A stretch of DNA of 64,000 nucleotides, taken from assembly GCF_900626135.1 (NCBI RefSeq), contig NZ_LR130785.1:1645241-1709240 (forward strand), given 5' to 3'. Below the pieces are notes generated by a model. That model saw only the letters and a program-made list of their open reading frames with translations, was not told the origin of the DNA and made no database searches. Numbering within the stretch: position 1 is the first letter of the stretch; each line of letters starts with the position of its first letter. Of this stretch, positions 1 to 64,000 are shown one piece after another. Made by a program: the position numbers and the translations under genes. Source of the stretch: Senegalia massiliensis. Lineage in GTDB: Bacteria; Bacillota; Clostridia; Tissierellales; SIT17.

Positions 1-1
1 A

Positions 2-817
2 ATGTCTTTTAAAGAAGCACTAGAAGTGACTAAAATTTATAGCATAGCAGGTTTAGAAAAGTGTATTGGACTTATAGATAAAAGACCATTTAGATCTCCT
101 CATCATACTATATCAAGAGTTTCCTTAGTGGGTGGGGGAAGAATACCTTCACCAGGGGAAGTTTCTTTAGCACATTATGGTGTATTATTTTTAGACGAAC
201 TACCTGAATTTGGAAAATCTGTATTAGAAGTATTGCGTCAGCCTATGGAAGATAATGTAGTGACAATATCTAGAGTGAATGGCACTTATACATATCCATC
301 AAATTTCATGCTTGTTGCAAGTATGAATCCCTGTCCTTGTGGCTACTATGGTGATCCTTTACATGAATGTAGTTGTAATCCACGTGATATAGATAGATAC
401 TTAAAAAAAATTAGTGGACCTTTACTGGATAGAATAGATATACATATAGAAGTTAGTCCTGTAAAATTTGATGATTTAAGAGAAAGAAGTATTAGTTCTG
501 AATCCTCTGATGAAATTTTAAAAAGGGTAAATAAATGTAGAAACAAACAAATAGAAAGATACTCAGAACAAGATATTTATTCTAATTCAGAACTTGAAGG
601 AAGAAATATAAATAAATATTGTCAAATCAACAAAGATGCACAAGATATATTGAAAACAGCATTTGATAAATTAGGTTTTAGTGCTAGAGGATATAATAAA
701 ATATTGAAAGTTGCTAGGACTATTGCAGATTTAGAAAATACTGAAAAAATTGAAAGTACACATATACTTGAGGCTATTCAATATAGAAGTATGGATAGAA
801 AATATTTTTCAATTTAA
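2..817 (+). CDS. comM: ComM/YifB-family Mg-chelatase-like AAA+ ATPase, 3' part (5' end outside window)
   Basis: The visible 271 codons are the C-terminal half of a YifB/ComM protein; family members are about 500 residues, so the gene starts before base 1 and the Met at base 2 is internal. Seen: RPFRSPHHT, the Walker B segment VLFLDELPEF, the NPCPCGYYGD and CSC cysteine cluster typical of the chelatase-like module, the sensor segment LLDRIDIHIEV, and the helical C-terminal domain (SARGYNKILKVARTIADLE). The related Vibrio ComM is a branch-migration helicase acting in natural transformation, and dprA follows directly here. The Walker A motif would lie upstream and is not visible. A DNA-recombination role is inferred from the family and from dprA. 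Confidence 0.9.
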   Translation: MSFKEALEVTKIYSIAGLEKCIGLIDKRPFRSPHHTISRVSLVGGGRIPSPGEVSLAHYGVLFLDELPEFGKSVLEVLRQPMEDNVVTISRVNGTYTYPSNFMLVASMNPCPCGYYGDPLHECSCNPRDIDRYLKKISGPLLDRIDIHIEVSPVKFDDLRERSISSESSDEILKRVNKCRNKQIERYSEQDIYSNSELEGRNINKYCQINKDAQDILKTAFDKLGFSARGYNKILKVARTIADLENTEKIESTHILEAIQYRSMDRKYFSI

Positions 818-851
818 TTATGAAGAATAAATTTAAATTTGGGGGATAAAT

Positions 852-1937
852 ATGACTAATAGAGATATATTAATATGGCTTAATAGTATCAGTGGTATAG
901 GAAATAAAACTATAAATAAACTATATAATTATTTTGAAAACTTGACAGATTTATGGAACTTAAGTAATAATGATATAATGAAATTAAGTTTTTTAAAGAG
1001 TAATGTTAAAAATAATATAATTAAATTTAAAAATTCAATTTATTATGATGATATTATTAATAAAGCTAATAATAATAATATAAAAATTATAACAATATTA
1101 GATAATGAATATCCATTAAAATTGAAGAATATTTATGATCCACCAAATGTATTATATTGTAAGGGAAATATTAAATTATTAAATAAGCTTTCTATAGCAG
1201 TAGTTGGCTCTAGAAAAGCTACGTATTACGGAAAATGGGTTGCAGAAAAGTTATCAAAGGAACTTTGTGAATATAGTATTTGTATAGTAAGTGGTATGGC
1301 TCTTGGTATTGATGCAATAGCTCATAAAGCTGCTATTGATAAAAATGGTAGTACAATAGCAGTATTAGGTTCTGGAGTAGATAAAGCATATCCTAAAACA
1401 AATACTATGCTATATGATAATATTTGTGAAAAAGGTCTTGTAATATCAGAATTTCCCATAGGAATGAAACCAGTTGCAGGAAATTTTCCACTTAGAAATA
1501 GAATAATAAGTGGATTGTCTAGTGGAATATTAGTAATAGAAGCAAAGGAGACAAGTGGTTCATTAATAACAGCTTATCATGCATTAGATCAAGGTAAAGA
1601 TGTTTTTGCAGTTCCTGGAAATATAAATAGCATATATAGTAAAGGAACAAATCTTTTAATAAAAGATGGTGCAAAAATAATTACATGTGTAGAAGATATT
1701 TTGGAAGAAATAATTGAAATTAATTCTATATCCAAATCTAAAAAAGTGAATTATGATAATTTAAGTGACAAAGAAATAACAGTTTTGAAGTCTGTAGAAA
1801 ATGGACCTATTCATTCTGATATGATAGCATATAATACTGAGATAAATATAATAGAACTTACAAGTATACTTACAATACTAGAGATGAAAAATAAAATAAA
1901 GGCTTTACCAGGTAAAATATTTACAGTAGTTAATTAA
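852..1937 (+). CDS. dprA: DNA-processing protein DprA (Smf)
   Basis: DprA loads RecA on incoming single-stranded DNA during transformation and is widely conserved even in non-competent species. The 361-aa protein has an N-terminal helix-hairpin-helix-like region (SISGIGNKTINKLYNYF, residues about 12-28), then the Rossmann-like DprA core with VVGSRKATYYG, SGMALGIDAIAH, AVLGSGVDKAYP, PLRNRIISGLS and the KETSGSLITA loop. The last 60 or so residues look like the usual winged-helix domain. Length is normal. It starts at ATG after GGGGGAT, 34 bp downstream of the comM-like gene and 15 bp before topA, so it is probably cotranscribed with both. Confidence 0.95.
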   Translation: MTNRDILIWLNSISGIGNKTINKLYNYFENLTDLWNLSNNDIMKLSFLKSNVKNNIIKFKNSIYYDDIINKANNNNIKIITILDNEYPLKLKNIYDPPNVLYCKGNIKLLNKLSIAVVGSRKATYYGKWVAEKLSKELCEYSICIVSGMALGIDAIAHKAAIDKNGSTIAVLGSGVDKAYPKTNTMLYDNICEKGLVISEFPIGMKPVAGNFPLRNRIISGLSSGILVIEAKETSGSLITAYHALDQGKDVFAVPGNINSIYSKGTNLLIKDGAKIITCVEDILEEIIEINSISKSKKVNYDNLSDKEITVLKSVENGPIHSDMIAYNTEINIIELTSILTILEMKNKIKALPGKIFTVVN

Positions 1938-1952
1938 TCGGAGGCGAGTATT

Positions 1953-4025
1953 TTGGGAAAGACATTAGTGATAGTTGAGTCGCCTGCAAAGGCTAAAACT
2001 ATAGGAAAATTTTTAGGAAGAAAATATAAAATTAAAGCATCGGTAGGTCACGTTATTGATTTGCCAAAAAGTAAATTGGGAATAGATATTGAAAATGATT
2101 TTGAACCAAGATATATAACGATAAGGGGAAAAGGACCTATACTTAGTGAACTAAAAAAAGAGGCTAAAAAGGCAGATAAAGTATATCTTGCTACTGACCC
2201 TGATAGAGAAGGGGAAGCTATCTCTTGGCATTTAGCTAAAGCACTTAAATTAGATGACAAGGAAAAGAATAGAATTGAGTTTAATGAAATAACTAAAAAC
2301 ACAATAAAAAATGCAATTAAAAATCCTAGAAGTATTGATATGGATTTAGTAGATGCACAACAAGCTAGAAGAGTTTTAGATAGATTAGTTGGTTATAAAA
2401 TTAGCCCTTTACTTTGGAAAAAAGTAAGAAAAGGGCTAAGTGCAGGTAGAGTTCAGTCTGTTGCTACTAAGTTAATAGTGGACAGAGAAAGAGAAATTGA
2501 TAAATTTAAACCGGAAGAATATTGGAGCATTGAATTTATATTACTTAAAGATAAAAAAGAGTTTGAATCATCATTAAATGGAAAAGTAATAGATGGCAAG
2601 TTAGAAAAAATTAAAATTTCTAATAAAGAAGAATCTGAAGTTATAATTAATGAAATTTCTAACTCAAGTTTGATAGTAGAGAATGTTAAAAAAGGTAAAA
2701 AGAAAAGAAAACCATATCCTTCTTATACTACTAGTAGTCTTCAACAAGATGCATCTAATCGTTTAGGTTTTTCTACTAAGAAAACAATGAAGTTAGCACA
2801 AGATTTATATCAGGGTATTGATATAAAAGGAGAAGGAACTGTAGGACTTGTGACATATATAAGAACAGATTCTACTAGGATATCTAGTGAAGCTAGAAAC
2901 AAAGTTGGAAGCTATATATTAAATAGTTTTGGAGATAAGTATTTATCTAAAAATAAAAATTCTAAAGGTAAAAAAAATATACAAGATGCACATGAAGCAA
3001 TAAGACCAACAGATGTATTTAAGACTCCTGAAAAAATAAAAGATTCTTTAAGTAAAGATCAATACAAGTTATATAATTTGATATGGCAAAGATTTGTAGC
3101 TAGTCAAATGTCAAGTGCAGTATATGACACTTTAACTATAGATATAAAGGCTTCTGACTATAGACTAAGGACTAGTGGTTCTCAAATAAGTTTTGATGGA
3201 TTTATGAAAGTATATCCTATAAAAAGTAAAGATAAAAATATTAATATACCTGATATGAAAGCAGGAGACATATTAGATATAAAAGATGTTTTGCCAAAAC
3301 AACATTTTACTCAGCCTCCTGCTAGGTTTACAGAAGCTAGTTTAGTTAAAACTATGGAAGAATTAGGAATAGGAAGACCAGCTACTTATTCACCAACTAT
3401 AAGCACTATATTAAGTAGAGGATATGTTTTAATTGAAAACAAATCTTTTAAACCTACTGAATTAGGATTTATCGTAACTGATTTATTAATAGAGTATTTT
3501 AAAAATATAATAAATGAAGAATTTACAGCAGAAATGGAAAATAAGTTAGATAAAGTTGAAGAAGGTAAAATTATTTGGAAAAATGTAATTTCAGATTTTT
3601 ATGATGATTTTAAAGGTGTATTGAAAATAGCAGAAGATGAAATAGAAGAAATTGATATGGATGAAGAAACTGATATTGAATGTGAAAAATGTGGAAGAAA
3701 TATGGTGATTAAGCATGGTAGATATGGAAGATTTCTTGCTTGTCCTGGTTACCCAGACTGTAAAAATACGAAACCAATACTTAATAAATTAAATATTGAT
3801 TGTCCTAAATGTGAAGATGGTGAAATTATAGAAAGAAAATCTAAAAAAGGAAGAAAATTTTATGGATGTACTAATTATCCTGAATGTGATTTTGTTTCTT
3901 GGGATATGCCAATAAATGAAAAATGTCCTGAATGTGATAATATTCTTACTAAAAAGACAACTAAAAAAGGAACTACTATAAAATGTATAGAATGTGATTA
4001 CAAGAAAACCCAAAAAAATAAATAG
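1953..4025 (+). CDS. topA: DNA topoisomerase I (type IA)
   Basis: Relaxes negative supercoils by transient single-strand cleavage. The 690-aa protein opens with the Toprim signature LVIVESPAKAKTIGKFLG and carries the acidic LATDPDREGEA motif. The catalytic tyrosine is Tyr302 in GLVTYIRTDSTR. The C-terminus holds three zinc-ribbon repeats: CEKCG...CPGYPDC, CPKCE...CTNYPEC and CPECD...CIEC. The start is TTG at 1953 with GGAGGCG upstream. In B. subtilis topA is followed by trmFO, xerC(codV), hslV, hslU and codY; here hslV follows after 15 bp, with trmFO and xerC absent from this place. Confidence 0.97.
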   Translation: MGKTLVIVESPAKAKTIGKFLGRKYKIKASVGHVIDLPKSKLGIDIENDFEPRYITIRGKGPILSELKKEAKKADKVYLATDPDREGEAISWHLAKALKLDDKEKNRIEFNEITKNTIKNAIKNPRSIDMDLVDAQQARRVLDRLVGYKISPLLWKKVRKGLSAGRVQSVATKLIVDREREIDKFKPEEYWSIEFILLKDKKEFESSLNGKVIDGKLEKIKISNKEESEVIINEISNSSLIVENVKKGKKKRKPYPSYTTSSLQQDASNRLGFSTKKTMKLAQDLYQGIDIKGEGTVGLVTYIRTDSTRISSEARNKVGSYILNSFGDKYLSKNKNSKGKKNIQDAHEAIRPTDVFKTPEKIKDSLSKDQYKLYNLIWQRFVASQMSSAVYDTLTIDIKASDYRLRTSGSQISFDGFMKVYPIKSKDKNINIPDMKAGDILDIKDVLPKQHFTQPPARFTEASLVKTMEELGIGRPATYSPTISTILSRGYVLIENKSFKPTELGFIVTDLLIEYFKNIINEEFTAEMENKLDKVEEGKIIWKNVISDFYDDFKGVLKIAEDEIEEIDMDEETDIECEKCGRNMVIKHGRYGRFLACPGYPDCKNTKPILNKLNIDCPKCEDGEIIERKSKKGRKFYGCTNYPECDFVSWDMPINEKCPECDNILTKKTTKKGTTIKCIECDYKKTQKNK

Positions 4026-4040
4026 GCAGGTGTTTATAAA

Positions 4041-4571
4041 ATGTTAAGAGCTACTACAATTATAGCTGTAAGAAAAGATGGTAAATTAGCATTTGCAGGT
4101 GATGGTCAGGTAACGATGGGTGATAAGACTATAATGAAAAGTACTGCAAAGAAAATAAGAAAATTATATAATGATAATGTAATAGTTGGATTTGCAGGCT
4201 CAGTAGCAGATGCTATAACATTGTCTGATAAACTAGAAGAAAAACTTCAACAATTTAATGGGAATTTGACTAGAGCTGCTGTTGACCTAGCACAAGAATG
4301 GCGTGGAGATAAGGTTTTGAGAAAATTAGAAGCCATGCTGATAGCAGGTGATAGTGAAAATCTTTTGGTTATATCTGGTGGTGGAGAGGTTATAGAACCA
4401 GACCAAGGTTTAGTTGCAATAGGGTCAGGGGGAAATTATGCATTTGCTGCTGGTAAAGCTTTAATGGAGAACACTGACCTTAATTCAAAAGAAATAGCTT
4501 ATAAATCTATAAAAATAGCTTCACAAATTTGTGTATTTACTAATGATAATATTATAACAGAAGAGTTTTAG
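4041..4571 (+). CDS. hslV: ATP-dependent protease HslUV, peptidase subunit HslV
   Basis: Proteasome-like threonine peptidase forming a dodecamer capped by HslU rings. The 176-aa sequence begins with a four-residue leader (MLRA) before [10 protein letters not shown], so Thr5 is expected to become the N-terminal nucleophile after processing; GDGQVTMGD and [10 protein letters not shown] match the family. The nucleophile is Thr, not the Ser found in B. subtilis CodW/ClpQ. It lies 11 bp before hslU, which has a GGAGGT ribosome binding site in the gap. Confidence 0.96.
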
Positions 4572-4582
4572 GAGGTAATTGG

Positions 4583-5962
4583 ATGAATGAATATACACCT
4601 ATTGAGATAGTAGAAAAATTAGATAACTACATTATAGGTCAAAAGAAAGCTAAACGTTCAGTAGCAGTTGCACTTAGAAACAGGTATAGAAGAAATAAAT
4701 TAAATGATGAATTTAAAGAAGAAGTTAAACCTAAGAATATAATTATGGAAGGGCCAACTGGAGTTGGAAAAACAGAAATAGCTAGAAGACTTGCAAGATT
4801 AGTAAATGCACCTTTTGTAAAAGTTGAAGCTACTAAATTTACTGAAGTTGGATATGTAGGAAGAGATGTAGAATCTATGGTCAGAGATTTAGTTGAAACA
4901 TCAATACGATTAGTTAAAAATGAAAAAATTTCTGAAGTATATAATAAAGCAGAAGAATTAGCAGAAAAAAGAATTTTGAAAATATTAATAAATGGACCTG
5001 AAAAAAAGAAAGAAAAAAACCAAAATCCTTTTGAAGCTTTCTTTGGTTCAACGAATAATGAAGAAGATAATGATGTTGATAGAAAAGATGATATTGGAGA
5101 TAGAAAAACTATAAAAAACAAATTGAAAAATAAAGAACTAGAAGATAAATATGTAGAAATATTAGTTGAAGAGACACATTCTCAACCTATAGGAATGATG
5201 GGAGCAATGGGGATGGATGATATGAATATGAATGATATATTTTCAGGAATACTACCTAAGAAAAAGAAAAATAGAAAAGTAACTATTAAAGAAGCTAGAA
5301 AAATTCTTGCTAATGAAGAAGCACAAAAGATGATTGATATAGATGATATTAATTCTATAGCCATAGAAAAAGCAGAAAATAGTGGTATTATATTTATTGA
5401 TGAAATTGATAAAATTGCAGCTAGAAATGGATCAGGACCTGATGTTTCTAGAGAAGGAGTCCAAAGAGATATATTACCAATAATAGAAGGTTCTACTGTT
5501 ATGAGTAAATATGGTCCTATAAAAACAGACCATATTCTGTTTATTGCTGCAGGTGCATTTCATGTTTCTAAGGTTACTGATTTAATTCCTGAAATTCAAG
5601 GAAGATTTCCTATAAGAGTAAAACTTGATAATCTTACACAAGATAATTTTAAAGAAATATTAACAAAACCTCAAAATGCTTTAATTAAACAATATAAGCA
5701 TTTATTGAAAACAGAAGGAGTAGATTTAATATTTACTGATGATGGAATTTCAGAGATAGCAAAGATAGCATTCTTAGTAAATGATCAAACAGAAAATATT
5801 GGAGCAAGAAGATTGTATACTATACTTGAAGAATTATTAGAAGAAATTTCTTTTGATGCATCTTTATATGAAGGCAAAGAATTTACTATTGATAGAAAAT
5901 ATGTAAATGAAAAATTAAAACATGATATAGAGCAAATTGATTTATCAAAATATATACTATAA
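4583..5962 (+). CDS. hslU: ATP-dependent protease HslUV, ATPase subunit HslU
   Basis: AAA+ unfoldase that feeds substrates to HslV. The 459-aa protein has Walker [10 protein letters not shown] at about residues 57-65, the pore-loop region [14 protein letters not shown], a charged I-domain insertion (about residues 130-240, with [16 protein letters not shown]), Walker [12 protein letters not shown], and the arginine-finger and sensor-2 region [12 protein letters not shown]. The C-terminal tail SKYIL is of the type that docks into HslV pockets. An intrinsic terminator begins at the stop codon. codY, which follows hslU in B. subtilis, is absent here. Confidence 0.96.
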
Positions 5963-5990
5963 AAAAGTAGCCCTTGGGCTACTTTTTTAT
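5961..5990 (+). terminator. Intrinsic terminator after hslU
   Basis: The inverted repeat AAAAAAGTAGCCC / GGGCTACTTTTTT is perfect, with a two-base centre that opens to a larger loop, and it ends in a run of T. It overlaps the hslU stop codon. The A-run on the left arm would also supply a U-tract on the other strand. It separates the dprA-topA-hslVU unit from the motility operon. Confidence 0.88.
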
Positions 5991-6061
5991 AGTAGGACTT
6001 AACTCCTATTTTTAAGTGTCATCTTTTTACTTTTTGTCATAAAAACTGGTATTTATGCCAT

Positions 6062-6092
6062 TTGTAAAAAAAATACGTCATAATTCTATAAT
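6062..6092 (+). promoter_or_regulatory. Weak candidate sigma-A promoter of the motility operon
   Basis: In the 190-bp gap before flgB the best match is TTGTAA (6062-6067), a 19-bp spacer and a perfect TATAAT (6087-6092). The spacer is longer than the ideal 17 bp and I see no sigma-D-type GCCGATAT element. Three GTCAT pentamers (6018, 6036, 6077) lie in the same leader. No riboswitch fold was recognised. The call rests mainly on the -10 hexamer and on the position. Confidence 0.35.
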
Positions 6093-6182
6093 AACCTACA
6101 ATATAAAACAAGAAAAACTATTTATTTTATACTGGATTTATATTACAATAGTAAAGAAGCATCAAGGTGGGGGGTGAATATT

Positions 6183-6590
6183 TTGTTAAATGGTGTTTTT
6201 AATAATATGAATTTAATGAATACAGCTTTAGATGGATATTCAAAAAGAAATGAAGCCATAAACAATAATATATCTAATGTAAATACTCCTGGATATAAAA
6301 AAAATAAAGTGAGTTTTGAAGAAAATTTAAAAGAACAATTAAATATGGGTAATAGTTTAAAATTAAATACAACGAATAGTAGGCATATAGGTTTTAAAAA
6401 TAAGCAAATAAATACAGATATAAAAATAACAAAAGATAATTCTTATTCAACTAGAAATGATGGTAATAATGTAAATATTGATGTTGAAATGGCTAATCTT
6501 ACAAAAAATACAATGTTATATAATGCTATTGCAAGACAAGTTTCAAATGAATCTAAAAAAATTAGAAATATTATAAGAGAGGGGAGATAA
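6183..6590 (+). CDS. flgB: Flagellar basal-body rod protein FlgB
   Basis: Proximal rod subunit and first gene of the fla/che operon. The protein is 135 aa from TTG 6183. It carries the flagellar rod N-terminal signature NEAINNNISNVNTPGYKKNK, and the C-terminus VDVEMANLTKNTMLYNAIAR is typical. A longer reading from GTG 6174 would start inside the Shine-Dalgarno stretch AAGGTGGGGGGTGA, whereas TTG 6183 lies about 9 bases after it, so 6183 is preferred. flgC follows after 2 bp. Confidence 0.93.
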   Translation: MLNGVFNNMNLMNTALDGYSKRNEAINNNISNVNTPGYKKNKVSFEENLKEQLNMGNSLKLNTTNSRHIGFKNKQINTDIKITKDNSYSTRNDGNNVNIDVEMANLTKNTMLYNAIARQVSNESKKIRNIIREGR

Positions 6591-6592
6591 GA

Positions 6593-7030
6593 ATGAGCTT
6601 ATTTAGTTCAATAAACATTAGTTCTACTGGTATGACTGCTGAAAGAACTAGAATGGATGTTATATCAGAGAATATTTCAAATGCAAACACTACAAGGACT
6701 AGTAGTGGCACTCCTTATAAAAGAAAATTAGTAGTTTTTAGTGAAAGTAAACCTAAATTTTCTGATGTTTTAAATGATACATTGAGTAAATCAAATAAAA
6801 GTAATGGAGTTAAAATAACAGCAATAAAAGAGGATGATTCTCCATATAAAGTTGTTTATGAACCAGGTCATCCAGATGCTAATGAAAATGGTTATGTAGA
6901 AATGCCAAATGTAGATATTACTAAAGAAATGGTTGATATGATATCAGCTACACGTGCGTATGAAGCTAATATAACTGCACTAAATTCTTCTAAATCTATG
7001 TTTATGAAGGCATTAGATATAGGAAGATAA
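6593..7030 (+). CDS. flgC: Flagellar basal-body rod protein FlgC
   Basis: Proximal rod subunit exported by the flagellar type III apparatus and assembled with FlgB. The protein is 145 aa with the rod signature RMDVISENISNANTTRTSSG near the N-terminus and the family C-terminus PNVDITKEMVDMISATRAYE. The ATG start follows GGGGAGA inside the end of flgB, so translation is probably coupled. Length and order (flgB-flgC-fliE) match Bacillus and Clostridium. Confidence 0.95.
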   Translation: MSLFSSINISSTGMTAERTRMDVISENISNANTTRTSSGTPYKRKLVVFSESKPKFSDVLNDTLSKSNKSNGVKITAIKEDDSPYKVVYEPGHPDANENGYVEMPNVDITKEMVDMISATRAYEANITALNSSKSMFMKALDIGR

Positions 7031-7040
7031 GGAGGAAGTT

Positions 7041-7331
7041 ATGAAAATACAAGGTTTATCAAACACTATTAGTCAATCAATTAACAATTTAGATAATAAT
7101 TCTAAAAGCAAAATTAATTTTGGGGAATTTTTAGATCAACAGTTAAGTAAAGTTAATTCATTGCAAAAACAAGATGAAGATTATAAAAAGATGCTTGCAA
7201 TTGGAGAAGTTGATAATATACATAATGCTATGATAGCAACAGAAAAAGCGGATTTAGCCTTGCAATTAACTCTAAGTATAGAAAATAAGCTTATGGATGC
7301 TTATAAAGAAATTATGAGAATGCAAATATAA
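7041..7331 (+). CDS. fliE: Flagellar hook-basal body protein FliE
   Basis: FliE joins the MS ring to the rod. The protein is 96 aa with the usual helical composition; the segment DQQLSKVNSLQKQDEDYKKM is followed by HNAMIATEKADLALQLTLSI and the C-terminal IENKLMDAYKEIMRMQI, which match the conserved FliE C-terminus. The start is ATG with GGAGG 9 bases upstream. It is placed between flgC and fliF as in nearly all Firmicutes fla operons. Confidence 0.93.
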   Translation: MKIQGLSNTISQSINNLDNNSKSKINFGEFLDQQLSKVNSLQKQDEDYKKMLAIGEVDNIHNAMIATEKADLALQLTLSIENKLMDAYKEIMRMQI

Positions 7332-7357
7332 GTATTATGGGAATGGAGTGAATTTAA

Positions 7358-8896
7358 TTGGCTGAAACTATAGAGAAAGCCAAAAATCAATTGTTAGATT
7401 TTTGGTCTAATTTGGAAAAAAAGAATAAATATAAGATAATAATTGGAATACTTTTATTATTAATAGTTTTTACAGGAATAATCTTTTTTATTACAAGAAC
7501 AGAATATGAAATATTATATAGTGATCTTTCTAAAAAAGATGCAGGTATTATAACAACTAAGTTAGATGAACAATCTATGGATTGGAAATTTGGTGAAAAT
7601 GAAACTACAATACTTGTTCCTAAAGAGAATAAGTCTAAAATAATGATTGATTTAGCATCAGAAGGCTTACCAAAAGAAGGATATAGTATACTTGACGCTT
7701 TGAATGAAACAAGTTGGACTATGACAGAGTATGAGAAAAAAGAAAGAGTAAAATATGCTGTAGAAAGTCAGATTTCTTCTACTATTTCTCAAATTGAAGG
7801 TATTGAAGAATCAAATGTAATTGTAGATATTCCAGAGGATACTAATTTCATGAATGAAAATGAGATTTCCACTGCTTCTGTTTTTGTTACATTGACTGAT
7901 ACTACACCATTAAATAACGAAAAGGTTGTAGCAATTCAAACTTTAGTTTCAAGTTCTTTTAAAGATATGACAATTGAAAATGTAAATATAATAGATGACT
8001 CAGGTAGATCATATTCAGATACTGAAGAAAACATGGAAAATTATAATGTAACTGATCAACTTGGAATGAAACAAGGCTTTGAAAATAAACTAAATAATAG
8101 TATAACTAGATTTTTAGAAAACCTTTTTGGAAGTTCTAATGTTGATGTTAGATCAAATGTAAATATGAATTTTGATAGTGAAATTACTAATATTATAGAA
8201 TTTACCCCACCAATTGAAGATCAAACAGAAGGATTAATTAGAAGTATGGAAAAAATAGAAGAACATACTGTAGGTGGAATTTCTGAAGATCCAGTTGGTA
8301 CTGAATCTAATGTAGAAGATACTACTGATTATGTAACTGATGATAATGCTTCTTCTAAATATGATAAAGCAAGTGAAGTTATTAACTATGAACTAAATGA
8401 AATAAATAGACAAATTAAAAAATCTCCAGGTGAGGTGGAGTCAGTTACTGTTGCAATACTTATAAATGAAAAGGCTATAGATGGTGAGTTGACAGGTGAA
8501 AGACAAAAAGAAATAGAAGAATTAATATATGCCGCTACAGGAATTAATACACAAGAAGTTGTAGTTAGTACAGGTGAATTTAATAAACCTGAAGTTGCTA
8601 GTGCTCCTAATTCAAATAATAATTTAGCAAGTTTACCTTCATGGTCATATGTTTTAATTGGTTCTTTAATTTTAGGTATAATTATTATTGGAATTTTAGT
8701 ATATAGGCGTAGAAATAAAAAAGATTCATTAGAGGAAAATATGTCTATGGATAGTGAAATTGATAGTAACGAATATATTGAAGATATAGATTTTGAAACA
8801 GAAAAGTCACAATATAAATCTAAAATAAATGACTTTGTAAAGAAAAAACCAGATGCTGTTGCTCAATTATTGAGAAGTTGGCTCAATGAAGAATAG
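7358..8896 (+). CDS. fliF: Flagellar MS-ring protein FliF
   Basis: Forms the membrane ring that is the platform for the switch and export gate. The 512-aa protein has a first transmembrane helix at about residues 25-46 (IIIGILLLLIVFTGIIFFI), a YscJ/FliF ring-building domain (YEILYSDLSKKDAG, ILVPKENKSKI, GLPKEGYSILD), a second helix at about 428-447, and a cytoplasmic C-tail ending KKKPDAVAQLLRSWLNEE that binds FliG. The TTG start 7358 is preceded by TGGAGTG. The fliG ribosome binding site overlaps its stop codon. Confidence 0.96.
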   Translation: MAETIEKAKNQLLDFWSNLEKKNKYKIIIGILLLLIVFTGIIFFITRTEYEILYSDLSKKDAGIITTKLDEQSMDWKFGENETTILVPKENKSKIMIDLASEGLPKEGYSILDALNETSWTMTEYEKKERVKYAVESQISSTISQIEGIEESNVIVDIPEDTNFMNENEISTASVFVTLTDTTPLNNEKVVAIQTLVSSSFKDMTIENVNIIDDSGRSYSDTEENMENYNVTDQLGMKQGFENKLNNSITRFLENLFGSSNVDVRSNVNMNFDSEITNIIEFTPPIEDQTEGLIRSMEKIEEHTVGGISEDPVGTESNVEDTTDYVTDDNASSKYDKASEVINYELNEINRQIKKSPGEVESVTVAILINEKAIDGELTGERQKEIEELIYAATGINTQEVVVSTGEFNKPEVASAPNSNNNLASLPSWSYVLIGSLILGIIIIGILVYRRRNKKDSLEENMSMDSEIDSNEYIEDIDFETEKSQYKSKINDFVKKKPDAVAQLLRSWLNEE

Positions 8897-8907
8897 AGGT
8901 GGTAGAT

Positions 8908-9915
8908 ATGAGTCCAAAGCAATATTTATCAGGTAAAGAAAAGGCAGCAATATTATTAATAAGTTTAGGGCCTGAAAAATCAGCAGAAATATTTAAACAT
9001 TTAAATGAAGAGGAAATTGAAGAATTAACATTAGAGATAGCAAATATGAGAAAGGTATCCCCTGAAGATAAAGAGAAAACTGTAGAAGACTTTTATCAAA
9101 TGTGTTTAGCTCAAGAATATATATCTGAAGGTGGAATTAATTATGCTAAAGATGTTTTAGAAAGAGCACTTGGAGGACAACAGGCGCTAAATATTATAAA
9201 CAAACTAACAACTTCCCTTCAAGTTAGACCTTTTGAATTTATTAGAAAGGCTGATCCTGGACAACTATTAAATTATATTCAGAATGAACATCCTCAAACA
9301 ATAGCGTTGATTCTTTCTTATTTGTCTCCAAGTCAATCAGGACAAATATTATCTAATCTAAGTAGTAATAAGCAATCAGAAGTAGCAAAGAGAATTGCGC
9401 TTATGGACAGAACATCTCCTGAGATTATAAAAGAAGTAGAAAGAATACTTGAAAGTAAATTTTCAAATATGGTTAGTCAAGATTATACTTCAGCAGGGGG
9501 AATAGAATCAATTGTTTCTATTTTAAATTCTGTTGATAGAGGGACAGAAAAATATATAATGGAAGAATTAGAATTAGATGATGTAGAGCTATCTGAAGAA
9601 ATAAGAAAAAGAATGTTTGTGTTTGAAGATATAGTTAATTTAGATAGTAAGTCTATTCAAAGGTTTATCAGAGAGATTGATAATAGTGAATGGTCTATAG
9701 CTTTAAAAGGTGCTAGTGAAGAAGTGAAAGAAGTTATTTTTGCTAATATGTCTAAACGATTAGTTGAAATTATAAAGGAAGATATGGAGTTTATGGGTCC
9801 TGTAAGACTTAAAGATATCGAAGAATCTCAGCAAAATATTGTTAGTGTAATTAGAAAGCTTGAAGATGCTGGAGAAATTATTACTCCAAGGGGAGGAGAT
9901 GAAGTAATTGTCTAG
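8908..9915 (+). CDS. fliG: Flagellar motor switch protein FliG
   Basis: Rotor component that contacts FliF, FliM and the stator. The protein is 335 aa from ATG 8908. N-domain LSGKEKAAILLISLGPEKSA, middle-domain NEHPQTIALILSYL, and the C-domain containing FVFEDIVNLDSKSIQRFIRE and the charged torque helix region are all present. GTG 8899 is also in frame but sits in the ribosome binding site AGAGGTGG, so ATG 8908 is chosen. The 3' end overlaps fliH by 8 bp. Confidence 0.96.
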   Translation: MSPKQYLSGKEKAAILLISLGPEKSAEIFKHLNEEEIEELTLEIANMRKVSPEDKEKTVEDFYQMCLAQEYISEGGINYAKDVLERALGGQQALNIINKLTTSLQVRPFEFIRKADPGQLLNYIQNEHPQTIALILSYLSPSQSGQILSNLSSNKQSEVAKRIALMDRTSPEIIKEVERILESKFSNMVSQDYTSAGGIESIVSILNSVDRGTEKYIMEELELDDVELSEEIRKRMFVFEDIVNLDSKSIQRFIREIDNSEWSIALKGASEEVKEVIFANMSKRLVEIIKEDMEFMGPVRLKDIEESQQNIVSVIRKLEDAGEIITPRGGDEVIV

Positions 9916-10663
9916 AATTATAAAGTCTCCTTTAGTATCAGAAATTTATAATCAGAGAACAAATAAAAAAAGCAGTGAAAATGAAGTAAAAGAAATGGAG
10001 AATTTCAAGAAAAATATTATAAAAGATACATTACTTAAACAAAAGAACATATTAGAAAAAGCTAACATTAATGCTCAGGACATTATTAGTAAAGCTGAAG
10101 AACGGTCAAAAAAAATGTTAGAAGAAAACAATAAAAAAGGAATTCAATTATTAGAGGATTATAAAAAACAAGGATATAATGATGGCTTTGAACAAGGATA
10201 TAAAAAAGGTTATGAGGAAGGTAATGAAGAGTCAAATTTATTGATACAAGAAGCTTTATCTATTAAAAATGAAAATTTGAATCGAAGGAGAGAATTATTA
10301 TCAGATTTAGAAAAAAATATAATAGACCTTGTAATAGATTCTTGTTACAAAATTATCAATAGATTGTATGAAGATGATAAAGAAATTATTTTATCAATTA
10401 TTCAAAAGGGACTTGATAATCTAACTAATACAAAAAGGTTAATAATAAAAACTAGCAGTGATGATTTTGATTTCTTAGATATGTATAAAGAAAAGATTCT
10501 ATCTATGGCGCACAATGTAGAAGAAGTTGATATTGTACTAGATAAGAACTTAAAAAAAGGTGGTATAATTTTAGAAACCTTAAATGGTAGTGTAGATGTA
10601 AGTATAGATACACAGCTAGAGAAATTAAAGTTGATTTTAAAAGATCTATTAGATAGTGAGTGA
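9908..10663 (+). CDS. fliH: Flagellar assembly protein FliH
   Basis: Regulator and stator-like partner of the export ATPase FliI. The protein is 251 aa. A long charged coiled coil (about residues 25-95) contains glycine-spaced repeats (GYNDGFEQGYKKGYEEGNEE) characteristic of FliH GxxxG segments, followed by a C-terminal domain resembling V/F-ATPase peripheral stalk subunits (KGGIILETLNGSVDVSIDTQ). The TTG start lies inside the end of fliG, suggesting translational coupling. fliI follows after 6 bp. Confidence 0.9.
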   Translation: MSRIIKSPLVSEIYNQRTNKKSSENEVKEMENFKKNIIKDTLLKQKNILEKANINAQDIISKAEERSKKMLEENNKKGIQLLEDYKKQGYNDGFEQGYKKGYEEGNEESNLLIQEALSIKNENLNRRRELLSDLEKNIIDLVIDSCYKIINRLYEDDKEIILSIIQKGLDNLTNTKRLIIKTSSDDFDFLDMYKEKILSMAHNVEEVDIVLDKNLKKGGIILETLNGSVDVSIDTQLEKLKLILKDLLDSE

Positions 10664-10669
10664 TGTTTT

Positions 10670-11980
10670 ATGATAAATCTTGAAAAATATAAAAAAGAGA
10701 TACATAGAAATGAATTTATAAAATATAGAGGTGAAGTAACTAAAATCACTGGTCTTACAGTTGAAGCTAATGGCCCTTTATCCAAAATTGGAGAGTTATG
10801 TTATATTTATCCGTATAATAAAACTATACCAATAATGAGTGAAGTTGTAGGGTTTAAAGAAGAGAGAATATTATTAATGCCTCTTGGAGAAATGGAAGGT
10901 ATTGGACCTGGAAGTACTGTAGTTGCTACTGGGGATTCATTGAAAGTTGGAGTATCTTATGAGTTAGTTGGAAGAGTACTAGATGGGATGGGTAATCCAA
11001 TAGATGGTAAGGGTCCACTAAAAATTAAAACTAAATATCCAGTTTCAAATCTTCCACCAAATCCATTAGATAGAAACAAGATAACTGAAGTATTACCTCT
11101 AGGAATAAAGGCAATAGACGGCATGTTAACTTGTGGCAAAGGTCAAAGGATAGGGATATTTGCAGGTAGTGGAGTTGGCAAGAGTACTTTAATGGGAATG
11201 ATTGCAAGAAATGCTTCATCTGATGTGAATGTTATAGGTTTAATTGGTGAGAGAGGAAGAGAAGTAAGAGAGTTTATTGAGAATGATTTAAAGGAAGAAG
11301 GACTTGAGAGAACAGTATTGGTAGTGGCAACGTCTGATCAACCTGCATTAGTGAGGATGAAAGGTGCCCTTTTAACTACTGCTATTGCTGAGTACTTTAG
11401 AGATAATGGTGAGAATGTAATGTTATTAATGGATTCTCTTACAAGATTTGCTATGGCACAAAGAGAAGTTGGACTAGCTATAGGAGAACCTCCAGTAACT
11501 AGAGGTTTTACTCCTTCCGTTTTTGCTGTATTACCTAGATTACTTGAAAGAGCAGGAAATTCTGATAAAGGGACAATTACAGCTTTATATACCGTATTAG
11601 TAGATGGAGATGATATGAACGAGCCTATAACAGACACTGTAAGGGGTATCTTAGATGGACATATTGTACTTTCAAGAGATTTCGCAAATAAAAATCATTA
11701 TCCAGCAATAGATGTATTAGCAAGTATCAGCAGGGTTATGCCTAATATTGTTAATGAAGATCATAAAAATATTTCTAATGAGTTAAAGGATATATTGGCA
11801 ACTTATAAATCATCAGAGGATTTAATAAACATAGGTGCTTATAAATCAGGTTCAAATGGGAAAATTGATAGATCTATAAAATTAATAGATAATATAAATT
11901 CATTTTTAAAACAAGATGTTTTGGAGAATTTTTCTTATGATAATGTTATAGATATGATGAAAAATATTATAAATAAGTAA
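10670..11980 (+). CDS. fliI: Flagellar export ATPase FliI
   Basis: F1-beta-like ATPase that energises flagellar protein export. The 436-aa protein has Walker A GIFAGSGVGKSTLMG at about residues 161-175, VIGLIGERGREVREFIE, Walker B VMLLMDSLTRFAMAQRE, and the ISRVMPNIV region near the C-terminus. Length matches the family. The order fliH-fliI-fliJ is the standard export ATPase cassette. Confidence 0.97.
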   Translation: MINLEKYKKEIHRNEFIKYRGEVTKITGLTVEANGPLSKIGELCYIYPYNKTIPIMSEVVGFKEERILLMPLGEMEGIGPGSTVVATGDSLKVGVSYELVGRVLDGMGNPIDGKGPLKIKTKYPVSNLPPNPLDRNKITEVLPLGIKAIDGMLTCGKGQRIGIFAGSGVGKSTLMGMIARNASSDVNVIGLIGERGREVREFIENDLKEEGLERTVLVVATSDQPALVRMKGALLTTAIAEYFRDNGENVMLLMDSLTRFAMAQREVGLAIGEPPVTRGFTPSVFAVLPRLLERAGNSDKGTITALYTVLVDGDDMNEPITDTVRGILDGHIVLSRDFANKNHYPAIDVLASISRVMPNIVNEDHKNISNELKDILATYKSSEDLINIGAYKSGSNGKIDRSIKLIDNINSFLKQDVLENFSYDNVIDMMKNIINK

Positions 11981-11996
11981 AGTGGGTGACTAAAAT

Positions 11997-12434
11997 ATGG
12001 GAAATTATAATTATAAGTTGCAAACTGTTTTAGATTTTAAGTCTTCTGTACAAGATCAAATGATGTTAAAGTATAGTAATGCTAAAAAAGAGCTAGAAAA
12101 TTCTGAGAAAAGATTAAACGAATTTCTAGAAGATAAAAGAAAAATTGAAAACGAAAAAGATAATTTAGATTATATTAAGACTATAAAAGATTTAAAAAAT
12201 TATAATTCATATATAGAACAATCAAATTATAAAATAAATAATCAAAAGAAAATGATCAATGACGTAAAAGAGGAAGTAAATGAAGCAAAAGATAATTTAA
12301 TAACGGCATCAAAAGATAAGAAGGTGTTTGAAAAATTAAAGGAGAATGATTACAAAAAACATTTAAATTTAATGAAAAAAAAGGAATCTATTACAGTTGA
12401 TGAAATTGTAACGTTTATTAGTTGTAATAATTAA
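11997..12434 (+). CDS. fliJ: Flagellar export chaperone FliJ
   Basis: Small coiled-coil protein that sits in the FliI hexamer like the gamma stalk of F1-ATPase. The 145-aa sequence is almost entirely helical and charged, begins YNYKLQTVLDFKSSVQDQMM (the recognisable FliJ start) and has heptad-like patterning throughout. GGGTGACT precedes the ATG. The identity rests on composition, length and its place after fliI. Its stop codon TAA shares a base with an ATG of the next gene. Confidence 0.88.
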   Translation: MGNYNYKLQTVLDFKSSVQDQMMLKYSNAKKELENSEKRLNEFLEDKRKIENEKDNLDYIKTIKDLKNYNSYIEQSNYKINNQKKMINDVKEEVNEAKDNLITASKDKKVFEKLKENDYKKHLNLMKKKESITVDEIVTFISCNN

Positions 12435-12445
12435 TGGGTGATTAT

Positions 12446-13609
12446 ATGAAAAATGAAGGTATAAAAAAAGGATTTAAAATATTAATAGTTATAGTTATTG
12501 TTTTTATAGTTATACCTATTACATCATTAGCAATTTTATATAGCACTAATAGAGATTTTAAGATGGAAGCTAATAAATATCTAAGAATAATCCCTGGACC
12601 TATAGGTAATTATTTTAATCAATATCCTACAACAGCTGAAGCCAATGACAAAGTTTTTTATATTGCAGAATACTACAATGCAATTAGTGAAGAAAGTGCT
12701 GCAGACAAATTATTTATAGTAAAAAAAGATAATGAAGAACTATATTATCAAATAGTTCAAGCTATGAATAAAATCTCACCAGAAAAAACAGAAGAAACTA
12801 TAAAAAAAGTTAGAAATATTGAATTAAGAAAAGATCCTTTAATCTCTGTTTATGATGAAATAGACTCTGAAAAAAAAGATGAATTAAAAGAAGATATTAA
12901 AAAGATTGAAAGTAAAGAGTTACTAGTTGCTAAAAAGATAATATTAGAGTATTATAATGATCAAAATTTTCAAAGGGTAAATGATATATTTGAAAATATT
13001 TCAACATCTAAAACCATAGATCTATTATATTATTTTAATGAAGATATTTATGATTATATACTTAACAACTTAGAAAAAAGTAAAGCTATAGAAGTAAATA
13101 TTGGATTGACAGAGAAAGAGTTAGAATATGAAAAATTACTTAGACAAAGTGAAATTTATCAGGTCAATAAAGTAAGTGATACAATTAAAGAAATTGGAAA
13201 TGATGATAATTATAATTTAAATCAACTAGCTATTATTTATTTGAATCTTACTATTGATAAGGCAGCTAACGTACTTGTAGAAATAGATGATGATGAGTTT
13301 CAAAAAGAACTTTTTACAGAAATGAGAAATATTGAATTGCTTAATGAGGAATTAGATTCAAAAATTGTAAAATTGGCCAGTAAGATTGAAGATATTAAAA
13401 AGTATAAAACTAAAATTGAAGATTTAGTTAAAGTGTATCAAAAAATGGATAGCGAATCTCTTTCTGTAATAATTGAAGATTTATTTAAAGAAAATAGCAA
13501 ATTAGTAGTTGATGTATTAGATAAAATGAATGAGAAAAAAGTAGCTGAAATACTTAGTTTTATTGATTCAGATACTGCAAATCAGATATCTAAACAATTA
13601 ACTACATAA
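12446..13609 (+). CDS. MotE/YlxF-like membrane-anchored protein with C-terminal MgtE-N-like repeat
   Basis: The protein is 387 aa with one N-terminal transmembrane helix (about residues 10-33, VIVIVFIVIPITSLAILY) and a long acidic, helical extracytoplasmic region. The C-terminus (residues about 320-387, VYQKMDSESLSVIIEDLF and VLDKMNEKKVAEILSFID) resembles the MgtE N-domain helical repeats found in MotE/YlxF. The position between fliJ and fliK is that of ylxF in Bacillus, but it is nearly twice as long as the roughly 200-aa YlxF. MotE of rhizobia assists MotC stability; the role here is unknown and a stator or export accessory function is inference. ATG 12446 after GGGTGA is preferred over ATG 12434. 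Confidence 0.7.
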   Translation: MKNEGIKKGFKILIVIVIVFIVIPITSLAILYSTNRDFKMEANKYLRIIPGPIGNYFNQYPTTAEANDKVFYIAEYYNAISEESAADKLFIVKKDNEELYYQIVQAMNKISPEKTEETIKKVRNIELRKDPLISVYDEIDSEKKDELKEDIKKIESKELLVAKKIILEYYNDQNFQRVNDIFENISTSKTIDLLYYFNEDIYDYILNNLEKSKAIEVNIGLTEKELEYEKLLRQSEIYQVNKVSDTIKEIGNDDNYNLNQLAIIYLNLTIDKAANVLVEIDDDEFQKELFTEMRNIELLNEELDSKIVKLASKIEDIKKYKTKIEDLVKVYQKMDSESLSVIIEDLFKENSKLVVDVLDKMNEKKVAEILSFIDSDTANQISKQLTT

Positions 13610-13627
13610 TTAATATATTGAAAGGGG

Positions 13628-14902
13628 GTGAATAGAATAGAGGGTATTAATTTAATTCCAAATAAAAATCTAATAAAAACTGATGGAGGTAAACAAAAAA
13701 AATCAGAAGAAAAGGATTCTAATTTTTATAATTTATTAAATGAGCAAGTAGATTCTAATGAAAATAATAAATTAAAAAAATATGAATTTAAACTTGATGA
13801 GAAAAAGAGTAATAAAGAAAAAGATGAAATTAAAAATACAGATATCTTTTTTGTTACTAATTTCAATGCTCAGACAGAAGATTCTTTAGAATTTAATTTT
13901 CAAAGTAAAGACGAAGTGATTATATCAAAAGAAATATTAGAAGAAATTAATATGTTAATGGAAAACTTAAATTTAAAAGAAACTAATAACGACAAAATGA
14001 ATATTATGCAAAAAATAAAAGAATTAGTTTTGAATATGGAAACAATTAATCTTGATGATATTTCAATTTCTAAAGAAATACAACCACTTTTAAAACAATT
14101 AGATGGAAAAATATCAGTAACAGAAGGATCAAATGATACTTTATTTATTGAAAATGAATTAAACAAAATATTAAAAGAATTAAATACTAAACTTAACTTA
14201 GAACAAAATAAAGTCAGTAAAATAGAAGAAAATATTAAAAAAGAAGTTGAAAATTATAATTTAGTAAATAATGAACTTAATGAAAAAGAGCAATCAAAGT
14301 CTAATATTTATACTTTTGAAAAAGATATAAACTTAGATAAACAACCTAAATCTCAAAATAATATTGTCGATGAAAATATTATTTTGAAACAAGACAATAT
14401 TGATCTAAACAAAAATATTATGAATGTAACTAAGGTTACAAGCAAAGATAATCTTTCATCTAACATTATGGAAAAATATAATATACTAGAACAAATTAAT
14501 TCAAATATTAAATTCATTGATAATGAAGGTGTCAAAATAGCAAGAATAAATTTGAATCCAGAATCATTAGGAAAAATAATGATAAAATTAGATATGGATG
14601 AAGGTAATATTATAGGAAGAATATTAGTTGAGAATACAGATGTTAAAAATTTATTAGAAAATAATATAAATAGTTTAAAAGAAACTTTTTCTTCAAAAGG
14701 TATCTTATTAAAAGAAATGAATGTAACAGTTGGGCAAGAAAGCTTTTCTAATGGAGATCAACAGAATTTTTTCAAAAAATATTATTCTAAAAGAAAAAAC
14801 AAATCTAATTTGGAGAAAGATGAAAGCGAGTATGAAGAATTAATATTTAATAATTATGGTAGAGATTATATTGTAAATGGTTCTTTAGATATAAAAGCAT
14901 AA
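13628..14902 (+). CDS. fliK: Flagellar hook-length control protein FliK
   Basis: Secreted ruler that ends hook growth and switches export specificity. The protein is 424 aa: a long low-complexity Lys/Glu/Asn-rich N-terminal part, which is typical, and the conserved C-terminal domain at about residues 300-375 ([39 protein letters not shown]). The start is uncertain: GTG 13628 directly abuts the strong Shine-Dalgarno AAAGGGGGTGA. An AUA codon at 13637 has ideal spacing, and no ATG, TTG or GTG lies nearby in frame. Coordinates use GTG. Confidence 0.88.
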
Positions 14903-14912
14903 GGAGGAAATT

Positions 14913-15266
14913 ATGAGTGTAAATAGTACGAACAATTATGTAAACAATACAAGTAATTATAGTAACAATACTAAAAATGCTAAAAATACTTTAAATAATA
15001 GTAGTATGTTAGGAAAAGATTCTTTTTTACAACTGTTAGTTACACAAATTAAGAATCAAGATCCTTTAAAACCATTGGAAGATAAAGAATTTATAGCACA
15101 GATGGCTCAATTTAGTGCTTTAGAACAAACACAGAATTTAAATATAACAATGCAAAATTCACAAAATAATATTATTCAAGAAATCAAAGAAATCAAAGAA
15201 GCATTAGAAGAAATTAAAGATGGATATGAAAATGTAGATGGAGACGGAGATGAAGATACCATCTAA
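14913..15266 (+). CDS. flgD: Flagellar hook capping protein FlgD (short form)
   Basis: Scaffold cap needed for hook polymerisation. The 117-aa protein holds only the N-terminal FlgD module, with the signature [20 protein letters not shown] followed by [18 protein letters not shown], then a short acidic tail. The Ig-like/Tudor-like region of enterobacterial FlgD (about 230 aa) is absent. Short FlgD proteins occur in other Firmicutes, so this is probably functional. It starts at ATG after AAGGAGG, 10 bp downstream of fliK. Confidence 0.92.
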
Positions 15267-15280
15267 TATGGAGTGAAAAA

Positions 15281-15637
15281 ATGAAAACATACAATATACA
15301 TCATGTTAATCAAAAAGTTCATCAAAAAAATAATAAAAATTTAAAAAGTAATATTTCTTTTGAGGATGTATTAGATAATATAAATAACATAAAATTTTCA
15401 AAACATGCTATGAAAAGAATAGATGATAGAAATATATCTATAGATAAGAAAGATGTAGAAAAAATTAATACTGCTATAAATAATGCAAGAGAAAAAGGTA
15501 TAGATCAAGCTTTGATTTTAATGGATAATAAAGCATTTATAGCTAGTGTTACTAAAAATACAATAATTACAACTATTAATAGAAATAATTTAAAAGATAA
15601 TGTTTTTACAAATATTGATGGAGCCGTGATTATATAG
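15281..15637 (+). CDS. Flagellar operon protein, TIGR02530/DUF3766 family
   Basis: The 118-aa protein has a conserved block FSKHAMKRIDDRNISIDKKD and ends with IDGAVII, the pattern of the TIGR02530 flagellar operon family that lies between flgD and flgE in many Firmicutes. No signal peptide or membrane segment is seen. Its biochemical role is not established; the fixed gene position suggests help in hook assembly. About 75 bp of non-coding sequence separates it from flgE. Confidence 0.85.
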   Translation: MKTYNIHHVNQKVHQKNNKNLKSNISFEDVLDNINNIKFSKHAMKRIDDRNISIDKKDVEKINTAINNAREKGIDQALILMDNKAFIASVTKNTIITTINRNNLKDNVFTNIDGAVII

Positions 15638-15712
15638 CTGGACCTTAAAGGAAGCTAATAATATCTGATTTATAGAGGATATTACACGGATAAAAAAGGA
15701 GGAAGTTTTAAA

Positions 15713-16996
15713 ATGATGAGTTCAATGTATTCAGGTGTATCAGGTTTAAAGATGCATCAGAAAAAAATGGATGTTATAGGAAATAATATTGCAAATGTAA
15801 ATACTTTAGGGTATAAAAAAGGACAAGTTACTTTCAAAGAAGTATTTAGTCAAACAGTAAAAGGAGCAGGTGGGGCTCAAGGTGGAAAAGGTGGTACAAA
15901 TCCTCAACAAGTTGGATTAGGAGGTCAGTTAGGGTCTATTAATACAATACATACCCAAGGTGCAGTACAAAGAACTGATAATCCTACAGATTTAATGATA
16001 GATCGTGATGGCTATTTTATTATTTCTGATGATGCAAGTTTAAACAATAGGTACTACACAAGAGCAGGAAACTTTGATGTGGATTATAATGGGAATCTTG
16101 TCACTTCAGATGGCTTTAAGGTATTAGGATATGATAATGGTGAATTATCTCCTATACAAATTAATCTTACTGAAACTGTAGAACCAAAAGCATCAAGTTA
16201 TATAGAAATAATAGGGAATTTAGATTCTAGACAAGAAATAAGCACTGGCACAGATCCAGATAATGATGAAATTTACTATACTGATACAATTATAAAAGAT
16301 AGTTTAGGAAATTCTTACAAGGTTAATATGGAATTTAGTAAGGAAAGTGATAATAACTGGAGCTTAAACATAAAAGGTGTAGAGAATATTGACAGTGGAG
16401 ATATGGTACCTATATCAAATGATGTAAGTGATATAAAATTGAACTTTGATAATAATGGTAAACTAATATCAGCTGATAGTTTTGACATTGAGTTTGATAA
16501 TGCTAATGGTATTATATTTGGGACACCAGGTGATAATAAAGTGTCTATTGATTTATCAGGAATAAATCAATATGCAAATGAAAACTCTGCTAAAGGATTT
16601 GATGGAGGTAAAGATGGAAGTTTAGCTGGATATTCATCTGGAGTTCTAAAAGGATTTTCAATTGATAACTTTGGTATTATCACAGGAACATTTACAAATG
16701 GTATAAATAAAAGTTTAGCTCAAATTGGACTAGCAAAATTCGACAATAATGCAGGACTTGAGAAAATTGGTAATAACGCCTATAAAACTACTGCAAATTC
16801 TGGAGAAGCTCAAATTGGTACAGCTTCTAGTAATGGTTTTGGTTCAATTAATGCTGGAGCTCTAGAAATGTCAAATGTAGATTTATCTTTAGAATTTACT
16901 GAAATGATAACTACTCAAAGAGGATTTCAAGCTAATTCTAGAATAATAACTACTTCTGATGAAATGCTTCAAGAATTGGTTAATCTTAAAAGATAA
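15713..16996 (+). CDS. flgE: Flagellar hook protein FlgE
   Basis: Structural subunit of the hook. The 427-aa protein has the N-terminal signature MYSGVSGLKMHQKKMDVIGN followed by NIANVNTLGYK, a FlgE D2-like central region, and the C-terminal FlgBC-type motif FTEMITTQRGFQANSRIITT. A Gly-rich segment AGGAQGGKGGTNPQQVGLGG lies near residues 50-70. The start is ATG-ATG at 15713 with AAAGGAGG upstream. A 10-bp hairpin without a U-tract follows the stop. Confidence 0.96.
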   Translation: MMSSMYSGVSGLKMHQKKMDVIGNNIANVNTLGYKKGQVTFKEVFSQTVKGAGGAQGGKGGTNPQQVGLGGQLGSINTIHTQGAVQRTDNPTDLMIDRDGYFIISDDASLNNRYYTRAGNFDVDYNGNLVTSDGFKVLGYDNGELSPIQINLTETVEPKASSYIEIIGNLDSRQEISTGTDPDNDEIYYTDTIIKDSLGNSYKVNMEFSKESDNNWSLNIKGVENIDSGDMVPISNDVSDIKLNFDNNGKLISADSFDIEFDNANGIIFGTPGDNKVSIDLSGINQYANENSAKGFDGGKDGSLAGYSSGVLKGFSIDNFGIITGTFTNGINKSLAQIGLAKFDNNAGLEKIGNNAYKTTANSGEAQIGTASSNGFGSINAGALEMSNVDLSLEFTEMITTQRGFQANSRIITTSDEMLQELVNLKR

Positions 16997-17000
16997 TATA

Positions 17001-17026
17001 TTGGCCTAGATTAATTTCTAGGCCAA
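17001..17026 (+). repeat. Intra-operon hairpin between flgE and flbD
   Basis: Perfect 10-bp inverted repeat TTGGCCTAGA / TCTAGGCCAA with a TTAATT loop. It is followed by ATAAAAGAGG, so there is no U-tract and it is not a classic terminator. It starts 4 bases after the flgE stop codon and ends before the flbD ribosome binding site. It could protect the highly expressed flgE transcript from 3' decay. Confidence 0.75.
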
Positions 17027-17042
17027 ATAAAAGAGGTGAAGT

Positions 17043-17231
17043 ATGATAGAGTTATCTAGAATAAATGGAGAAATCATTTTTATTAACATTGACCTTATTG
17101 AAATAGTTGAAGAAACTCCAAATACAGTAATTAAGTTAACAAATGGAAATAAATACATAGTTAGAGAAAGTGGGAAAGAAATTATAAATAAGATAATAGC
17201 TTTTAAACAAAAAGTTAAAAAGTTATTATAG
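17043..17231 (+). CDS. flbD: Flagellar FlbD family protein
   Basis: The 62-aa protein matches the short FlbD family found after flgE in Firmicutes and spirochaetes: MIELSRINGEIIFINIDLIE, then EETPNTVIKLTNGNKYIVRES and a basic C-terminus (FKQKVKKLL). It is unrelated to the Caulobacter regulator of the same name. The biochemical function is not established. An AGAGGTG ribosome binding site precedes the ATG, and motA follows after 19 bp. Confidence 0.9.
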   Translation: MIELSRINGEIIFINIDLIEIVEETPNTVIKLTNGNKYIVRESGKEIINKIIAFKQKVKKLL

Positions 17232-17250
17232 GCAAAGTGAGGTGTTAAAT

Positions 17251-18036
17251 TTGGATTTAGGAACAGCTATTGGATTTATACTAGGAATTGTATTTATTAT
17301 ATATGGAATATTACTTTCAGGAGATATAATTACATTTTTAAATTTTGAATCTATATTGATTGTTTTAGGTGGTACCATAGCAGCTACTTTCATAAGTTTT
17401 CCTTTAAACAAGGTAACAGCATCTATTAAAGTTGTTAAAAATGCTTTTACAGATAAAAAAAGTGAACAAGTAGAAATAATAAAGCAAATAATTAATCTAG
17501 CAAATATTGCAAGAAAAGAGGGGTTACTTGCTTTAGAGGACGCCAGTGAAGATTTATCAGATGATTTTTTAAAAAAGGGTATTCTTTTAATAATTGATGG
17601 TACAGATCCAGAACTTGTTAAAAATATTTTGGAGACTGAATTAATATTTATAGAGGATAGACATCTAGAAGGACAAAACATATTTGAAACTATGGCAACT
17701 TTTTCACCAGCATTTGGTATGATAGGTACACTTATTGGACTTATAAACATGTTGCAAGAACTTGATGATCCATCAACTGTAGGACCAAATATGGCAGTTG
17801 CACTTATTACAACTTTTTATGGTACAGTTTTAGCAAATCTTATATTTCAACCTATAGCTAATAAGTTGAAAGGTAGAAGTAAAAAAGAATTAGCTATAAA
17901 AGAAATGATAATTGAAGGACTATTGTCTATTCAAGCAGGAGAAAATCCACGTATTATTGAAGAAAAATTAAATACATTTATAGCTCCAAATATGAGAAAG
18001 AATATTAATGAATTAGGTGAAAGTGAGGTTGCATAA
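17251..18036 (+). CDS. motA: Flagellar motor stator protein MotA
   Basis: Membrane ion-channel subunit that pushes on FliG. The protein is 261 aa from TTG 17251 (DLGTAIGFILGIVFIIYGI). Four transmembrane segments are visible, two near the N-terminus and two around MATFSPAFGMIGTLIGLI and LITTFYGTVLANLIFQPIAN, with the cytoplasmic loop between. GTG 17242 lies within the GAGGTG ribosome binding site and is rejected. The stop TAA overlaps the motB ATG by one base. Proton versus sodium specificity cannot be read with confidence. Confidence 0.95.
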   Translation: MDLGTAIGFILGIVFIIYGILLSGDIITFLNFESILIVLGGTIAATFISFPLNKVTASIKVVKNAFTDKKSEQVEIIKQIINLANIARKEGLLALEDASEDLSDDFLKKGILLIIDGTDPELVKNILETELIFIEDRHLEGQNIFETMATFSPAFGMIGTLIGLINMLQELDDPSTVGPNMAVALITTFYGTVLANLIFQPIANKLKGRSKKELAIKEMIIEGLLSIQAGENPRIIEEKLNTFIAPNMRKNINELGESEVA

Positions 18037-18758
18037 TGAGAAGGAGAAATAAAAGTTCTTCTAATGGTTCTAATTGGCTTGCAACTTATTCTGACCTTGT
18101 AACATTATTATTATGCTTTTTTGTATTATTATTTAGTTTTTCAACTGTAGATGCTAAGAAGTTTAGAGAAATAATGAATTCATTTCAAGGTAGTACTGGA
18201 GTGTTAACTGGAGGTCAAATATTAGAAGAAATGGATTATGATAATCCTGAAGCTGATGAGTTAGAATCTGAAAATGAAGAATTAAAAGAAATAAAAGAAT
18301 ATCTTGAAGATTATACATCTGAGAACAACCTAAATGATAAAGTTAAAATGACTCTTAATGAACGAGGTTTAATAATTAGGACAATGGATAATGTGTTTTT
18401 TGATTCAGGTAAAGCTGAAATCAAACCTGAATCAAAAGAGATACTAATATTTATTGGGGATATATTAAATAAGGAAGAGTTAAAGGAAAAACAAGTTAAG
18501 GTTGAAGGGCATACAGATGATGTAATAATAAATTCAGAAAAATTTCCTTCTAATTGGGAACTCTCAGTAATAAGAGCAACTAATGTATTAAGACTTTTTG
18601 TAGAACAAATTGGAATTTCACCTGATAGAATATCTGCTTCAGGATATGGTCCTAATAGACCTATTGTTAAGAATGATAACAGGGTTAATAGAGCTAGAAA
18701 TAGAAGAGTTGATATAATAATTTTAAAATCAGAAGAAAATAAATTAGAACCAAAGTAA
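18036..18758 (+). CDS. motB: Flagellar motor stator protein MotB (OmpA-like)
   Basis: Stator subunit that anchors to peptidoglycan. In the 240-aa protein a basic N-tail leads into the single transmembrane helix; the ion-carrying aspartate is Asp20 in WLATYSDLVTLLL. The C-terminal OmpA-like peptidoglycan-binding domain contains VEGHTDDVIINSEKFPSNWE, SASGYGPNRPI and RARNRRVDIII. Coupled to motA through a TAATG overlap. Confidence 0.96.
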   Translation: MRRRNKSSSNGSNWLATYSDLVTLLLCFFVLLFSFSTVDAKKFREIMNSFQGSTGVLTGGQILEEMDYDNPEADELESENEELKEIKEYLEDYTSENNLNDKVKMTLNERGLIIRTMDNVFFDSGKAEIKPESKEILIFIGDILNKEELKEKQVKVEGHTDDVIINSEKFPSNWELSVIRATNVLRLFVEQIGISPDRISASGYGPNRPIVKNDNRVNRARNRRVDIIILKSEENKLEPK

Positions 18759-18771
18759 AAGGTGGGATAAA

Positions 18772-19185
18772 ATGTCTTTTAAAAAAATATTGATTATAGT
18801 AATTATTATTTTTATGTTATTGATTATTGTCTCTGGCACAGTTTTTGGGATACTGTTTATGAAAAGTGATGATGAATCTAAAGAATCAGAAGAATATTAT
18901 TTTAATGTAGGAGAAATTTATAGTAATGTAGCAGATTCTAGGAGAATAGTGAAACTAAACTTAACTATTTCAGCTACAAATGAAAAATTAATAGAAGAAT
19001 TTAATGAAAAATCTTTTTTAATAAAAGATGAATTATACAAAATATTAACAAATAAAAAAATAGATGATATACAAGGAAAAGAAAGTCAAGCATTATTAAA
19101 GAAAGAAATTATTAAAAATCTTGAAAAAAAATTTTCAACTGATAAAATATCAAATATTTATTTTGATGAAATAATTGTACAATAA
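18772..19185 (+). CDS. fliL: Flagellar basal-body associated protein FliL
   Basis: Stator-associated membrane protein. The 137-aa protein has one N-terminal transmembrane helix (about residues 5-27, ILIIVIIIFMLLIIVSGTVF) and an extracytoplasmic domain ending NIYFDEIIVQ, the usual FliL C-terminus. AAGGTGGGAT precedes the ATG. The position between motB and fliM matches other Firmicutes operons. Confidence 0.9.
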   Translation: MSFKKILIIVIIIFMLLIIVSGTVFGILFMKSDDESKESEEYYFNVGEIYSNVADSRRIVKLNLTISATNEKLIEEFNEKSFLIKDELYKILTNKKIDDIQGKESQALLKKEIIKNLEKKFSTDKISNIYFDEIIVQ

Positions 19186-19199
19186 AGGGGGTAGATAGT

Positions 19200-20201
19200 T
19201 TGTCAGAAGTATTATCCCAAAACGAAATTGATGCACTATTAAATGCGCTTAATACTGGAGAAGTAGATGTATCTGATATGAAAGAAGAGACATCTGAAAA
19301 AAAGGTTAAAGCATACGATTTTAGAAATCCAAAAAAAATTGCAAAGGATCAGCTTAGAACATTAGAAATAATAAATGAAAATTTCGGAAGACTATTTCAA
19401 ACTTTTTTATCAGGTCATTTAAGATCTCCTGTTCAAATATCTGTTTTAACAGTAGATCAATATGCCTATAGTGAATTTAGTAATGCGATAGTTAATCCTG
19501 CATTTTTGTCAATTATTGACTTTAATCCATTGCCTGGAGAAATAATAATTGACATTTCATCTAATATAGCATTTACTATAGTAGACAGATTACTAGGTGG
19601 AGTTGGAGAAAAAGTAGATGAAAAAAGAAACTTTACTGAGATAGAACAAACATTATTACAAAATTTAATGTCTAAAAGTATGAATTTATTATCTAGAGCA
19701 TGGGAAAATGTAATAGAAATAAATCCTATTTTTAAAAAAATAGAAACAAATCCTCAATTTGCTCAAATTGTATCACCAAATGAAACAATTGCTCTTATAA
19801 CTCTTAGTATAAGTATTGGGAAAGTTGAAGGTATGATAAATTTTTGTATTCCTCATGTAATTTTAGAACCTATTTTAGAAAAACTTAGTACTAAATTGTG
19901 GTTTTCTAGAAGCGAAAGAAAAGGTAAAGATAACAGTAATAATATTAACTCAATAGAAAGAAGTTTAAAATCTGCTAAAGTAGAAGTAAAAGCTGAAATT
20001 GGCAGATCAATTTTGAGTGTTGCAGAAATTCAAGGATTATCTCAAGGTGATGTAATTGAATTAGATAATTTTAATGGTAACAATTCTAGAATAAAAATAG
20101 GAACAAATTTAAAGTTTTATTGTGAACCGGGAAGTATTGGTAATAATATAGCAGTAAAAATAACATCAGTAAAAAGAGAGGGTGACGAAGAAGATGAATA
20201 A
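19200..20201 (+). CDS. fliM: Flagellar motor switch protein FliM
   Basis: C-ring switch component that binds phosphorylated CheY. The protein is 333 aa. The N-terminal CheY-binding motif is VLSQNEIDALLNAL, followed by the CheC-like middle domain (KDQLRTLEIINENFGRLFQT, DRLLGGVGEKVD) and a C-terminal SpoA domain (LKSAKVEVKAEIGRSILSVA). The TTG start follows AAGGGGGTAGA. It overlaps the start of fliY by 8 bp. Confidence 0.96.
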   Translation: MSEVLSQNEIDALLNALNTGEVDVSDMKEETSEKKVKAYDFRNPKKIAKDQLRTLEIINENFGRLFQTFLSGHLRSPVQISVLTVDQYAYSEFSNAIVNPAFLSIIDFNPLPGEIIIDISSNIAFTIVDRLLGGVGEKVDEKRNFTEIEQTLLQNLMSKSMNLLSRAWENVIEINPIFKKIETNPQFAQIVSPNETIALITLSISIGKVEGMINFCIPHVILEPILEKLSTKLWFSRSERKGKDNSNNINSIERSLKSAKVEVKAEIGRSILSVAEIQGLSQGDVIELDNFNGNNSRIKIGTNLKFYCEPGSIGNNIAVKITSVKREGDEEDE

Positions 20202-21324
20202 TAATATGCTTTCTCAAGAAGAGATAGATGCATTATTGAATGGTAATTTAGATGATGATGTATCAGATTCACAAACAGACGAAAGTAACAATAATGATAT
20301 TATGTTAACTGAAGAAGAAATAGATGCTCTAGGTGAAATTGGTAATATAAGTATGGGGACTGCTGCAACAACACTTTTTACTTTGTTAGGTCAAAAAGTC
20401 ACTATAACTACACCAAGGGTATCTACTACTAATATGAAAGAGTTAGCTAAAAATTACCCTAGTCCATATATAGCTGTAGATGTAAAATATAAAGTAGGAT
20501 TAGAAGGTTCTAATTTACTAATATTAAAGACTAATGATGTCAAAGTTATAACGGACTTAATGATGGGTGGAAACGGAAAAAATGTTGATAAAGAATTAAA
20601 TGATATGGACTTTAGTGCAATAAGTGAAGCAATGAATCAAATGGTAGGTTCATCTAGTACTTCTTTATCAGAGATGTTTAATCAAAAGATAGATATTGAT
20701 CCTCCAAGGGCATTCAAAATTGAATTCGATAAAGATGTAAATGGTATTGAAGCATTGAATAAAGAATCTGAATTAGTAAAAATATCTTTTAGAATGATTA
20801 TAGGAGATATTATTGATAGTGAAATAATGCAATTATTACCATTAGATTTTGCAAAGAAGCTTTTCACATCTTTATTTGATAAGGATGTAGAAGAAAGTGA
20901 AAAAACAGAAGAAAATAAACAGGAAAATATAGAATACAATACAAATATTAACAATGAATATGATAGTTATAAAAATGATAATGTAATGGAAGTAAAGAGT
21001 GATGATAAAGTAGAAGTTAAAAAATTTAACTTTAAAAACTTTGAATCAAACAATGATAAAAGATATAATGAAAGTATTGATTTAATACAAGATATTCCAA
21101 TAGAAATAACTGTAGAGTTAGGAAGGACTATAAAAAAGATTAGTGAAGTTTTGGAATATGGTCCTGGAACTATAATTGAGTTGGACAAGTTAGTTGGAGA
21201 ACCATTAGAGATAAAAGCTAATGGTCGTATAATAGCAAAAGGTGAAGTTGTTGTTATTGATGATAACTTTGGTGTTAGAGTTACAGATATATTAAGTTCA
21301 TCTAAGACAATAAAAACGTTATAG
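20194..21324 (+). CDS. fliY: Flagellar switch phosphatase FliY (FliN-type)
   Basis: C-ring protein combining a CheY-P phosphatase with a FliN-like domain. The protein is 376 aa from ATG 20194. An N-terminal motif MLSQEEIDALLNGN resembles that of FliM. Two CheC phosphatase motifs are intact: EEIDALGEIGNISMGTAA and FSAISEAMNQMVGSSSTSL, with the E..N pairs present. A low-complexity linker leads to a C-terminal SpoA domain (VELGRTIKKISEVLEYGPGT). GTG 20182 lies in the ribosome binding site GAGGGTGA, so ATG 20194 is preferred. Confidence 0.94.
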   Translation: MNNNMLSQEEIDALLNGNLDDDVSDSQTDESNNNDIMLTEEEIDALGEIGNISMGTAATTLFTLLGQKVTITTPRVSTTNMKELAKNYPSPYIAVDVKYKVGLEGSNLLILKTNDVKVITDLMMGGNGKNVDKELNDMDFSAISEAMNQMVGSSSTSLSEMFNQKIDIDPPRAFKIEFDKDVNGIEALNKESELVKISFRMIIGDIIDSEIMQLLPLDFAKKLFTSLFDKDVEESEKTEENKQENIEYNTNINNEYDSYKNDNVMEVKSDDKVEVKKFNFKNFESNNDKRYNESIDLIQDIPIEITVELGRTIKKISEVLEYGPGTIIELDKLVGEPLEIKANGRIIAKGEVVVIDDNFGVRVTDILSSSKTIKTL

Positions 21325-21336
21325 GGAGGAAATAAA

Positions 21337-21699
21337 ATGTCAAAAAGAATTTTAATAGTTGATGATGCTGCATTTATGAGAATGATGATAAAAGATATAT
21401 TAAGTAAAAACGGTTATGAAATAGTAGGTGAAGCTGATAATGGTCAAAAAGCAATTGAGAAATTTAAAGAATTAAATCCTGATTTAGTTATAATGGATAT
21501 AACTATGCCAGAAGTTGATGGTATTCAAGCAGTTAAAGAAATTAAAAAAATAGATAGTAACTCAAAAATTGTGATGTGTTCTGCAATGGGCCAACAAGCT
21601 ATGGTAATAGAAGCAATACAGGCAGGAGCTAAAGACTTTATTGTAAAACCATTTCAAGCTGATAGAGTTATTGAAGCTGTAAATAAAGCAATAGGTTAG
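21337..21699 (+). CDS. cheY: Chemotaxis response regulator CheY
   Basis: Single receiver domain of 120 aa. Acidic pocket Asp9/Asp10 (LIVDDAAFMR), phosphoacceptor Asp54 (LVIMDITMPEVDG), Ser/Thr switch region VMCSAMGQQ, and the conserved lysine in DFIVKPF. It relays CheA signals to FliM and FliY, whose genes lie directly upstream. The ATG follows GGGAGGA. Confidence 0.96.
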   Translation: MSKRILIVDDAAFMRMMIKDILSKNGYEIVGEADNGQKAIEKFKELNPDLVIMDITMPEVDGIQAVKEIKKIDSNSKIVMCSAMGQQAMVIEAIQAGAKDFIVKPFQADRVIEAVNKAIG

Positions 21700-21707
21700 T
21701 GTAAATA

Positions 21708-22163
21708 ATGGATAATTTTATAAACATATTATTTGCAATATTTTCTTTTGGAATAATTTTAGTACTTGCTTATTTCACAACTAAAATGGTAGCAATGAAA
21801 AGTACAAATATGAATAATGGGAAAAACATGGAGATAATTGATGTTTTAAATTTAGGTAATCATAAAAAGATATTACTTGTGAAAATATTAGGAAAGATAT
21901 ATGTTATTGGAACTTCAAATAATAGTGGTTTTAATAAAATAGATGAAATTCAAGATGAAGATATAATTAATAATTTATCGAATTCAAATTATCATAAATC
22001 TGATTTTGATAATTTGCTAAAAAGCAAATTATCTTTCATTAATAAAAATCAAGACCCAAATGAAGAATTGCCATATAATAATCTTAATAAGCTAGACAAA
22101 TTAAAAGATAAACTAAAAGAATTAAAATTAAGTAATAGTTCTGATATAACAAAGGATGAGTAG
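21708..22163 (+). CDS. fliO: Flagellar biosynthetic protein FliO
   Basis: Accessory protein for assembly of the FliP/FliQ/FliR export gate. The 151-aa protein has a single N-terminal transmembrane helix (residues about 5-25, INILFAIFSFGIILVLAYF) and then the FliO core MEIIDVLNLGNHKKILLVKI followed by LGKIYVIGTSNN. The C-terminal third is low-complexity and charged. It lies 8 bp after cheY and before fliP, the normal place. The ribosome binding site is poor (GTGTAAAT). Confidence 0.86.
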   Translation: MDNFINILFAIFSFGIILVLAYFTTKMVAMKSTNMNNGKNMEIIDVLNLGNHKKILLVKILGKIYVIGTSNNSGFNKIDEIQDEDIINNLSNSNYHKSDFDNLLKSKLSFINKNQDPNEELPYNNLNKLDKLKDKLKELKLSNSSDITKDE

Positions 22164-22166
22164 CAA

Positions 22167-22925
22167 ATGAAGATGAAAACTGTATTTCTCTTGATAATTT
22201 TAATTATATTTCTAACTGGAAATGTTTATGCTGAGCCAGAAATATCATTATTTGGAAAAGATATAACTATAAATGATAGTGAAAACCCAGAGGATTATGT
22301 TGTAGGCTTACAAATATTACTTGTATTAGCAGTGCTTACATTAGCTCCTGCCATACTTATAATGATGAGTAGCTTTACTAGAATCATAATAGTTTTATCA
22401 TTTATAAGAAATGCATTGGGAACACAACAAACACCACCTAATCAAGTTTTATTAGGACTAGCCTTATTTTTAACTTTCTTTGTTATGGCTCCCATAGCAA
22501 GTGATATAAATGAAAATTCACTTCAACCATATTTAAATGAGGAAATAGAGCAGTCTGAAGCAATTCAAAAAGCTATAAATCCTTTGAGAAATTTCATGTA
22601 TAATCAAACTAGAGACAAAGATTTAGCTCTTTTTATGGAACTTTCAAATTTAGATAGTGAAGACATATCTGGAAAATCAGACATACCTACTACAACATTG
22701 ATTCCTGCATTTATAATAAGTGAATTGAAAACTGCTTTTCAAATTAGTTTCATATTATTTATACCATTTTTAATAATTGATATGGTTGTAGCAAGTACTC
22801 TTATGTCTATGGGAATGATGATGCTTCCACCGGTTATGATATCTTTACCATTTAAAATTCTGTTATTTATAATGGTAGATGGTTGGAATCTTGTTATTAG
22901 ATCATTAATAAGTGGGTTTAATTAG
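22167..22925 (+). CDS. fliP: Flagellar type III export gate protein FliP
   Basis: Pentameric core of the export channel. The 252-aa protein has an N-terminal signal peptide (residues 1-23, ending VYA before EPEIS), the loop ILIMMSSFTRIIIVLSFIRN with ALGTQQTPPNQVLLGLALFL, and the C-terminal pair of helices with MGMMMLPPVMISLPFKILLF. All FliP signatures are present. fliQ follows after 10 bp. Confidence 0.97.
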   Translation: MKMKTVFLLIILIIFLTGNVYAEPEISLFGKDITINDSENPEDYVVGLQILLVLAVLTLAPAILIMMSSFTRIIIVLSFIRNALGTQQTPPNQVLLGLALFLTFFVMAPIASDINENSLQPYLNEEIEQSEAIQKAINPLRNFMYNQTRDKDLALFMELSNLDSEDISGKSDIPTTTLIPAFIISELKTAFQISFILFIPFLIIDMVVASTLMSMGMMMLPPVMISLPFKILLFIMVDGWNLVIRSLISGFN

Positions 22926-22935
22926 GAGTGATTAA

Positions 22936-23205
22936 ATGAGTCAAGGAGATGTGATTAAGTTAGCTCAAGATGCTATGTTTTCAATCTTAATATTATCGGC
23001 ACCAATGCTAGGATTTGGTTTGTTAGTAGGGCTATTAGTTAGTATATTTCAAGCTACTACTCAAATTCAAGAGGCAACACTTGCATTTATACCTAAAATT
23101 ATAGCAGTATTGGTTGCTTTTATAGTATTTGGACCTTGGATACTTACATATATAGTAGAGTTTACTGAAGATCTTTTTAATAATATAAATGTTTATATAA
23201 AATAG
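22936..23205 (+). CDS. fliQ: Flagellar type III export gate protein FliQ
   Basis: Small membrane subunit of the export gate. The 89-aa protein has two hydrophobic hairpins: APMLGFGLLVGLLVSIFQAT with TQIQEATLAFIPKIIAVLVA is the diagnostic segment. The ATG follows TTAGGAGTG. The stop TAG is directly followed by the fliR start region. Confidence 0.96.
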   Translation: MSQGDVIKLAQDAMFSILILSAPMLGFGLLVGLLVSIFQATTQIQEATLAFIPKIIAVLVAFIVFGPWILTYIVEFTEDLFNNINVYIK

Positions 23206-23215
23206 GATGATATAT

Positions 23216-23998
23216 ATGGATTCAACACAATTAATTTTTTCTGAATACAATTTATTTTTATTAATATTTGTAAGGATGACAGGGATATTTATAATAACTC
23301 CTATATTTAGCAGAAATAATATACCCAAAATATTAAAAGTTTCATTTGCATTTATTGTATCATTAATAGCATTTAATACCTTAGTTCAACAAGGTATAGA
23401 AGTAGATAATAGTATAAGTTTTATTATTCAGATTGCTAAAGAATTGAGTATAGGATTAATAGTAGGGTTTATTTCCTATCTGTTTTTTATTTCACTATTT
23501 ATAGCTGGTCAAATAATTGATACTCAAGTAGGCTTTGGAATGGTGAATGTATTTGATCCAGCTCATAATACTCAAGTACCTATTACGGGAAATTTCTATT
23601 ATATATTAGCTTTATTAGTTTTCTTTACTATAAATGGACATCATTGGTTTTTGGAAGCTATAGTTAAGTCTTATTCAATATTACCACTGGGAAATATTAG
23701 TATGACAAAAGATATATTATATCAAATAATAGATATTTTTACTGAAATATTCAATATTGGATTTAAGATAAGTAGTCCTATACTTGCAACTGTATTTTTA
23801 ATAAATGTGTTATTAGGAGTATTAGCAAAAACTGTTCCACAGATGAATGTTTTTGTTGTTGGTATGCCTCTTAAAATATTAATAGGTATTATTACAATAT
23901 TTCTTACTTTACCTATTTACTTAATTGCATTAGAACATATTTTTGATAATATGTCAGGAGAAATTTTTAATTTTTTTAAATTACTTAAGAGAGGTTAA
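23216..23998 (+). CDS. fliR: Flagellar type III export gate protein FliR
   Basis: Export-gate subunit that completes the FliPQR cone. The 260-aa protein has several transmembrane helices; family segments are FVRMTGIFIITPIFSRNNIP, AGQIIDTQVGFGMVNVFDP and LLGVLAKTVPQMNVFVVGMP. ATG 23216 is chosen over ATG 23207 because the TAGGATGAT ribosome-binding stretch covers 23207. FliR is separate from FlhB here, unlike the FliR-FlhB fusion of some Clostridium species. Confidence 0.95.
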   Translation: MDSTQLIFSEYNLFLLIFVRMTGIFIITPIFSRNNIPKILKVSFAFIVSLIAFNTLVQQGIEVDNSISFIIQIAKELSIGLIVGFISYLFFISLFIAGQIIDTQVGFGMVNVFDPAHNTQVPITGNFYYILALLVFFTINGHHWFLEAIVKSYSILPLGNISMTKDILYQIIDIFTEIFNIGFKISSPILATVFLINVLLGVLAKTVPQMNVFVVGMPLKILIGIITIFLTLPIYLIALEHIFDNMSGEIFNFFKLLKRG

Positions 23999-24004
23999 TT
24001 TTCT

Positions 24005-25102
24005 ATGAAAGAATATAAATTAGATTTACAGCTGTTTTCTTCAGAAGAAAAAACTGAAAAACCTACTCCTAAAAAAAGAAAAGAAGCTCGTGAAAAAGGA
24101 CAAGTATTACAGAGTAAAGAGTTAAGTACTGCAATATTATTATTAGTTGCATTTTTAGGGTTAAAAATTTTTGGAGAATATATTCTTGAACAATTAACAA
24201 TATTTTCAACAAAAATTTTTTCTGATCTTAGTATACATGAAAATCTTTATAAACAAGATAATTTATCAATATTTTTTATGGATATTATATCAATAACTGC
24301 TAAAATTGTAATACCATTATTAGCAACAATATTTTTGACAGCTTTAATAGTTAGTTATATGCAAGTTGGATTTTTATTTACTACAAAGACCTTAAGCTTT
24401 AAATTAAACAGGTTGAACCCTATAGAGGGATTCAAAAAAATATTTTCCACCAAATCCCTTGTAGAATTAGTGAAATCGAGTGTGAAGATTTTTATAATAG
24501 GGTATGTGGTTGCAAAGTATATTTATGATAATTTTAATATAATCTATGAACTGTTTAATTTAAATGTAATGGAGATAACAAAAAGCATATCTTCATTAGC
24601 ATTTGGAATAGTAATCAGAGCTGGAGGTATTTTAATTTTGTTGGCTGCTTTTGATTATTGGTATCAATGGTTTCAACATGAAAAGAACTTGAAGATGTCA
24701 AAACAAGAAGTTAAGCAAGAAAGCAAACAGTCAGATGGAGATCCACTTATTAAATCTAAAATTAAAGAAAAACAAAGACAAATGGCTATGAGTAGAATGA
24801 TGCAAGATATTCCTGAAGCAGATGTTATTATAACTAATCCTACTCATTATGCAATTGCTTTAAAATATGATAAAAATAAGTATGAAGCTCCATACATTTT
24901 AGCAAAAGGCAAAGATTTAATAGCAAAAAAAATAAAAGAAATAGCATATGAAGTAGATGTTCCTACAATAGAAAACAAACCCCTTGCTAGGAGCTTGTTT
25001 TCATCTTGTGAGATTGGAGATTGTGTTCCTGAAGAATTATATCAAGCTGTAGCTGAAGTACTTGCATATGTGTATAATTTAAATAATATTGGAAGGAGTT
25101 AA
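24005..25102 (+). CDS. flhB: Flagellar export switch protein FlhB
   Basis: Substrate-specificity switch of the export gate. The 365-aa protein has the N-terminal KTEKPTPKKRKEAREKGQV signature, four transmembrane segments between about residues 35 and 220, and a cytoplasmic domain with the autocleavage site NPTH (IITNPTHYAIALKYD). The extra N-terminal stretch YKLDLQLFSSE is common in clostridial FlhB. Its stop overlaps the flhA start by one base (TAATG). Confidence 0.96.
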   Translation: MKEYKLDLQLFSSEEKTEKPTPKKRKEAREKGQVLQSKELSTAILLLVAFLGLKIFGEYILEQLTIFSTKIFSDLSIHENLYKQDNLSIFFMDIISITAKIVIPLLATIFLTALIVSYMQVGFLFTTKTLSFKLNRLNPIEGFKKIFSTKSLVELVKSSVKIFIIGYVVAKYIYDNFNIIYELFNLNVMEITKSISSLAFGIVIRAGGILILLAAFDYWYQWFQHEKNLKMSKQEVKQESKQSDGDPLIKSKIKEKQRQMAMSRMMQDIPEADVIITNPTHYAIALKYDKNKYEAPYILAKGKDLIAKKIKEIAYEVDVPTIENKPLARSLFSSCEIGDCVPEELYQAVAEVLAYVYNLNNIGRS

Positions 25103-27135
25103 TGATGAAATTCGGAGATATAATTGTAGCATTAGGTGTAATTGCAATCATAATTATTATAATAATTCCAGTAAATGAAAGTGTATTAGATATATTATTA
25201 AGTTTAAATATCTCATTAGCTTTATTAATACTACTTCTTGCAATGTATATTGACAATGCATTAAGCTTTTCAATATTTCCTTCTCTACTATTGATTACAA
25301 CTATGTTTAGATTGTCCCTTAATATATCAAGTACTAGAATGATACTTTCAAAGGGAGATGCAGGAAGTGTTATTGAGTCTTTCGGAGGCATAGTAATACA
25401 GGGAAATCCAGTTGTAGGTTTTATAATATTTTTAATTATTGTTATAATACAATTTATTGTAATAACAAAAGGTTCTGAGAGAGTTGCTGAAGTAGCTGCT
25501 AGGTTTACACTTGATGCAATGCCAGGAAAACAAATGGCAATCGATGCAGATTTAAATTCAGGGTTAATAAATGATATAGAAGCTAGAGATAGAAGAAAAA
25601 ATATTCAAAAAGAAGCAGATTTTTATGGTGCTATGGATGGAGCAAGTAAATTTGTCAAAGGAGATGCAATAGCAGGTATTATAATTACTGTATTAAATAT
25701 AGCAGCTGGTTTTGCTATAGGAATGATAACATTAGATTTAACACTAACAGAATCTCTTGCAAAATTTACTACTTTAACTGTTGGCGATGGACTTGTAAGT
25801 CAAATACCTGCATTATTGATTTCAACAGCTACAGGTATTGTAGTTACTAGAGCAGCATCTGATTCTAATTTAGGAAATGATATAATAAGCCAATTATTTT
25901 CATCACATCCTAGAGTAATGTTTTTAGTATCTGGTGTTCTATACTTTTTAGGATTAGTAGGTCTTCCAACTATTCCATTTTTCTTATTAGGAACAGTCTT
26001 TTTGGTATTAGGACTTGTTATGAGAAAAAATATAAAAAATGCTTTGGAATTAGAGGATGAACAAGAAGAAGAGATAGATCAAGAAGAAATAAGAAAGCCT
26101 GAAAATGTAAAATCATTATTAAAAGTTGAAGATATAGAATTAGAATTTGGATATGGAATAATACCATTAGCTGATTCAAATCAAGGTGGAGATCTTCTTG
26201 ATAGAGTAGTAATGATTAGAAGACAAATTGCTCTTGAACTTGGTATTGTGGTACCAATGATAAGATTAAGAGATAATATACAATTGAATCCAAATCAATA
26301 TTCAATAAAAATAAAAGGAGTAGAAGTGTCTAATGGGGAGTTAATGTTTGATCACTATCTTGCTATGAATCCAGGAACAGCAAGTGGAGAAATAGATGGT
26401 GTAGACACAGTTGAGCCTGCATTTGGTCTTCCTGCTAAGTGGATAAATCAAGAACAAAAAGAGAGAGCAGAAATTTTAGGTTATACTGTAGTTGATCCAC
26501 CTTCAGTAATATCTACCCACCTAACTGAGATTATCAAGCAAAATATTGATGAATTATTAGGTCGCCAAGATGTAAAAAATTTAGTTGATAATATAAAAGA
26601 AGAACACCCCGCATTAGTTGAGGAAGTTATACCTAATATTATGACTATAGGAGAAATACAAAAGGTATTATCTAATTTACTTAAAGAGCAACTTTCAATT
26701 AGAGACATGGTAACAATATTAGAAACATTAGCTGATTATGGAACAATAACTAAAGACACTGATATGCTTACAGAATATGTTAGACAAAGATTTTCTAGAT
26801 ATATTACAAAAAAATATGTTGATGGCAAGAATCTAAATGTAATTACTTTAGATTCTCAACTTGAGCAACTAATAATGGATTCTATAAATCAGACTAATAC
26901 TGGATCTTATTTATCATTAGAGCCACAAATGATTCAAAAAATACTTAATAATTTATCAAATAATATAAAGAAGTTAACATCAATTGGTGAGCAACCAATA
27001 ATACTTACTGCACCTATTGTAAGATTATACTTTAAACAATTAACAGAACAAATTACTAATGATTTCATTGTTTTATCTTACAATGAGATTGATCCTTCTA
27101 TTGAGATAAAGTCATTAGGGATGGTGAAATTATAA
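25102..27135 (+). CDS. flhA: Flagellar export gate protein FlhA
   Basis: Largest subunit of the export gate. In the 677-aa protein the N-terminal half has about eight transmembrane helices and the FHIPEP-type loop ARFTLDAMPGKQMAIDADLN, followed by ARDRRKNIQKEADFYGAMDG. The C-terminal cytoplasmic domain includes VVDPPSVISTHLTEII and the terminal LGMVKL. Overlaps flhB and flhF by one base each, so these genes are tightly coupled. Confidence 0.97.
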   Translation: MMKFGDIIVALGVIAIIIIIIIPVNESVLDILLSLNISLALLILLLAMYIDNALSFSIFPSLLLITTMFRLSLNISSTRMILSKGDAGSVIESFGGIVIQGNPVVGFIIFLIIVIIQFIVITKGSERVAEVAARFTLDAMPGKQMAIDADLNSGLINDIEARDRRKNIQKEADFYGAMDGASKFVKGDAIAGIIITVLNIAAGFAIGMITLDLTLTESLAKFTTLTVGDGLVSQIPALLISTATGIVVTRAASDSNLGNDIISQLFSSHPRVMFLVSGVLYFLGLVGLPTIPFFLLGTVFLVLGLVMRKNIKNALELEDEQEEEIDQEEIRKPENVKSLLKVEDIELEFGYGIIPLADSNQGGDLLDRVVMIRRQIALELGIVVPMIRLRDNIQLNPNQYSIKIKGVEVSNGELMFDHYLAMNPGTASGEIDGVDTVEPAFGLPAKWINQEQKERAEILGYTVVDPPSVISTHLTEIIKQNIDELLGRQDVKNLVDNIKEEHPALVEEVIPNIMTIGEIQKVLSNLLKEQLSIRDMVTILETLADYGTITKDTDMLTEYVRQRFSRYITKKYVDGKNLNVITLDSQLEQLIMDSINQTNTGSYLSLEPQMIQKILNNLSNNIKKLTSIGEQPIILTAPIVRLYFKQLTEQITNDFIVLSYNEIDPSIEIKSLGMVKL

Positions 27136-28229
27136 TGAATATAAAAAGATATATTGGTAAAACCAATCATGAAGCTATGACTAAATTAAAAAGTGAATTA
27201 GGTAATGATGCTGTAATTCTTCATACAAGAAGAATTAAATCTAAAGGAATATTGGGTTTTTTTAAAAAACCTCTTATAGAAATTGTAGCTGCTAAAGAAG
27301 AAAATATAGATTTAAAAAAAGAAAATAATCAGAATCAAAGTTATAATAATGAAATATCAAAATTAAATATTGAAATTTCTAAATTAAGGAAAACAGTAGA
27401 AACAAATCTAGTTTCATCAAATGAAAATAAAAGTAAAATTAAAAATACTAGTAATATTGAATTAGAAGATATCAAAAAAATATTAACTAATAATGGTGTT
27501 TTGGAACAATATGCAATAAAAATATTAGAAGATATATCTAATAATTTTAATTTAAAAAACAAATCTAAAAATGAAATAATAGATATATTAAAGAAAAATA
27601 TTAAAGTTATTTTAGGTGAAGCTAAACCAATAGAAATTGAGAATAAGTCAAAAGTTTTCTTTGTTGGAACTACTGGGGTTGGTAAAACAACAACTCTTGC
27701 AAAAATAGCTGCTGATTTGTCTTTAAATAAAAATAAAAGTATAGGGTTAGTAACTTCTGATACTTACAGAATAGCAGCAGTTGAACAATTAAAAGTATAT
27801 AGTGAAATACTTAACTTGCCATTAGAAATAATATATAATCCTGAAGATATTTATGATTCAATGTCAAGATTTAAAGATAAAGATATAATTCTAGTTGATA
27901 CAGCTGGCAGAAGTCATAAAGATAATGAAAAAATATCTGAATTAGAACAAATGATTGATACAGTAAATAATAAAGAAACATTTTTAGTTTTAAGTGTAAA
28001 TACAGAATTTAATTCTCTAAAGGCTATTATTGATAAATACAGTAATATAGATAATATTAAAATTATTTTCACAAAATTAGATGAAACTGAAAAAATAGGA
28101 AATATATTAAATATAAGATTATATACTAAGTATCCAATATCATATTTAACAACAGGTCAAAATGTACCTGAAGATATACAAACATTCAATAATGATCATA
28201 TTACTAATATGATAGTTGGTGACGATTAA
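27135..28229 (+). CDS. flhF: Flagellar biosynthesis GTPase FlhF
   Basis: SRP-type GTPase controlling flagellar placement and number. In the 364-aa protein the N-terminal B domain begins KRYIGKTNHEAMTKLKSELG with DAVILHTRRIKSKGI; the linker is low-complexity; the NG domain has the P-loop FVGTTGVGKTTTLAKIA (about residue 175), GLVTSDTYRIAAVEQLKVYS and ILVDTAGRSHKD. The last codon and stop directly precede the flhG ATG. Confidence 0.95.
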   Translation: MNIKRYIGKTNHEAMTKLKSELGNDAVILHTRRIKSKGILGFFKKPLIEIVAAKEENIDLKKENNQNQSYNNEISKLNIEISKLRKTVETNLVSSNENKSKIKNTSNIELEDIKKILTNNGVLEQYAIKILEDISNNFNLKNKSKNEIIDILKKNIKVILGEAKPIEIENKSKVFFVGTTGVGKTTTLAKIAADLSLNKNKSIGLVTSDTYRIAAVEQLKVYSEILNLPLEIIYNPEDIYDSMSRFKDKDIILVDTAGRSHKDNEKISELEQMIDTVNNKETFLVLSVNTEFNSLKAIIDKYSNIDNIKIIFTKLDETEKIGNILNIRLYTKYPISYLTTGQNVPEDIQTFNNDHITNMIVGDD

Positions 28230-29105
28230 ATGAATGATCAAGCAGAGATGTTAAGGAAATTAATTATCAATAGAAACAAAGAAAAAGATTTAACTACCAA
28301 GATATTAACTATTACTAGTGGTAAAGGAGGAGTTGGGAAAACTAATTTCACTATTAACTTAGCATTATCATTATGTAAACTAGGGAAAAAAGTAGTTATA
28401 CTGGATGCTGATATAGGATTTGCAAATGTAGATATATTATTAGGACTTGTCCCTCAATATACCTTATTAGATCTTTTATATAAAGATAAGGAAATAATGG
28501 ACTTATTAGTTGAAGGTCCTTATGGTTTAAAAGTTATAGCTGGTGGTACAGGTTTAAATGATATAATGTATCTAAGTGATAAAGAAACAAATAAACTAAT
28601 TAACAAATTTTTAAAGCTAGAAGAAATAGCGGACTTTATTATAATAGATACAAGTGCAGGCATATCTGAGATGTCTCTAAATTTTATTCGTTCTTCAGAT
28701 GAAATTATATTAATTACAACACCTGAGCCTACATCTATTACTGATGGGTATTCAATGCTTAAAGTAATTAATAACTATGTTGATATAGATAAGATTCACA
28801 TAGTAATCAACAGAGTAATAAAACATGAAGAATATATACAATCTTTTAATAAATTAAGTAATGTTTCGAGAAAATTTTTAAATTTAGAACTAAATAATTT
28901 AGGGTTTTTATATGAGTCGAAATTATTAGTAGAGTCTGTTAGAAATCAACAACCTTTCGTTATATCTTATCCAAAGTCTGATATAAGTAAGAAAATTAAT
29001 ATCATTGCATCAAATTTAATTAATTATGATGCTTATAATCAATCTGATGGAATGAAAAAATTTATTAATAAAATTAAAAATTTTTTTAATAGAGGTGGTT
29101 ATTAA
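28230..29105 (+). CDS. flhG: Flagellum site-determining MinD-type ATPase FlhG (YlxH)
   Basis: P-loop ATPase that stimulates FlhF and sets flagellar number. In the 291-aa protein the N-terminal activation motif DQAxxLR is present as DQAEMLR (residues 3-9). A deviant Walker A SGKGGVGKTNF follows, then VVILDADIGFANVDILLGL and DFIIIDTSAGISEMSLNF. A basic, aromatic C-terminus (KFINKIKNFFNRGG) may be the membrane-targeting helix. Confidence 0.95.
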   Translation: MNDQAEMLRKLIINRNKEKDLTTKILTITSGKGGVGKTNFTINLALSLCKLGKKVVILDADIGFANVDILLGLVPQYTLLDLLYKDKEIMDLLVEGPYGLKVIAGGTGLNDIMYLSDKETNKLINKFLKLEEIADFIIIDTSAGISEMSLNFIRSSDEIILITTPEPTSITDGYSMLKVINNYVDIDKIHIVINRVIKHEEYIQSFNKLSNVSRKFLNLELNNLGFLYESKLLVESVRNQQPFVISYPKSDISKKINIIASNLINYDAYNQSDGMKKFINKIKNFFNRGGY

Positions 29106-29106
29106 A

Positions 29107-29736
29107 TTGAAAAAAAATAAATCCACTCTTAAAATAGGAGATAAAATAGAAATACATATAGCTAATCAAAAATATGTAAGTCAAGTTATTAATGTTATAA
29201 ATGAAAATATCTATATTATATTAGGACCAATTAAATTTGGGAGTATTATTAAAATCCCTAATGGCAAAGAAATTAAAATAATGTATTCCTTAAAAAATAA
29301 AGGCAGAATATGGTTTAACGGCATAGTTGAAAAAAGTTCTACTAATAATATCTATAAGTTACTTATAAGAAAAACTAGTGATGTTAATAAAGTTCAACAG
29401 AGACAATATTTCAGATTAAAAAAGATAATTGAAGTTGACATAACTAATGAAGTTAATAAGCCAATAAAAGGCTTTGCAGAAGATATTAGTGGAGAAGGGA
29501 TGAAAATAGTTACAAAAGAGGATTTGAAATTAAATGATAAACTTAACATTGGGATTAATATAAATGATAAAAGTTTATCTATTACATCTAATATTGTTAG
29601 AAAAGTTTTCGACAATAGAACAGGAAATTATTACTATGGTATTTCTTTTGAAGAAATACATAAAGGATGTAAAGAAGATATTATTAAATTTATATTTGAA
29701 GAGCAACGTATATTGAGGAAAAAAGGATTGGAATAA
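29107..29736 (+). CDS. YcgR-type PilZ domain protein, probable c-di-GMP receptor
   Basis: The protein is 209 aa from TTG 29107, with an N-terminal YcgR-N-like beta domain (LKIGDKIEIHIANQKYVSQV) and a C-terminal PilZ domain. The c-di-GMP motifs are intact: RQYFR (RxxxR) followed by DISGEG (D/NxSxxG). Members such as YcgR and B. subtilis DgrA/YpfA brake motors or stators when c-di-GMP is high. GTG 29095 overlaps AGAGGTGG and is rejected. Its place between flhG and cheB, away from any cyclase gene, suggests a dedicated flagellar brake (inference). Confidence 0.88.
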   Translation: MKKNKSTLKIGDKIEIHIANQKYVSQVINVINENIYIILGPIKFGSIIKIPNGKEIKIMYSLKNKGRIWFNGIVEKSSTNNIYKLLIRKTSDVNKVQQRQYFRLKKIIEVDITNEVNKPIKGFAEDISGEGMKIVTKEDLKLNDKLNIGININDKSLSITSNIVRKVFDNRTGNYYYGISFEEIHKGCKEDIIKFIFEEQRILRKKGLE

Positions 29737-29738
29737 AT

Positions 29739-30782
29739 ATGAAAAACATACTAGTTGTAGATGATTCTGCATTTATGAGAAAAATAATAACTGATATAAT
29801 ACAAAAAGATAAGGAATTAAGTGTAATTGATACAGCAAGAAATGGCATAGAAGCACTTGAAAAGCTAGAAAATTTAAATGTAGATTTAGTTACTCTTGAT
29901 ATTGAAATGCCTATATTAAATGGGATAGAAACATTAAAGAAAATCAAGGATAAACATAAAAATTTACCAGTTTTAATGGTAAGTAATTTAACTAAGCAAG
30001 GAGCAGAACTAACATTAAAAGCATTGGAAATTGGAGCTGTAGATTTTATAACTAAGCCTAACAATATCTTTAAAGTAAACTCAGAAGAAAAAAGCAGAGA
30101 AATTGTTAATAAAATTAAAGCTATAATATATTCAAAACCAAACATTGATATTAAACTAAACAAAAAAAATATTTGTTGTCAGCAAAATAATGTTTATAAA
30201 AATAATAAAGTGAAAAACATTGTTGGAATTGGATGTTCTACAGGAGGGCCAAGGGCTCTTCAGGAAATAATTTCTCAAATTAACTCTAATATAAATGCTA
30301 CTATATTAATTGTTCAACATATGCCTAAAGGGTTCACTAAATCTTTAGCAGATAGATTAAATAATATATCAAATATATGTGTGAAAGAAGCTGAAAATGG
30401 TGAATATCTCCAAAATGGATATTGCTATATAGCTCCAGGAGATAAACATTTAGTAGTAATTAACTCTAATGATAAGATTGAAATACAATTAAAAGATGGT
30501 GGTCCAGTAAGTGGACATAAGCCTTCTGTTGATAAGTTAATTAGCTCTATTGCTGATTTAAAAGATATAAAAAAAATAGGTGTTATGCTAACAGGTATGG
30601 GGTCTGATGGAGCAAAAGGATTTAAAAAATTATCTGAATCAGGATCTTACAACATAGGACAAAATGAAGAAACATGTATAGTATATGGAATGCCTAAATC
30701 AGCATATAAAATTGGAGCTATTGATATAGAATTACCTTTACATAATATTGTAAATGAAATAGAAAAAAAATTGGAGGGTTAA
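29739..30782 (+). CDS. cheB: Chemotaxis response regulator protein-glutamate methylesterase CheB
   Basis: Demethylates and deamidates chemoreceptors. The 347-aa protein has a receiver domain with Asp8/Asp9 and phosphoacceptor Asp54 (LVTLDIEMPILNG), a variable linker (about residues 125-160, Lys/Asn-rich), then the catalytic domain with nucleophile Ser in GIGCSTGGPRALQ, the histidine of VQHMPKGFT and the aspartate of GMGSDGAKG. It lies 2 bp after the PilZ gene. No cheR is in the cluster, so the methyltransferase must be elsewhere if present. Confidence 0.96.
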   Translation: MKNILVVDDSAFMRKIITDIIQKDKELSVIDTARNGIEALEKLENLNVDLVTLDIEMPILNGIETLKKIKDKHKNLPVLMVSNLTKQGAELTLKALEIGAVDFITKPNNIFKVNSEEKSREIVNKIKAIIYSKPNIDIKLNKKNICCQQNNVYKNNKVKNIVGIGCSTGGPRALQEIISQINSNINATILIVQHMPKGFTKSLADRLNNISNICVKEAENGEYLQNGYCYIAPGDKHLVVINSNDKIEIQLKDGGPVSGHKPSVDKLISSIADLKDIKKIGVMLTGMGSDGAKGFKKLSESGSYNIGQNEETCIVYGMPKSAYKIGAIDIELPLHNIVNEIEKKLEG

Positions 30783-30783
30783 A

Positions 30784-32757
30784 ATGGAGATTAACCAATA
30801 TACAGACATATTTATAGAAGAATCTAATGAGCATTTACAAAGTATGAATGATTGTTTATTAAAGCTTGAAAGTGAGCCAGAAAATATTGAATTATTAAAT
30901 GAGATATTTAGAGTATCACATACATTAAAGGGTATGGCAGCTACTATGGGGTTTGAACAGATGTCAAAACTTACACATCAAATGGAAAATTTATTACAAG
31001 AGTTAAGAAGTGAAAAAATTAGTATAGACACTAAAATTGTAGATATTTTGTTTGAATGTTTAGATAACCTTGAAAATTACATAAAAAACATTTCTGAATT
31101 AGGAAATGAAGGTGATTTAGAAACTGAGTTTTTAGTTGATAAAATTAATAATATACTATTTAAAGATGAAAAAGATAATACACCAGAAAATAAAAATGAA
31201 GATGATAATTATTATATAAATAATATATTAATGCAAGCAAAAAAAGATGAACTAAATGCATTTAATATAACTATAACAATAGATGATAACTGTATGTTAA
31301 AAGCAGCTAGAGCATTTATTGTTTTTAATGCTTTAGAAGATTATGGTGAAATAATAAAGTCAATACCTTCCTCAGAAGATATTGAAGATGAAAAATTTGA
31401 TAATGAATTTGAAGTTTTATTAGTAACTAATAATGATAATAAAACAATATATGAAGAACTCACTTCTATATCTGAAGTTTCAAGTGTTACAATTAAATCA
31501 GTAATTGAGGATAAGTTAGAAAAAGAAAAAAGTAAAAAAGAAAATGTACCTATTGATAAGTCAAATGATATAGTTAAAGGCAAGAATACTAAAAAGAATA
31601 TATCAAATAAAAAAATAGGAAAAACTGTAAGAGTAGATATTGAAAGATTAGATAATTTAATGAATTTAGTTAGTGAGCTTATTATTATAAAGACGCGTAT
31701 GGAAGATATAGATAATACAAATAGTAAGGAAAGTATGAGTGAAGCTACAGAATATCTTGAAAGAATAACTACTAATTTACATGATGCAGTAATGAAAGTT
31801 AGAATGGTACCTATAGAAAGAGTATTTAATAGATTCCCTAGAATGGTTAGAGATTTATCCAAAGATTTAGGAAAAGAAATAGAACTTAAAATGATAGGTG
31901 AAGAAACAGAGGTTGATAGAACTGTTATTGATGAGATTGGTGATCCTTTAATACATTTAATAAGAAATTCTATAGATCATGGTATAGAGACTCCAAGTGA
32001 AAGAAAGAAAAATAAAAAAGTTCCTAAAGGTACTTTACTTTTGAAGGCATTCCCTGATGGAAATAATGTTGTAATAGAAGTTCAAGATGATGGAAATGGT
32101 ATAGACATTGAACGAGTAAAAGAAAAAGCAATAAAAAATAATATTATTTCTACTGAAGTTGCTAACCAAATGGATGATAATGAAGTTCCAGAATTATTAT
32201 TTATGCCAGGTTTTAGTACTACTGATGAAATAACAGACATATCCGGTAGAGGGGTAGGCCTAGATGTAGTAAAATCTAAAATTAATTCTATAGGCGGAAT
32301 AGTAGAAATAGAAACAGAACAAAAGAAATACACCAAATTTACAATAAGAATACCTTTAACTTTAGCGATAATACAAGCTTTATTAATAAAATTAAAGGAA
32401 GAAATTTATGCTATACCTCTTAGTTCTATAAAAGAAATTACAACTATAGAATCAAATAATATTAGGAAAATTCAAAATAAAGAAGTGATTTTATATAGAA
32501 ATAAAACGTTACCTATTGTTAGGTTAAATAAGGTTCTTGATATAGAATCAGATGAAGATAAAAAGGAATTAATAATAGTTATAGTAAAAAAAGGTGAAAA
32601 AGAAGCAGGGGTTGTAGTAGATCAATTAATAGGACAACAAGAAATAGTAATAAAATCATTAGGAAAATATTTAGCAAAAATAAAACATCTTGCAGGAGCT
32701 ACAATATTAGGAAATGGAAGTATTTCTTTAATAATAGATACTAATTCATTATTTTAA
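30784..32757 (+). CDS. cheA: Chemotaxis histidine kinase CheA
   Basis: Receptor-coupled kinase. In the 657-aa protein domains in order are HPt with phospho-His46 (RVSHTLKGMAATMGF), the P2 CheY/CheB-binding domain (about residues 150-235), the P3 dimerisation helices (RVDIERLDNLMNLVSELI), the HATPase domain with LIHLIRNSIDHGIE, VQDDGNGID and ISGRGVGLDVV, and the CheW-like P5 domain. The ATG follows GGAGGGTTAAA, overlapping the cheB stop region. Confidence 0.97.
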   Translation: MEINQYTDIFIEESNEHLQSMNDCLLKLESEPENIELLNEIFRVSHTLKGMAATMGFEQMSKLTHQMENLLQELRSEKISIDTKIVDILFECLDNLENYIKNISELGNEGDLETEFLVDKINNILFKDEKDNTPENKNEDDNYYINNILMQAKKDELNAFNITITIDDNCMLKAARAFIVFNALEDYGEIIKSIPSSEDIEDEKFDNEFEVLLVTNNDNKTIYEELTSISEVSSVTIKSVIEDKLEKEKSKKENVPIDKSNDIVKGKNTKKNISNKKIGKTVRVDIERLDNLMNLVSELIIIKTRMEDIDNTNSKESMSEATEYLERITTNLHDAVMKVRMVPIERVFNRFPRMVRDLSKDLGKEIELKMIGEETEVDRTVIDEIGDPLIHLIRNSIDHGIETPSERKKNKKVPKGTLLLKAFPDGNNVVIEVQDDGNGIDIERVKEKAIKNNIISTEVANQMDDNEVPELLFMPGFSTTDEITDISGRGVGLDVVKSKINSIGGIVEIETEQKKYTKFTIRIPLTLAIIQALLIKLKEEIYAIPLSSIKEITTIESNNIRKIQNKEVILYRNKTLPIVRLNKVLDIESDEDKKELIIVIVKKGEKEAGVVVDQLIGQQEIVIKSLGKYLAKIKHLAGATILGNGSISLIIDTNSLF

Positions 32758-32768
32758 AGGAGGAAATT

Positions 32769-33206
32769 ATGAAAGAATATAATCAATATGTTATTTTTAA
32801 ACTTCAAAAAGAAAATTATGCAATAGATATATCTTTAGTAAAAACAATTGAACGTGTAACACATTTTACACGAGTACCAAATTCAGAAGAATATATTACT
32901 GGAGTAATAAATTTAAGAGGTGAAGTAATACCTATTATAAATTTAAGAAAAAAATTTGGATTAGAAGATAATTTAAATATTAAAGAATCTAGAATAATAA
33001 TAACTCACAGTAATGATATAAGTGTAGGATTACTTGTAGACTTATCTTCTGAAGTAATTGATTTAGATTTAAATGAAATTGATAATCCTCCAAATTTAAA
33101 CAATGATGATAATTATGATTATATAAAAGGTATAGGTAAAAAAAATGAAGAATTGTATTTAATTTTAGATTTAGATAAAATATTAGATTTAGAGAGAGAA
33201 GAATAA
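32769..33206 (+). CDS. cheW: Chemotaxis coupling protein CheW
   Basis: Links receptors to CheA. The 145-aa single CheW domain has IERVTHFTRVPNSEEYITGV and INLRGEVIPIINLRKKFGL. The ATG follows AAAGGAGGA. The stop codon shares a base with the cheC ATG (TAATG). Confidence 0.95.
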   Translation: MKEYNQYVIFKLQKENYAIDISLVKTIERVTHFTRVPNSEEYITGVINLRGEVIPIINLRKKFGLEDNLNIKESRIIITHSNDISVGLLVDLSSEVIDLDLNEIDNPPNLNNDDNYDYIKGIGKKNEELYLILDLDKILDLEREE

Positions 33207-33820
33207 TGAATTTAGATATTAATAATTTGAATACTATGTTATTAGATGTATTGAAAGAATTAGGTAATATTGGAGCTGGAAATGCTGCTACAGCTTTAGC
33301 ACAAATGCTTAATAATAAAGTAGACATGGATGTACCTCAAGTAAGATTATTAAACTTTTCAGAAGTTGATAATTTAATTGGTGGTGCAGAAAATCCTGTT
33401 GTAGGAATTTATTTTTTCATTAATGGAGATATAGTAGGAAATATAATGTTTATATTAGATTTAGAATCTTCTAAAAATTTAATTGAAATATTATTAAATA
33501 AAGAAAAAAAAGATTATGATTTAAATGAGTTTGAAATATCTGCATTATCAGAAGTAGGTAATATTTTGGCATCGTCATATATAAACTGTTTAGCTAAAAT
33601 GACTAATCTTAATTTAAAAACATCAATACCTTCTATTTCAATAGATATGGCAGGAGCTATTTTAAGTGTGCCTGCTATACAATTTAGTTATGTATCTGAT
33701 AAAATACTTTTTATAGAAACAGAATTTAGTGAAAACAATAAATCAATAAATGGAAATTTATTGTTAATTCCAGACATTGATTCTTTTGACATACTATTAG
33801 AAAGTTTAGGTGTCTCATAA
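33206..33820 (+). CDS. cheC: CheY-P phosphatase CheC
   Basis: Dephosphorylates CheY-P and binds CheD in adaptation. The 204-aa protein has two active-site helices: LKELGNIGAGNAATALAQML (near residue 16) and ISALSEVGNILASSYINCLA, both with the E..N pair. Together with FliY it gives two CheY-P phosphatases; cheZ is not expected in this group. CheD follows directly. Confidence 0.95.
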   Translation: MNLDINNLNTMLLDVLKELGNIGAGNAATALAQMLNNKVDMDVPQVRLLNFSEVDNLIGGAENPVVGIYFFINGDIVGNIMFILDLESSKNLIEILLNKEKKDYDLNEFEISALSEVGNILASSYINCLAKMTNLNLKTSIPSISIDMAGAILSVPAIQFSYVSDKILFIETEFSENNKSINGNLLLIPDIDSFDILLESLGVS

Positions 33821-33821
33821 T

Positions 33822-34301
33822 ATGGACGCTATTAAGGTAGGAATGGCTGATTTAAATATAGTTAAAGAAGGTACATTAGTTACATTAGGTTTAGGTTCAT
33901 GTGTGGGAATTGCAATATATGATAAGAGAAAAAAAATTGCTGGTTTAGCTCATATAATGCTTCCATCAAGTAAAGAAATAAAAAATAATTCTAATAAAGC
34001 TAAATTTGCAGATTCAGGGATTGAATTATTAATTAATAAAATGGAGTCTATTGGGGCAAATAAGATTAATATGGTAGCAAAATTAGCTGGTGGAGCTCAA
34101 ATGTTTAAATTTAATAATAATAATGATATTCTTAAAATTGGAGAACGAAATATTATAGCATCTAAATCAAAGTTAAAAGAACTAGGGATAAAACTTATAT
34201 CTGAAGATACAGGTGGAAACTTTGGAAGAACTATTGAATTTAGTAGTTATGACGGAAGTTTGAAGATTAAAACAATTGGTTTTGGTATGAAAATTATATA
34301 A
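33822..34301 (+). CDS. cheD: Chemoreceptor glutamine deamidase CheD
   Basis: Deamidates receptor glutamines and stimulates CheC. The protein is 159 aa from ATG 33822. The catalytic set is visible at the positions expected from Thermotoga maritima CheD: Thr21, Cys27 (LGLGSCVGIAIYD) and His44 (GLAHIMLP). The AGGTGT ribosome binding site lies in the end of cheC; GTG 33810 overlaps it and is rejected. Confidence 0.95.
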   Translation: MDAIKVGMADLNIVKEGTLVTLGLGSCVGIAIYDKRKKIAGLAHIMLPSSKEIKNNSNKAKFADSGIELLINKMESIGANKINMVAKLAGGAQMFKFNNNNDILKIGERNIIASKSKLKELGIKLISEDTGGNFGRTIEFSSYDGSLKIKTIGFGMKII

Positions 34302-34326
34302 TTAACACTCCGGTAGGAGGGATATT

Positions 34327-35043
34327 ATGATAAGAGATGAAATATGGAAAGTATATAAAGCTAATCAGGATTTAAAGAGTAAAAATGCACTAATTGAAAA
34401 ATATGCATATATGATAAAAATTGTCGCCAGTAGAATGTATAATTTTTATGGAGGTAATGTTGAGTTTGATGACTTAGTTGGTTATGGAGCTTTAGGGTTA
34501 ATAGATGCTATAGAAAAGTTTGACATTAAAAGAGAAGTTAAATTTGAAACGTATGCTCAACTAAGAATTAGAGGTGCTATTATTGATAATTTAAGAAAAA
34601 ATGATTGGGTGCCTAGAACACTTAGAAAAAAAGCTAAGTTGATTCAAAATACTATAAATGAATTAGAAAATCAAACTGGATCAATAGTATCAAATCAAGA
34701 TATTTCCAAAAAAATAGATATTTCAGTAGATGAAGTAGAAAAAATAATAAATGAAATTCATCTATTTAATATTACATCTCTTGATGAAACTATTTATAAA
34801 ACTGGTAAAGAGCCCTTGGACATGTCAGAAAGTCCAGAGAATAAAATAGAAGAAAAGGAATTTCTAAATAAATTAACTCATTCAATTGAAAAGCTTTCTA
34901 AAAAAGAAAAAAAAGTAATAACACTTTATTATTATGAAGAATTAAATTATAAAGAAATAGGGAATATTTTAAATCTATCTGAATCTAGAATTTCTCAGAT
35001 TCATAGTAAAGCTATTAAAGATTTAAAAAACAAGCTTATATAA
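34327..35043 (+). CDS. sigD: RNA polymerase sigma factor for motility, SigD/FliA
   Basis: Sigma-28 family factor that transcribes late flagellar genes such as flagellin. The 238-aa protein has region 2 EFDDLVGYGALGLIDAIEKF and KFETYAQLRIRGAIIDNLRK, then DWVPRTLRKKAK, region 3, and region 4 with YYYEELNYKEIGNILNLSES. The last position in the chemotaxis block matches B. subtilis. GGTAGGAGGG precedes the ATG. Confidence 0.96.
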   Translation: MIRDEIWKVYKANQDLKSKNALIEKYAYMIKIVASRMYNFYGGNVEFDDLVGYGALGLIDAIEKFDIKREVKFETYAQLRIRGAIIDNLRKNDWVPRTLRKKAKLIQNTINELENQTGSIVSNQDISKKIDISVDEVEKIINEIHLFNITSLDETIYKTGKEPLDMSESPENKIEEKEFLNKLTHSIEKLSKKEKKVITLYYYEELNYKEIGNILNLSESRISQIHSKAIKDLKNKLI

Positions 35044-35066
35044 TTATAATAAAAAGGAATGATTTA

Positions 35067-36428
35067 ATGGAAGGAATTAATTTAATTATTGATAAAAATA
35101 ATATGAATGCATCTATAGAATTTTTAAAAGTTGATGATGAAGCTAAATTTTTAAATTATAAAGAGATTCTAGATATAGTTGAAGAAAAAATAAAATTCGG
35201 ACTAGATAAATTAAAATTAAAAGATATAGTTAAAAATCAGATATACGGTAAAAGAATATGTATAGCTGAAGGAAAAGGACCTATAAATGGTGAAGATGGA
35301 TATTTAAAATATAAATTTAATATAAAAAATAAATTGAAACCTTCTATGTTAAACAATGGTAAAGTGGATTTTAGAGATTTAGGTTTTTTTGATAATGTTA
35401 AAAAAGGTCAAATATTAGCTGAAATAATAAGTCCTACAAAAGGAAAAGATGGAGTCAATATTTTAGGAAAAAAAATTTCTTCAAGTAATGGAAAAGAAGC
35501 AAATATAAAATTAGGTAAAAATGCTGTAAGATTTGAAGATAAGATAGTTTCAAAAATAGATGGACAAGTAAAACTTAATAATGGAAAAATAGAAGTCCTA
35601 AATACGTACACAATTAATAGTGATATAAATAATGAAACAGGCAATATTGAGTATAATGGAACACTAAAAATAATGGGCTCTATAAACCCAGATTTTAAAG
35701 TTAAAACTTTAGGGGATATATATATTGGTGGCGTAGTTGAAGATTCAAAGGTTCAAAGTGAAGGAGATATTTATATCTCTAAAGGTATAACTGGAAAAAA
35801 CAAAACATTCTTACAAACTGAAGGTAAGTTAGTGACTAAATATATAGAAAATTCTACTGTTATAGCTAAAAGTGATATTTTATCAGATGATATTTTACAC
35901 AGTAAAGTACATTCTCGTGGAAGTATAATTGTTGATGGAAGAAAAGGTTTAATTGTAGGAGGAGAATGTAAGGCACAATTAAGTATTCAAGCAAAAGTTG
36001 TAGGCTCTTATATGGGGACTTATACTTTATTAGAAATAGGTAATGATCCGAAGCTAAAAGAAGAATTAGAGTTAATGAAAGATAAAATAAATAGCATAGA
36101 TGATAATATAGAGCAAATGTTAAAATCAATTAATTTACTTAAAAGTAAGTATAAAAACAACAAATTGTCTCCTAAAAAAATGAATTTATTTAAAAAATTA
36201 TTAAACACATATCCAACTTTAAAAGATCAAAAAGAAAAATTAGTCAATGAGTATAATTTCAAAAAAGATAAATCAAATTATTTGTCTGAGGGTACTATTA
36301 AAATACTTGATAAAGTCTATCCTAGGACTAAGATAATTATTGGGAATTATGAAATGAATATTAAAAATATAATAAAAAGTAGTGAATTTTTAGTAAAAGA
36401 TGGAGAAATAAAAGTTTCAAAACTTTAA
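35067..36428 (+). CDS. FapA/DUF342 family protein
   Basis: The 453-aa protein has an N-terminal domain (about residues 1-90), then the conserved DUF342 block with GEDGYLKYKFNIKNK, KVDFRDLGFFDNVKKGQIL and ISPTKGKDGVNILGKKI, a repetitive beta-helix-like region rich in short glycine-spaced turns (KTLGDIYIGGVVEDSKVQSE and following), and a helical C-terminal coiled coil (about residues 325-400). Family members are predicted beta-helix proteins of unknown role; in vibrios FapA affects polar flagella. Its place after sigD suggests a motility role, unproven. ATG after AAAGGAATGAT. Confidence 0.82.
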   Translation: MEGINLIIDKNNMNASIEFLKVDDEAKFLNYKEILDIVEEKIKFGLDKLKLKDIVKNQIYGKRICIAEGKGPINGEDGYLKYKFNIKNKLKPSMLNNGKVDFRDLGFFDNVKKGQILAEIISPTKGKDGVNILGKKISSSNGKEANIKLGKNAVRFEDKIVSKIDGQVKLNNGKIEVLNTYTINSDINNETGNIEYNGTLKIMGSINPDFKVKTLGDIYIGGVVEDSKVQSEGDIYISKGITGKNKTFLQTEGKLVTKYIENSTVIAKSDILSDDILHSKVHSRGSIIVDGRKGLIVGGECKAQLSIQAKVVGSYMGTYTLLEIGNDPKLKEELELMKDKINSIDDNIEQMLKSINLLKSKYKNNKLSPKKMNLFKKLLNTYPTLKDQKEKLVNEYNFKKDKSNYLSEGTIKILDKVYPRTKIIIGNYEMNIKNIIKSSEFLVKDGEIKVSKL

Positions 36429-36447
36429 AACATAAAGGAGAAAATAT

Positions 36448-36843
36448 ATGATATTAAGTCTACTTATATTGGGTATATTATTAATAATAGTATCGATACT
36501 ATTATTAATAAAGTTTAAAAATGAAGAAGATATCAAATATAATAGAATAAATAAGATTTATAATGAAATAAATGAATATAATGATACATTAGATGATATT
36601 ATTTTAAATTTAGATTTCTTAATTAATAATAACGATATTAAATCTACTGATAAAGAAAAAAAAGTAAAAGAAACAGTAGATTTAAATAATGATAAATCAA
36701 GTAAGGTCAGTACTGATACTAAGAGTAAAATTTACTCTTTATATGATAAAGGGAATACTATTGATGAAATAGCTAAATTACTAAATAAGGGAAAACGTGA
36801 GATTGAGATCATATTAAAACTAAATAATTTAAATAAATTTTAA
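36448..36843 (+). CDS. Small membrane protein with C-terminal helix-turn-helix-like segment (DUF6115/SwrB-like position)
   Basis: The 131-aa protein has one N-terminal transmembrane helix (residues about 2-22, very Leu/Ile-rich), a charged helical middle, and a C-terminal segment IYSLYDKGNTIDEIAKLLNK followed by GKREIEIILKLNNL that resembles a helix-turn-helix. The same architecture and position (after sigD, before rpsB) are seen for B. subtilis SwrB, which activates flagellar export. Sequence identity to SwrB cannot be measured here; orthology is inference from shape and location. Confidence 0.6.
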   Translation: MILSLLILGILLIIVSILLLIKFKNEEDIKYNRINKIYNEINEYNDTLDDIILNLDFLINNNDIKSTDKEKKVKETVDLNNDKSSKVSTDTKSKIYSLYDKGNTIDEIAKLLNKGKREIEIILKLNNLNKF

Positions 36844-36850
36844 AAAACAG

Positions 36851-36880
36851 TTGAAATTAGTCATAGTTTCGTGGTATACT
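36851..36880 (+). promoter_or_regulatory. Sigma-A promoter of rpsB with extended -10
   Basis: TTGAAA (36851-36856), 18-bp spacer and TATACT (36875-36880), with TGG directly before the -10, giving the TGn extended element. It begins 8 bp after the stop codon of the last motility gene and separates motility from the ribosomal block. No terminator is seen between the two, so read-through is possible. Confidence 0.78.
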
Positions 36881-36886
36881 ATCAGA

Positions 36887-36984
36887 GGTGAAAATACACA
36901 CACTCATTAATTCTTTTAGGTGTGCCTTAGATGGTTCTAAAAGAAAATGATGTGAGTGGAGGAAAAAACAAAGGAGGTGTAGTA
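36887..36984 (+). promoter_or_regulatory. Structured 5' leader of rpsB, possible S2 autoregulatory element
   Basis: About 98 bases precede the rpsB ATG. Two nested pairings are visible: CACTCA (36901-36906) with TGAGTG (36953-36958), and the perfect 9-bp TTCTTTTAG (36911-36919) with CTAAAAGAA (36937-36945). These enclose a loop GTGTGCCTTAGATGGTT. The structure ends just before AAAGGAGGTG. Autogenous control by S2 is inferred from position and fold only. Confidence 0.55.
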
Positions 36985-37689
36985 ATGTCAGTTATAAGTA
37001 TGAAACAACTTCTTGAGGCAGGTGTTCATTTCGGACATCAAACAAGAAGATGGAATCCAAAAATGGCTGAATATATATTTACTGAAAGAAATGGAATCTA
37101 TATAATAGATCTTCAAAAAACAGTAAAGAAGGTAGAACAAGCTTATAATATTATAAGAGATGTCGCTGCAGAAGGTGGAGAAATACTTTTTGTAGGAACA
37201 AAGAAGCAAGCACAAGAATCAATAGAAAGTGAAGCAAAAAGAAGTGGTATGCATTATGTAAGTCAAAGATGGCTTGGAGGAATGCTTACTAATTTCAAGA
37301 CTATTAATAAAAGAATTAATAGACTTCATGAACTTAAGAAAATGGAAGAAGATGGAACATATGATTTACTTCCTAAAAAAGAAGTTATACAATTAAAACA
37401 TGAAGAAGAAAGACTTGAAAAGTTTCTTGGTGGAATTAAAGACATGAAAAGATTACCAGATGTATTATTCGTAGTCGATCCTAGAAAAGAAAAAATTGCT
37501 GTTAGAGAAGCAAAAATTTTAGGTATTCCTGTAATTGCAATAGTTGATACTAATTGTGATCCAGATGAAGTAGATTATGTAATACCAGGAAACGATGATG
37601 CTATTAGAGCAGTTAAGCTACTTACTGAAACTATGGCAAATGCTGTATTAGAAGGTAAGCAAGGCGAACAAATAGAAGATAATGAATAA
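36985..37689 (+). CDS. rpsB: 30S ribosomal protein S2
   Basis: The protein is 234 aa from ATG 36985 ([20 protein letters not shown]). Signatures include [35 protein letters not shown] and [21 protein letters not shown] longer in-frame reading from ATG 36931 runs through the structured leader and has no ribosome binding site, whereas AAAGGAGGTG precedes 36985. tsf follows after an 86-bp gap that contains a large hairpin. Confidence 0.97.
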
Positions 37690-37692
37690 TCT

Positions 37693-37741
37693 AAATGGTA
37701 AGGGCATATAAGGGATTTTTCCCTTACTACTCTTGCCATTT
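37693..37741 (+). repeat. Two-tier hairpin between rpsB and tsf
   Basis: The outer stem pairs AAATGGTAAGGG (37693-37704) with CTCTTGCCATTT (37730-37741), 12 pairs including two G-T. An inner 7-bp hairpin TAAGGGA / TCCCTTA (37709-37715 and 37720-37726) with a TTTT loop lies within it. No U-tract follows. It could partially attenuate tsf or act as a processing or stabilising site; E. coli also has an rpsB-tsf intergenic attenuator, though of a different sequence. Confidence 0.65.
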
Positions 37742-37775
37742 ATTAATATTAACTAGAAAATGAGGAGGAGTCCAA

Positions 37776-38423
37776 ATGGCAATAACAGCGGCAATAGTAA
37801 AAGATTTAAGAGAAAAAACTGGTGCAGGTATGATGGACTGTAAAAAAGCTTTAGTAGAAACTGAAGGAAACATTGATGAGGCTATAGAGTTATTAAGAGA
37901 AAAAGGACTTTCAAAAGCTGCAAAAAAGGCTGATAGAGTAGCAGCTGAAGGAATAATAGAAGCATATATTCATGGTGGAAGAATAGGTGTAATGGTAGAA
38001 GTAAATAGTGAGACAGATTTTGTTGCTAAAAACGAAGGATTTAAAGATTTTGCTAGAGATGTTGCTATGCAAATTGCAGCTCAAAATCCAGAATTTGTTT
38101 CAAGAGAAGAAGTACCAGCAGATAAAATTGAAGCTGAAAAGAAAATTTTGAGACAACAAGCATTAAATGAAGGTAAACCTGAAAAAATAGTTGATAAAAT
38201 GGTTGAAGGAAGAATTGAAAAATATTATAAAGAAGTATGTTTATTAGAACAACCTTTTATAAAAGATCCTGATAAAACTATAAAGGACTTATTAAATGAA
38301 AAAATAGCAAAATTAGGAGAAAACTTAAAAATCAGAAGATTTACTCGTTATGAAGTTGGCGAAGGCATAGAGAAAAAAGAAGAAAACTTTGCTGATGAAG
38401 TAGCTAAGCAAATGGGAAAATAA
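37776..38423 (+). CDS. tsf: Translation elongation factor Ts
   Basis: Guanine nucleotide exchange factor for EF-Tu. The 215-aa protein has the N-terminal UBA-like domain with [20 protein letters not shown] and [19 protein letters not shown], then the core with [18 protein letters not shown]. It is the short form (about 215 aa, not the 280-plus aa of enterobacteria) that occurs in many clostridia. GAGGAGG precedes the ATG. Confidence 0.96.
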
Positions 38424-38425
38424 TC

Positions 38426-38470
38426 ACTTATTTAAATGGAGAACATTAAATGTTCTCCATTTAAATAAGT
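38426..38470 (+). repeat. Perfect 21-bp hairpin after tsf
   Basis: Left arm 38426-38446 (starting ACTTATTTAAATGG) and right arm 38450-38470 are exact reverse complements, separated by only TAA. It starts 3 bases after the tsf stop. The following bases are AAAATAAAAAAGG, so there is no downstream U-tract and a canonical terminator is doubtful; a stabilising 3' end or RNase III-type site is possible. Confidence 0.8.
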
Positions 38471-38527
38471 AAAATAAAAAAGGTATTTTTATATTTATGT
38501 AGAATAATATAATTTAGGAGTGTTTAT

Positions 38528-39244
38528 ATGGATAAACCTATATATAAAAGAGTGGTATTAAAATTAAGTGGAGAAGCTTTAAGTGGAGATAAAAAATTTG
38601 GCTTAGATGAAAATACAATAATAAAAATTGCAAAACAAGTAAAGAATCTTCAACAATCAGGAGTGGAAGTAGCTATTGTTGTTGGCGGAGGTAATTTTTG
38701 GAGAGGTAGAAGTAGCAAAGAAATGGATAGAAGTACTGCGGATTATATGGGAATGCTTGCTACTGTTATAAACTCTCTTGCTATGCAAGATGCTCTTGAA
38801 AATATAGGAGTATTAACTAGAGTACAGACTGCTATTGAAATGAGGCAAATTGCAGAACCTTATATTAAAAGAAAAGCAGTAAGACATTTAGAAAAAGGAA
38901 GAGTAGTTATATTTGCTGCAGGAACTGGTAATCCATATTTTACAACTGATACTACTGCTGCTTTGAGAGCTGCTGAAATTGAATCTGAAGTTATTTTATT
39001 AGCAAAAAAAGGAGTAGATGGAGTATATGATTCAGACCCTCAAGAAAATCCAGATGCTAAGAAATTTGAAAAATTAAAGTATAAAGAAATATTAAATTTA
39101 GAACTTAAAGTAATGGACTCCACCGCTGCATCACTATGTAAAGATAACAATATACCAATAATAGTTTTTAGTATTGAAGAACCAGAAAATATAACAAAAG
39201 TTGTATTTGGTGCTGAAATTGGTACAAAATTAAAGGAGGATTAG
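38528..39244 (+). CDS. pyrH: UMP kinase
   Basis: Phosphorylates UMP to UDP with ATP (pyrimidine nucleotide synthesis). The 238-aa amino-acid-kinase fold has [25 protein letters not shown], and [29 protein letters not shown] precedes the ATG. The rpsB-tsf-pyrH-frr order is conserved across bacteria. Confidence 0.97.
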
Positions 39245-39246
39245 TT

Positions 39247-39804
39247 ATGTATTTAGATGTTCATAAAAATGTAGAGAATAAAATGAAGAAAACTGTAAAA
39301 ACTTTTAATGAAGAACTTAAAACAATAAGAGCTGGAAGGGCAAATCCATCATTATTAGATAAGATAATGGTAAATTATTATGGAGCAGCAACACCATTAA
39401 ATCAAATTGCAAATATTTCAGTTCCGGAAGCAAGACAATTATTGATATCTCCATGGGATGCAAATTCTCTTACAGAAATTGAAAAAGCTATACAAAAAAG
39501 TGATTTAGGATTAAATCCTTCAAGTGATGGCAAAACTATTAGACTTATAATTCCACAATTAACTGAAGAAACTAGACGTGATATGATTAAGACATTAGGT
39601 AAAATAGCAGAAGCATCCAAGGTAGCTATTAGAAATGAAAGAAGAAATGCAAATGATGAATTGAAAAAATTAAATAAAAAAAGTGAATTATCTGATGATG
39701 AATTAGTAAAGGCAGAAGATAAAGTTCAGGAATTAACTGATACTTATATAAAAGAAATAGACAGATTAGCAAAGGAGAAAGAATCTGAATTAATGGAGGT
39801 TTAA
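39247..39804 (+). CDS. frr: Ribosome recycling factor
   Basis: Splits post-termination ribosomes with EF-G. The 185-aa protein has family segments KTFNEELKTIRAGRANPSLL, ISVPEARQLLISPWD and LGLNPSSDGKTIRLIIPQLT. It starts 2 bp after pyrH, using the AAAGGAGG inside the pyrH end. Its own last codons contain the GGAGGT used by the next small gene. Confidence 0.97.
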   Translation: MYLDVHKNVENKMKKTVKTFNEELKTIRAGRANPSLLDKIMVNYYGAATPLNQIANISVPEARQLLISPWDANSLTEIEKAIQKSDLGLNPSSDGKTIRLIIPQLTEETRRDMIKTLGKIAEASKVAIRNERRNANDELKKLNKKSELSDDELVKAEDKVQELTDTYIKEIDRLAKEKESELMEV

Positions 39805-39807
39805 ACT

Positions 39808-39996
39808 TTGGATAATCTTGATATTATTGGCTTGCCATTAGAAGAAGCTTTCAATTTAATAGATAATGATCTTTCTATTAATATAGTAGAAACAAAAGGA
39901 ACTAATAAAAAATTCGTAGATAATCTAGAACATTTACGTGTGATTAAATTTGACATAAAAGAAAATTCAATTAAAATTATAGTATGTGCATTTTAA
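39808..39996 (+). CDS. Uncharacterised 62-aa protein between frr and uppS
   Basis: The reading frame starts at TTG 39808, 7 bases after GGAGGT (39795-39800), which lies inside the frr coding end, and stops just before a terminator. The product is MDNLDIIGLPLEEAFNLI... with DNLEHLRVIKFDIKEN and the C-terminus IKIIVCAF. The start is reminiscent of PASTA-like small domains but too divergent to assign. No membrane helix or metal motif is seen. Good translation signals and tight packing argue that it is real; no function can be given. Confidence 0.7.
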   Translation: MDNLDIIGLPLEEAFNLIDNDLSINIVETKGTNKKFVDNLEHLRVIKFDIKENSIKIIVCAF

Positions 39997-39997
39997 T

Positions 39998-40020
39998 CCC
40001 CTTCTTTTAGAAGGGGTTTT
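39998..40020 (+). terminator. Intrinsic terminator before uppS
   Basis: Stem CCCCTTCT (39998-40005) / AGAAGGGG (40009-40016), loop TTT, followed by TTTT (40017-40020). It starts one base after the stop codon of the 62-aa gene. The U-tract is short, so partial read-through into uppS is possible; no strong promoter is visible in the 24 bp before uppS. Confidence 0.78.
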
Positions 40021-40044
40021 AATCATTATAGTGGAGGTATTAAA

Positions 40045-40797
40045 TTGGATATATTTAAAAATAATAACAATATAATTTTTAAAGAAGAAATCAAAAAAAA
40101 AGAATTACCTAATCATATAGCTATAATAATGGATGGTAATGGGAGATGGGCTAAAAAAAGATTTCTTCCTAGAACTGCAGGTCATAGAGAAGGAGTAAAA
40201 AGGGTTATGGATACAGTAGAAGAGTGTGGCAATTTGGGTATAAAACATTTAACTCTATATGCTTTTTCAACAGAAAATTGGAGTAGACCAAAAGATGAAA
40301 TAGATTATTTAATGAAGTTATTAGTTGAATTCTTAAGAAAAAAGTTGAACAAAATTCATAATAACAATGTAAGAATAAATATATTAGGAGATATTTCTAT
40401 ATTGGATAAGAATATTGTAGAAGAAATAGAATATGCTATAGATCTAACCAAAAATAATACTAAATTAGAATTAAATATAGCATTAAATTACGGTGGCAGA
40501 GATGAAATATTAAGAGCTAGTAAATTATTATATGAAGACATTAAAAACAATAGAGTATCAATAAATGATATAAATGAAGAAGAATTTAAAAAATATTTAT
40601 ATACTGGAAATCAACCAGATCCAGATATATTAATAAGAACAAGTGGTGAGAAAAGACTAAGTAACTTTTTAAACTATCAAATTGCTTATACTGAATTTTT
40701 CTTTATTGATGAGAATTGGCCTGAATTTTATCCTGATAAATTACATAGGGTAATATATGACTTTCAAAATAGAAATAGAAGATTTGGAGGAATTTAA
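40045..40797 (+). CDS. uppS: Undecaprenyl diphosphate synthase (isoprenyl transferase)
   Basis: Makes the C55 lipid carrier for cell wall synthesis by cis-addition of isopentenyl units. The 250-aa protein has catalytic Asp30 in IAIIMDGNGRWAKKR, TAGHREGVKRV, LTLYAFSTENWSRP, and PDILIRTSGEKRLSNFL. The TTG start follows GTGGAGGT. cdsA, dxr and rseP follow as in many bacteria. Confidence 0.97.
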   Translation: MDIFKNNNNIIFKEEIKKKELPNHIAIIMDGNGRWAKKRFLPRTAGHREGVKRVMDTVEECGNLGIKHLTLYAFSTENWSRPKDEIDYLMKLLVEFLRKKLNKIHNNNVRINILGDISILDKNIVEEIEYAIDLTKNNTKLELNIALNYGGRDEILRASKLLYEDIKNNRVSINDINEEEFKKYLYTGNQPDPDILIRTSGEKRLSNFLNYQIAYTEFFFIDENWPEFYPDKLHRVIYDFQNRNRRFGGI

Positions 40798-40815
40798 TTA
40801 TGAGGTGGTTTAAAA

Positions 40816-41580
40816 ATGAAAACAAGAATAATTAGTGGTTTATTAGGTAGTATAATTTTACTTTTAACAGTTATAACTGGAGGAATTGTTTTAAAATTTG
40901 GTGTATTAGTAATTAGTTTAATAGGTATAAAAGAGTTTATACAAGCATTTAAACATATAGAAATAAAAATTACCAAATATTTATATTTATATGCTATTTC
41001 TTTATTTATAATATCAATATTTGGTTCTTTTCAAATAATTAATTTTACTATTATAATAAATTTTTTAATACTTATGTTTATATATGTGTTTAATAAGGAT
41101 TATAATATTTATGAAATAGCTTTAAGTTTACTTTGTAGTATCTATATACCTTATTCATTGATTCATATATCATTTTTAAGTGAAAATATATTGGTTTGGT
41201 TGATATTTATAATTGCTTTTGCAACGGATACTTTTGCATATTTCACAGGGAGATTAATTGGAAAGCGAAAATTAGCACCAATACTTAGTCCTAAAAAAAC
41301 CATTGAAGGAGCAGTTGGTGGGTTATTAGGATCTATAATTACAACTTTAATTTTTGTGAAATTTATAGGGATGACTAATATATATATGTATATATTACTT
41401 GCTTTAATTTGTTCTATAGCTTCTATTATAGGAGATTTATCAGCATCTAAAATTAAAAGATATATAAAAATTAAAGACTATGGAAATATTATGCCTGGTC
41501 ATGGAGGAATATTAGATAGATTTGATAGTATACTATTTATTGCTCCTTTAGTGTTTTATTTTATTAATTATTTTATATAA
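40816..41580 (+). CDS. cdsA: Phosphatidate cytidylyltransferase
   Basis: Makes CDP-diacylglycerol from phosphatidate and CTP, at the membrane. The 254-aa protein has about seven or eight hydrophobic segments. The family signature is intact near the C-terminus: SASKIKRYIKIKDYG leading to MPGHGGILDRFDS. TGAGGTGG precedes the ATG at 40816. Confidence 0.96.
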   Translation: MKTRIISGLLGSIILLLTVITGGIVLKFGVLVISLIGIKEFIQAFKHIEIKITKYLYLYAISLFIISIFGSFQIINFTIIINFLILMFIYVFNKDYNIYEIALSLLCSIYIPYSLIHISFLSENILVWLIFIIAFATDTFAYFTGRLIGKRKLAPILSPKKTIEGAVGGLLGSIITTLIFVKFIGMTNIYMYILLALICSIASIIGDLSASKIKRYIKIKDYGNIMPGHGGILDRFDSILFIAPLVFYFINYFI

Positions 41581-41618
41581 GTTATAATAGTTATACAGAT
41601 TAAGTTAGGAGTGGTTTT

Positions 41619-42770
41619 TTGAAAAACATTGGAATTCTTGGTTCTACTGGTTCTATTGGAACTCAAGCTTTAGATATTATAAGAGAAAATAAATCTTTAT
41701 TTAATATAACAGCATTAAGTGGAAATAATAATATTGATTTACTAGAGAAACAAGCACTTGAATTCAAACCTGAAATCATTGCAGTTTTTAATAAATATAA
41801 TGCTGATGTATTAAAAACAAAATTAAAACCTTATAATATAAAAGTTTATAGTGGGTTAGAAGGGTTAATAAAGTTAAGTGAATATGAAAATATAGATATT
41901 TTAATTACTTCAGTTGTAGGTATGATAGGATTAAAGCCAACACTTGCTGCAATAGAAAGTGGAAAAACTATTGCATTAGCTAACAAAGAAACTTTAGTAA
42001 CTGCAGGAAATATAGTAATAGAAAAAATCAAAAAAAATAAAGGTTCTTTATTACCTGTGGATAGTGAGCACTCTGCTATTTTTCAATCTTTAACTTCAAA
42101 GAAAAAAAATGAAATAAATAAAATTATTTTAACAGCTTCAGGAGGACCTTTTAGGGGTAAAAATAAAGAAGATTTGATAAATATAAACTATAAAGATGCT
42201 CTTAAACATCCAAATTGGGATATGGGAAGAAAAATTTCAATTGATTCATCTACTTTAATGAATAAAGGATTAGAAGTGATAGAAGCTAAATGGTTATTTG
42301 ATGTAGATGTAGAAGATATAGAAGTTGTAGTACATCCTCAAAGCATAATTCATTCAATGGTTGAATATATTGATGGTAGCGTTATAGCACAACTTGGAGT
42401 TTCAGATATGCGTATACCAATACAATATGCTTTAACATATCCTGATAGAATTAACAATAATTTAGAAAAATTAAATCTAACTGATATATATAAGTTAACT
42501 TTCGAAAGCCCTGATTTAGAAACATTCCCTTCTTTATCTCTTGCATATAGAGCTTTAAGAGAAAATGGTACTATGCCTTCTGTTTTAAATGCATCTAATG
42601 AAGTATTAGTAGATTTATTTTTAAAAGAAAAAATTAAGTTTTATGATATACCAAATACAATAGAGAAGATACTAGATATTCATAAGAATATAAAAAACCC
42701 AACTATTGATGATGTCTTATATAGTGACGATTGGGCAAGAAGAAAAGTAAAAGAATTATTAAAACTTTAA
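41619..42770 (+). CDS. dxr: 1-deoxy-D-xylulose 5-phosphate reductoisomerase
   Basis: Second step of the MEP isoprenoid pathway, NADPH-dependent. The 383-aa protein has the N-terminal nucleotide-binding motif [27 protein letters not shown], the substrate and metal segment [18 protein letters not shown], and [14 protein letters not shown]. The TTG start 41619 follows TAGGAGTGG. With ispG two genes later it marks the MEP route as the source of prenyl units for UppS. Confidence 0.97.
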
Positions 42771-42786
42771 TATAGGAGTGAAGTAT

Positions 42787-43788
42787 ATGACTACAGCAAT
42801 TACAGCGATTATAATATTCTTTATCGTAGTATTGGTACATGAGTTTGGACATTTTGCTACTGCAAAATTAGTAGGTATAAAAGTTCAAGAATTTTCTATA
42901 GGTATGGGACCTAGAATTACAAAATTTAATAAGGGAGAAACAGAATATTCATTACGTATACTTCCTATAGGTGGCTATGTTAAAATGGAAGGTGAAGATG
43001 AAAAGTCAGAGGATGAAAGAAGTTTCAGCAATAAATCTCCTATTTCTAGAATTTTAGTTTTAGCTTCTGGTGCTATAATGAACTTTTTACTAGCTTTAAT
43101 TATATATTTTGTAATATCAATAGTTGTAGGTTCACCAACTACTACTATTGATAAGGTGACTGAAAATGGTCCGGCAGATATTGCTGGTATTAAAAGTGGA
43201 GATGAAATTGTATTAATTAATAATAAAAAAATTGAAAGTTGGCAAGAGAGCAAAGATATAATAACTAATACAGAAGATAAAATTAATATTACTGTTTTAA
43301 GAGATGGGGAAAGTTTAAGTTTTTCTTTAACACCTCAGAAAGATGAAAATGGTAATAAATTAATTGGAATAAGCTCAAAGACTATACCATCTTTTATAGG
43401 ATCTATTAAATATGCTTTTAATAATCTTATATTTATGATATCTCTAATGTTTGATTTCATCAAAATGGCACTTACTGGTAATGTTAGTACTTCAGATGTT
43501 GCTGGTCCTATTGGAGTAGTTCAATTAATTGGTGAGACTACAAAATATGGTTTTTTAAGTGTATTAAATTTAGCTGCATTTATAAATATCAATTTAGGAT
43601 TTTTTAATTTGCTTCCAATTCCAGCATTAGATGGAAGTAGAATATTATTTATACTTATAGAGTTATTAAGAGGAAAACCACTAGATCCTGAAAAAGAAGG
43701 AATGATTCATTTTATTGGTTTTGCAATATTAATGGCTTTAATGATATTTATATCTTATAATGATTTAAGTAGATTAAATATTTTTTAG
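42787..43788 (+). CDS. rseP: Intramembrane site-2 metalloprotease RseP/RasP
   Basis: Cleaves anti-sigma factors and remnant signal peptides within the membrane. The protein is 333 aa from ATG 42787. Zinc motif HEFGH in the first helix (VVLVHEFGHFATAKLVG), a single PDZ domain at about residues 115-190 (GPADIAGIKSGDEIVLINNK), and the second metal-ligand region NLLPIPALDGSRI in a C-terminal helix. GTG 42778 lies within AGGAGTGA and is rejected. Confidence 0.96.
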   Translation: MTTAITAIIIFFIVVLVHEFGHFATAKLVGIKVQEFSIGMGPRITKFNKGETEYSLRILPIGGYVKMEGEDEKSEDERSFSNKSPISRILVLASGAIMNFLLALIIYFVISIVVGSPTTTIDKVTENGPADIAGIKSGDEIVLINNKKIESWQESKDIITNTEDKINITVLRDGESLSFSLTPQKDENGNKLIGISSKTIPSFIGSIKYAFNNLIFMISLMFDFIKMALTGNVSTSDVAGPIGVVQLIGETTKYGFLSVLNLAAFININLGFFNLLPIPALDGSRILFILIELLRGKPLDPEKEGMIHFIGFAILMALMIFISYNDLSRLNIF

Positions 43789-43799
43789 GGGTGTTAATA

Positions 43800-44846
43800 A
43801 TGAGAAATAAGACAAAAAATTTTTACTATGGTAATGTTGGGATAGGTAGTGATTTTCCAGTTACTGTACAATCTATGACAAATACTGATACAAGAGATAT
43901 AAAAAAAACAGTATCGCAGATTAAACTTTTAGAACAAGTGGATTGTGACATTATAAGACTTGCTGTTCCTGATATGGAGTCTGCTTTAGCTTTAGAAAAG
44001 ATAAAAAATCAGGTTGATATTCCTATTATTGCAGATATTCACTTTGATTATAAATTAGCACTACAAGCAATAAAAAGTGGAGTTAATGGCCTTAGGATTA
44101 ATCCAGGTAATATTGGTAATAAAGAAAGAGTTAAGGAAATAGTAAATAGATGTAAAGAAAAAGATATTCCTATAAGAATAGGTGTTAACTCTGGATCTAT
44201 AAAGAAAGAATTTTTAGAAAAATATGATGGGGTTAATGTAAACTCTATGGTAGAAAGTGCAATGGAGCATGTAAGAATATTAGAAGAAATGAATTTTGAA
44301 AAAATTGTATTATCGGTAAAGTCTACTGATATTCATATGACAATAAAAGCATATGAAAAACTATCTCAAATTGTAGATTATCCACTTCATATTGGAATAA
44401 CTGAATCAGGATCAATTTGGAAAGGGACTATTAAATCATCTATAGGTATTGGTTCATTACTTGCTAAAGGTATTGGTGATACTATAAGGGTATCTCTTAC
44501 TGGAAGTCCTATAGAAGAAGTAAAAGTAGGAAAACAAATTTTAAGATCACTAGGTTTACTAAATGATAAAATTGAGGTAATTTCATGTCCTACATGTGGA
44601 AGAACACGTATTGCATTAGAAAAGATAGTTAGTGAAGTTGAAGAAAAAATAGAACATATGAATAAGCCTATTAAAGTAGCTATTATGGGGTGTGAAGTTA
44701 ATGGTCCTGGTGAAGCTAAAGAAGCTGATATTGGAATTGCAGGTGGTAATGGATTAGGATTAATATTTAAAAAAGGCAAAGTAATAAAAAAAGTGAAAGA
44801 AAATAATCTTATTGATGAACTGGTAAAAGAAATAGAAAAATTATGA
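43800..44846 (+). CDS. ispG: 4-hydroxy-3-methylbut-2-en-1-yl diphosphate synthase
   Basis: Iron-sulfur enzyme of the MEP pathway. The protein is 348 aa from ATG 43800. The TIM barrel opens with VTVQSMTNTDTRD; the 4Fe-4S ligands are Cys in SCPTCGRTRI and the later GCEVNGPGEA. GTG 43791 belongs to the AGGGGTG ribosome binding site. In B. subtilis ispG is elsewhere; the rseP-ispG-polC order is common in clostridia. Confidence 0.96.
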   Translation: MRNKTKNFYYGNVGIGSDFPVTVQSMTNTDTRDIKKTVSQIKLLEQVDCDIIRLAVPDMESALALEKIKNQVDIPIIADIHFDYKLALQAIKSGVNGLRINPGNIGNKERVKEIVNRCKEKDIPIRIGVNSGSIKKEFLEKYDGVNVNSMVESAMEHVRILEEMNFEKIVLSVKSTDIHMTIKAYEKLSQIVDYPLHIGITESGSIWKGTIKSSIGIGSLLAKGIGDTIRVSLTGSPIEEVKVGKQILRSLGLLNDKIEVISCPTCGRTRIALEKIVSEVEEKIEHMNKPIKVAIMGCEVNGPGEAKEADIGIAGGNGLGLIFKKGKVIKKVKENNLIDELVKEIEKL

Positions 44847-44880
44847 TTTTAGTATAGTGAGGTAGATTAAAATAGATTAT

Positions 44881-45528
44881 ATGGAAATAGCTCTTAAATT
44901 AGTTATATCTATAATTTTATCTGGAATAATAGGAATAGAAAGAGAAAGTATAAAAAGACCTGCTGGATTTAGAACACATATTTTAGTATGTGTAGGTGCA
45001 ACTTTAGTAATGATTGTAGGACTATATATATCAGATGACTTTAGATATTCAAATGTAGATCCTACGAGAATTGGAGCACAAGTAATAAGTGGTATTGGTT
45101 TTCTTGGTGCTGGTACAATAATAAAAGAAGGCGTTTCTGTAAAAGGTCTAACCACTGCTGCAAGTTTATGGGCTGTTGCATGTGTTGGACTGGCTATTGG
45201 TGCTGGATTTTATTTTGGAGCAATTTTAGTTACTTTTTTAATATTTATAACTTTGTTATTGTTTTCTAGTATTGAAAATAAATTTTTAAGAAATGATAAA
45301 TATTTGAAAATAAGATTAGTAACAATAAATAAGCCAGGACAACTTGGTAAAATTGGTCAAGTTACCGGAAATATGGATTTAACAATAGTTTCAATTGATT
45401 TTAACCATATAGAAGATGATAAAATTATAATTAACTTATTGCTTAAAAGTAATAAAAAAACTGATAATGTTGAAGTTATAAGTGAATTATCTCAAATTAA
45501 AGATGTACTTAAAATAACCCATAAGTAA
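44881..45528 (+). CDS. MgtC/SapB family membrane protein
   Basis: The 215-aa protein has an N-terminal MgtC domain of about four to five helices with the signature LSGIIGIERESIKRPAGFRT, then HILVCVGATLVM, QVISGIGFLGAGTIIKEG and VKGLTTAASLWAVA. A C-terminal soluble ACT-like domain (about residues 140-215) resembles the regulatory tail of many MgtC homologues. The function is unsettled; links to Mg2+ and to envelope stress are reported for the family. The ATG at 44881 is 17 bases from GAGGT, whereas an in-frame AUA at 44872 has ideal spacing, so the true start may be AUA. Unusual position before polC. Confidence 0.88.
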   Translation: MEIALKLVISIILSGIIGIERESIKRPAGFRTHILVCVGATLVMIVGLYISDDFRYSNVDPTRIGAQVISGIGFLGAGTIIKEGVSVKGLTTAASLWAVACVGLAIGAGFYFGAILVTFLIFITLLLFSSIENKFLRNDKYLKIRLVTINKPGQLGKIGQVTGNMDLTIVSIDFNHIEDDKIIINLLLKSNKKTDNVEVISELSQIKDVLKITHK

Positions 45529-45546
45529 TGTTAGGGGGAATAAAAG

Positions 45547-48500
45547 ATGCATTACAAAAAAATAGATTCATTAATTAATAAATATAATATTAAATGTAGC
45601 AATAATATAAAAAATTGTTATATTGAAAGAGTGTACTTAGATAAAAATAAAAAAATAGTAACAATAAAACTTATAAGTGATAAAATCATAAAATATAATG
45701 AAATTGAAAATTTTAAAAGTTCATTTAAGTCAATTATACATGGGTTAAAAAGAATAAACATATATATAAAATATAACTTTAAATTTAACAATATAAGTTT
45801 CGTAATAAATGATTATTGGAGCAATGTTGAATATATTATAAAAAAATATTTACCTTCTAGTTCAGGGTTAGTTAATAAAATAGTAAAAAAAATAGAGAAC
45901 AATAATCTTGTTTTAATTATAGATGATGAATTATTTATGCACAGAATTATAGAAAAGAAAATTGATAAGATTATAAAAAATAATTTTAAACAAGAATTTG
46001 ATATAGATATAGATGTACAGATATATGCTAATAAAGAACAAAGTATCAATTATAATGATCATTACGAACAAAAGAAAATAGTAGAAAAGAAAATGATTGA
46101 AAAAATAAATGTGAACTCTCAATCAAATTATTCTACAAAAAATAAAAGTACTAAATCTAACTCTAAAAATAACTTTGTATATGGGAAAAGAGTTGATGAA
46201 GATATAATATCTATGGACAGTATAAATACGAATTCTGGAACTGTCACAATAAAAGGTGAAGTATTTGATATACAAACTAAAGATATAAAAAATGATAAAA
46301 AAATATATATGATTAGTATTACTGATTTTACTGGTTCGATGCAAGTTAAAATATTTGCCAATAAAAAGCAACAACCTCAAATAGATGAGGACTTAAGTAT
46401 AGGAGAAGCTTATATTATAACTGGTGGTATAATGTATGATACTTTTTCAAGAGAATTAGTAATGATGGGTAAAGGGATTAAAAAGTCATATTTGACTAAA
46501 CGAAAAGATACCTATAAAGAGAAAAGAGTAGAACTTCATCTTCATACACAAATGAGTGATATGGATGGAATGACAAATATAGAAGATTATATGAAAAGAG
46601 CAAAAGAGTGGGGACATCAAGCCGTAGGAATTACAGATCATGGAGTTGTACAAGGATTTCCAGAAGCAATGAATGCATCAAAGAAACATGGTGTTAAGGC
46701 GCTTTATGGTGTAGAAGGTTATCTTGTAAATGATTCTAAGCAAATAGTGATAAATTCAAGAGAACAAAATATAGATTGTGAATATATTGTATTTGATATT
46801 GAAACTACAGGTTTTTCTCCTGTAAATGATGGTATAACAGAAATAGGTGCTGTTAGAATAAAAAATGGTGAGATTTTAGATACTTTTAGTGAACTTGTTA
46901 ATCCAGAAAAGGAAATTCCACAAAAAGTAATTGAACTTACTGGAATTACTAATGATATGGTAAAAGATAAAGAAACAATTGATAAAATACTTCCAAAATT
47001 TCAAGATTTTATCGGTGAAGCTGTATTAGTTGCACATAATGCATCATTTGATATGGGATTTATAAATAAAAAGTTTGAGAAAATAAATGTAACTTTATCT
47101 AATCCAGTATTGGATACTTTACAGTTTTCTAGAGAGTTATATTCTCATTTAAAAAGTCATAAATTAAATAAAATAGCTAAATATTTAAATATTAGCTTAG
47201 AAAATCATCATAGAGCAGTAGATGATTCAAAAGCTACAGCTGAGATACTATTAAAGATGATTGAAGATGTAAAACAAAGAGGCGTAAAAAAATTAGAAGA
47301 TATAAACACAACATTTAGTAATACTGTGAATTTTAAATCACAGGATTCTTTTCATGTGACAATATATGCTCAAAACTATACAGGATTAAAAAATCTTTAT
47401 AAAATTATATCATATAGTCATTTAGACTATTTTTATAGAAAACCTAGAATTCCTAAATCATTAATGAATAAATATAGGGAAGGACTTATAATAGGTACCG
47501 CTTGTGAAGCAGGAGAGCTATATAGAGCAATACTTAGAAATAAATCACAAAATGAAATTAGAGATATTATAAATTTTTATGACTATTTAGAAATACAGCC
47601 TATTGGAAACAATAAATTTCTAATAGAAAAAGGTATGGTAAAAGATGAAGAAGAAATCAAAAATATTAATAAGAAAATTTATTATTTAGGTAAAAAATAT
47701 AATAAATTAGTCGTAGCTACTGGTGATAGTCATTTTCTTGATCCTCATGAAGAGGTGTATAGAAGAATACTAATGAGTGGAAAGGGGTTCTCTGATGCTG
47801 ACAATCAAGCTCCTTTATACTTTAAAACTACTGATGAAATGATTGAAGAGTTTTCATATTTGGGTAAAAAAATTGCAGAAGAAGTAGTAATCAAAAATCC
47901 AAACTTAATAGCTGATAGCATAGAAGAAATTTTACCTATACCAGATGGAACTTTTCCTCCAGTTATAGAAGGATCAGACAAAGATTTAAAAAACATGACT
48001 TATGAAAAAGCAAAAAGTATTTATGGAGATCCTATGCCAGATATTGTTCAAAAACGATTAGATAGGGAGCTAAATTCTATTATTAGTAATGGATATGCTG
48101 TGTTATATATTATATCTCATAAAATAGTAAAAAAATCTTTAGAAGATGGATATCTAGTAGGTTCAAGGGGCTCTGTTGGTTCATCATTTGTTGCTACTAT
48201 GAGTGATATCACTGAAGTTAATCCACTACCACCACATTATGTATGTCCAAATTGTAAAAATAGTGAGTTTATAATGGATGGTTCTGTAGGTTCTGGTGTG
48301 GATATGCCAGATAAAATATGCCCTAAATGTAAAACAGAATATAATAAAGATGGATTTGATATACCTTTTGAAGTATTTTTAGGTTTTGAAGGAGATAAAG
48401 AACCAGATATTGATCTTAACTTTGCAAGTGAAGAGCAAACTGTTGCAATGCAATATACTGAAGAGTTATTTGGAAAAGGTCATGTATATAGAGCTGGAAC

Positions 48501-49830
48501 TATAGGAACTATTGCTGATAAAACTGCATATGGGTTTATTAGAAAATATCATGAAGAAAGAGAATTATTATTAAATAGAACGGAAACTAATAGACTTATA
48601 AAAGGTTGTACAGGAATAAAAAGAACATCAGGACAGCATCCAGGAGGTGTAATGGTAGTTCCTCAAGATAAAGATATATATGACTTTACTCCTATACAAT
48701 ATCCTGCTAACAATTCTGATTCTGGTGTTATAACTACTCATTTTGATTATCATTCTATAAGTGGTAGAATATTGAAACTAGATTTATTAGGACATGATAC
48801 ACCGACCATTATAAGAATGCTTGAGGATTTAACAGAAGTAGATGCTCAAAAAATTAGTTTAGATGATAATGATACTATGGCAATATTTACATCTTTAGAT
48901 ACATTGAATATTAAAGTAGATGATTTTAATTATAAAACAGGTTCTCTCGGTATTCCTGAATTTGGAACAAAATTTGTAATACAAATGTTATTAGATACAA
49001 GTCCAACAACTTTTGCAGAACTAGTAAGGATTAGTGGACTTTCACATGGTACAGACGTTTGGTTAAATAATGCACAAGAATTAGTTGCAAATGGTATTAC
49101 TACATTGAAGGAAGTTATATCTACAAGAGATGATATAATGATGTATCTTATATATAATGGTTTAGATAAAAAACGTTCTTTCAAAATAATGGAAAAAGTT
49201 AGAAAAGGTAAAGGGTTAACAGAGGAAGAAGAAAAATATATGAGAGATAATAATATACCAGAATGGTATATAGAGTCATGTAAAAAAATAAAATATATGT
49301 TTCCTAAAGCACATGCTGTTGCATATGTTATGATGTCATTTAGAATAGCATATTTTAAAGTTCATCACCCTGAAGCTTTTTATTCAACTTATTTTACTAT
49401 GAAGGCAGCTGATTTTGATGCAGAGTTAATTGTAAAAGGCATAGATTCTGTAAAAGAAAAAATAAATGAGTTAGAAGATATAGGAAATGATAAAACAGCT
49501 AAAGAAAAAAATCTTTTGACGGTATTAGAAGTAGCTTTTGAAATGTATGCAAGAGGATTTAATTTCAAAAAAGTAGATTTATATAAGTCAGATAGTGATA
49601 TTTTTATTATTGAAAAAGATGGAATATTACCTCCTCTAAAATCTCTTCAGGGTGTAGGAGAGAATGCTGCTAAAAGTATAGTAGAAGCTAGAAACAAAGG
49701 TAAATTTTTATCTATAGAAGATATTACTAAGAGAGCTAAAGTAAGTAAGACAGTTATAGAAGCATTAAAAATTCATGGGTGTTTAGAAGGAATGAGTGAA
49801 AGTAATCAACTAGACTTATTCAGTATTTGA
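45547..49830 (+). CDS. polC: DNA polymerase III alpha subunit, PolC type
   Basis: Replicative polymerase with built-in 3'-5' exonuclease, typical of low-GC Gram-positives. In the 1427-aa protein, in order: an OB-fold (about 220-320, KGEVFDIQTKDI), the PHP domain start VELHLHTQMSDMDGM (about 326-340), the exonuclease (YIVFDIETTGFSPVNDG, about 412-428), PHP continuation, a zinc finger at about 900-940 (CPNCKNSEF...CPKC), polymerase acidic residues in GDKEPDIDLNFASEE (about 948-962), and a helix-hairpin-helix (LQGVGENAAKSIVEA, about 1368). It ends with the beta-clamp motif QLDLF. The length is normal. Confidence 0.97.
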   Translation: MHYKKIDSLINKYNIKCSNNIKNCYIERVYLDKNKKIVTIKLISDKIIKYNEIENFKSSFKSIIHGLKRINIYIKYNFKFNNISFVINDYWSNVEYIIKKYLPSSSGLVNKIVKKIENNNLVLIIDDELFMHRIIEKKIDKIIKNNFKQEFDIDIDVQIYANKEQSINYNDHYEQKKIVEKKMIEKINVNSQSNYSTKNKSTKSNSKNNFVYGKRVDEDIISMDSINTNSGTVTIKGEVFDIQTKDIKNDKKIYMISITDFTGSMQVKIFANKKQQPQIDEDLSIGEAYIITGGIMYDTFSRELVMMGKGIKKSYLTKRKDTYKEKRVELHLHTQMSDMDGMTNIEDYMKRAKEWGHQAVGITDHGVVQGFPEAMNASKKHGVKALYGVEGYLVNDSKQIVINSREQNIDCEYIVFDIETTGFSPVNDGITEIGAVRIKNGEILDTFSELVNPEKEIPQKVIELTGITNDMVKDKETIDKILPKFQDFIGEAVLVAHNASFDMGFINKKFEKINVTLSNPVLDTLQFSRELYSHLKSHKLNKIAKYLNISLENHHRAVDDSKATAEILLKMIEDVKQRGVKKLEDINTTFSNTVNFKSQDSFHVTIYAQNYTGLKNLYKIISYSHLDYFYRKPRIPKSLMNKYREGLIIGTACEAGELYRAILRNKSQNEIRDIINFYDYLEIQPIGNNKFLIEKGMVKDEEEIKNINKKIYYLGKKYNKLVVATGDSHFLDPHEEVYRRILMSGKGFSDADNQAPLYFKTTDEMIEEFSYLGKKIAEEVVIKNPNLIADSIEEILPIPDGTFPPVIEGSDKDLKNMTYEKAKSIYGDPMPDIVQKRLDRELNSIISNGYAVLYIISHKIVKKSLEDGYLVGSRGSVGSSFVATMSDITEVNPLPPHYVCPNCKNSEFIMDGSVGSGVDMPDKICPKCKTEYNKDGFDIPFEVFLGFEGDKEPDIDLNFASEEQTVAMQYTEELFGKGHVYRAGTIGTIADKTAYGFIRKYHEERELLLNRTETNRLIKGCTGIKRTSGQHPGGVMVVPQDKDIYDFTPIQYPANNSDSGVITTHFDYHSISGRILKLDLLGHDTPTIIRMLEDLTEVDAQKISLDDNDTMAIFTSLDTLNIKVDDFNYKTGSLGIPEFGTKFVIQMLLDTSPTTFAELVRISGLSHGTDVWLNNAQELVANGITTLKEVISTRDDIMMYLIYNGLDKKRSFKIMEKVRKGKGLTEEEEKYMRDNNIPEWYIESCKKIKYMFPKAHAVAYVMMSFRIAYFKVHHPEAFYSTYFTMKAADFDAELIVKGIDSVKEKINELEDIGNDKTAKEKNLLTVLEVAFEMYARGFNFKKVDLYKSDSDIFIIEKDGILPPLKSLQGVGENAAKSIVEARNKGKFLSIEDITKRAKVSKTVIEALKIHGCLEGMSESNQLDLFSI

Positions 49831-49855
49831 TTTTTATCAATCTATATGATATATT
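49827..49855 (+). promoter_or_regulatory. Candidate promoter of the rimP-nusA-infB operon
   Basis: TTGATT (49827-49832), 17-bp spacer, TATATT (49850-49855). The -35 overlaps the polC stop codon. The expected start, near 49862, lies about 20 bases before an intrinsic terminator, so the nusA operon may be under attenuation. Confidence 0.55.
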
Positions 49856-49882
49856 ATAGTTAATATAAGATTGTTGGGAGAG

Positions 49883-49912
49883 GAGTGGGTTTAAAACCCA
49901 CTCTTTACTTTT
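49883..49912 (+). terminator. Intrinsic terminator in the rimP leader
   Basis: Stem GAGTGGG (49883-49889) / CCCACTC (49897-49903), loop TTTAAAA (which can itself pair further), followed by TTTACTTTT. It lies 53 bp after polC and about 67 bp before rimP. It may end polC transcription, act as a leader attenuator for the nusA operon, or both. Confidence 0.8.
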
Positions 49913-49978
49913 AGCTTAATTGTATTATTTAATGGATATTTACGTAAAATATAGTTAAATAATTTGGAGGTGAAAGTT

Positions 49979-50440
49979 ATGAATAAAAAAGAGGTTGAAA
50001 AAAAGGTATATAATATTGTATATCCTATTTCACAAGAAATGGATTTTGAGTTAGTTGATTTAGAGTATGTGAAGGAAGGACCGTATAAATATTTGAGAGT
50101 ATTTATTGATAAGCCAGGTGGAGTAAGTATAGATGATTGTCAAAATTTCAGTAAAAAGACAAGTGAAAAAATGGATGAGCATGATCCTATAAAAGAAAAT
50201 TATTTTTTAGAAGTCTCTTCTCCAGGTATTGATAGACCATTTAAAAATGATAAAGATTTTAAAAGAGCTTTAAATAAAGAAGTGGAAGTTAATTTATATA
50301 AGAAGATTAAGAATTCTAAAACCTTTGTTGGTGAATTAATTGACTTTGATGAAAATATCATAATTATAAATAATAATGAAGAAGATATAAAAATAAATAG
50401 AACTGATATAGCAAAAATTAACATTGCTATTAAATTTTAA
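49979..50440 (+). CDS. rimP: Ribosome maturation factor RimP
   Basis: Needed for 30S subunit maturation. The protein is 153 aa from ATG 49979, with LVDLEYVKEGPYKYLRVFID, KPGGVSIDDCQNFSK and VSSPGIDRPFK being the family marks. TTG 49964 is part of TTGGAGGTG, the ribosome binding site, and is not the start. nusA follows after the GGAGGT at 50441. Confidence 0.95.
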   Translation: MNKKEVEKKVYNIVYPISQEMDFELVDLEYVKEGPYKYLRVFIDKPGGVSIDDCQNFSKKTSEKMDEHDPIKENYFLEVSSPGIDRPFKNDKDFKRALNKEVEVNLYKKIKNSKTFVGELIDFDENIIIINNNEEDIKINRTDIAKINIAIKF

Positions 50441-50455
50441 GGAGGTAAAATGGGG

Positions 50456-51514
50456 ATGAAAGCTGATTTTATACAGGCCCTTGATGAAATTGGAAAAGAG
50501 AAAGGTATTTCTAAAGAAATATTAATAGAAGCTATTGAAGCTGCATTGATATCTGCATATAAGAGAAATTTTGGCTCTTCACAAAATGTAGAGGTGGTAA
50601 TAGATAATACTACAGGAGATGTAAAAGTCTATGCACAGAAAGATGTTGTAGAACAAGTTGAAGATGAACTTTTAGAGATATCATTAGAAGATGCAAAGGA
50701 AATAGATAATAGATATTCTATAGGAGATGTAATAAATATTGAAGTTACACCTAAGAATTTTGGAAGAATAGCAGCACAAACAGCAAAGCAAGTTGTTGTA
50801 CAAAGAATTAGAGAAGCTGAAAGAGATATTATTTATGGAGACTTCATTAATAGAGAAAATGAAATAGTAACAGGAATAATTCAAAAATTAAACAATAATG
50901 TATTAGTAGATTTAGGGAAAACTGAAGGAATATTATTACCGGCAGAACAAATACCAAATGAAACGTATAATCATAATGATAGAATAAAAGCATATATTAT
51001 TGAGGTTAAAAAGACTTCAAAAGGTCCACAGATTTTATTATCTAGAAGTCATCCTGGCTTAGTTAAAAGACTTTTTGAATTAGAAGTTCCAGAAATACAA
51101 GAAGGAATTGTAGATATTTTTAGCATATCTAGAGAAGCAGGTTCTAGAACTAAAATTGCTGTATATTCTAATAATGAAAATGTTGATCCAGTTGGCGCTT
51201 GTGTAGGACAAAATGGAACTAGAGTAAAAGCAGTGGTAGATGAGTTAAATGGTGAAAAAATTGATATAGTAAACTGGAGTAAAGATCCATCAGTATTTAT
51301 AGCTAATAGTTTAAGTCCAGCAAAGGTTTTAGATGTTCAAATAAATGAAGATGAAAAAAGTGCATCTATAATTGTTCCTGATTATCAATTGTCATTAGCA
51401 ATTGGAAAAGAAGGTCAGAATGCTAGACTTGCTGCTAAATTAACAGGTTGGAAAATAGATATTAAAAGTGAGACACAATATAATGATGAGTCAAGTGAAG
51501 AAATAGAAGAATAG
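50456..51514 (+). CDS. nusA: Transcription termination/antitermination protein NusA
   Basis: RNA polymerase accessory factor for pausing and termination. The protein is 352 aa from ATG 50456 (KADFIQALDEIGKEKGISKE). Domains: N-terminal RNAP-binding, S1 (about 130-200, VTGIIQKLNNNVLVDLGKTE), and KH1 and KH2 (VGACVGQNGTRVKAVVDEL, SLAIGKEGQNARLAAKLTGW). ATG 50450 is also in frame but is only 3 bases after GGAGGT. No C-terminal acidic repeats, as usual in Firmicutes. Confidence 0.96.
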   Translation: MKADFIQALDEIGKEKGISKEILIEAIEAALISAYKRNFGSSQNVEVVIDNTTGDVKVYAQKDVVEQVEDELLEISLEDAKEIDNRYSIGDVINIEVTPKNFGRIAAQTAKQVVVQRIREAERDIIYGDFINRENEIVTGIIQKLNNNVLVDLGKTEGILLPAEQIPNETYNHNDRIKAYIIEVKKTSKGPQILLSRSHPGLVKRLFELEVPEIQEGIVDIFSISREAGSRTKIAVYSNNENVDPVGACVGQNGTRVKAVVDELNGEKIDIVNWSKDPSVFIANSLSPAKVLDVQINEDEKSASIIVPDYQLSLAIGKEGQNARLAAKLTGWKIDIKSETQYNDESSEEIEE

Positions 51515-51526
51515 GAGTGAATATAA

Positions 51527-51796
51527 ATGAAAAACAAGAAAATTCCTCTTAGAAAATGTATTATATGTGGAGAAAGAAAAGAAAAAAAAGAATTGATAAG
51601 AATTGTTAAAAACAAACAAGGAGATATTTTTATTGATGATAAAGGAAAAGCAAATGGTAGAGGTGCATATATTTGCAATAATTCTGAATGTATAAATAGA
51701 TCATTTGAAAATAAATCTTTAAATAAAACTTTTAAATCAAATATTTCATCTGAAGTTTATGAAGAATTAAAGAAGGAAATAAATCAACATGAATGA
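51527..51796 (+). CDS. rnpM: RNA-binding protein YlxR/RnpM
   Basis: The 89-aa YlxR-family protein has PLRKCIICGERKEKKELIRI (with the CxxC) and KANGRGAYICNNSEC. B. subtilis YlxR has been reported to bind and modulate RNase P, and was renamed RnpM. The location between nusA and ylxQ is conserved. Its stop overlaps the next gene by 8 bp. Confidence 0.93.
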   Translation: MKNKKIPLRKCIICGERKEKKELIRIVKNKQGDIFIDDKGKANGRGAYICNNSECINRSFENKSLNKTFKSNISSEVYEELKKEINQHE

Positions 51797-52082
51797 TATT
51801 TTATCTTTTATTGGTATAGGACAAAAGGCGAATATAATAAGAACAGGCGAATATAAATCCTTAGAAGCTATAAAGTTTAATAAATGTTATTTAATAGTTT
51901 TAGCCAATGATTCTTCTATAAATACTAAAAAGAAGTTTGAGAACTTAAGCAAAAAACATAATATTGAGACAATATATTTTAGTGATAAATTGGCATTAGG
52001 AAGTGCTTTAGGAAAAGAGTATATATCTGTTTTTGCAGTGACAGATAAAAAGTTTTCAGATACATTGAAAGAAAAGTTATAA
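51789..52082 (+). CDS. ylxQ: L7Ae-family RNA-binding protein YlxQ
   Basis: The 97-aa protein has the L7Ae/L30e fold: [20 protein letters not shown], then [18 protein letters not shown] and [20 protein letters not shown]. Family members bind kink-turn RNA; the target of YlxQ is not settled. Overlap with rnpM indicates coupled translation. infB follows after 35 bp with its own AGGGGGTGA. Confidence 0.9.
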
Positions 52083-52117
52083 ATGTATCACCTAATATTC
52101 TAGGGGGTGAATGTAAT

Positions 52118-54118
52118 ATGGCAAAAAAAAGAGTTTATGAGTTGGCAAAGGAACTTGAGATTAGCAGTAAAGAATTAATTAATAAAATGAAGGAATTAGA
52201 TATAGAGGTAAGTAGTCATATGAGTACTATAGATGATGATGAGGCTAAAATTTTAAAAGAATTATTTGATAAAAAGCCTAATGAATTAAAATCAAATTCC
52301 AATAAATATGAAGGAGAAAATGACATCGATAATAATATAAAACAAGATAATGTAAGTGAAGAGAATGAAGAAAATGTAATAGAGCTAGAAGGTAAAGTAA
52401 CAGTAAAAGAATTAGCAGATAAATTAGATGTTTCTACTAATGAATTGATTGGGAAGTTAATTGGTATGGGTATAATGGCTAATATTAATCAAGAATTAGA
52501 TGAAGATACTACTGAATTAATAGTATCTGAATACGGCTTTGAAACAAGAGAAGCTAAAACATTAGAAGAAAGACAAGAAGAAGAATTAGATTTTGAAGAT
52601 AATGAAGAAAATCTTATCTTAAGACCACCTGTAGTAACAGTAATGGGTCATGTTGATCATGGTAAAACATCTTTATTAGATGCTATAAGAGAAAGTCATG
52701 TTACTCAAAGAGAAGCTGGAGGAATTACACAACATATAGGAGCATCTACAGTTAATATAAATGGTAATAAAATAGTATTTTTAGATACACCAGGCCATGA
52801 AGCATTTACTTCTATGAGAGCTAGAGGTGCTCAAGTTACTGATGTTGCAATTTTAGTTGTTGCTGCAGATGATGGTGTAATGCCACAAACAATAGAGGCA
52901 ATAAATCATGCTAAAGCAGCAAATGTACCTATAATAGTAGCAATCAATAAAATGGATAAACCAGAGGCTAACCCTGATAGAGTTAAGCAAGAATTAACTG
53001 AACATGGTTTAGTTCCAGAAGATTGGGGTGGCGATGTTATAACTGTTCCAGTTTCAGCAATTAAAAAAGAAGGATTAGATGAGCTTTTAGAAATGATACT
53101 TTTAGTATCTGAAATGAGTGAATTAAAAGCTAATCCTAATAGAAAAGCAGTTGGAACAATAATAGAAGCTGAACTTGATAAAGGTAGAGGTCCTGTTGCA
53201 ACAGTATTAATCCAAAAGGGAACATTGCGAATAGGAGATTCTATCATAGCAGGAACTGCAAGTGGTAGAGTTAGAGCAATGATTGATAGTTATGGCAAAA
53301 GAGTTAAAAAAGCAAGCCCATCTACTGCAGTAGAAATATTAGGTTTATCTGAAGTTCCACAAGCAGGAGATAAGCTATTTGCTGCAAAAGATGATAAAAA
53401 GGCTAGAGAACTTGCAGATCAAAGAAAAGATCAAATTAAAAGAGATCAAATTAAATCAAAACAAAATATTTCTTTAGATGATTTATTTGATCAGATAAAA
53501 ACTGGAGAAGTTAAGGATCTTAATATAATAATAAAAGCTGATGTTCAAGGTTCTATTGAAGCTGTGAAAGATGCTTTAGTTAAGTTAAGTAATCAAGAAG
53601 TTAAGGTGAACCCTATTCATGGAGGAGTAGGTGCTATTACTGAGAGTGATATAATGCTTGCTACTGCTTCTAATGCAATAGTTATTGGTTTTAATGTTAG
53701 ACCTACAACATCTGCTACTAATTTAGCAGAAAGAGAATCAGTAGATGTTAGAACATATAGAATTATATATAAAGCTATAGAAGATATTGAAAACGCAATA
53801 AAAGGTATGCTTGAACCTGAATATAAAGAAGTTGTTCAAGGTAGAGCTGAAGTAAGGGCAACATTTAAAGTACCTAATGCAGGAGTAATTGCAGGAGTAT
53901 ATATTCTTAACGGAAAAGTAACAAGAAATTCAAGTGTAAGGTTATTAAGAGATAATATTGTTATACATGAAGGAGAAATATCTTCTTTAAGAAGATTTAA
54001 AGATGATGTTAAAGAAATAGCTACAGGGTATGAAGGTGGTATAGGTATAGAAAATTATAATGATATTAAAGAAGGAGATATTATTGAAGCCTTTGTGATG
54101 GAAGAAATAGAAAGGTAA
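52118..54118 (+). CDS. infB: Translation initiation factor IF-2
   Basis: GTPase that brings fMet-tRNA to the 30S subunit. In the 666-aa protein two IF2-N modules (residues about 3-40, [20 protein letters not shown], and 90-130, [20 protein letters not shown]) are joined by a short acidic linker, then the G domain with [15 protein letters not shown] (about residue 176) and [30 protein letters not shown], and domains II to IV. The N-terminal region is short compared with E. coli, as usual in clostridia. Confidence 0.97.
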
Positions 54119-54139
54119 TAATTTAGGAAGGTGAACTAA

Positions 54140-54505
54140 ATGAGTTCAAAAAGAACAGCAAGAATATCTGAAGAAATTAAAAAAATAGTTAGTTCAATGA
54201 TATTGAAAGAACTTAAAGATCCAAGAATAGCTACTATGACAACTATAACTGATGTAGAAGTTACTAATGATTTAAGATATGTTAAGATCTTTATTTCTGT
54301 ATTAGGAAGCGATAAAGAAAAAAAAGATACATTGGAAGCATTAAAAAGTGCCTCAGGTTATATAAGGAAAGAAATTGGAAAGAAAATGAAGTTGCGTTAT
54401 ATTCCAGAGCCTATATTTAATACTGATAATTCTATTGAAAATGGTATTTACATTTCAAAACTTATTGATAGTATTAAAGAAGATGAGGATAAGGATGAAG
54501 AGTGA
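54140..54505 (+). CDS. rbfA: Ribosome-binding factor A
   Basis: 30S maturation and cold-adaptation factor. The 121-aa KH-like protein has [40 protein letters not shown] and [22 protein letters not shown] precedes the ATG. An acidic tail (KEDEDKDEE) overlaps the start of nrnA by 11 bp. Confidence 0.96.
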
Positions 54506-55460
54506 TATATTAAAGAAACTAGATAGATCAAACAAAATCTATCTAGTTTCTCATATTAATCCAGATGGTGATAGCATAGGTTCCTTAATGGCACTTGGTA
54601 AATCTTTAAAACATAAATATGGAGAAAAAGTTATATTATTAAAATCAGATGAAATTCCAGATACTTTTAATTTTTTAAATCATATGAACTATTTATCAGA
54701 TTTAAAAATTTTAAAGAATATTGATGATGATTCTACATTAATAACATTAGATTGTGGTGATTTAAATAGAATAGGTGCTATTAATAATGTTATTGAAAAT
54801 TTTAAAAGCATTATTAATATAGATCATCATAAGTCTAATAATCTTTTTGGAGAAATTAATATTGTAGATTCAGATGCAAGCTCAACATCTGAAATTATAT
54901 TTAAATTATTAAAAGAGAATAATTTATTTATAGATAAAGATATTGCTGAGGCACTATATACAGGTATATCTTCAGATACTGGTAGCTTTAAATATGAAAG
55001 TACAGATGCTAATACACATAGAATAGCTTCTGAATTATTAGAATACAATATTGACAAATCTAAAATTATATTTTATTTATATCAAAATAGATCTATTGAA
55101 ACGACAAGTATATTTATAGAAGCTATCAAAAAAATAGAGTTTCATTATAATAATAAAGTTGGAATAACTATTATTACTAAAAATATGATGAGAAAAGCTA
55201 ATGCTTCAGTTAGTGATATAGAAGGTATAGTGGAGTTTATTAGAGATACTGAAAACATAGAAATTGCAGGTGTAATTAAAGAAATAGATATTAATAAATA
55301 TAAAGTTAGTTTAAGGTCAAAATCATATTTAGATGTATCACATATTGCAACTCATTTTAATGGTGGAGGCCATAAAAAAGCTGCAGGAATGGTTGTAGAA
55401 GGGAATATAGAAAAAATAAAATATGAACTATTAGAGTTAATAAATAAAAAATTAAGGTGA
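54495..55460 (+). CDS. nrnA: Bifunctional oligoribonuclease / PAP phosphatase NrnA (DHH/DHHA1)
   Basis: Degrades short RNA oligonucleotides and pAp. The protein is 321 aa from ATG 54495. DHH motifs: [49 protein letters not shown], and [11 protein letters not shown]; the DHHA1 domain ends with [14 protein letters not shown]. The long ORF from 54435 reads through rbfA in another frame and is not the start. An upstream GAGGAT provides the ribosome binding site. Confidence 0.94.
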
Positions 55461-55465
55461 TATAT

Positions 55466-56356
55466 ATGAATGGTATAATTAATGTATTAAAACCATCTGC
55501 TATGACATCACATGATGTTGTAAATTTTATAAGAAAAACTTTGAATATGAAAAAAGTAGGTCATACTGGTACATTAGATCCAAATGCTGCTGGTGTTTTA
55601 CCAATTTGTATCGGTAAGTCAACAAAATTAATAGAATATATTCAATATGAAAATAAAAAATATAGAACAGAACTAACTTTAGGGTTTTCTACAGATACAC
55701 AGGACAAGTATGGTAAAATATTAAATGAATCTAGAAAAATTGTATCGAGAGATACAATAATAGAAGTTATTAATAGTTTTGTAGGTAAAACAACTCAAAT
55801 TCCTCCAATGTATTCAGCATTAAAGCACAATGGTAAAAGACTTTATGAACTAGCTAGAAAAGGAGAAAGCGTAGAAAGAAAATCTAGAGAAATATATATA
55901 GAAAGCATAGATGTTGTAACTATTAAAAGTAACAAGATTATTTTTGATGTTACTTGTTCTAAAGGAACTTATGTCAGGACATTATGTAATGACATAGGAG
56001 AAAGACTTGGTACATTTGGACATATGTCTTTTTTAGAGAGAATAAAGGTAGGAGAATTTGAAGTGAAATATTCTCATACATTAGAAAATATTTTAAAACA
56101 GGTTGAAAGTAATGATTTTAGTTTTATACTACCTATGGATTTCGCTGTAGAATTTATGGACAAATTTATAATTGATAAAAAATTTTATAAGCATATATCA
56201 AATGGATTAAATATTGATACTGAAAGATTAGGTATATCTAAATTTAAACTTGATACTGAATATAAAATTTATTGTGATGAAACTTTTATAGGTATAGGAT
56301 CGGTTGTTTTTAAAAATAATTGTACTGTTTTAAAGATGAATAAAGTTTTAATTTGA
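55466..56356 (+). CDS. truB: tRNA pseudouridine(55) synthase TruB
   Basis: Makes the universal psi55 in the tRNA T-arm. The protein is 296 aa from ATG 55466. Catalytic Asp38 in VGHTGTLDPNAAGVLPICIG; TQIPPMYSALKHNGKRLYEL; and the CSKGTYVRTLCNDIGERLG block. GTG 55457 is part of AAGGTGA. Directly follows nrnA and precedes ribF, as in B. subtilis and many clostridia. Confidence 0.96.
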   Translation: MNGIINVLKPSAMTSHDVVNFIRKTLNMKKVGHTGTLDPNAAGVLPICIGKSTKLIEYIQYENKKYRTELTLGFSTDTQDKYGKILNESRKIVSRDTIIEVINSFVGKTTQIPPMYSALKHNGKRLYELARKGESVERKSREIYIESIDVVTIKSNKIIFDVTCSKGTYVRTLCNDIGERLGTFGHMSFLERIKVGEFEVKYSHTLENILKQVESNDFSFILPMDFAVEFMDKFIIDKKFYKHISNGLNIDTERLGISKFKLDTEYKIYCDETFIGIGSVVFKNNCTVLKMNKVLI

Positions 56357-56367
56357 AGGTGAATAAA

Positions 56368-57279
56368 ATGAAAATAATCAAAAATATTAATGAAAAAATT
56401 AAAGAAAATACTGTTATTTGTTTAGGTAGTTTTGATGGACTACATATTGGTCATCAAACCTTAATTGAAAATGTTATAAAAGAATCTAAAGAAGAAAATT
56501 TAAAAAGTGTATTATTTACATTTAGTAATCATCCTGCTAGTATAATACCTAATAGAGAAGAGCCTAAATTAATAATTACTAATGATGAAAAGGTTGAAAT
56601 TCTAAAAAAATCAGGTATAGATTATCTTGTAATGATCGCATTTAGTAAAGAGTTTATGAAAATGGATCCAGAAAAATTTGTTAAAGATATACTTGTTGAT
56701 AATTTAAATGTTAAGAGAATAGTTGTAGGTTTTAACTATAGATTTGGATATAAAGGTAAAGGAGATACTAAATTATTAAAAAAATTAAGTAATTTATATG
56801 ATTTTAAGGTAGATGTAGTATCGCCTATAAAAAATAATGGAGAAATTGTAAGTAGTAGTTTAATTAGAGAATTGATATTAGAAGGAAATGTTGAGAAGGC
56901 TAACAAATATTTAGGTAGATCATTTTCCGTAGAAGGAAAAGTTATTCATGGGAAAAAGCGAGGTAAAAACTTAGGGTTCCCTACAGCAAATATTTATCTT
57001 AATAGTAATTATATTGTCCCAAAGATTGGGTTATATAAAACTAAAACTACTTATAAATCAAATGTATATAATAGCCTAACAAATGTTGGGTTTAATCCAA
57101 CATTTGAGAAAAACAAAAATATTTCTATTGAAACATATATTTTAAACTTTGATAAAGACATATATAATGAAGAAATAAAAGTTGAATTTTTAGAGTTTCT
57201 TAGAGATGAAAAAAAATTTAATAGCAAAGAAGAGTTAATTGAACAAATGAATTCTGATATAAGATCTATATCAGAATAA
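56368..57279 (+). CDS. ribF: Bifunctional riboflavin kinase / FAD synthetase
   Basis: Converts riboflavin to FMN and then FAD. The protein is 303 aa from ATG 56368. The N-terminal nucleotidyltransferase has GSFDGLHIGHQTLIENV and VVGFNYRFGYKGKGD; the C-terminal flavokinase domain has KKRGKNLGFPTANIYLN, TNVGFNPTF and ISIETYILNF. TTG 56353 lies upstream of GAAGGTGA and is not used. An rpsO promoter begins 3 bp after the stop. Confidence 0.96.
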   Translation: MKIIKNINEKIKENTVICLGSFDGLHIGHQTLIENVIKESKEENLKSVLFTFSNHPASIIPNREEPKLIITNDEKVEILKKSGIDYLVMIAFSKEFMKMDPEKFVKDILVDNLNVKRIVVGFNYRFGYKGKGDTKLLKKLSNLYDFKVDVVSPIKNNGEIVSSSLIRELILEGNVEKANKYLGRSFSVEGKVIHGKKRGKNLGFPTANIYLNSNYIVPKIGLYKTKTTYKSNVYNSLTNVGFNPTFEKNKNISIETYILNFDKDIYNEEIKVEFLEFLRDEKKFNSKEELIEQMNSDIRSISE

Positions 57280-57281
57280 TG

Positions 57282-57310
57282 TTTACAACATTATATTATT
57301 ATGGTAAAAT
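57282..57310 (+). promoter_or_regulatory. Sigma-A promoter of rpsO with extended -10
   Basis: TTTACA (57282-57287), exactly 17 bp, TAAAAT (57305-57310), with TGG before the -10 (TGn element). It begins just after the ribF stop and gives rpsO its own transcription start near 57317. Confidence 0.75.
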
Positions 57311-57316
57311 TAACTT

Positions 57317-57390
57317 ATGAGCCTTATTCTATGGATATTGTTACCTCGGCTTTATCCTTGGGATCAGGATTAATATAAAATATTAGGAGG
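57317..57390 (+). promoter_or_regulatory. Structured 5' leader of rpsO, possible S15 autoregulatory element
   Basis: The leader can form AGCC (57320-57323) / GGCT (57348-57351), extended by an outer A-T/G-T end. Two pairings that compete for the same bases are visible: GGATA (57333-57337) with TATCC (57353-57357), and ATCCT (57354-57358) with AGGAT (57366-57370). The AGGAGG at 57384 follows. S15 autoregulation through its mRNA leader is known in several bacteria; its action here is inference from position and structure. Confidence 0.5.
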
Positions 57391-57397
57391 TACTTAC

Positions 57398-57664
57398 ATG
57401 ATAAGTAAAGAAGAAAAGACAAATATTATTGAAGAGTATAAAACTCACGAAGGAGATACTGGTTCTCCAGAAGTACAAATTGCAATTTTAACTCATAGAA
57501 TAAATGAGTTAAATGATCATTTAAAGGAACATAAAAAAGATCATCATTCAAGAAGAGGTCTTTTAAAAATGGTTGGTAAAAGAAGAGGTCTTTTAAATTA
57601 TTTAATGAAAAAAGATGTAAATAGATATCGTGAATTGATTGAAAGACTTGGATTAAGGAAATAA
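57398..57664 (+). CDS. rpsO: 30S ribosomal protein S15
   Basis: The 88-aa protein has the S15 signature [20 protein letters not shown], then [20 protein letters not shown] and [27 protein letters not shown] lies upstream of ATG 57398. It is followed by its own terminator and then pnp, the classic rpsO-pnp arrangement. Confidence 0.97.
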
Positions 57665-57666
57665 TA

Positions 57667-57696
57667 AGAGCGGGGCTTACCCGCTCTATTATTTTT
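57667..57696 (+). terminator. Intrinsic terminator after rpsO
   Basis: Stem AGAGCGGG (57667-57674) / CCCGCTCT (57680-57687), loop GCTTA, tail ATTATTTTT. Flanking bases extend the stem partly. It starts two bases after the rpsO stop. Some read-through to pnp is expected since no clear pnp promoter is visible in the 50 bp that follow. Confidence 0.9.
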
Positions 57697-57745
57697 AGAG
57701 CAAAAATATGATAAGAATGTGTAAATTAAATTTAGGAGGCATAAC

Positions 57746-59839
57746 ATGGAAAAAACATTTGAGTATACTCTTGCTGGAAAAAAGTTAAGTGTGACTATAG
57801 GCAAAGTTGCTGAACTAGCAAATGGTGCTTGTCTTATACAATATGGAGATACTGTAGTACTTGCTACAGCTACAGCTTCTAAATCTCCAAAGGAAGGTAT
57901 AGACTTTTTCCCTTTAAGTGTAGATTTTCAAGAAAAACTATATTCTGTAGGGAAAATACCTGGTGGTTTTATAAAGAGAGAAGGAAGGCCAAGTGAGAAA
58001 GCAATTCTTACTTCAAGATTAATTGATAGACCAATTAGGCCTTTATTTCCAAAAGGTTATAGAAATGATGTTCAAGTTATAACTACAGTTTTATCTGTAG
58101 ACCAAGATCATACACCTGATATAGTAGCAATGATTGGTTCATCTATAGCTTTAAGTATTTCAGATATTCCTTTTGATGGTCCAACAGGTTCTGTTTCTGT
58201 AGGATTAGTAGATGGAAATTTAATAATCAATCCAAATAGTGAAGAAAGAGATCAATCTGATCTTAATTTAATAGTCTCTGGAACTAAAGAAGCAATCATG
58301 ATGGTTGAAGCAGGAGCAAACATAATTTCTGAAGAAACTATGTTAGATGCAATACTTACAGCACATGATGAAATAAAAGGTATATGTGAATTTATAAGTG
58401 AAATTAAAGATGAAGTTGGAAAAGAAAAATCAGAATTTGAAGTGTTTTTACCTGATGTAGATATCTCAGAAGAAGTAAATAATTTCGCTATAGAAAAAAT
58501 GGTAAATGCTATAAAAACAGAAGATAAATTAGAAAGAAAAGAGAATATAGAGAAAGTTAAAGAAGAAACTGTACTACATTTTGAAGAAATTTATCCAGAT
58601 AATATTAAAGATGTTGAAGATACATTACAAGCTATACTAAAAAGTCAAGTACGAAAAATGATAAGTGAAGATGGAATAAGACCAGACAATAGAAAAATTG
58701 ATGAAATTAGACCTATATCATGTGAAGTAGGATTACTTCCTAGAACTCATGGTTCGGGGTTATTTACAAGAGGTCAAACTCAAGCATTAACTGTAGCAAC
58801 ATTAGGAGCTGCTGGAGATGTTCAAGTTATAGATGGTTTAGGAGAAGAAGAATCTAAAAGATATATGCATCACTATAATTTCCCACCATATAGTACAGGG
58901 GAAGCTAAATTTTTAAGAGGCCCTGGAAGAAGAGAAATTGGGCATGGTGCATTAGCGGAAAGAGCACTTGAAGTTGTAATACCTTCTGTAGATGAGTTCC
59001 CTTATACAATAAGGTTAGTCTCTGAAGTTTTAAGTTCAAATGGATCATCTTCACAAGCAAGTGTATGTGGAAGTACCCTAGCACTTTTAGATGCTGGAGT
59101 TCCTATTAAGTCAAATGTAGCTGGTATTGCTATGGGACTTATAAAAGAAAATGATAATGTAACTGTATTAAGTGATATACAAGGAATGGAAGATTTTCTA
59201 GGAGATATGGACTTTAAAGTTGCTGGAACAGAAGAAGGAATAACAGCAATACAAATGGATATTAAAATATCTGGAATTAATAGAGAAGTATTGACTGAAG
59301 CATTAAGACGTGCAAGAGAAGGAAGACTATATATTCTTGATAAGATGAATAGCGTTATATCTACACCTAGAAAAGAATTATCTCCTTATGCTCCAAGAAT
59401 TCTTACTATGGAAGTTAATCCTGATAAAATTAGGGATATAATAGGTCCTGGAGGAAAAACTATCAATAAAATAATAGATGAAACTGGAGTTAAAATTGAT
59501 ATAGAAGATAGTGGGAAAGTTCTTATTGCATCAGAAAATATGGAAGCTGGAAATAAAGCTATTGATATGATAAACGATATAGTGAAAGAGGTAGAAGTAG
59601 GCGAAATTTACTTAGGAAAAGTTGTTAAAATAATGCCTTTTGGTGCTTTTGTAGAAGTGTTGCCTGGTAAAGAAGGCTTAGTTCATATTTCTAATATAGC
59701 TAAGGAAAGAGTAGAGAAAGTAGAAGATGTTTTATCTAAAGATGATGAAGTCTTAGTAAAAGTAACAAATATTGATAAGCAAGGTAGAATTAATCTATCT
59801 AGAAAAGATGCATTACCTGAAACTGAAGAAGATAATTAA
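57746..59839 (+). CDS. pnp: Polyribonucleotide nucleotidyltransferase (PNPase)
   Basis: Phosphorolytic 3'-5' exoribonuclease. The 697-aa protein has two RNase PH domains (first with [20 protein letters not shown] and [20 protein letters not shown]; second with [17 protein letters not shown] and [20 protein letters not shown]), a helical linker, KH domain ([12 protein letters not shown]) and S1 domain ([20 protein letters not shown]). TTAGGAGGC precedes the ATG. A terminator follows the stop. Confidence 0.97.
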
Positions 59840-59872
59840 ACATAAAACTTTAATAAAGTTTTATGTTTTTTT
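59840..59872 (+). terminator. Intrinsic terminator after pnp
   Basis: Perfect 12-bp stem ACATAAAACTTT (59840-59851) / AAAGTTTTATGT (59855-59866), loop AAT, then a run of T to 59872. It begins at the pnp stop. The AT-rich stem is weaker than that after rpsO, but the U-tract is good. Confidence 0.85.
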
Positions 59873-59932
59873 GATTATAAATTTAATAATCATGAATATT
59901 AATATATTATATAGACTATTAGGAGGTATATT

Positions 59933-60640
59933 ATGAAAATATTATATATAAAGTATAAAATGGTATATATAATTTTAATATTTTTGATTATATTATCACT
60001 ATTTATGTATTTATCTTTTAGAAGTGAATCAATACATACATTTAATAATAGCAATATATATTATGAAGGTAATAGCAATAAGAATGCTATATCATTTGCA
60101 TGTAATGTTGATTGGGGTGAAGAATTAATACCTGAGATGTTAAAAGTTTTTGATGATAATAATATAAAAATTACTTTTTTTGTGACAGGAAAGTGGGCAG
60201 AAAAAAACTCTGATATGCTTAGAGAAATGTATGAAAATGGACATGAGATAGGTAGTCATGGTTATATGCATAGAAATTATGGAGATTTGAGTTACACTTT
60301 AAATCTAGAAGAAATTAAAAAGGCAGATACAATAATAGCTAAAATAATAGGAAAAAAACCAAAATTATTTGCTCCACCTTCAGGTAGTTTTAATGATTTT
60401 ACTATTCAAGCTGCTAAAGAAGAAAATCATAAAGTTATAATGTGGACAGTAGATACAATAGATTGGAGAAAAGACAGTACAAAAAATATAATAATAGAAA
60501 GAGTAATATCAAAAACAGATAAAAATTCTATAGTTTTAATGCACCCTAAAGAAGAAACTATTAAAGCATTACCAATAATTATTGAAAAGCTAAAAGATAA
60601 AGGATTTTCAATAGAAAAAATATCAGATATATTGAATTAA
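59933..60640 (+). CDS. Polysaccharide deacetylase family protein (YlxY/PdaB-like)
   Basis: The 235-aa protein has an N-terminal membrane anchor (residues about 10-29, MVYIILIFLIILSLFMYLSF) and a NodB/CE4 domain outside the cell. Metal-binding motifs: the aspartate in FACNVDWGEELIPEML and the histidines in HEIGSHGYMHRNYGDL; later APPSGSFND, IMWTVDTIDWRK and the SIVLMHPKEETIKALP motif. B. subtilis has ylxY just after pnp, so this is probably its counterpart. The substrate is not established. ATG after AGGAGGT. Confidence 0.88.
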   Translation: MKILYIKYKMVYIILIFLIILSLFMYLSFRSESIHTFNNSNIYYEGNSNKNAISFACNVDWGEELIPEMLKVFDDNNIKITFFVTGKWAEKNSDMLREMYENGHEIGSHGYMHRNYGDLSYTLNLEEIKKADTIIAKIIGKKPKLFAPPSGSFNDFTIQAAKEENHKVIMWTVDTIDWRKDSTKNIIIERVISKTDKNSIVLMHPKEETIKALPIIIEKLKDKGFSIEKISDILN

Positions 60641-60694
60641 TAAATATACTTTAATATAATGAATAAATAAGTTTAATTTTAGGAGAGAAAATCA

Positions 60695-61966
60695 TTGTAT
60701 AATAAAACAAAATTGTCAAATGGAATTAGAATAATAACTGAAAATATACCATATGTAAATTCTATATCAATTGGATTATGGGTTGAATCGGGCTCAAGGT
60801 ATGAAAATAAAGATAATAATGGAGTTTCCCACTTTATTGAACATATTTTATTTAAAGGTACTAAAAATAGAACTGCCAGAGATATCGCAGAACAAATTGA
60901 TTCAGTTGGAGGACAGATGAATGCCTTCACTAGTAAAGAATGTACTTGTTTTTACATAAAAATACTAGATAATCACATTGATTTAGCAATAGATATTTTA
61001 CAAGATATGTTATTCAATTCAACTTTTGATACAAATGAGATAGAGAAAGAAAAAAATGTAATAATTGAAGAAATTAATATGTATGAAGATGCTCCAGAAG
61101 AAATAGTACATGATCTTTTATCAAATACTGTATTTAAAAAACACCCATTATCATTACCAATTTTAGGTAATAAGGAATCTATAACCAATTTAACTAAAGA
61201 GTTAATAATAGATTATTTCAAAAAGTATTATATTCCAGAAAATATTGTTATTTCTATTGTTGGAAACATAGATGAACAAAATATTTTAAAAACTTTAGAA
61301 AAAAACTTTGGAGTGTGGAAATCTAATAAAAAAAAGTTAACAAATAAATTGGTAAGTCCTACAATAAAAAGAAATATTATATATAAAGATAAAGATACTG
61401 AACAGCTTCATCTTTGTTTAGGTTTGGAGGGGTTAAAGCAATCTTCTAAAAATATATATTCTTTATTAGTATTGAATAATATCTTTGGAGGTAGTATGAG
61501 TTCTAGGCTATTTCAAAAAGTAAGAGAAGACTTAGGTATAGCATATTCTATTTACTCATATCCATCAACTTATAAAGATACTGGAATATTTACTATTTAT
61601 GCAGGTTTAAATCCTAAACATTTAGTTGATGTATCAAAAATAATTATTGATGAAATAAAGGAAATAAAAGCAAATATTTTTTCGGAAGAAGAAATATTTA
61701 AATCCAAAGAACAATTAAAAGGTAATTTCATATTAGGGTTAGAAAATACTTCTAGTAGAATGAGTTCCTATGGAAAGTCCGAATTATTAAATAGTAAAAT
61801 AGAAACACCTAATGAAATTATAAATAGTATAAATAAAGTAAATAAAAGTTCTATTAGAGAAGTAATAGATAATACTTTCGATATTGATAATATTAATATT
61901 GCATATGTAGGAAGATTAGATAATAAGAATATTAAATCAGAATTAATTAATATATATAAGAAGTAG
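60695..61966 (+). CDS. M16 family zinc peptidase (MlpA/YmxG-like)
   Basis: The 423-aa protein, counterpart of the pitrilysin-type peptidase mlpA/ymxG that follows ylxY in B. subtilis. Inverted zinc motif HxxEH is HFIEHILFKGTKNRTA, with the downstream glutamate in EKNVIIEEINMYEDAPEEI. The C-terminal half has SSRLFQKVREDLGIAYSIYS. The TTG start 60695 follows TTAGGAGAG. No signal peptide, so it is cytoplasmic. Its last six codons lie inside a 48-bp perfect palindrome. Confidence 0.93.
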   Translation: MYNKTKLSNGIRIITENIPYVNSISIGLWVESGSRYENKDNNGVSHFIEHILFKGTKNRTARDIAEQIDSVGGQMNAFTSKECTCFYIKILDNHIDLAIDILQDMLFNSTFDTNEIEKEKNVIIEEINMYEDAPEEIVHDLLSNTVFKKHPLSLPILGNKESITNLTKELIIDYFKKYYIPENIVISIVGNIDEQNILKTLEKNFGVWKSNKKKLTNKLVSPTIKRNIIYKDKDTEQLHLCLGLEGLKQSSKNIYSLLVLNNIFGGSMSSRLFQKVREDLGIAYSIYSYPSTYKDTGIFTIYAGLNPKHLVDVSKIIIDEIKEIKANIFSEEEIFKSKEQLKGNFILGLENTSSRMSSYGKSELLNSKIETPNEIINSINKVNKSSIREVIDNTFDIDNINIAYVGRLDNKNIKSELINIYKK

Positions 61967-61995
61967 ATAAATTTATCTACTTCTTATATATATTA
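61948..61995 (+). repeat. 48-bp perfect palindrome spanning the M16 peptidase stop
   Basis: The 24 bases 61948-61971 (starting TAATATATATAAGAAG) are the exact reverse complement of 61972-61995, with no spacer. The stop TAG is at 61964-61966, so codons for NIYKK and the stop form the left arm. No T-run follows on this strand. It would form a long hairpin in RNA and could cruciform in DNA. Confidence 0.9.
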
Positions 61996-62071
61996 TCATA
62001 AATAATGTTATCATAATTGATAAAGAAATATTATAAAAAATAAAACATATAATCTAATAGGAGGGAAAAAA

Positions 62072-62344
62072 ATGAAAATATACGATATAGGAAACAAAAA
62101 AAATGTTACACTTAGTGAATTAGGAGGGAAAGAAATTGTAAATTTAAACGATGGAGGAAGGCTTGGAATAATAGCAGATTCAGATATATTAATTGATGAG
62201 AGCACAGGAAATATAGAAGCTCTATTAGTACCGGATTCAAGAGGTCAATTTAAATTTTTTGGTGAAAAAAAAGAAATTACTATACCGTGGAAAAGTATTA
62301 GAAAAATTGGTGAAGATATGATTATAATAGAATTAAATTATTAA
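62072..62344 (+). CDS. YlmC/YmxH family PRC-barrel-like protein
   Basis: The 90-aa protein has LSELGGKEIVNLNDGGRLGI and DESTGNIEALLVPDSRGQF ending with IPWKSIRKIGEDMIIIE, the pattern of the YlmC/YmxH sporulation-associated family with a PRC-barrel fold. In B. subtilis ymxH follows mlpA at this locus. Molecular role unknown. A strong AGGAGGG precedes the ATG, after a 105-bp gap that includes the palindrome. Confidence 0.88.
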   Translation: MKIYDIGNKKNVTLSELGGKEIVNLNDGGRLGIIADSDILIDESTGNIEALLVPDSRGQFKFFGEKKEITIPWKSIRKIGEDMIIIELNY

Positions 62345-62425
62345 ATAATTATTAAAGTATAAAGTATAAAGAATCTATTTAAAGACAAAAATATCATTAT
62401 AATAATAAAAAAGGATGGTATTTTT

Positions 62426-63106
62426 GTGGATAAAAATAAAGATTCAAAAAAAGATGAAAATAAAATTATAGAATCAATTGAAACATTAGGTGTAAGTAAT
62501 ATACCAACTAGTAAAGGAGACATTCATTTTACATCAATAATAGGTGAAATAGAAGGACATAATATTTCACCTCCTCAAAAAAAATCTACAAAGTATGAGC
62601 ACATAATTCCCCAACTCATTTCTGTTCAAAGAAATGAAGATATAAAAGGATTACTAGTTATTTTAAATACATTAGGAGGAGATGTTGAAGCAGGACTTGC
62701 AATATCTGAAATGATTAAAAGTATAGATAAACCAACAGTATCTCTTGTCCTCGGTGGTAGTCACAGTATAGGTATACCTCTTGCTACGGCTACTGATTAT
62801 TCATTTATTACACCTACTGCCACTATGACTTTACATCCAATAAGAATGACAGGACTTGTCATAGGTGTTCCTCAAACATTTAGATATCTCCAAAAAATGC
62901 AAGAAAGAATTTCTAATTTCATATTAAGAAGCACTGATATTTCACTAGAAAATTTACAAAAGCTTATGTATGATACAGATGAAATAGCTAATGATGTAGG
63001 AACTATATTAGTGGGAGAAGAAGCTGTAAATTATGGACTAATAAATCAAGTAGGAGGATTAAATGCTGCTATTAAAAAATTGGAATCCTTAATAAATGAA
63101 AACTAA
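62426..63106 (+). CDS. tepA: ClpP-type serine protease TepA (translocation-enhancing protein)
   Basis: The 226-aa ClpP-fold protein has a charged N-terminus. The catalytic Ser lies in LGGSHSIGIPLATATDYS and the His in TMTLHPIRMTGLV. B. subtilis TepA/YmfB sits at the equivalent place upstream of spoIIIE and has been reported to affect preprotein translocation and spore small acid-soluble protein turnover. GTG start 62426 after AAGGATGGT. Confidence 0.88.
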   Translation: MDKNKDSKKDENKIIESIETLGVSNIPTSKGDIHFTSIIGEIEGHNISPPQKKSTKYEHIIPQLISVQRNEDIKGLLVILNTLGGDVEAGLAISEMIKSIDKPTVSLVLGGSHSIGIPLATATDYSFITPTATMTLHPIRMTGLVIGVPQTFRYLQKMQERISNFILRSTDISLENLQKLMYDTDEIANDVGTILVGEEAVNYGLINQVGGLNAAIKKLESLINEN

Positions 63107-63157
63107 TATAAAAAAATAGTATAATTTTTTATATTATGTTATAATTAATGACATAAC

Positions 63158-63187
63158 AAGGCTACTCCTTTGGAAAGGAGTAGCCTT
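63158..63187 (+). repeat. Perfect 14-bp hairpin upstream of ftsK
   Basis: AAGGCTACTCCTTT (63158-63171) / AAAGGAGTAGCCTT (63174-63187) with a GG centre. It ends 7 bases before the AGAGGTG ribosome binding site of ftsK. The following bases ATAATAAG are not a U-tract. Could be a tepA 3' structure or an ftsK leader element. Confidence 0.8.
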
Positions 63188-63205
63188 ATAATAAGAGGTG
63201 AAAAG

Positions 63206-64000
63206 ATGAGTACAAAGTCAAAAAAAAACAAAAAAAATAGAAAATCTCATAACACTCAAATTAATAAAGAAGTTATAGGAATATTAATAATATCTTTTTC
63301 TATATTACTACTATATAGTATGAATACTAATTCAAAAGGTATAATTGCTAAGTTTATTGGAAATAAAACTTGGCAACTTATAGGTTCAGGTGGTTACATA
63401 TTCCCTTATTTAATTATGATTATAGGAATCCTATATTTAATAAATAAATTAGAAATTTATAAAACTCAAAAAAGTATATTTATAATTATTGCATTTATAA
63501 CATTAATTACATTATTTGATATAAAATTTTTACCAACAATAGAAGGGTTAGATATATCTGATAGAATTAAAATATCTATAGAAGGTTCCATGTTATCATT
63601 TCATAGAAGTGGAGGAATTATTGGATCTATATTTGCCTATTTATTTTTAAAGTTATTTGGAAAAATCGGATCATATTTAATATTATTTACACTATTAATA
63701 ATATTTGTACTAAGTATTACTAATATAAGTATAGTTGAATTATTATATAAAATAATAGGATTTAGTAAAAATAATATTGAAACAATATTACAAAAATTAA
63801 TTAAACATAAAAATAACAAAAAAAAGAATAATAAAACTAAATCAAAGCATAAACCTAAAGTTATAAATGATAAAAAGATAGATACTAAAAAAGAAAAAAA
63901 TATAAATAACAAAATAAAGATACTAGATTATACAAAAAATGAATATAAAAAAGAAAAAAATATTAATGACTTACCTAAACTTAAAGATGATAATAAATCT
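63206..64000 (+). CDS. DNA translocase FtsK/SpoIIIE, 5' part (gene continues past window)
   Basis: From ATG 63206 the frame is open to the last base (265 codons). A basic N-tail (STKSKKNKKNRKSH) is followed by a four-helix transmembrane domain (about residues 23-175): KEVIGILIISFSILLLYSMN, GGYIFPYLIMIIGILYLINK, IFIIIAFITLITLFDI and GGIIGSIFAYLFLKLFGKIG with YLILFTLLIIFVLSI. A Lys-rich linker ends the window. This matches the FtsK 4TM domain; the motor and gamma domains must lie downstream. AGAGGTG precedes the start. Whether it acts as FtsK or SpoIIIE cannot be decided here. Confidence 0.88.
   Translation, partial: MSTKSKKNKKNRKSHNTQINKEVIGILIISFSILLLYSMNTNSKGIIAKFIGNKTWQLIGSGGYIFPYLIMIIGILYLINKLEIYKTQKSIFIIIAFITLITLFDIKFLPTIEGLDISDRIKISIEGSMLSFHRSGGIIGSIFAYLFLKLFGKIGSYLILFTLLIIFVLSITNISIVELLYKIIGFSKNNIETILQKLIKHKNNKKKNNKTKSKHKPKVINDKKIDTKKEKNINNKIKILDYTKNEYKKEKNINDLPKLKDDNKS

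Follow-up and report, generated by a model that had tools for sequence, protein, structure and literature searches.

A perfect 48-bp palindrome encloses the stop codon of an M16 peptidase gene of Senegalia massiliensis, and we consider it probable that the resulting 3′-end hairpin is a Rho-independent-type terminator set into the stop codon, the arms of which are kept matched partly by template switching. The palindrome lies near the end of the window, the stretch of 64,000 nucleotides that was analysed, and belongs to a genome-wide class of long symmetric gene-end hairpins; its treatment as a single odd object in a preliminary description of the same DNA was thus too narrow.

The segment equals its own reverse complement, with 24 + 24 bases and no spacer, and extends no further since a T stands on both flanks. 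Given the base composition of the window, 1.3e-8 such palindromes would be expected by chance in 64 kb, and no other fully complementary pair is as long among the 25 listed of 45 inverted repeats with a spacing of up to 200 bp. The exact symmetry, the negligible role of chance, the overlap with the last codons and stop codon, and the missing T-run 3′ of the + strand arm had all been described before and are confirmed here. The stem runs from 16 nt upstream of the M16 stop codon to 29 nt downstream, and has G-C pairs at only 3 of 24 positions; the 173-nt region has a folding z-score of -6.3 relative to shuffled sequences. The + strand continues 3′ of the palindrome with TCATAAATAA. Rfam covariance models gave no match at E <= 1 between positions 61500 and 62700, and among viral contigs 15 stretches fitted the pattern and no M16 relative was found. 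The M16 product carries the Pfam domains PF00675 and PF05193; the PRC-barrel gene that follows is presumably YlmC/YmxH. Coordinates are collected in the table.

Features of the window bearing on the M16 palindrome and its class (positions in the window)
Feature	Position	Strand	Remarks
Perfect stem of the same class, 19 bp	5955..5994		from the inverted-repeat list and sister alignment
Perfect stem of the same class, 22 bp, 1-nt spacer	38426..38470		3 nt past a stop codon; the sister species differs by one one-sided change
Peptidase M16 gene, 423 aa	60695..61966	+	listed start TTG; final codons and stop within the 5′ arm of the palindrome
Perfect zero-spacer palindrome, 48 bp	61948..61995		RNA of the + strand has a 22-bp stem and a 4-nt loop
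TAG stop codon of the M16 gene	61964..61966	+	inside the 5′ arm of the palindrome
Best U-rich stretch for termination, TTCTTATATATATTA	61981..61995	+	weak, within the 3′ arm; score 3.97
PRC-barrel gene, 90 aa	62072..62344	+	downstream, co-oriented; from the ORF list and domain search
Hairpin of the same class after a Clp-protease-like gene	63153..63192		GG spacer is CC in the sister species, an exact inversion

To describe the class, we took perfect stems of at least 16 bp with spacers of up to 10 nt in a 540-kb sample (19%) of the genome. This sample contained 64 such stems, against none in one Markov-3 copy. By simple ORF calling, 58 of the 64 had a gene 3′ end within 100 bp, 24 of these near two convergent ends; five more had no gene end nearby and one lay inside a gene. 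The stem overlapped the gene end in 50 of the 82 gene-end strands. When 46 stems from 400 kb were assigned to intergenic gaps, the 33 convergent gaps contained 15 of them, the 378 tandem gaps 24 and the 32 divergent gaps one, with six centred in an ORF, and convergent gaps were strongly enriched over tandem ones (Fisher p=9e-9). The T-rich tails of the class, with the interior of the 3′ arm also searched, scored a median of 4.88, compared with 3.57 (90th percentile 4.70) at random positions. Since the opposite strand of hairpins with one gene end scored 4.72, these hairpins look symmetric in their tails as well. Spacer-free stems made up 36 of 64 in this genome (G000), 30 of 49 in its nearest species (G003, with 95.6% DNA identity over 90 kb), 8 of 13 in G001 (presumed Anaeromonas gelatinilytica D2Q-14) and 5 of 10 in G002, these four being the genomes of the genus that we examined; the share in 19 other genomes of the order was 16 of 52.

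A long hairpin covers the M16 stop codon in all four genus genomes, although its sequence has been replaced. The nearest species has a perfect 48-bp palindrome, G001 a perfect 60-bp palindrome unrelated to that of G000, and G002 an interrupted stem. This recurrence refutes a fold-back artefact of sequencing or assembly, to which we give practically no credence: fold-back chimeras can yield perfect palindromes, but here a long hairpin is found in assemblies of four species, two of them besides G000 with exact palindromes, within continuous coding sequence and flanks. The preliminary description had also suggested asking whether relatives keep the pairing by compensatory changes while codons vary. 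Between G000 and the nearest species three pairs of the palindrome differ in both bases and no pair differs in only one, and the coding-side changes (TAT to TAC, AAG to AAA) are synonymous. They leave the C-terminal peptide NIYKK intact in the nearest species; in the other two genus genomes the peptide is different, so that hairpin and peptide end change together.

More widely, 27 of 105 distinct M16 loci had a strong uninterrupted hairpin near the stop codon, with G-U pairs allowed (0.7 expected), and in 19 of the 105, three of them from the genus, the hairpin overlapped the stop codon (0.3 expected). The remaining 78 had no strong uninterrupted hairpin near the stop, a count that includes G002, whose interrupted hairpin the uninterrupted-stem test misses. 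Among the 60 of 105 loci that were listed, several, for example L014, L016, L017, L018 and L021, have a T-run after the hairpin, and ordinary hairpin-plus-T-run terminators lie over the M16 stop codon in several relatives outside the genus. At the M16 site itself the tail scores were 4.45 in G003, 4.70 in G001 and 3.97 in G000, the last ranking 71st among the 82 gene-end strands of the 540-kb sample.

The conservation of hairpin sites extends past M16. Gene ends of G000 with a stem of at least 14 bp had a stem of at least 10 bp in G001 in 7 of 12 cases, compared with 10 of 116 ends whose stem in G000 was shorter than 10 bp; the corresponding figures for G002 were 9 of 12 and 5 of 89. Some of the kept sites carry unrelated palindromes, for instance the gene end at 1769255 when compared with G002, while others (1724385) retain a recognizable stem. 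The gene end at G000:C1:1769195-1769250 has a perfect palindrome with 28-bp arms, and G002 has an unrelated one with 23-bp arms, a turnover like that at M16.

A DNA-level element, either an operator for a symmetric protein or a cruciform, would account for the exact, spacer-free symmetry, which is commoner in the genus than in the 19 other genomes of the order. We nevertheless regard it as very unlikely, and set cruciform and operator aside as the main explanation because there is no conserved sequence. G000 and G001 share no sequence at the M16 site, divergent gaps account for only one of the 46 class members, and the palindrome has no copy elsewhere in the genome. The protein-binding site offered in the preliminary description is unsupported in its sequence-specific form, since the sequence has been swapped wholesale inside the genus and G001 carries an unrelated palindrome. 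A search of the genome for the same arm, also suggested there, was run on both strands with a 141-base query that included the flanks; it returned no copy and only four weak matches besides the palindrome itself. REP or another dispersed repeat is ruled out by this lack of genomic copies.

Two of the four weak matches span the palindrome, at 73% identity, with at least 19 and 21 mismatches to its 48 bases. Both show the same arrangement, a zero-spacer palindrome (arms of 15 and 17 bp) with a double TCATAA motif, and each sits upstream of another gene. At M16, two units of the TCATAA type, spaced by 15 bp, lie directly downstream of the palindrome, at 62008-62023 and from 61993. The symmetric motif TTATCATAATTGATAA, exact or with one mismatch, occurs at window positions 62008-62023 and at G000:C1:1644429-1644444 and 1820076-1820091; in all three places another TCATAA unit precedes it by 15 bp and a zero-spacer palindrome lies beside it. 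The gene downstream is the PRC-barrel gene in the window; at the other two places we take the genes, from their translations, to encode a ComM/YifB-type ATPase and a TypA/BipA-type GTPase. Comparable motifs are present after M16 in L009, L014, L016, L017, L021 and L022. The motif TTATCATAAWTGATAA beside the palindrome was not enriched genome-wide, with 8 sites at up to one mismatch and 10 for a reversed-pattern control.

To follow how the stems change, we compared 170 hairpins of at least 10 bp with the nearest species. Of these, 118 could be aligned and 52 could not be aligned to the portion of the sister genome compared; two of the 118 were dropped (stem identity below 0.6), leaving 82 at gene ends and 34 elsewhere. 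In the gene-end stems 1281 pairs were unchanged, 59 had changed on one side, 28 had become a different Watson-Crick pair through changes on both sides and 10 contained gaps, whereas independent change would be expected to produce 0.8 two-sided cases. Stems elsewhere had 382 unchanged pairs, 17 one-sided changes, two two-sided Watson-Crick changes and one other two-sided change. Starting instead from the 49 hairpins of at least 16 bp in G003, 43 of them alignable, we counted 24 two-sided Watson-Crick changes, 22 one-sided, two other two-sided and 22 gaps; three of 51 alignments (1519838, 1527679 and 1637285) look misaligned, so that one-sided counts are inflated in the comparison of hairpins of at least 16 bp. 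The stem at 5955-5994 combines several kinds of change, with one two-sided pair change, a TT spacer that has become AA, two one-sided changes and one gap.

Spacers of at least 2 nt were tested, together with three inner pairs, in 68 hairpins, of which 35 were identical and 33 changed. Among the changed spacers 22 fitted the direct orientation better, eight fitted the inverted orientation and three were ties, an excess of inversions over the 6.4% that random changes would give (p=0.0009). Two of the eight inversions are exact, that listed in the table and TTT to AAA at genome position 1287499, and two win by a single step in alignments with many changes. No such inversion can be seen at the M16 palindrome, as its spacer is zero.

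Template switching in quasipalindromes homogenizes arms and inverts spacers (PMC8604942). The joint change of arms that marks a homogenized quasipalindrome appears here both at the M16 site (three two-sided changes and no one-sided one) and in the class (28 against 0.8 expected). Paired changes and the excess of spacer inversions may thus be signs of template-switch homogenization.

Such paired changes might also arise by compensatory evolution alone, in which selection on the RNA for a stable stem favours a second mutation that mends each broken pair, with no template switching. This process is documented in Bacillus cereus terminators, where two-sided changes have been shown to arise by compensatory selection, both nucleotides have changed in 1.4-1.8% of AU/GC pairs, and conservation is higher in stems than in loops or at fourfold sites (PMC5381666). 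Transition-type switches here (22 of 30) come close to the AU-GC share of 79% given there (PMC5381666). The two-sided share of changed pairs in our gene-end stems, 28 of 87, is nonetheless larger than the roughly 13-24% in B. cereus, a figure derived from many strains on a tree rather than from one species pair as here (PMC5381666). Gene-end stems diverge about as much as flanks (0.042, compared with 0.049 in the 30-nt flanks of all 116 hairpins). One-sided changes in hairpins with one gene end produced GU pairs in six cases, AC in seven and other mismatches in 14, and this similarity of GU to AC, which gives no sign of a GU preference, fits a DNA-level process, although the number of cases is small. 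Pair restoration, moreover, cannot account for spacer inversions, two of them exact. We therefore think it unlikely, though worth serious consideration, that compensatory evolution acts alone.

Our preferred reading of the M16 site, a terminator-like hairpin with arms partly matched by template switching, runs as follows. The palindrome would form the 3′-end hairpin of the M16 transcript and would descend from an ordinary Rho-independent terminator, the U-tract of which has degenerated and been folded into the stem. A ribosome close behind the polymerase would mask such a hairpin at a stop codon. RNA polymerase probably runs ahead of the ribosome at the M16 end, so that the hairpin could form while the ribosome is still short of the stop codon; the polymerase would be released at the weak U-rich stretch, today the outer 3′ arm, leaving the mRNA capped at its end by the hairpin. 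Selection appears to hold a hairpin at the M16 stop rather than its sequence. During replication, one arm may sometimes be copied from the other by quasipalindrome template switching, which would carry a mutation in one arm over to the other and invert spacers; we propose that the arms match perfectly partly for this reason. Termination at this palindrome is a prediction and has weaker backing than termination at the class as a whole, owing to its poor U-tract. A stable hairpin stands at the gene 3′ end, as in Rho-independent terminators, but the stem is not G+C-rich; with no U-tract directly after the stem and a weak one in the 3′ arm, the element is best called terminator-like and not a canonical member of that group.

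The weak U-tract, together with a full-length Rho gene in the genome (618 bits), would also suit a hairpin that protects or processes the mRNA 3′ end, as a barrier to exonucleases or a site for RNase III, with transcription ended elsewhere, for example by Rho. Canonical hairpins with a T-run at the same place in several relatives, and the T-rich arms of the class in G000, speak against this role, which we judge rather improbable.

The abundance of spacer-free stems may be related to SbcCD, a nuclease that cuts hairpins in palindromes, although palindromes of 48-70 bp are short for known SbcCD cutting in E. coli. We sampled 23 genomes and called SbcD strong when a full-length match reached at least 140 bits, a threshold of our own choosing; nine genomes had a strong SbcD, and none was found in the other 14. 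SbcC follows this split, with long matches of at least 91 bits in the same nine genomes, weak ones (up to 38 bits) in 13 and none in one, while the SbcC cut-off was reached in none of the 23. The curated SbcD cut-off separates the genomes less cleanly, as a homologue of about 380 aa passes with its stretches summed in G002, G003 and G039, and fails in G000 and G001; of 100 genomes drawn from the whole order, 40 pass it. Strong full-length SbcCD is absent from the four genomes of the genus and from all nine stem-richest genomes sampled, a group (at least five long stems per 100 kb) that includes those four; weaker SbcD-like exonucleases are nevertheless present, and in three of the genomes they pass the curated cut-off. 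Stem density was associated with this absence (Mann-Whitney p=0.011; 0.040 with the genus counted once; 0.045 at G+C below 0.35), in groups that differ in G+C and from samples that are small outside the genus (35-120 kb). Five genomes without SbcCD (G006, G009, G013, G015 and G024) are also stem-poor. The link between long-stem richness and SbcCD absence was found post hoc among 23 genomes, with exceptions. We offer only tentatively, and hold to be doubtful, the broader idea that in a genus without canonical SbcCD template switching keeps rewriting terminators into perfect zero-spacer palindromes, which evolve as symmetric wholes and alter the final codons of the genes they end.

These gene ends offer a natural case in which selection can be told apart from mutation bias in how RNA hairpins are maintained: sister species have unrelated perfect palindromes at one and the same gene end, and two-sided changes are about thirty times as numerous as independent mutation would yield. 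If the SbcCD link were true, a repair enzyme would shape gene ends across a bacterial order, which could be tested with public genomes. Titles and abstract openings in the literature revealed neither spacer-free palindromic terminators nor a link to SbcCD, which is no proof of absence in print.

Compared with known systems, the palindrome resembles the Rho-independent terminators of Firmicutes in forming a gene-3′-end hairpin, in the convergent enrichment and stop overlap of its class, and in the homologous M16 ends with a stem and T-run; it differs in its AU-rich stem of 22-24 bp, its lack of a spacer and its degenerate U-tract within the stem. As in B. cereus terminators, stem pairs change together and the stem is kept, but the two-sided share is larger here, a small number of cases gives no GU preference, divergence is similar in stems and flanks, and some spacers invert (compare PMC5381666). 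Homogenized arms and inverted spacers are shared with quasipalindrome template switching, described for yeast genes (PMC8604942) and seen here in gene-end hairpins of two sister bacteria. Perfect inverted repeats of bacterial genomes are likewise reported to be enriched at transcript ends (PMC13155455, PMC6060812). The former, a survey of many genomes, gives a spacer of 4 as the commonest in bacteria, whereas a spacer of 0 dominates among the long stems here; the latter describes few long repeats upstream of E. coli stop codons, whereas many of the stems described here reach into the gene.
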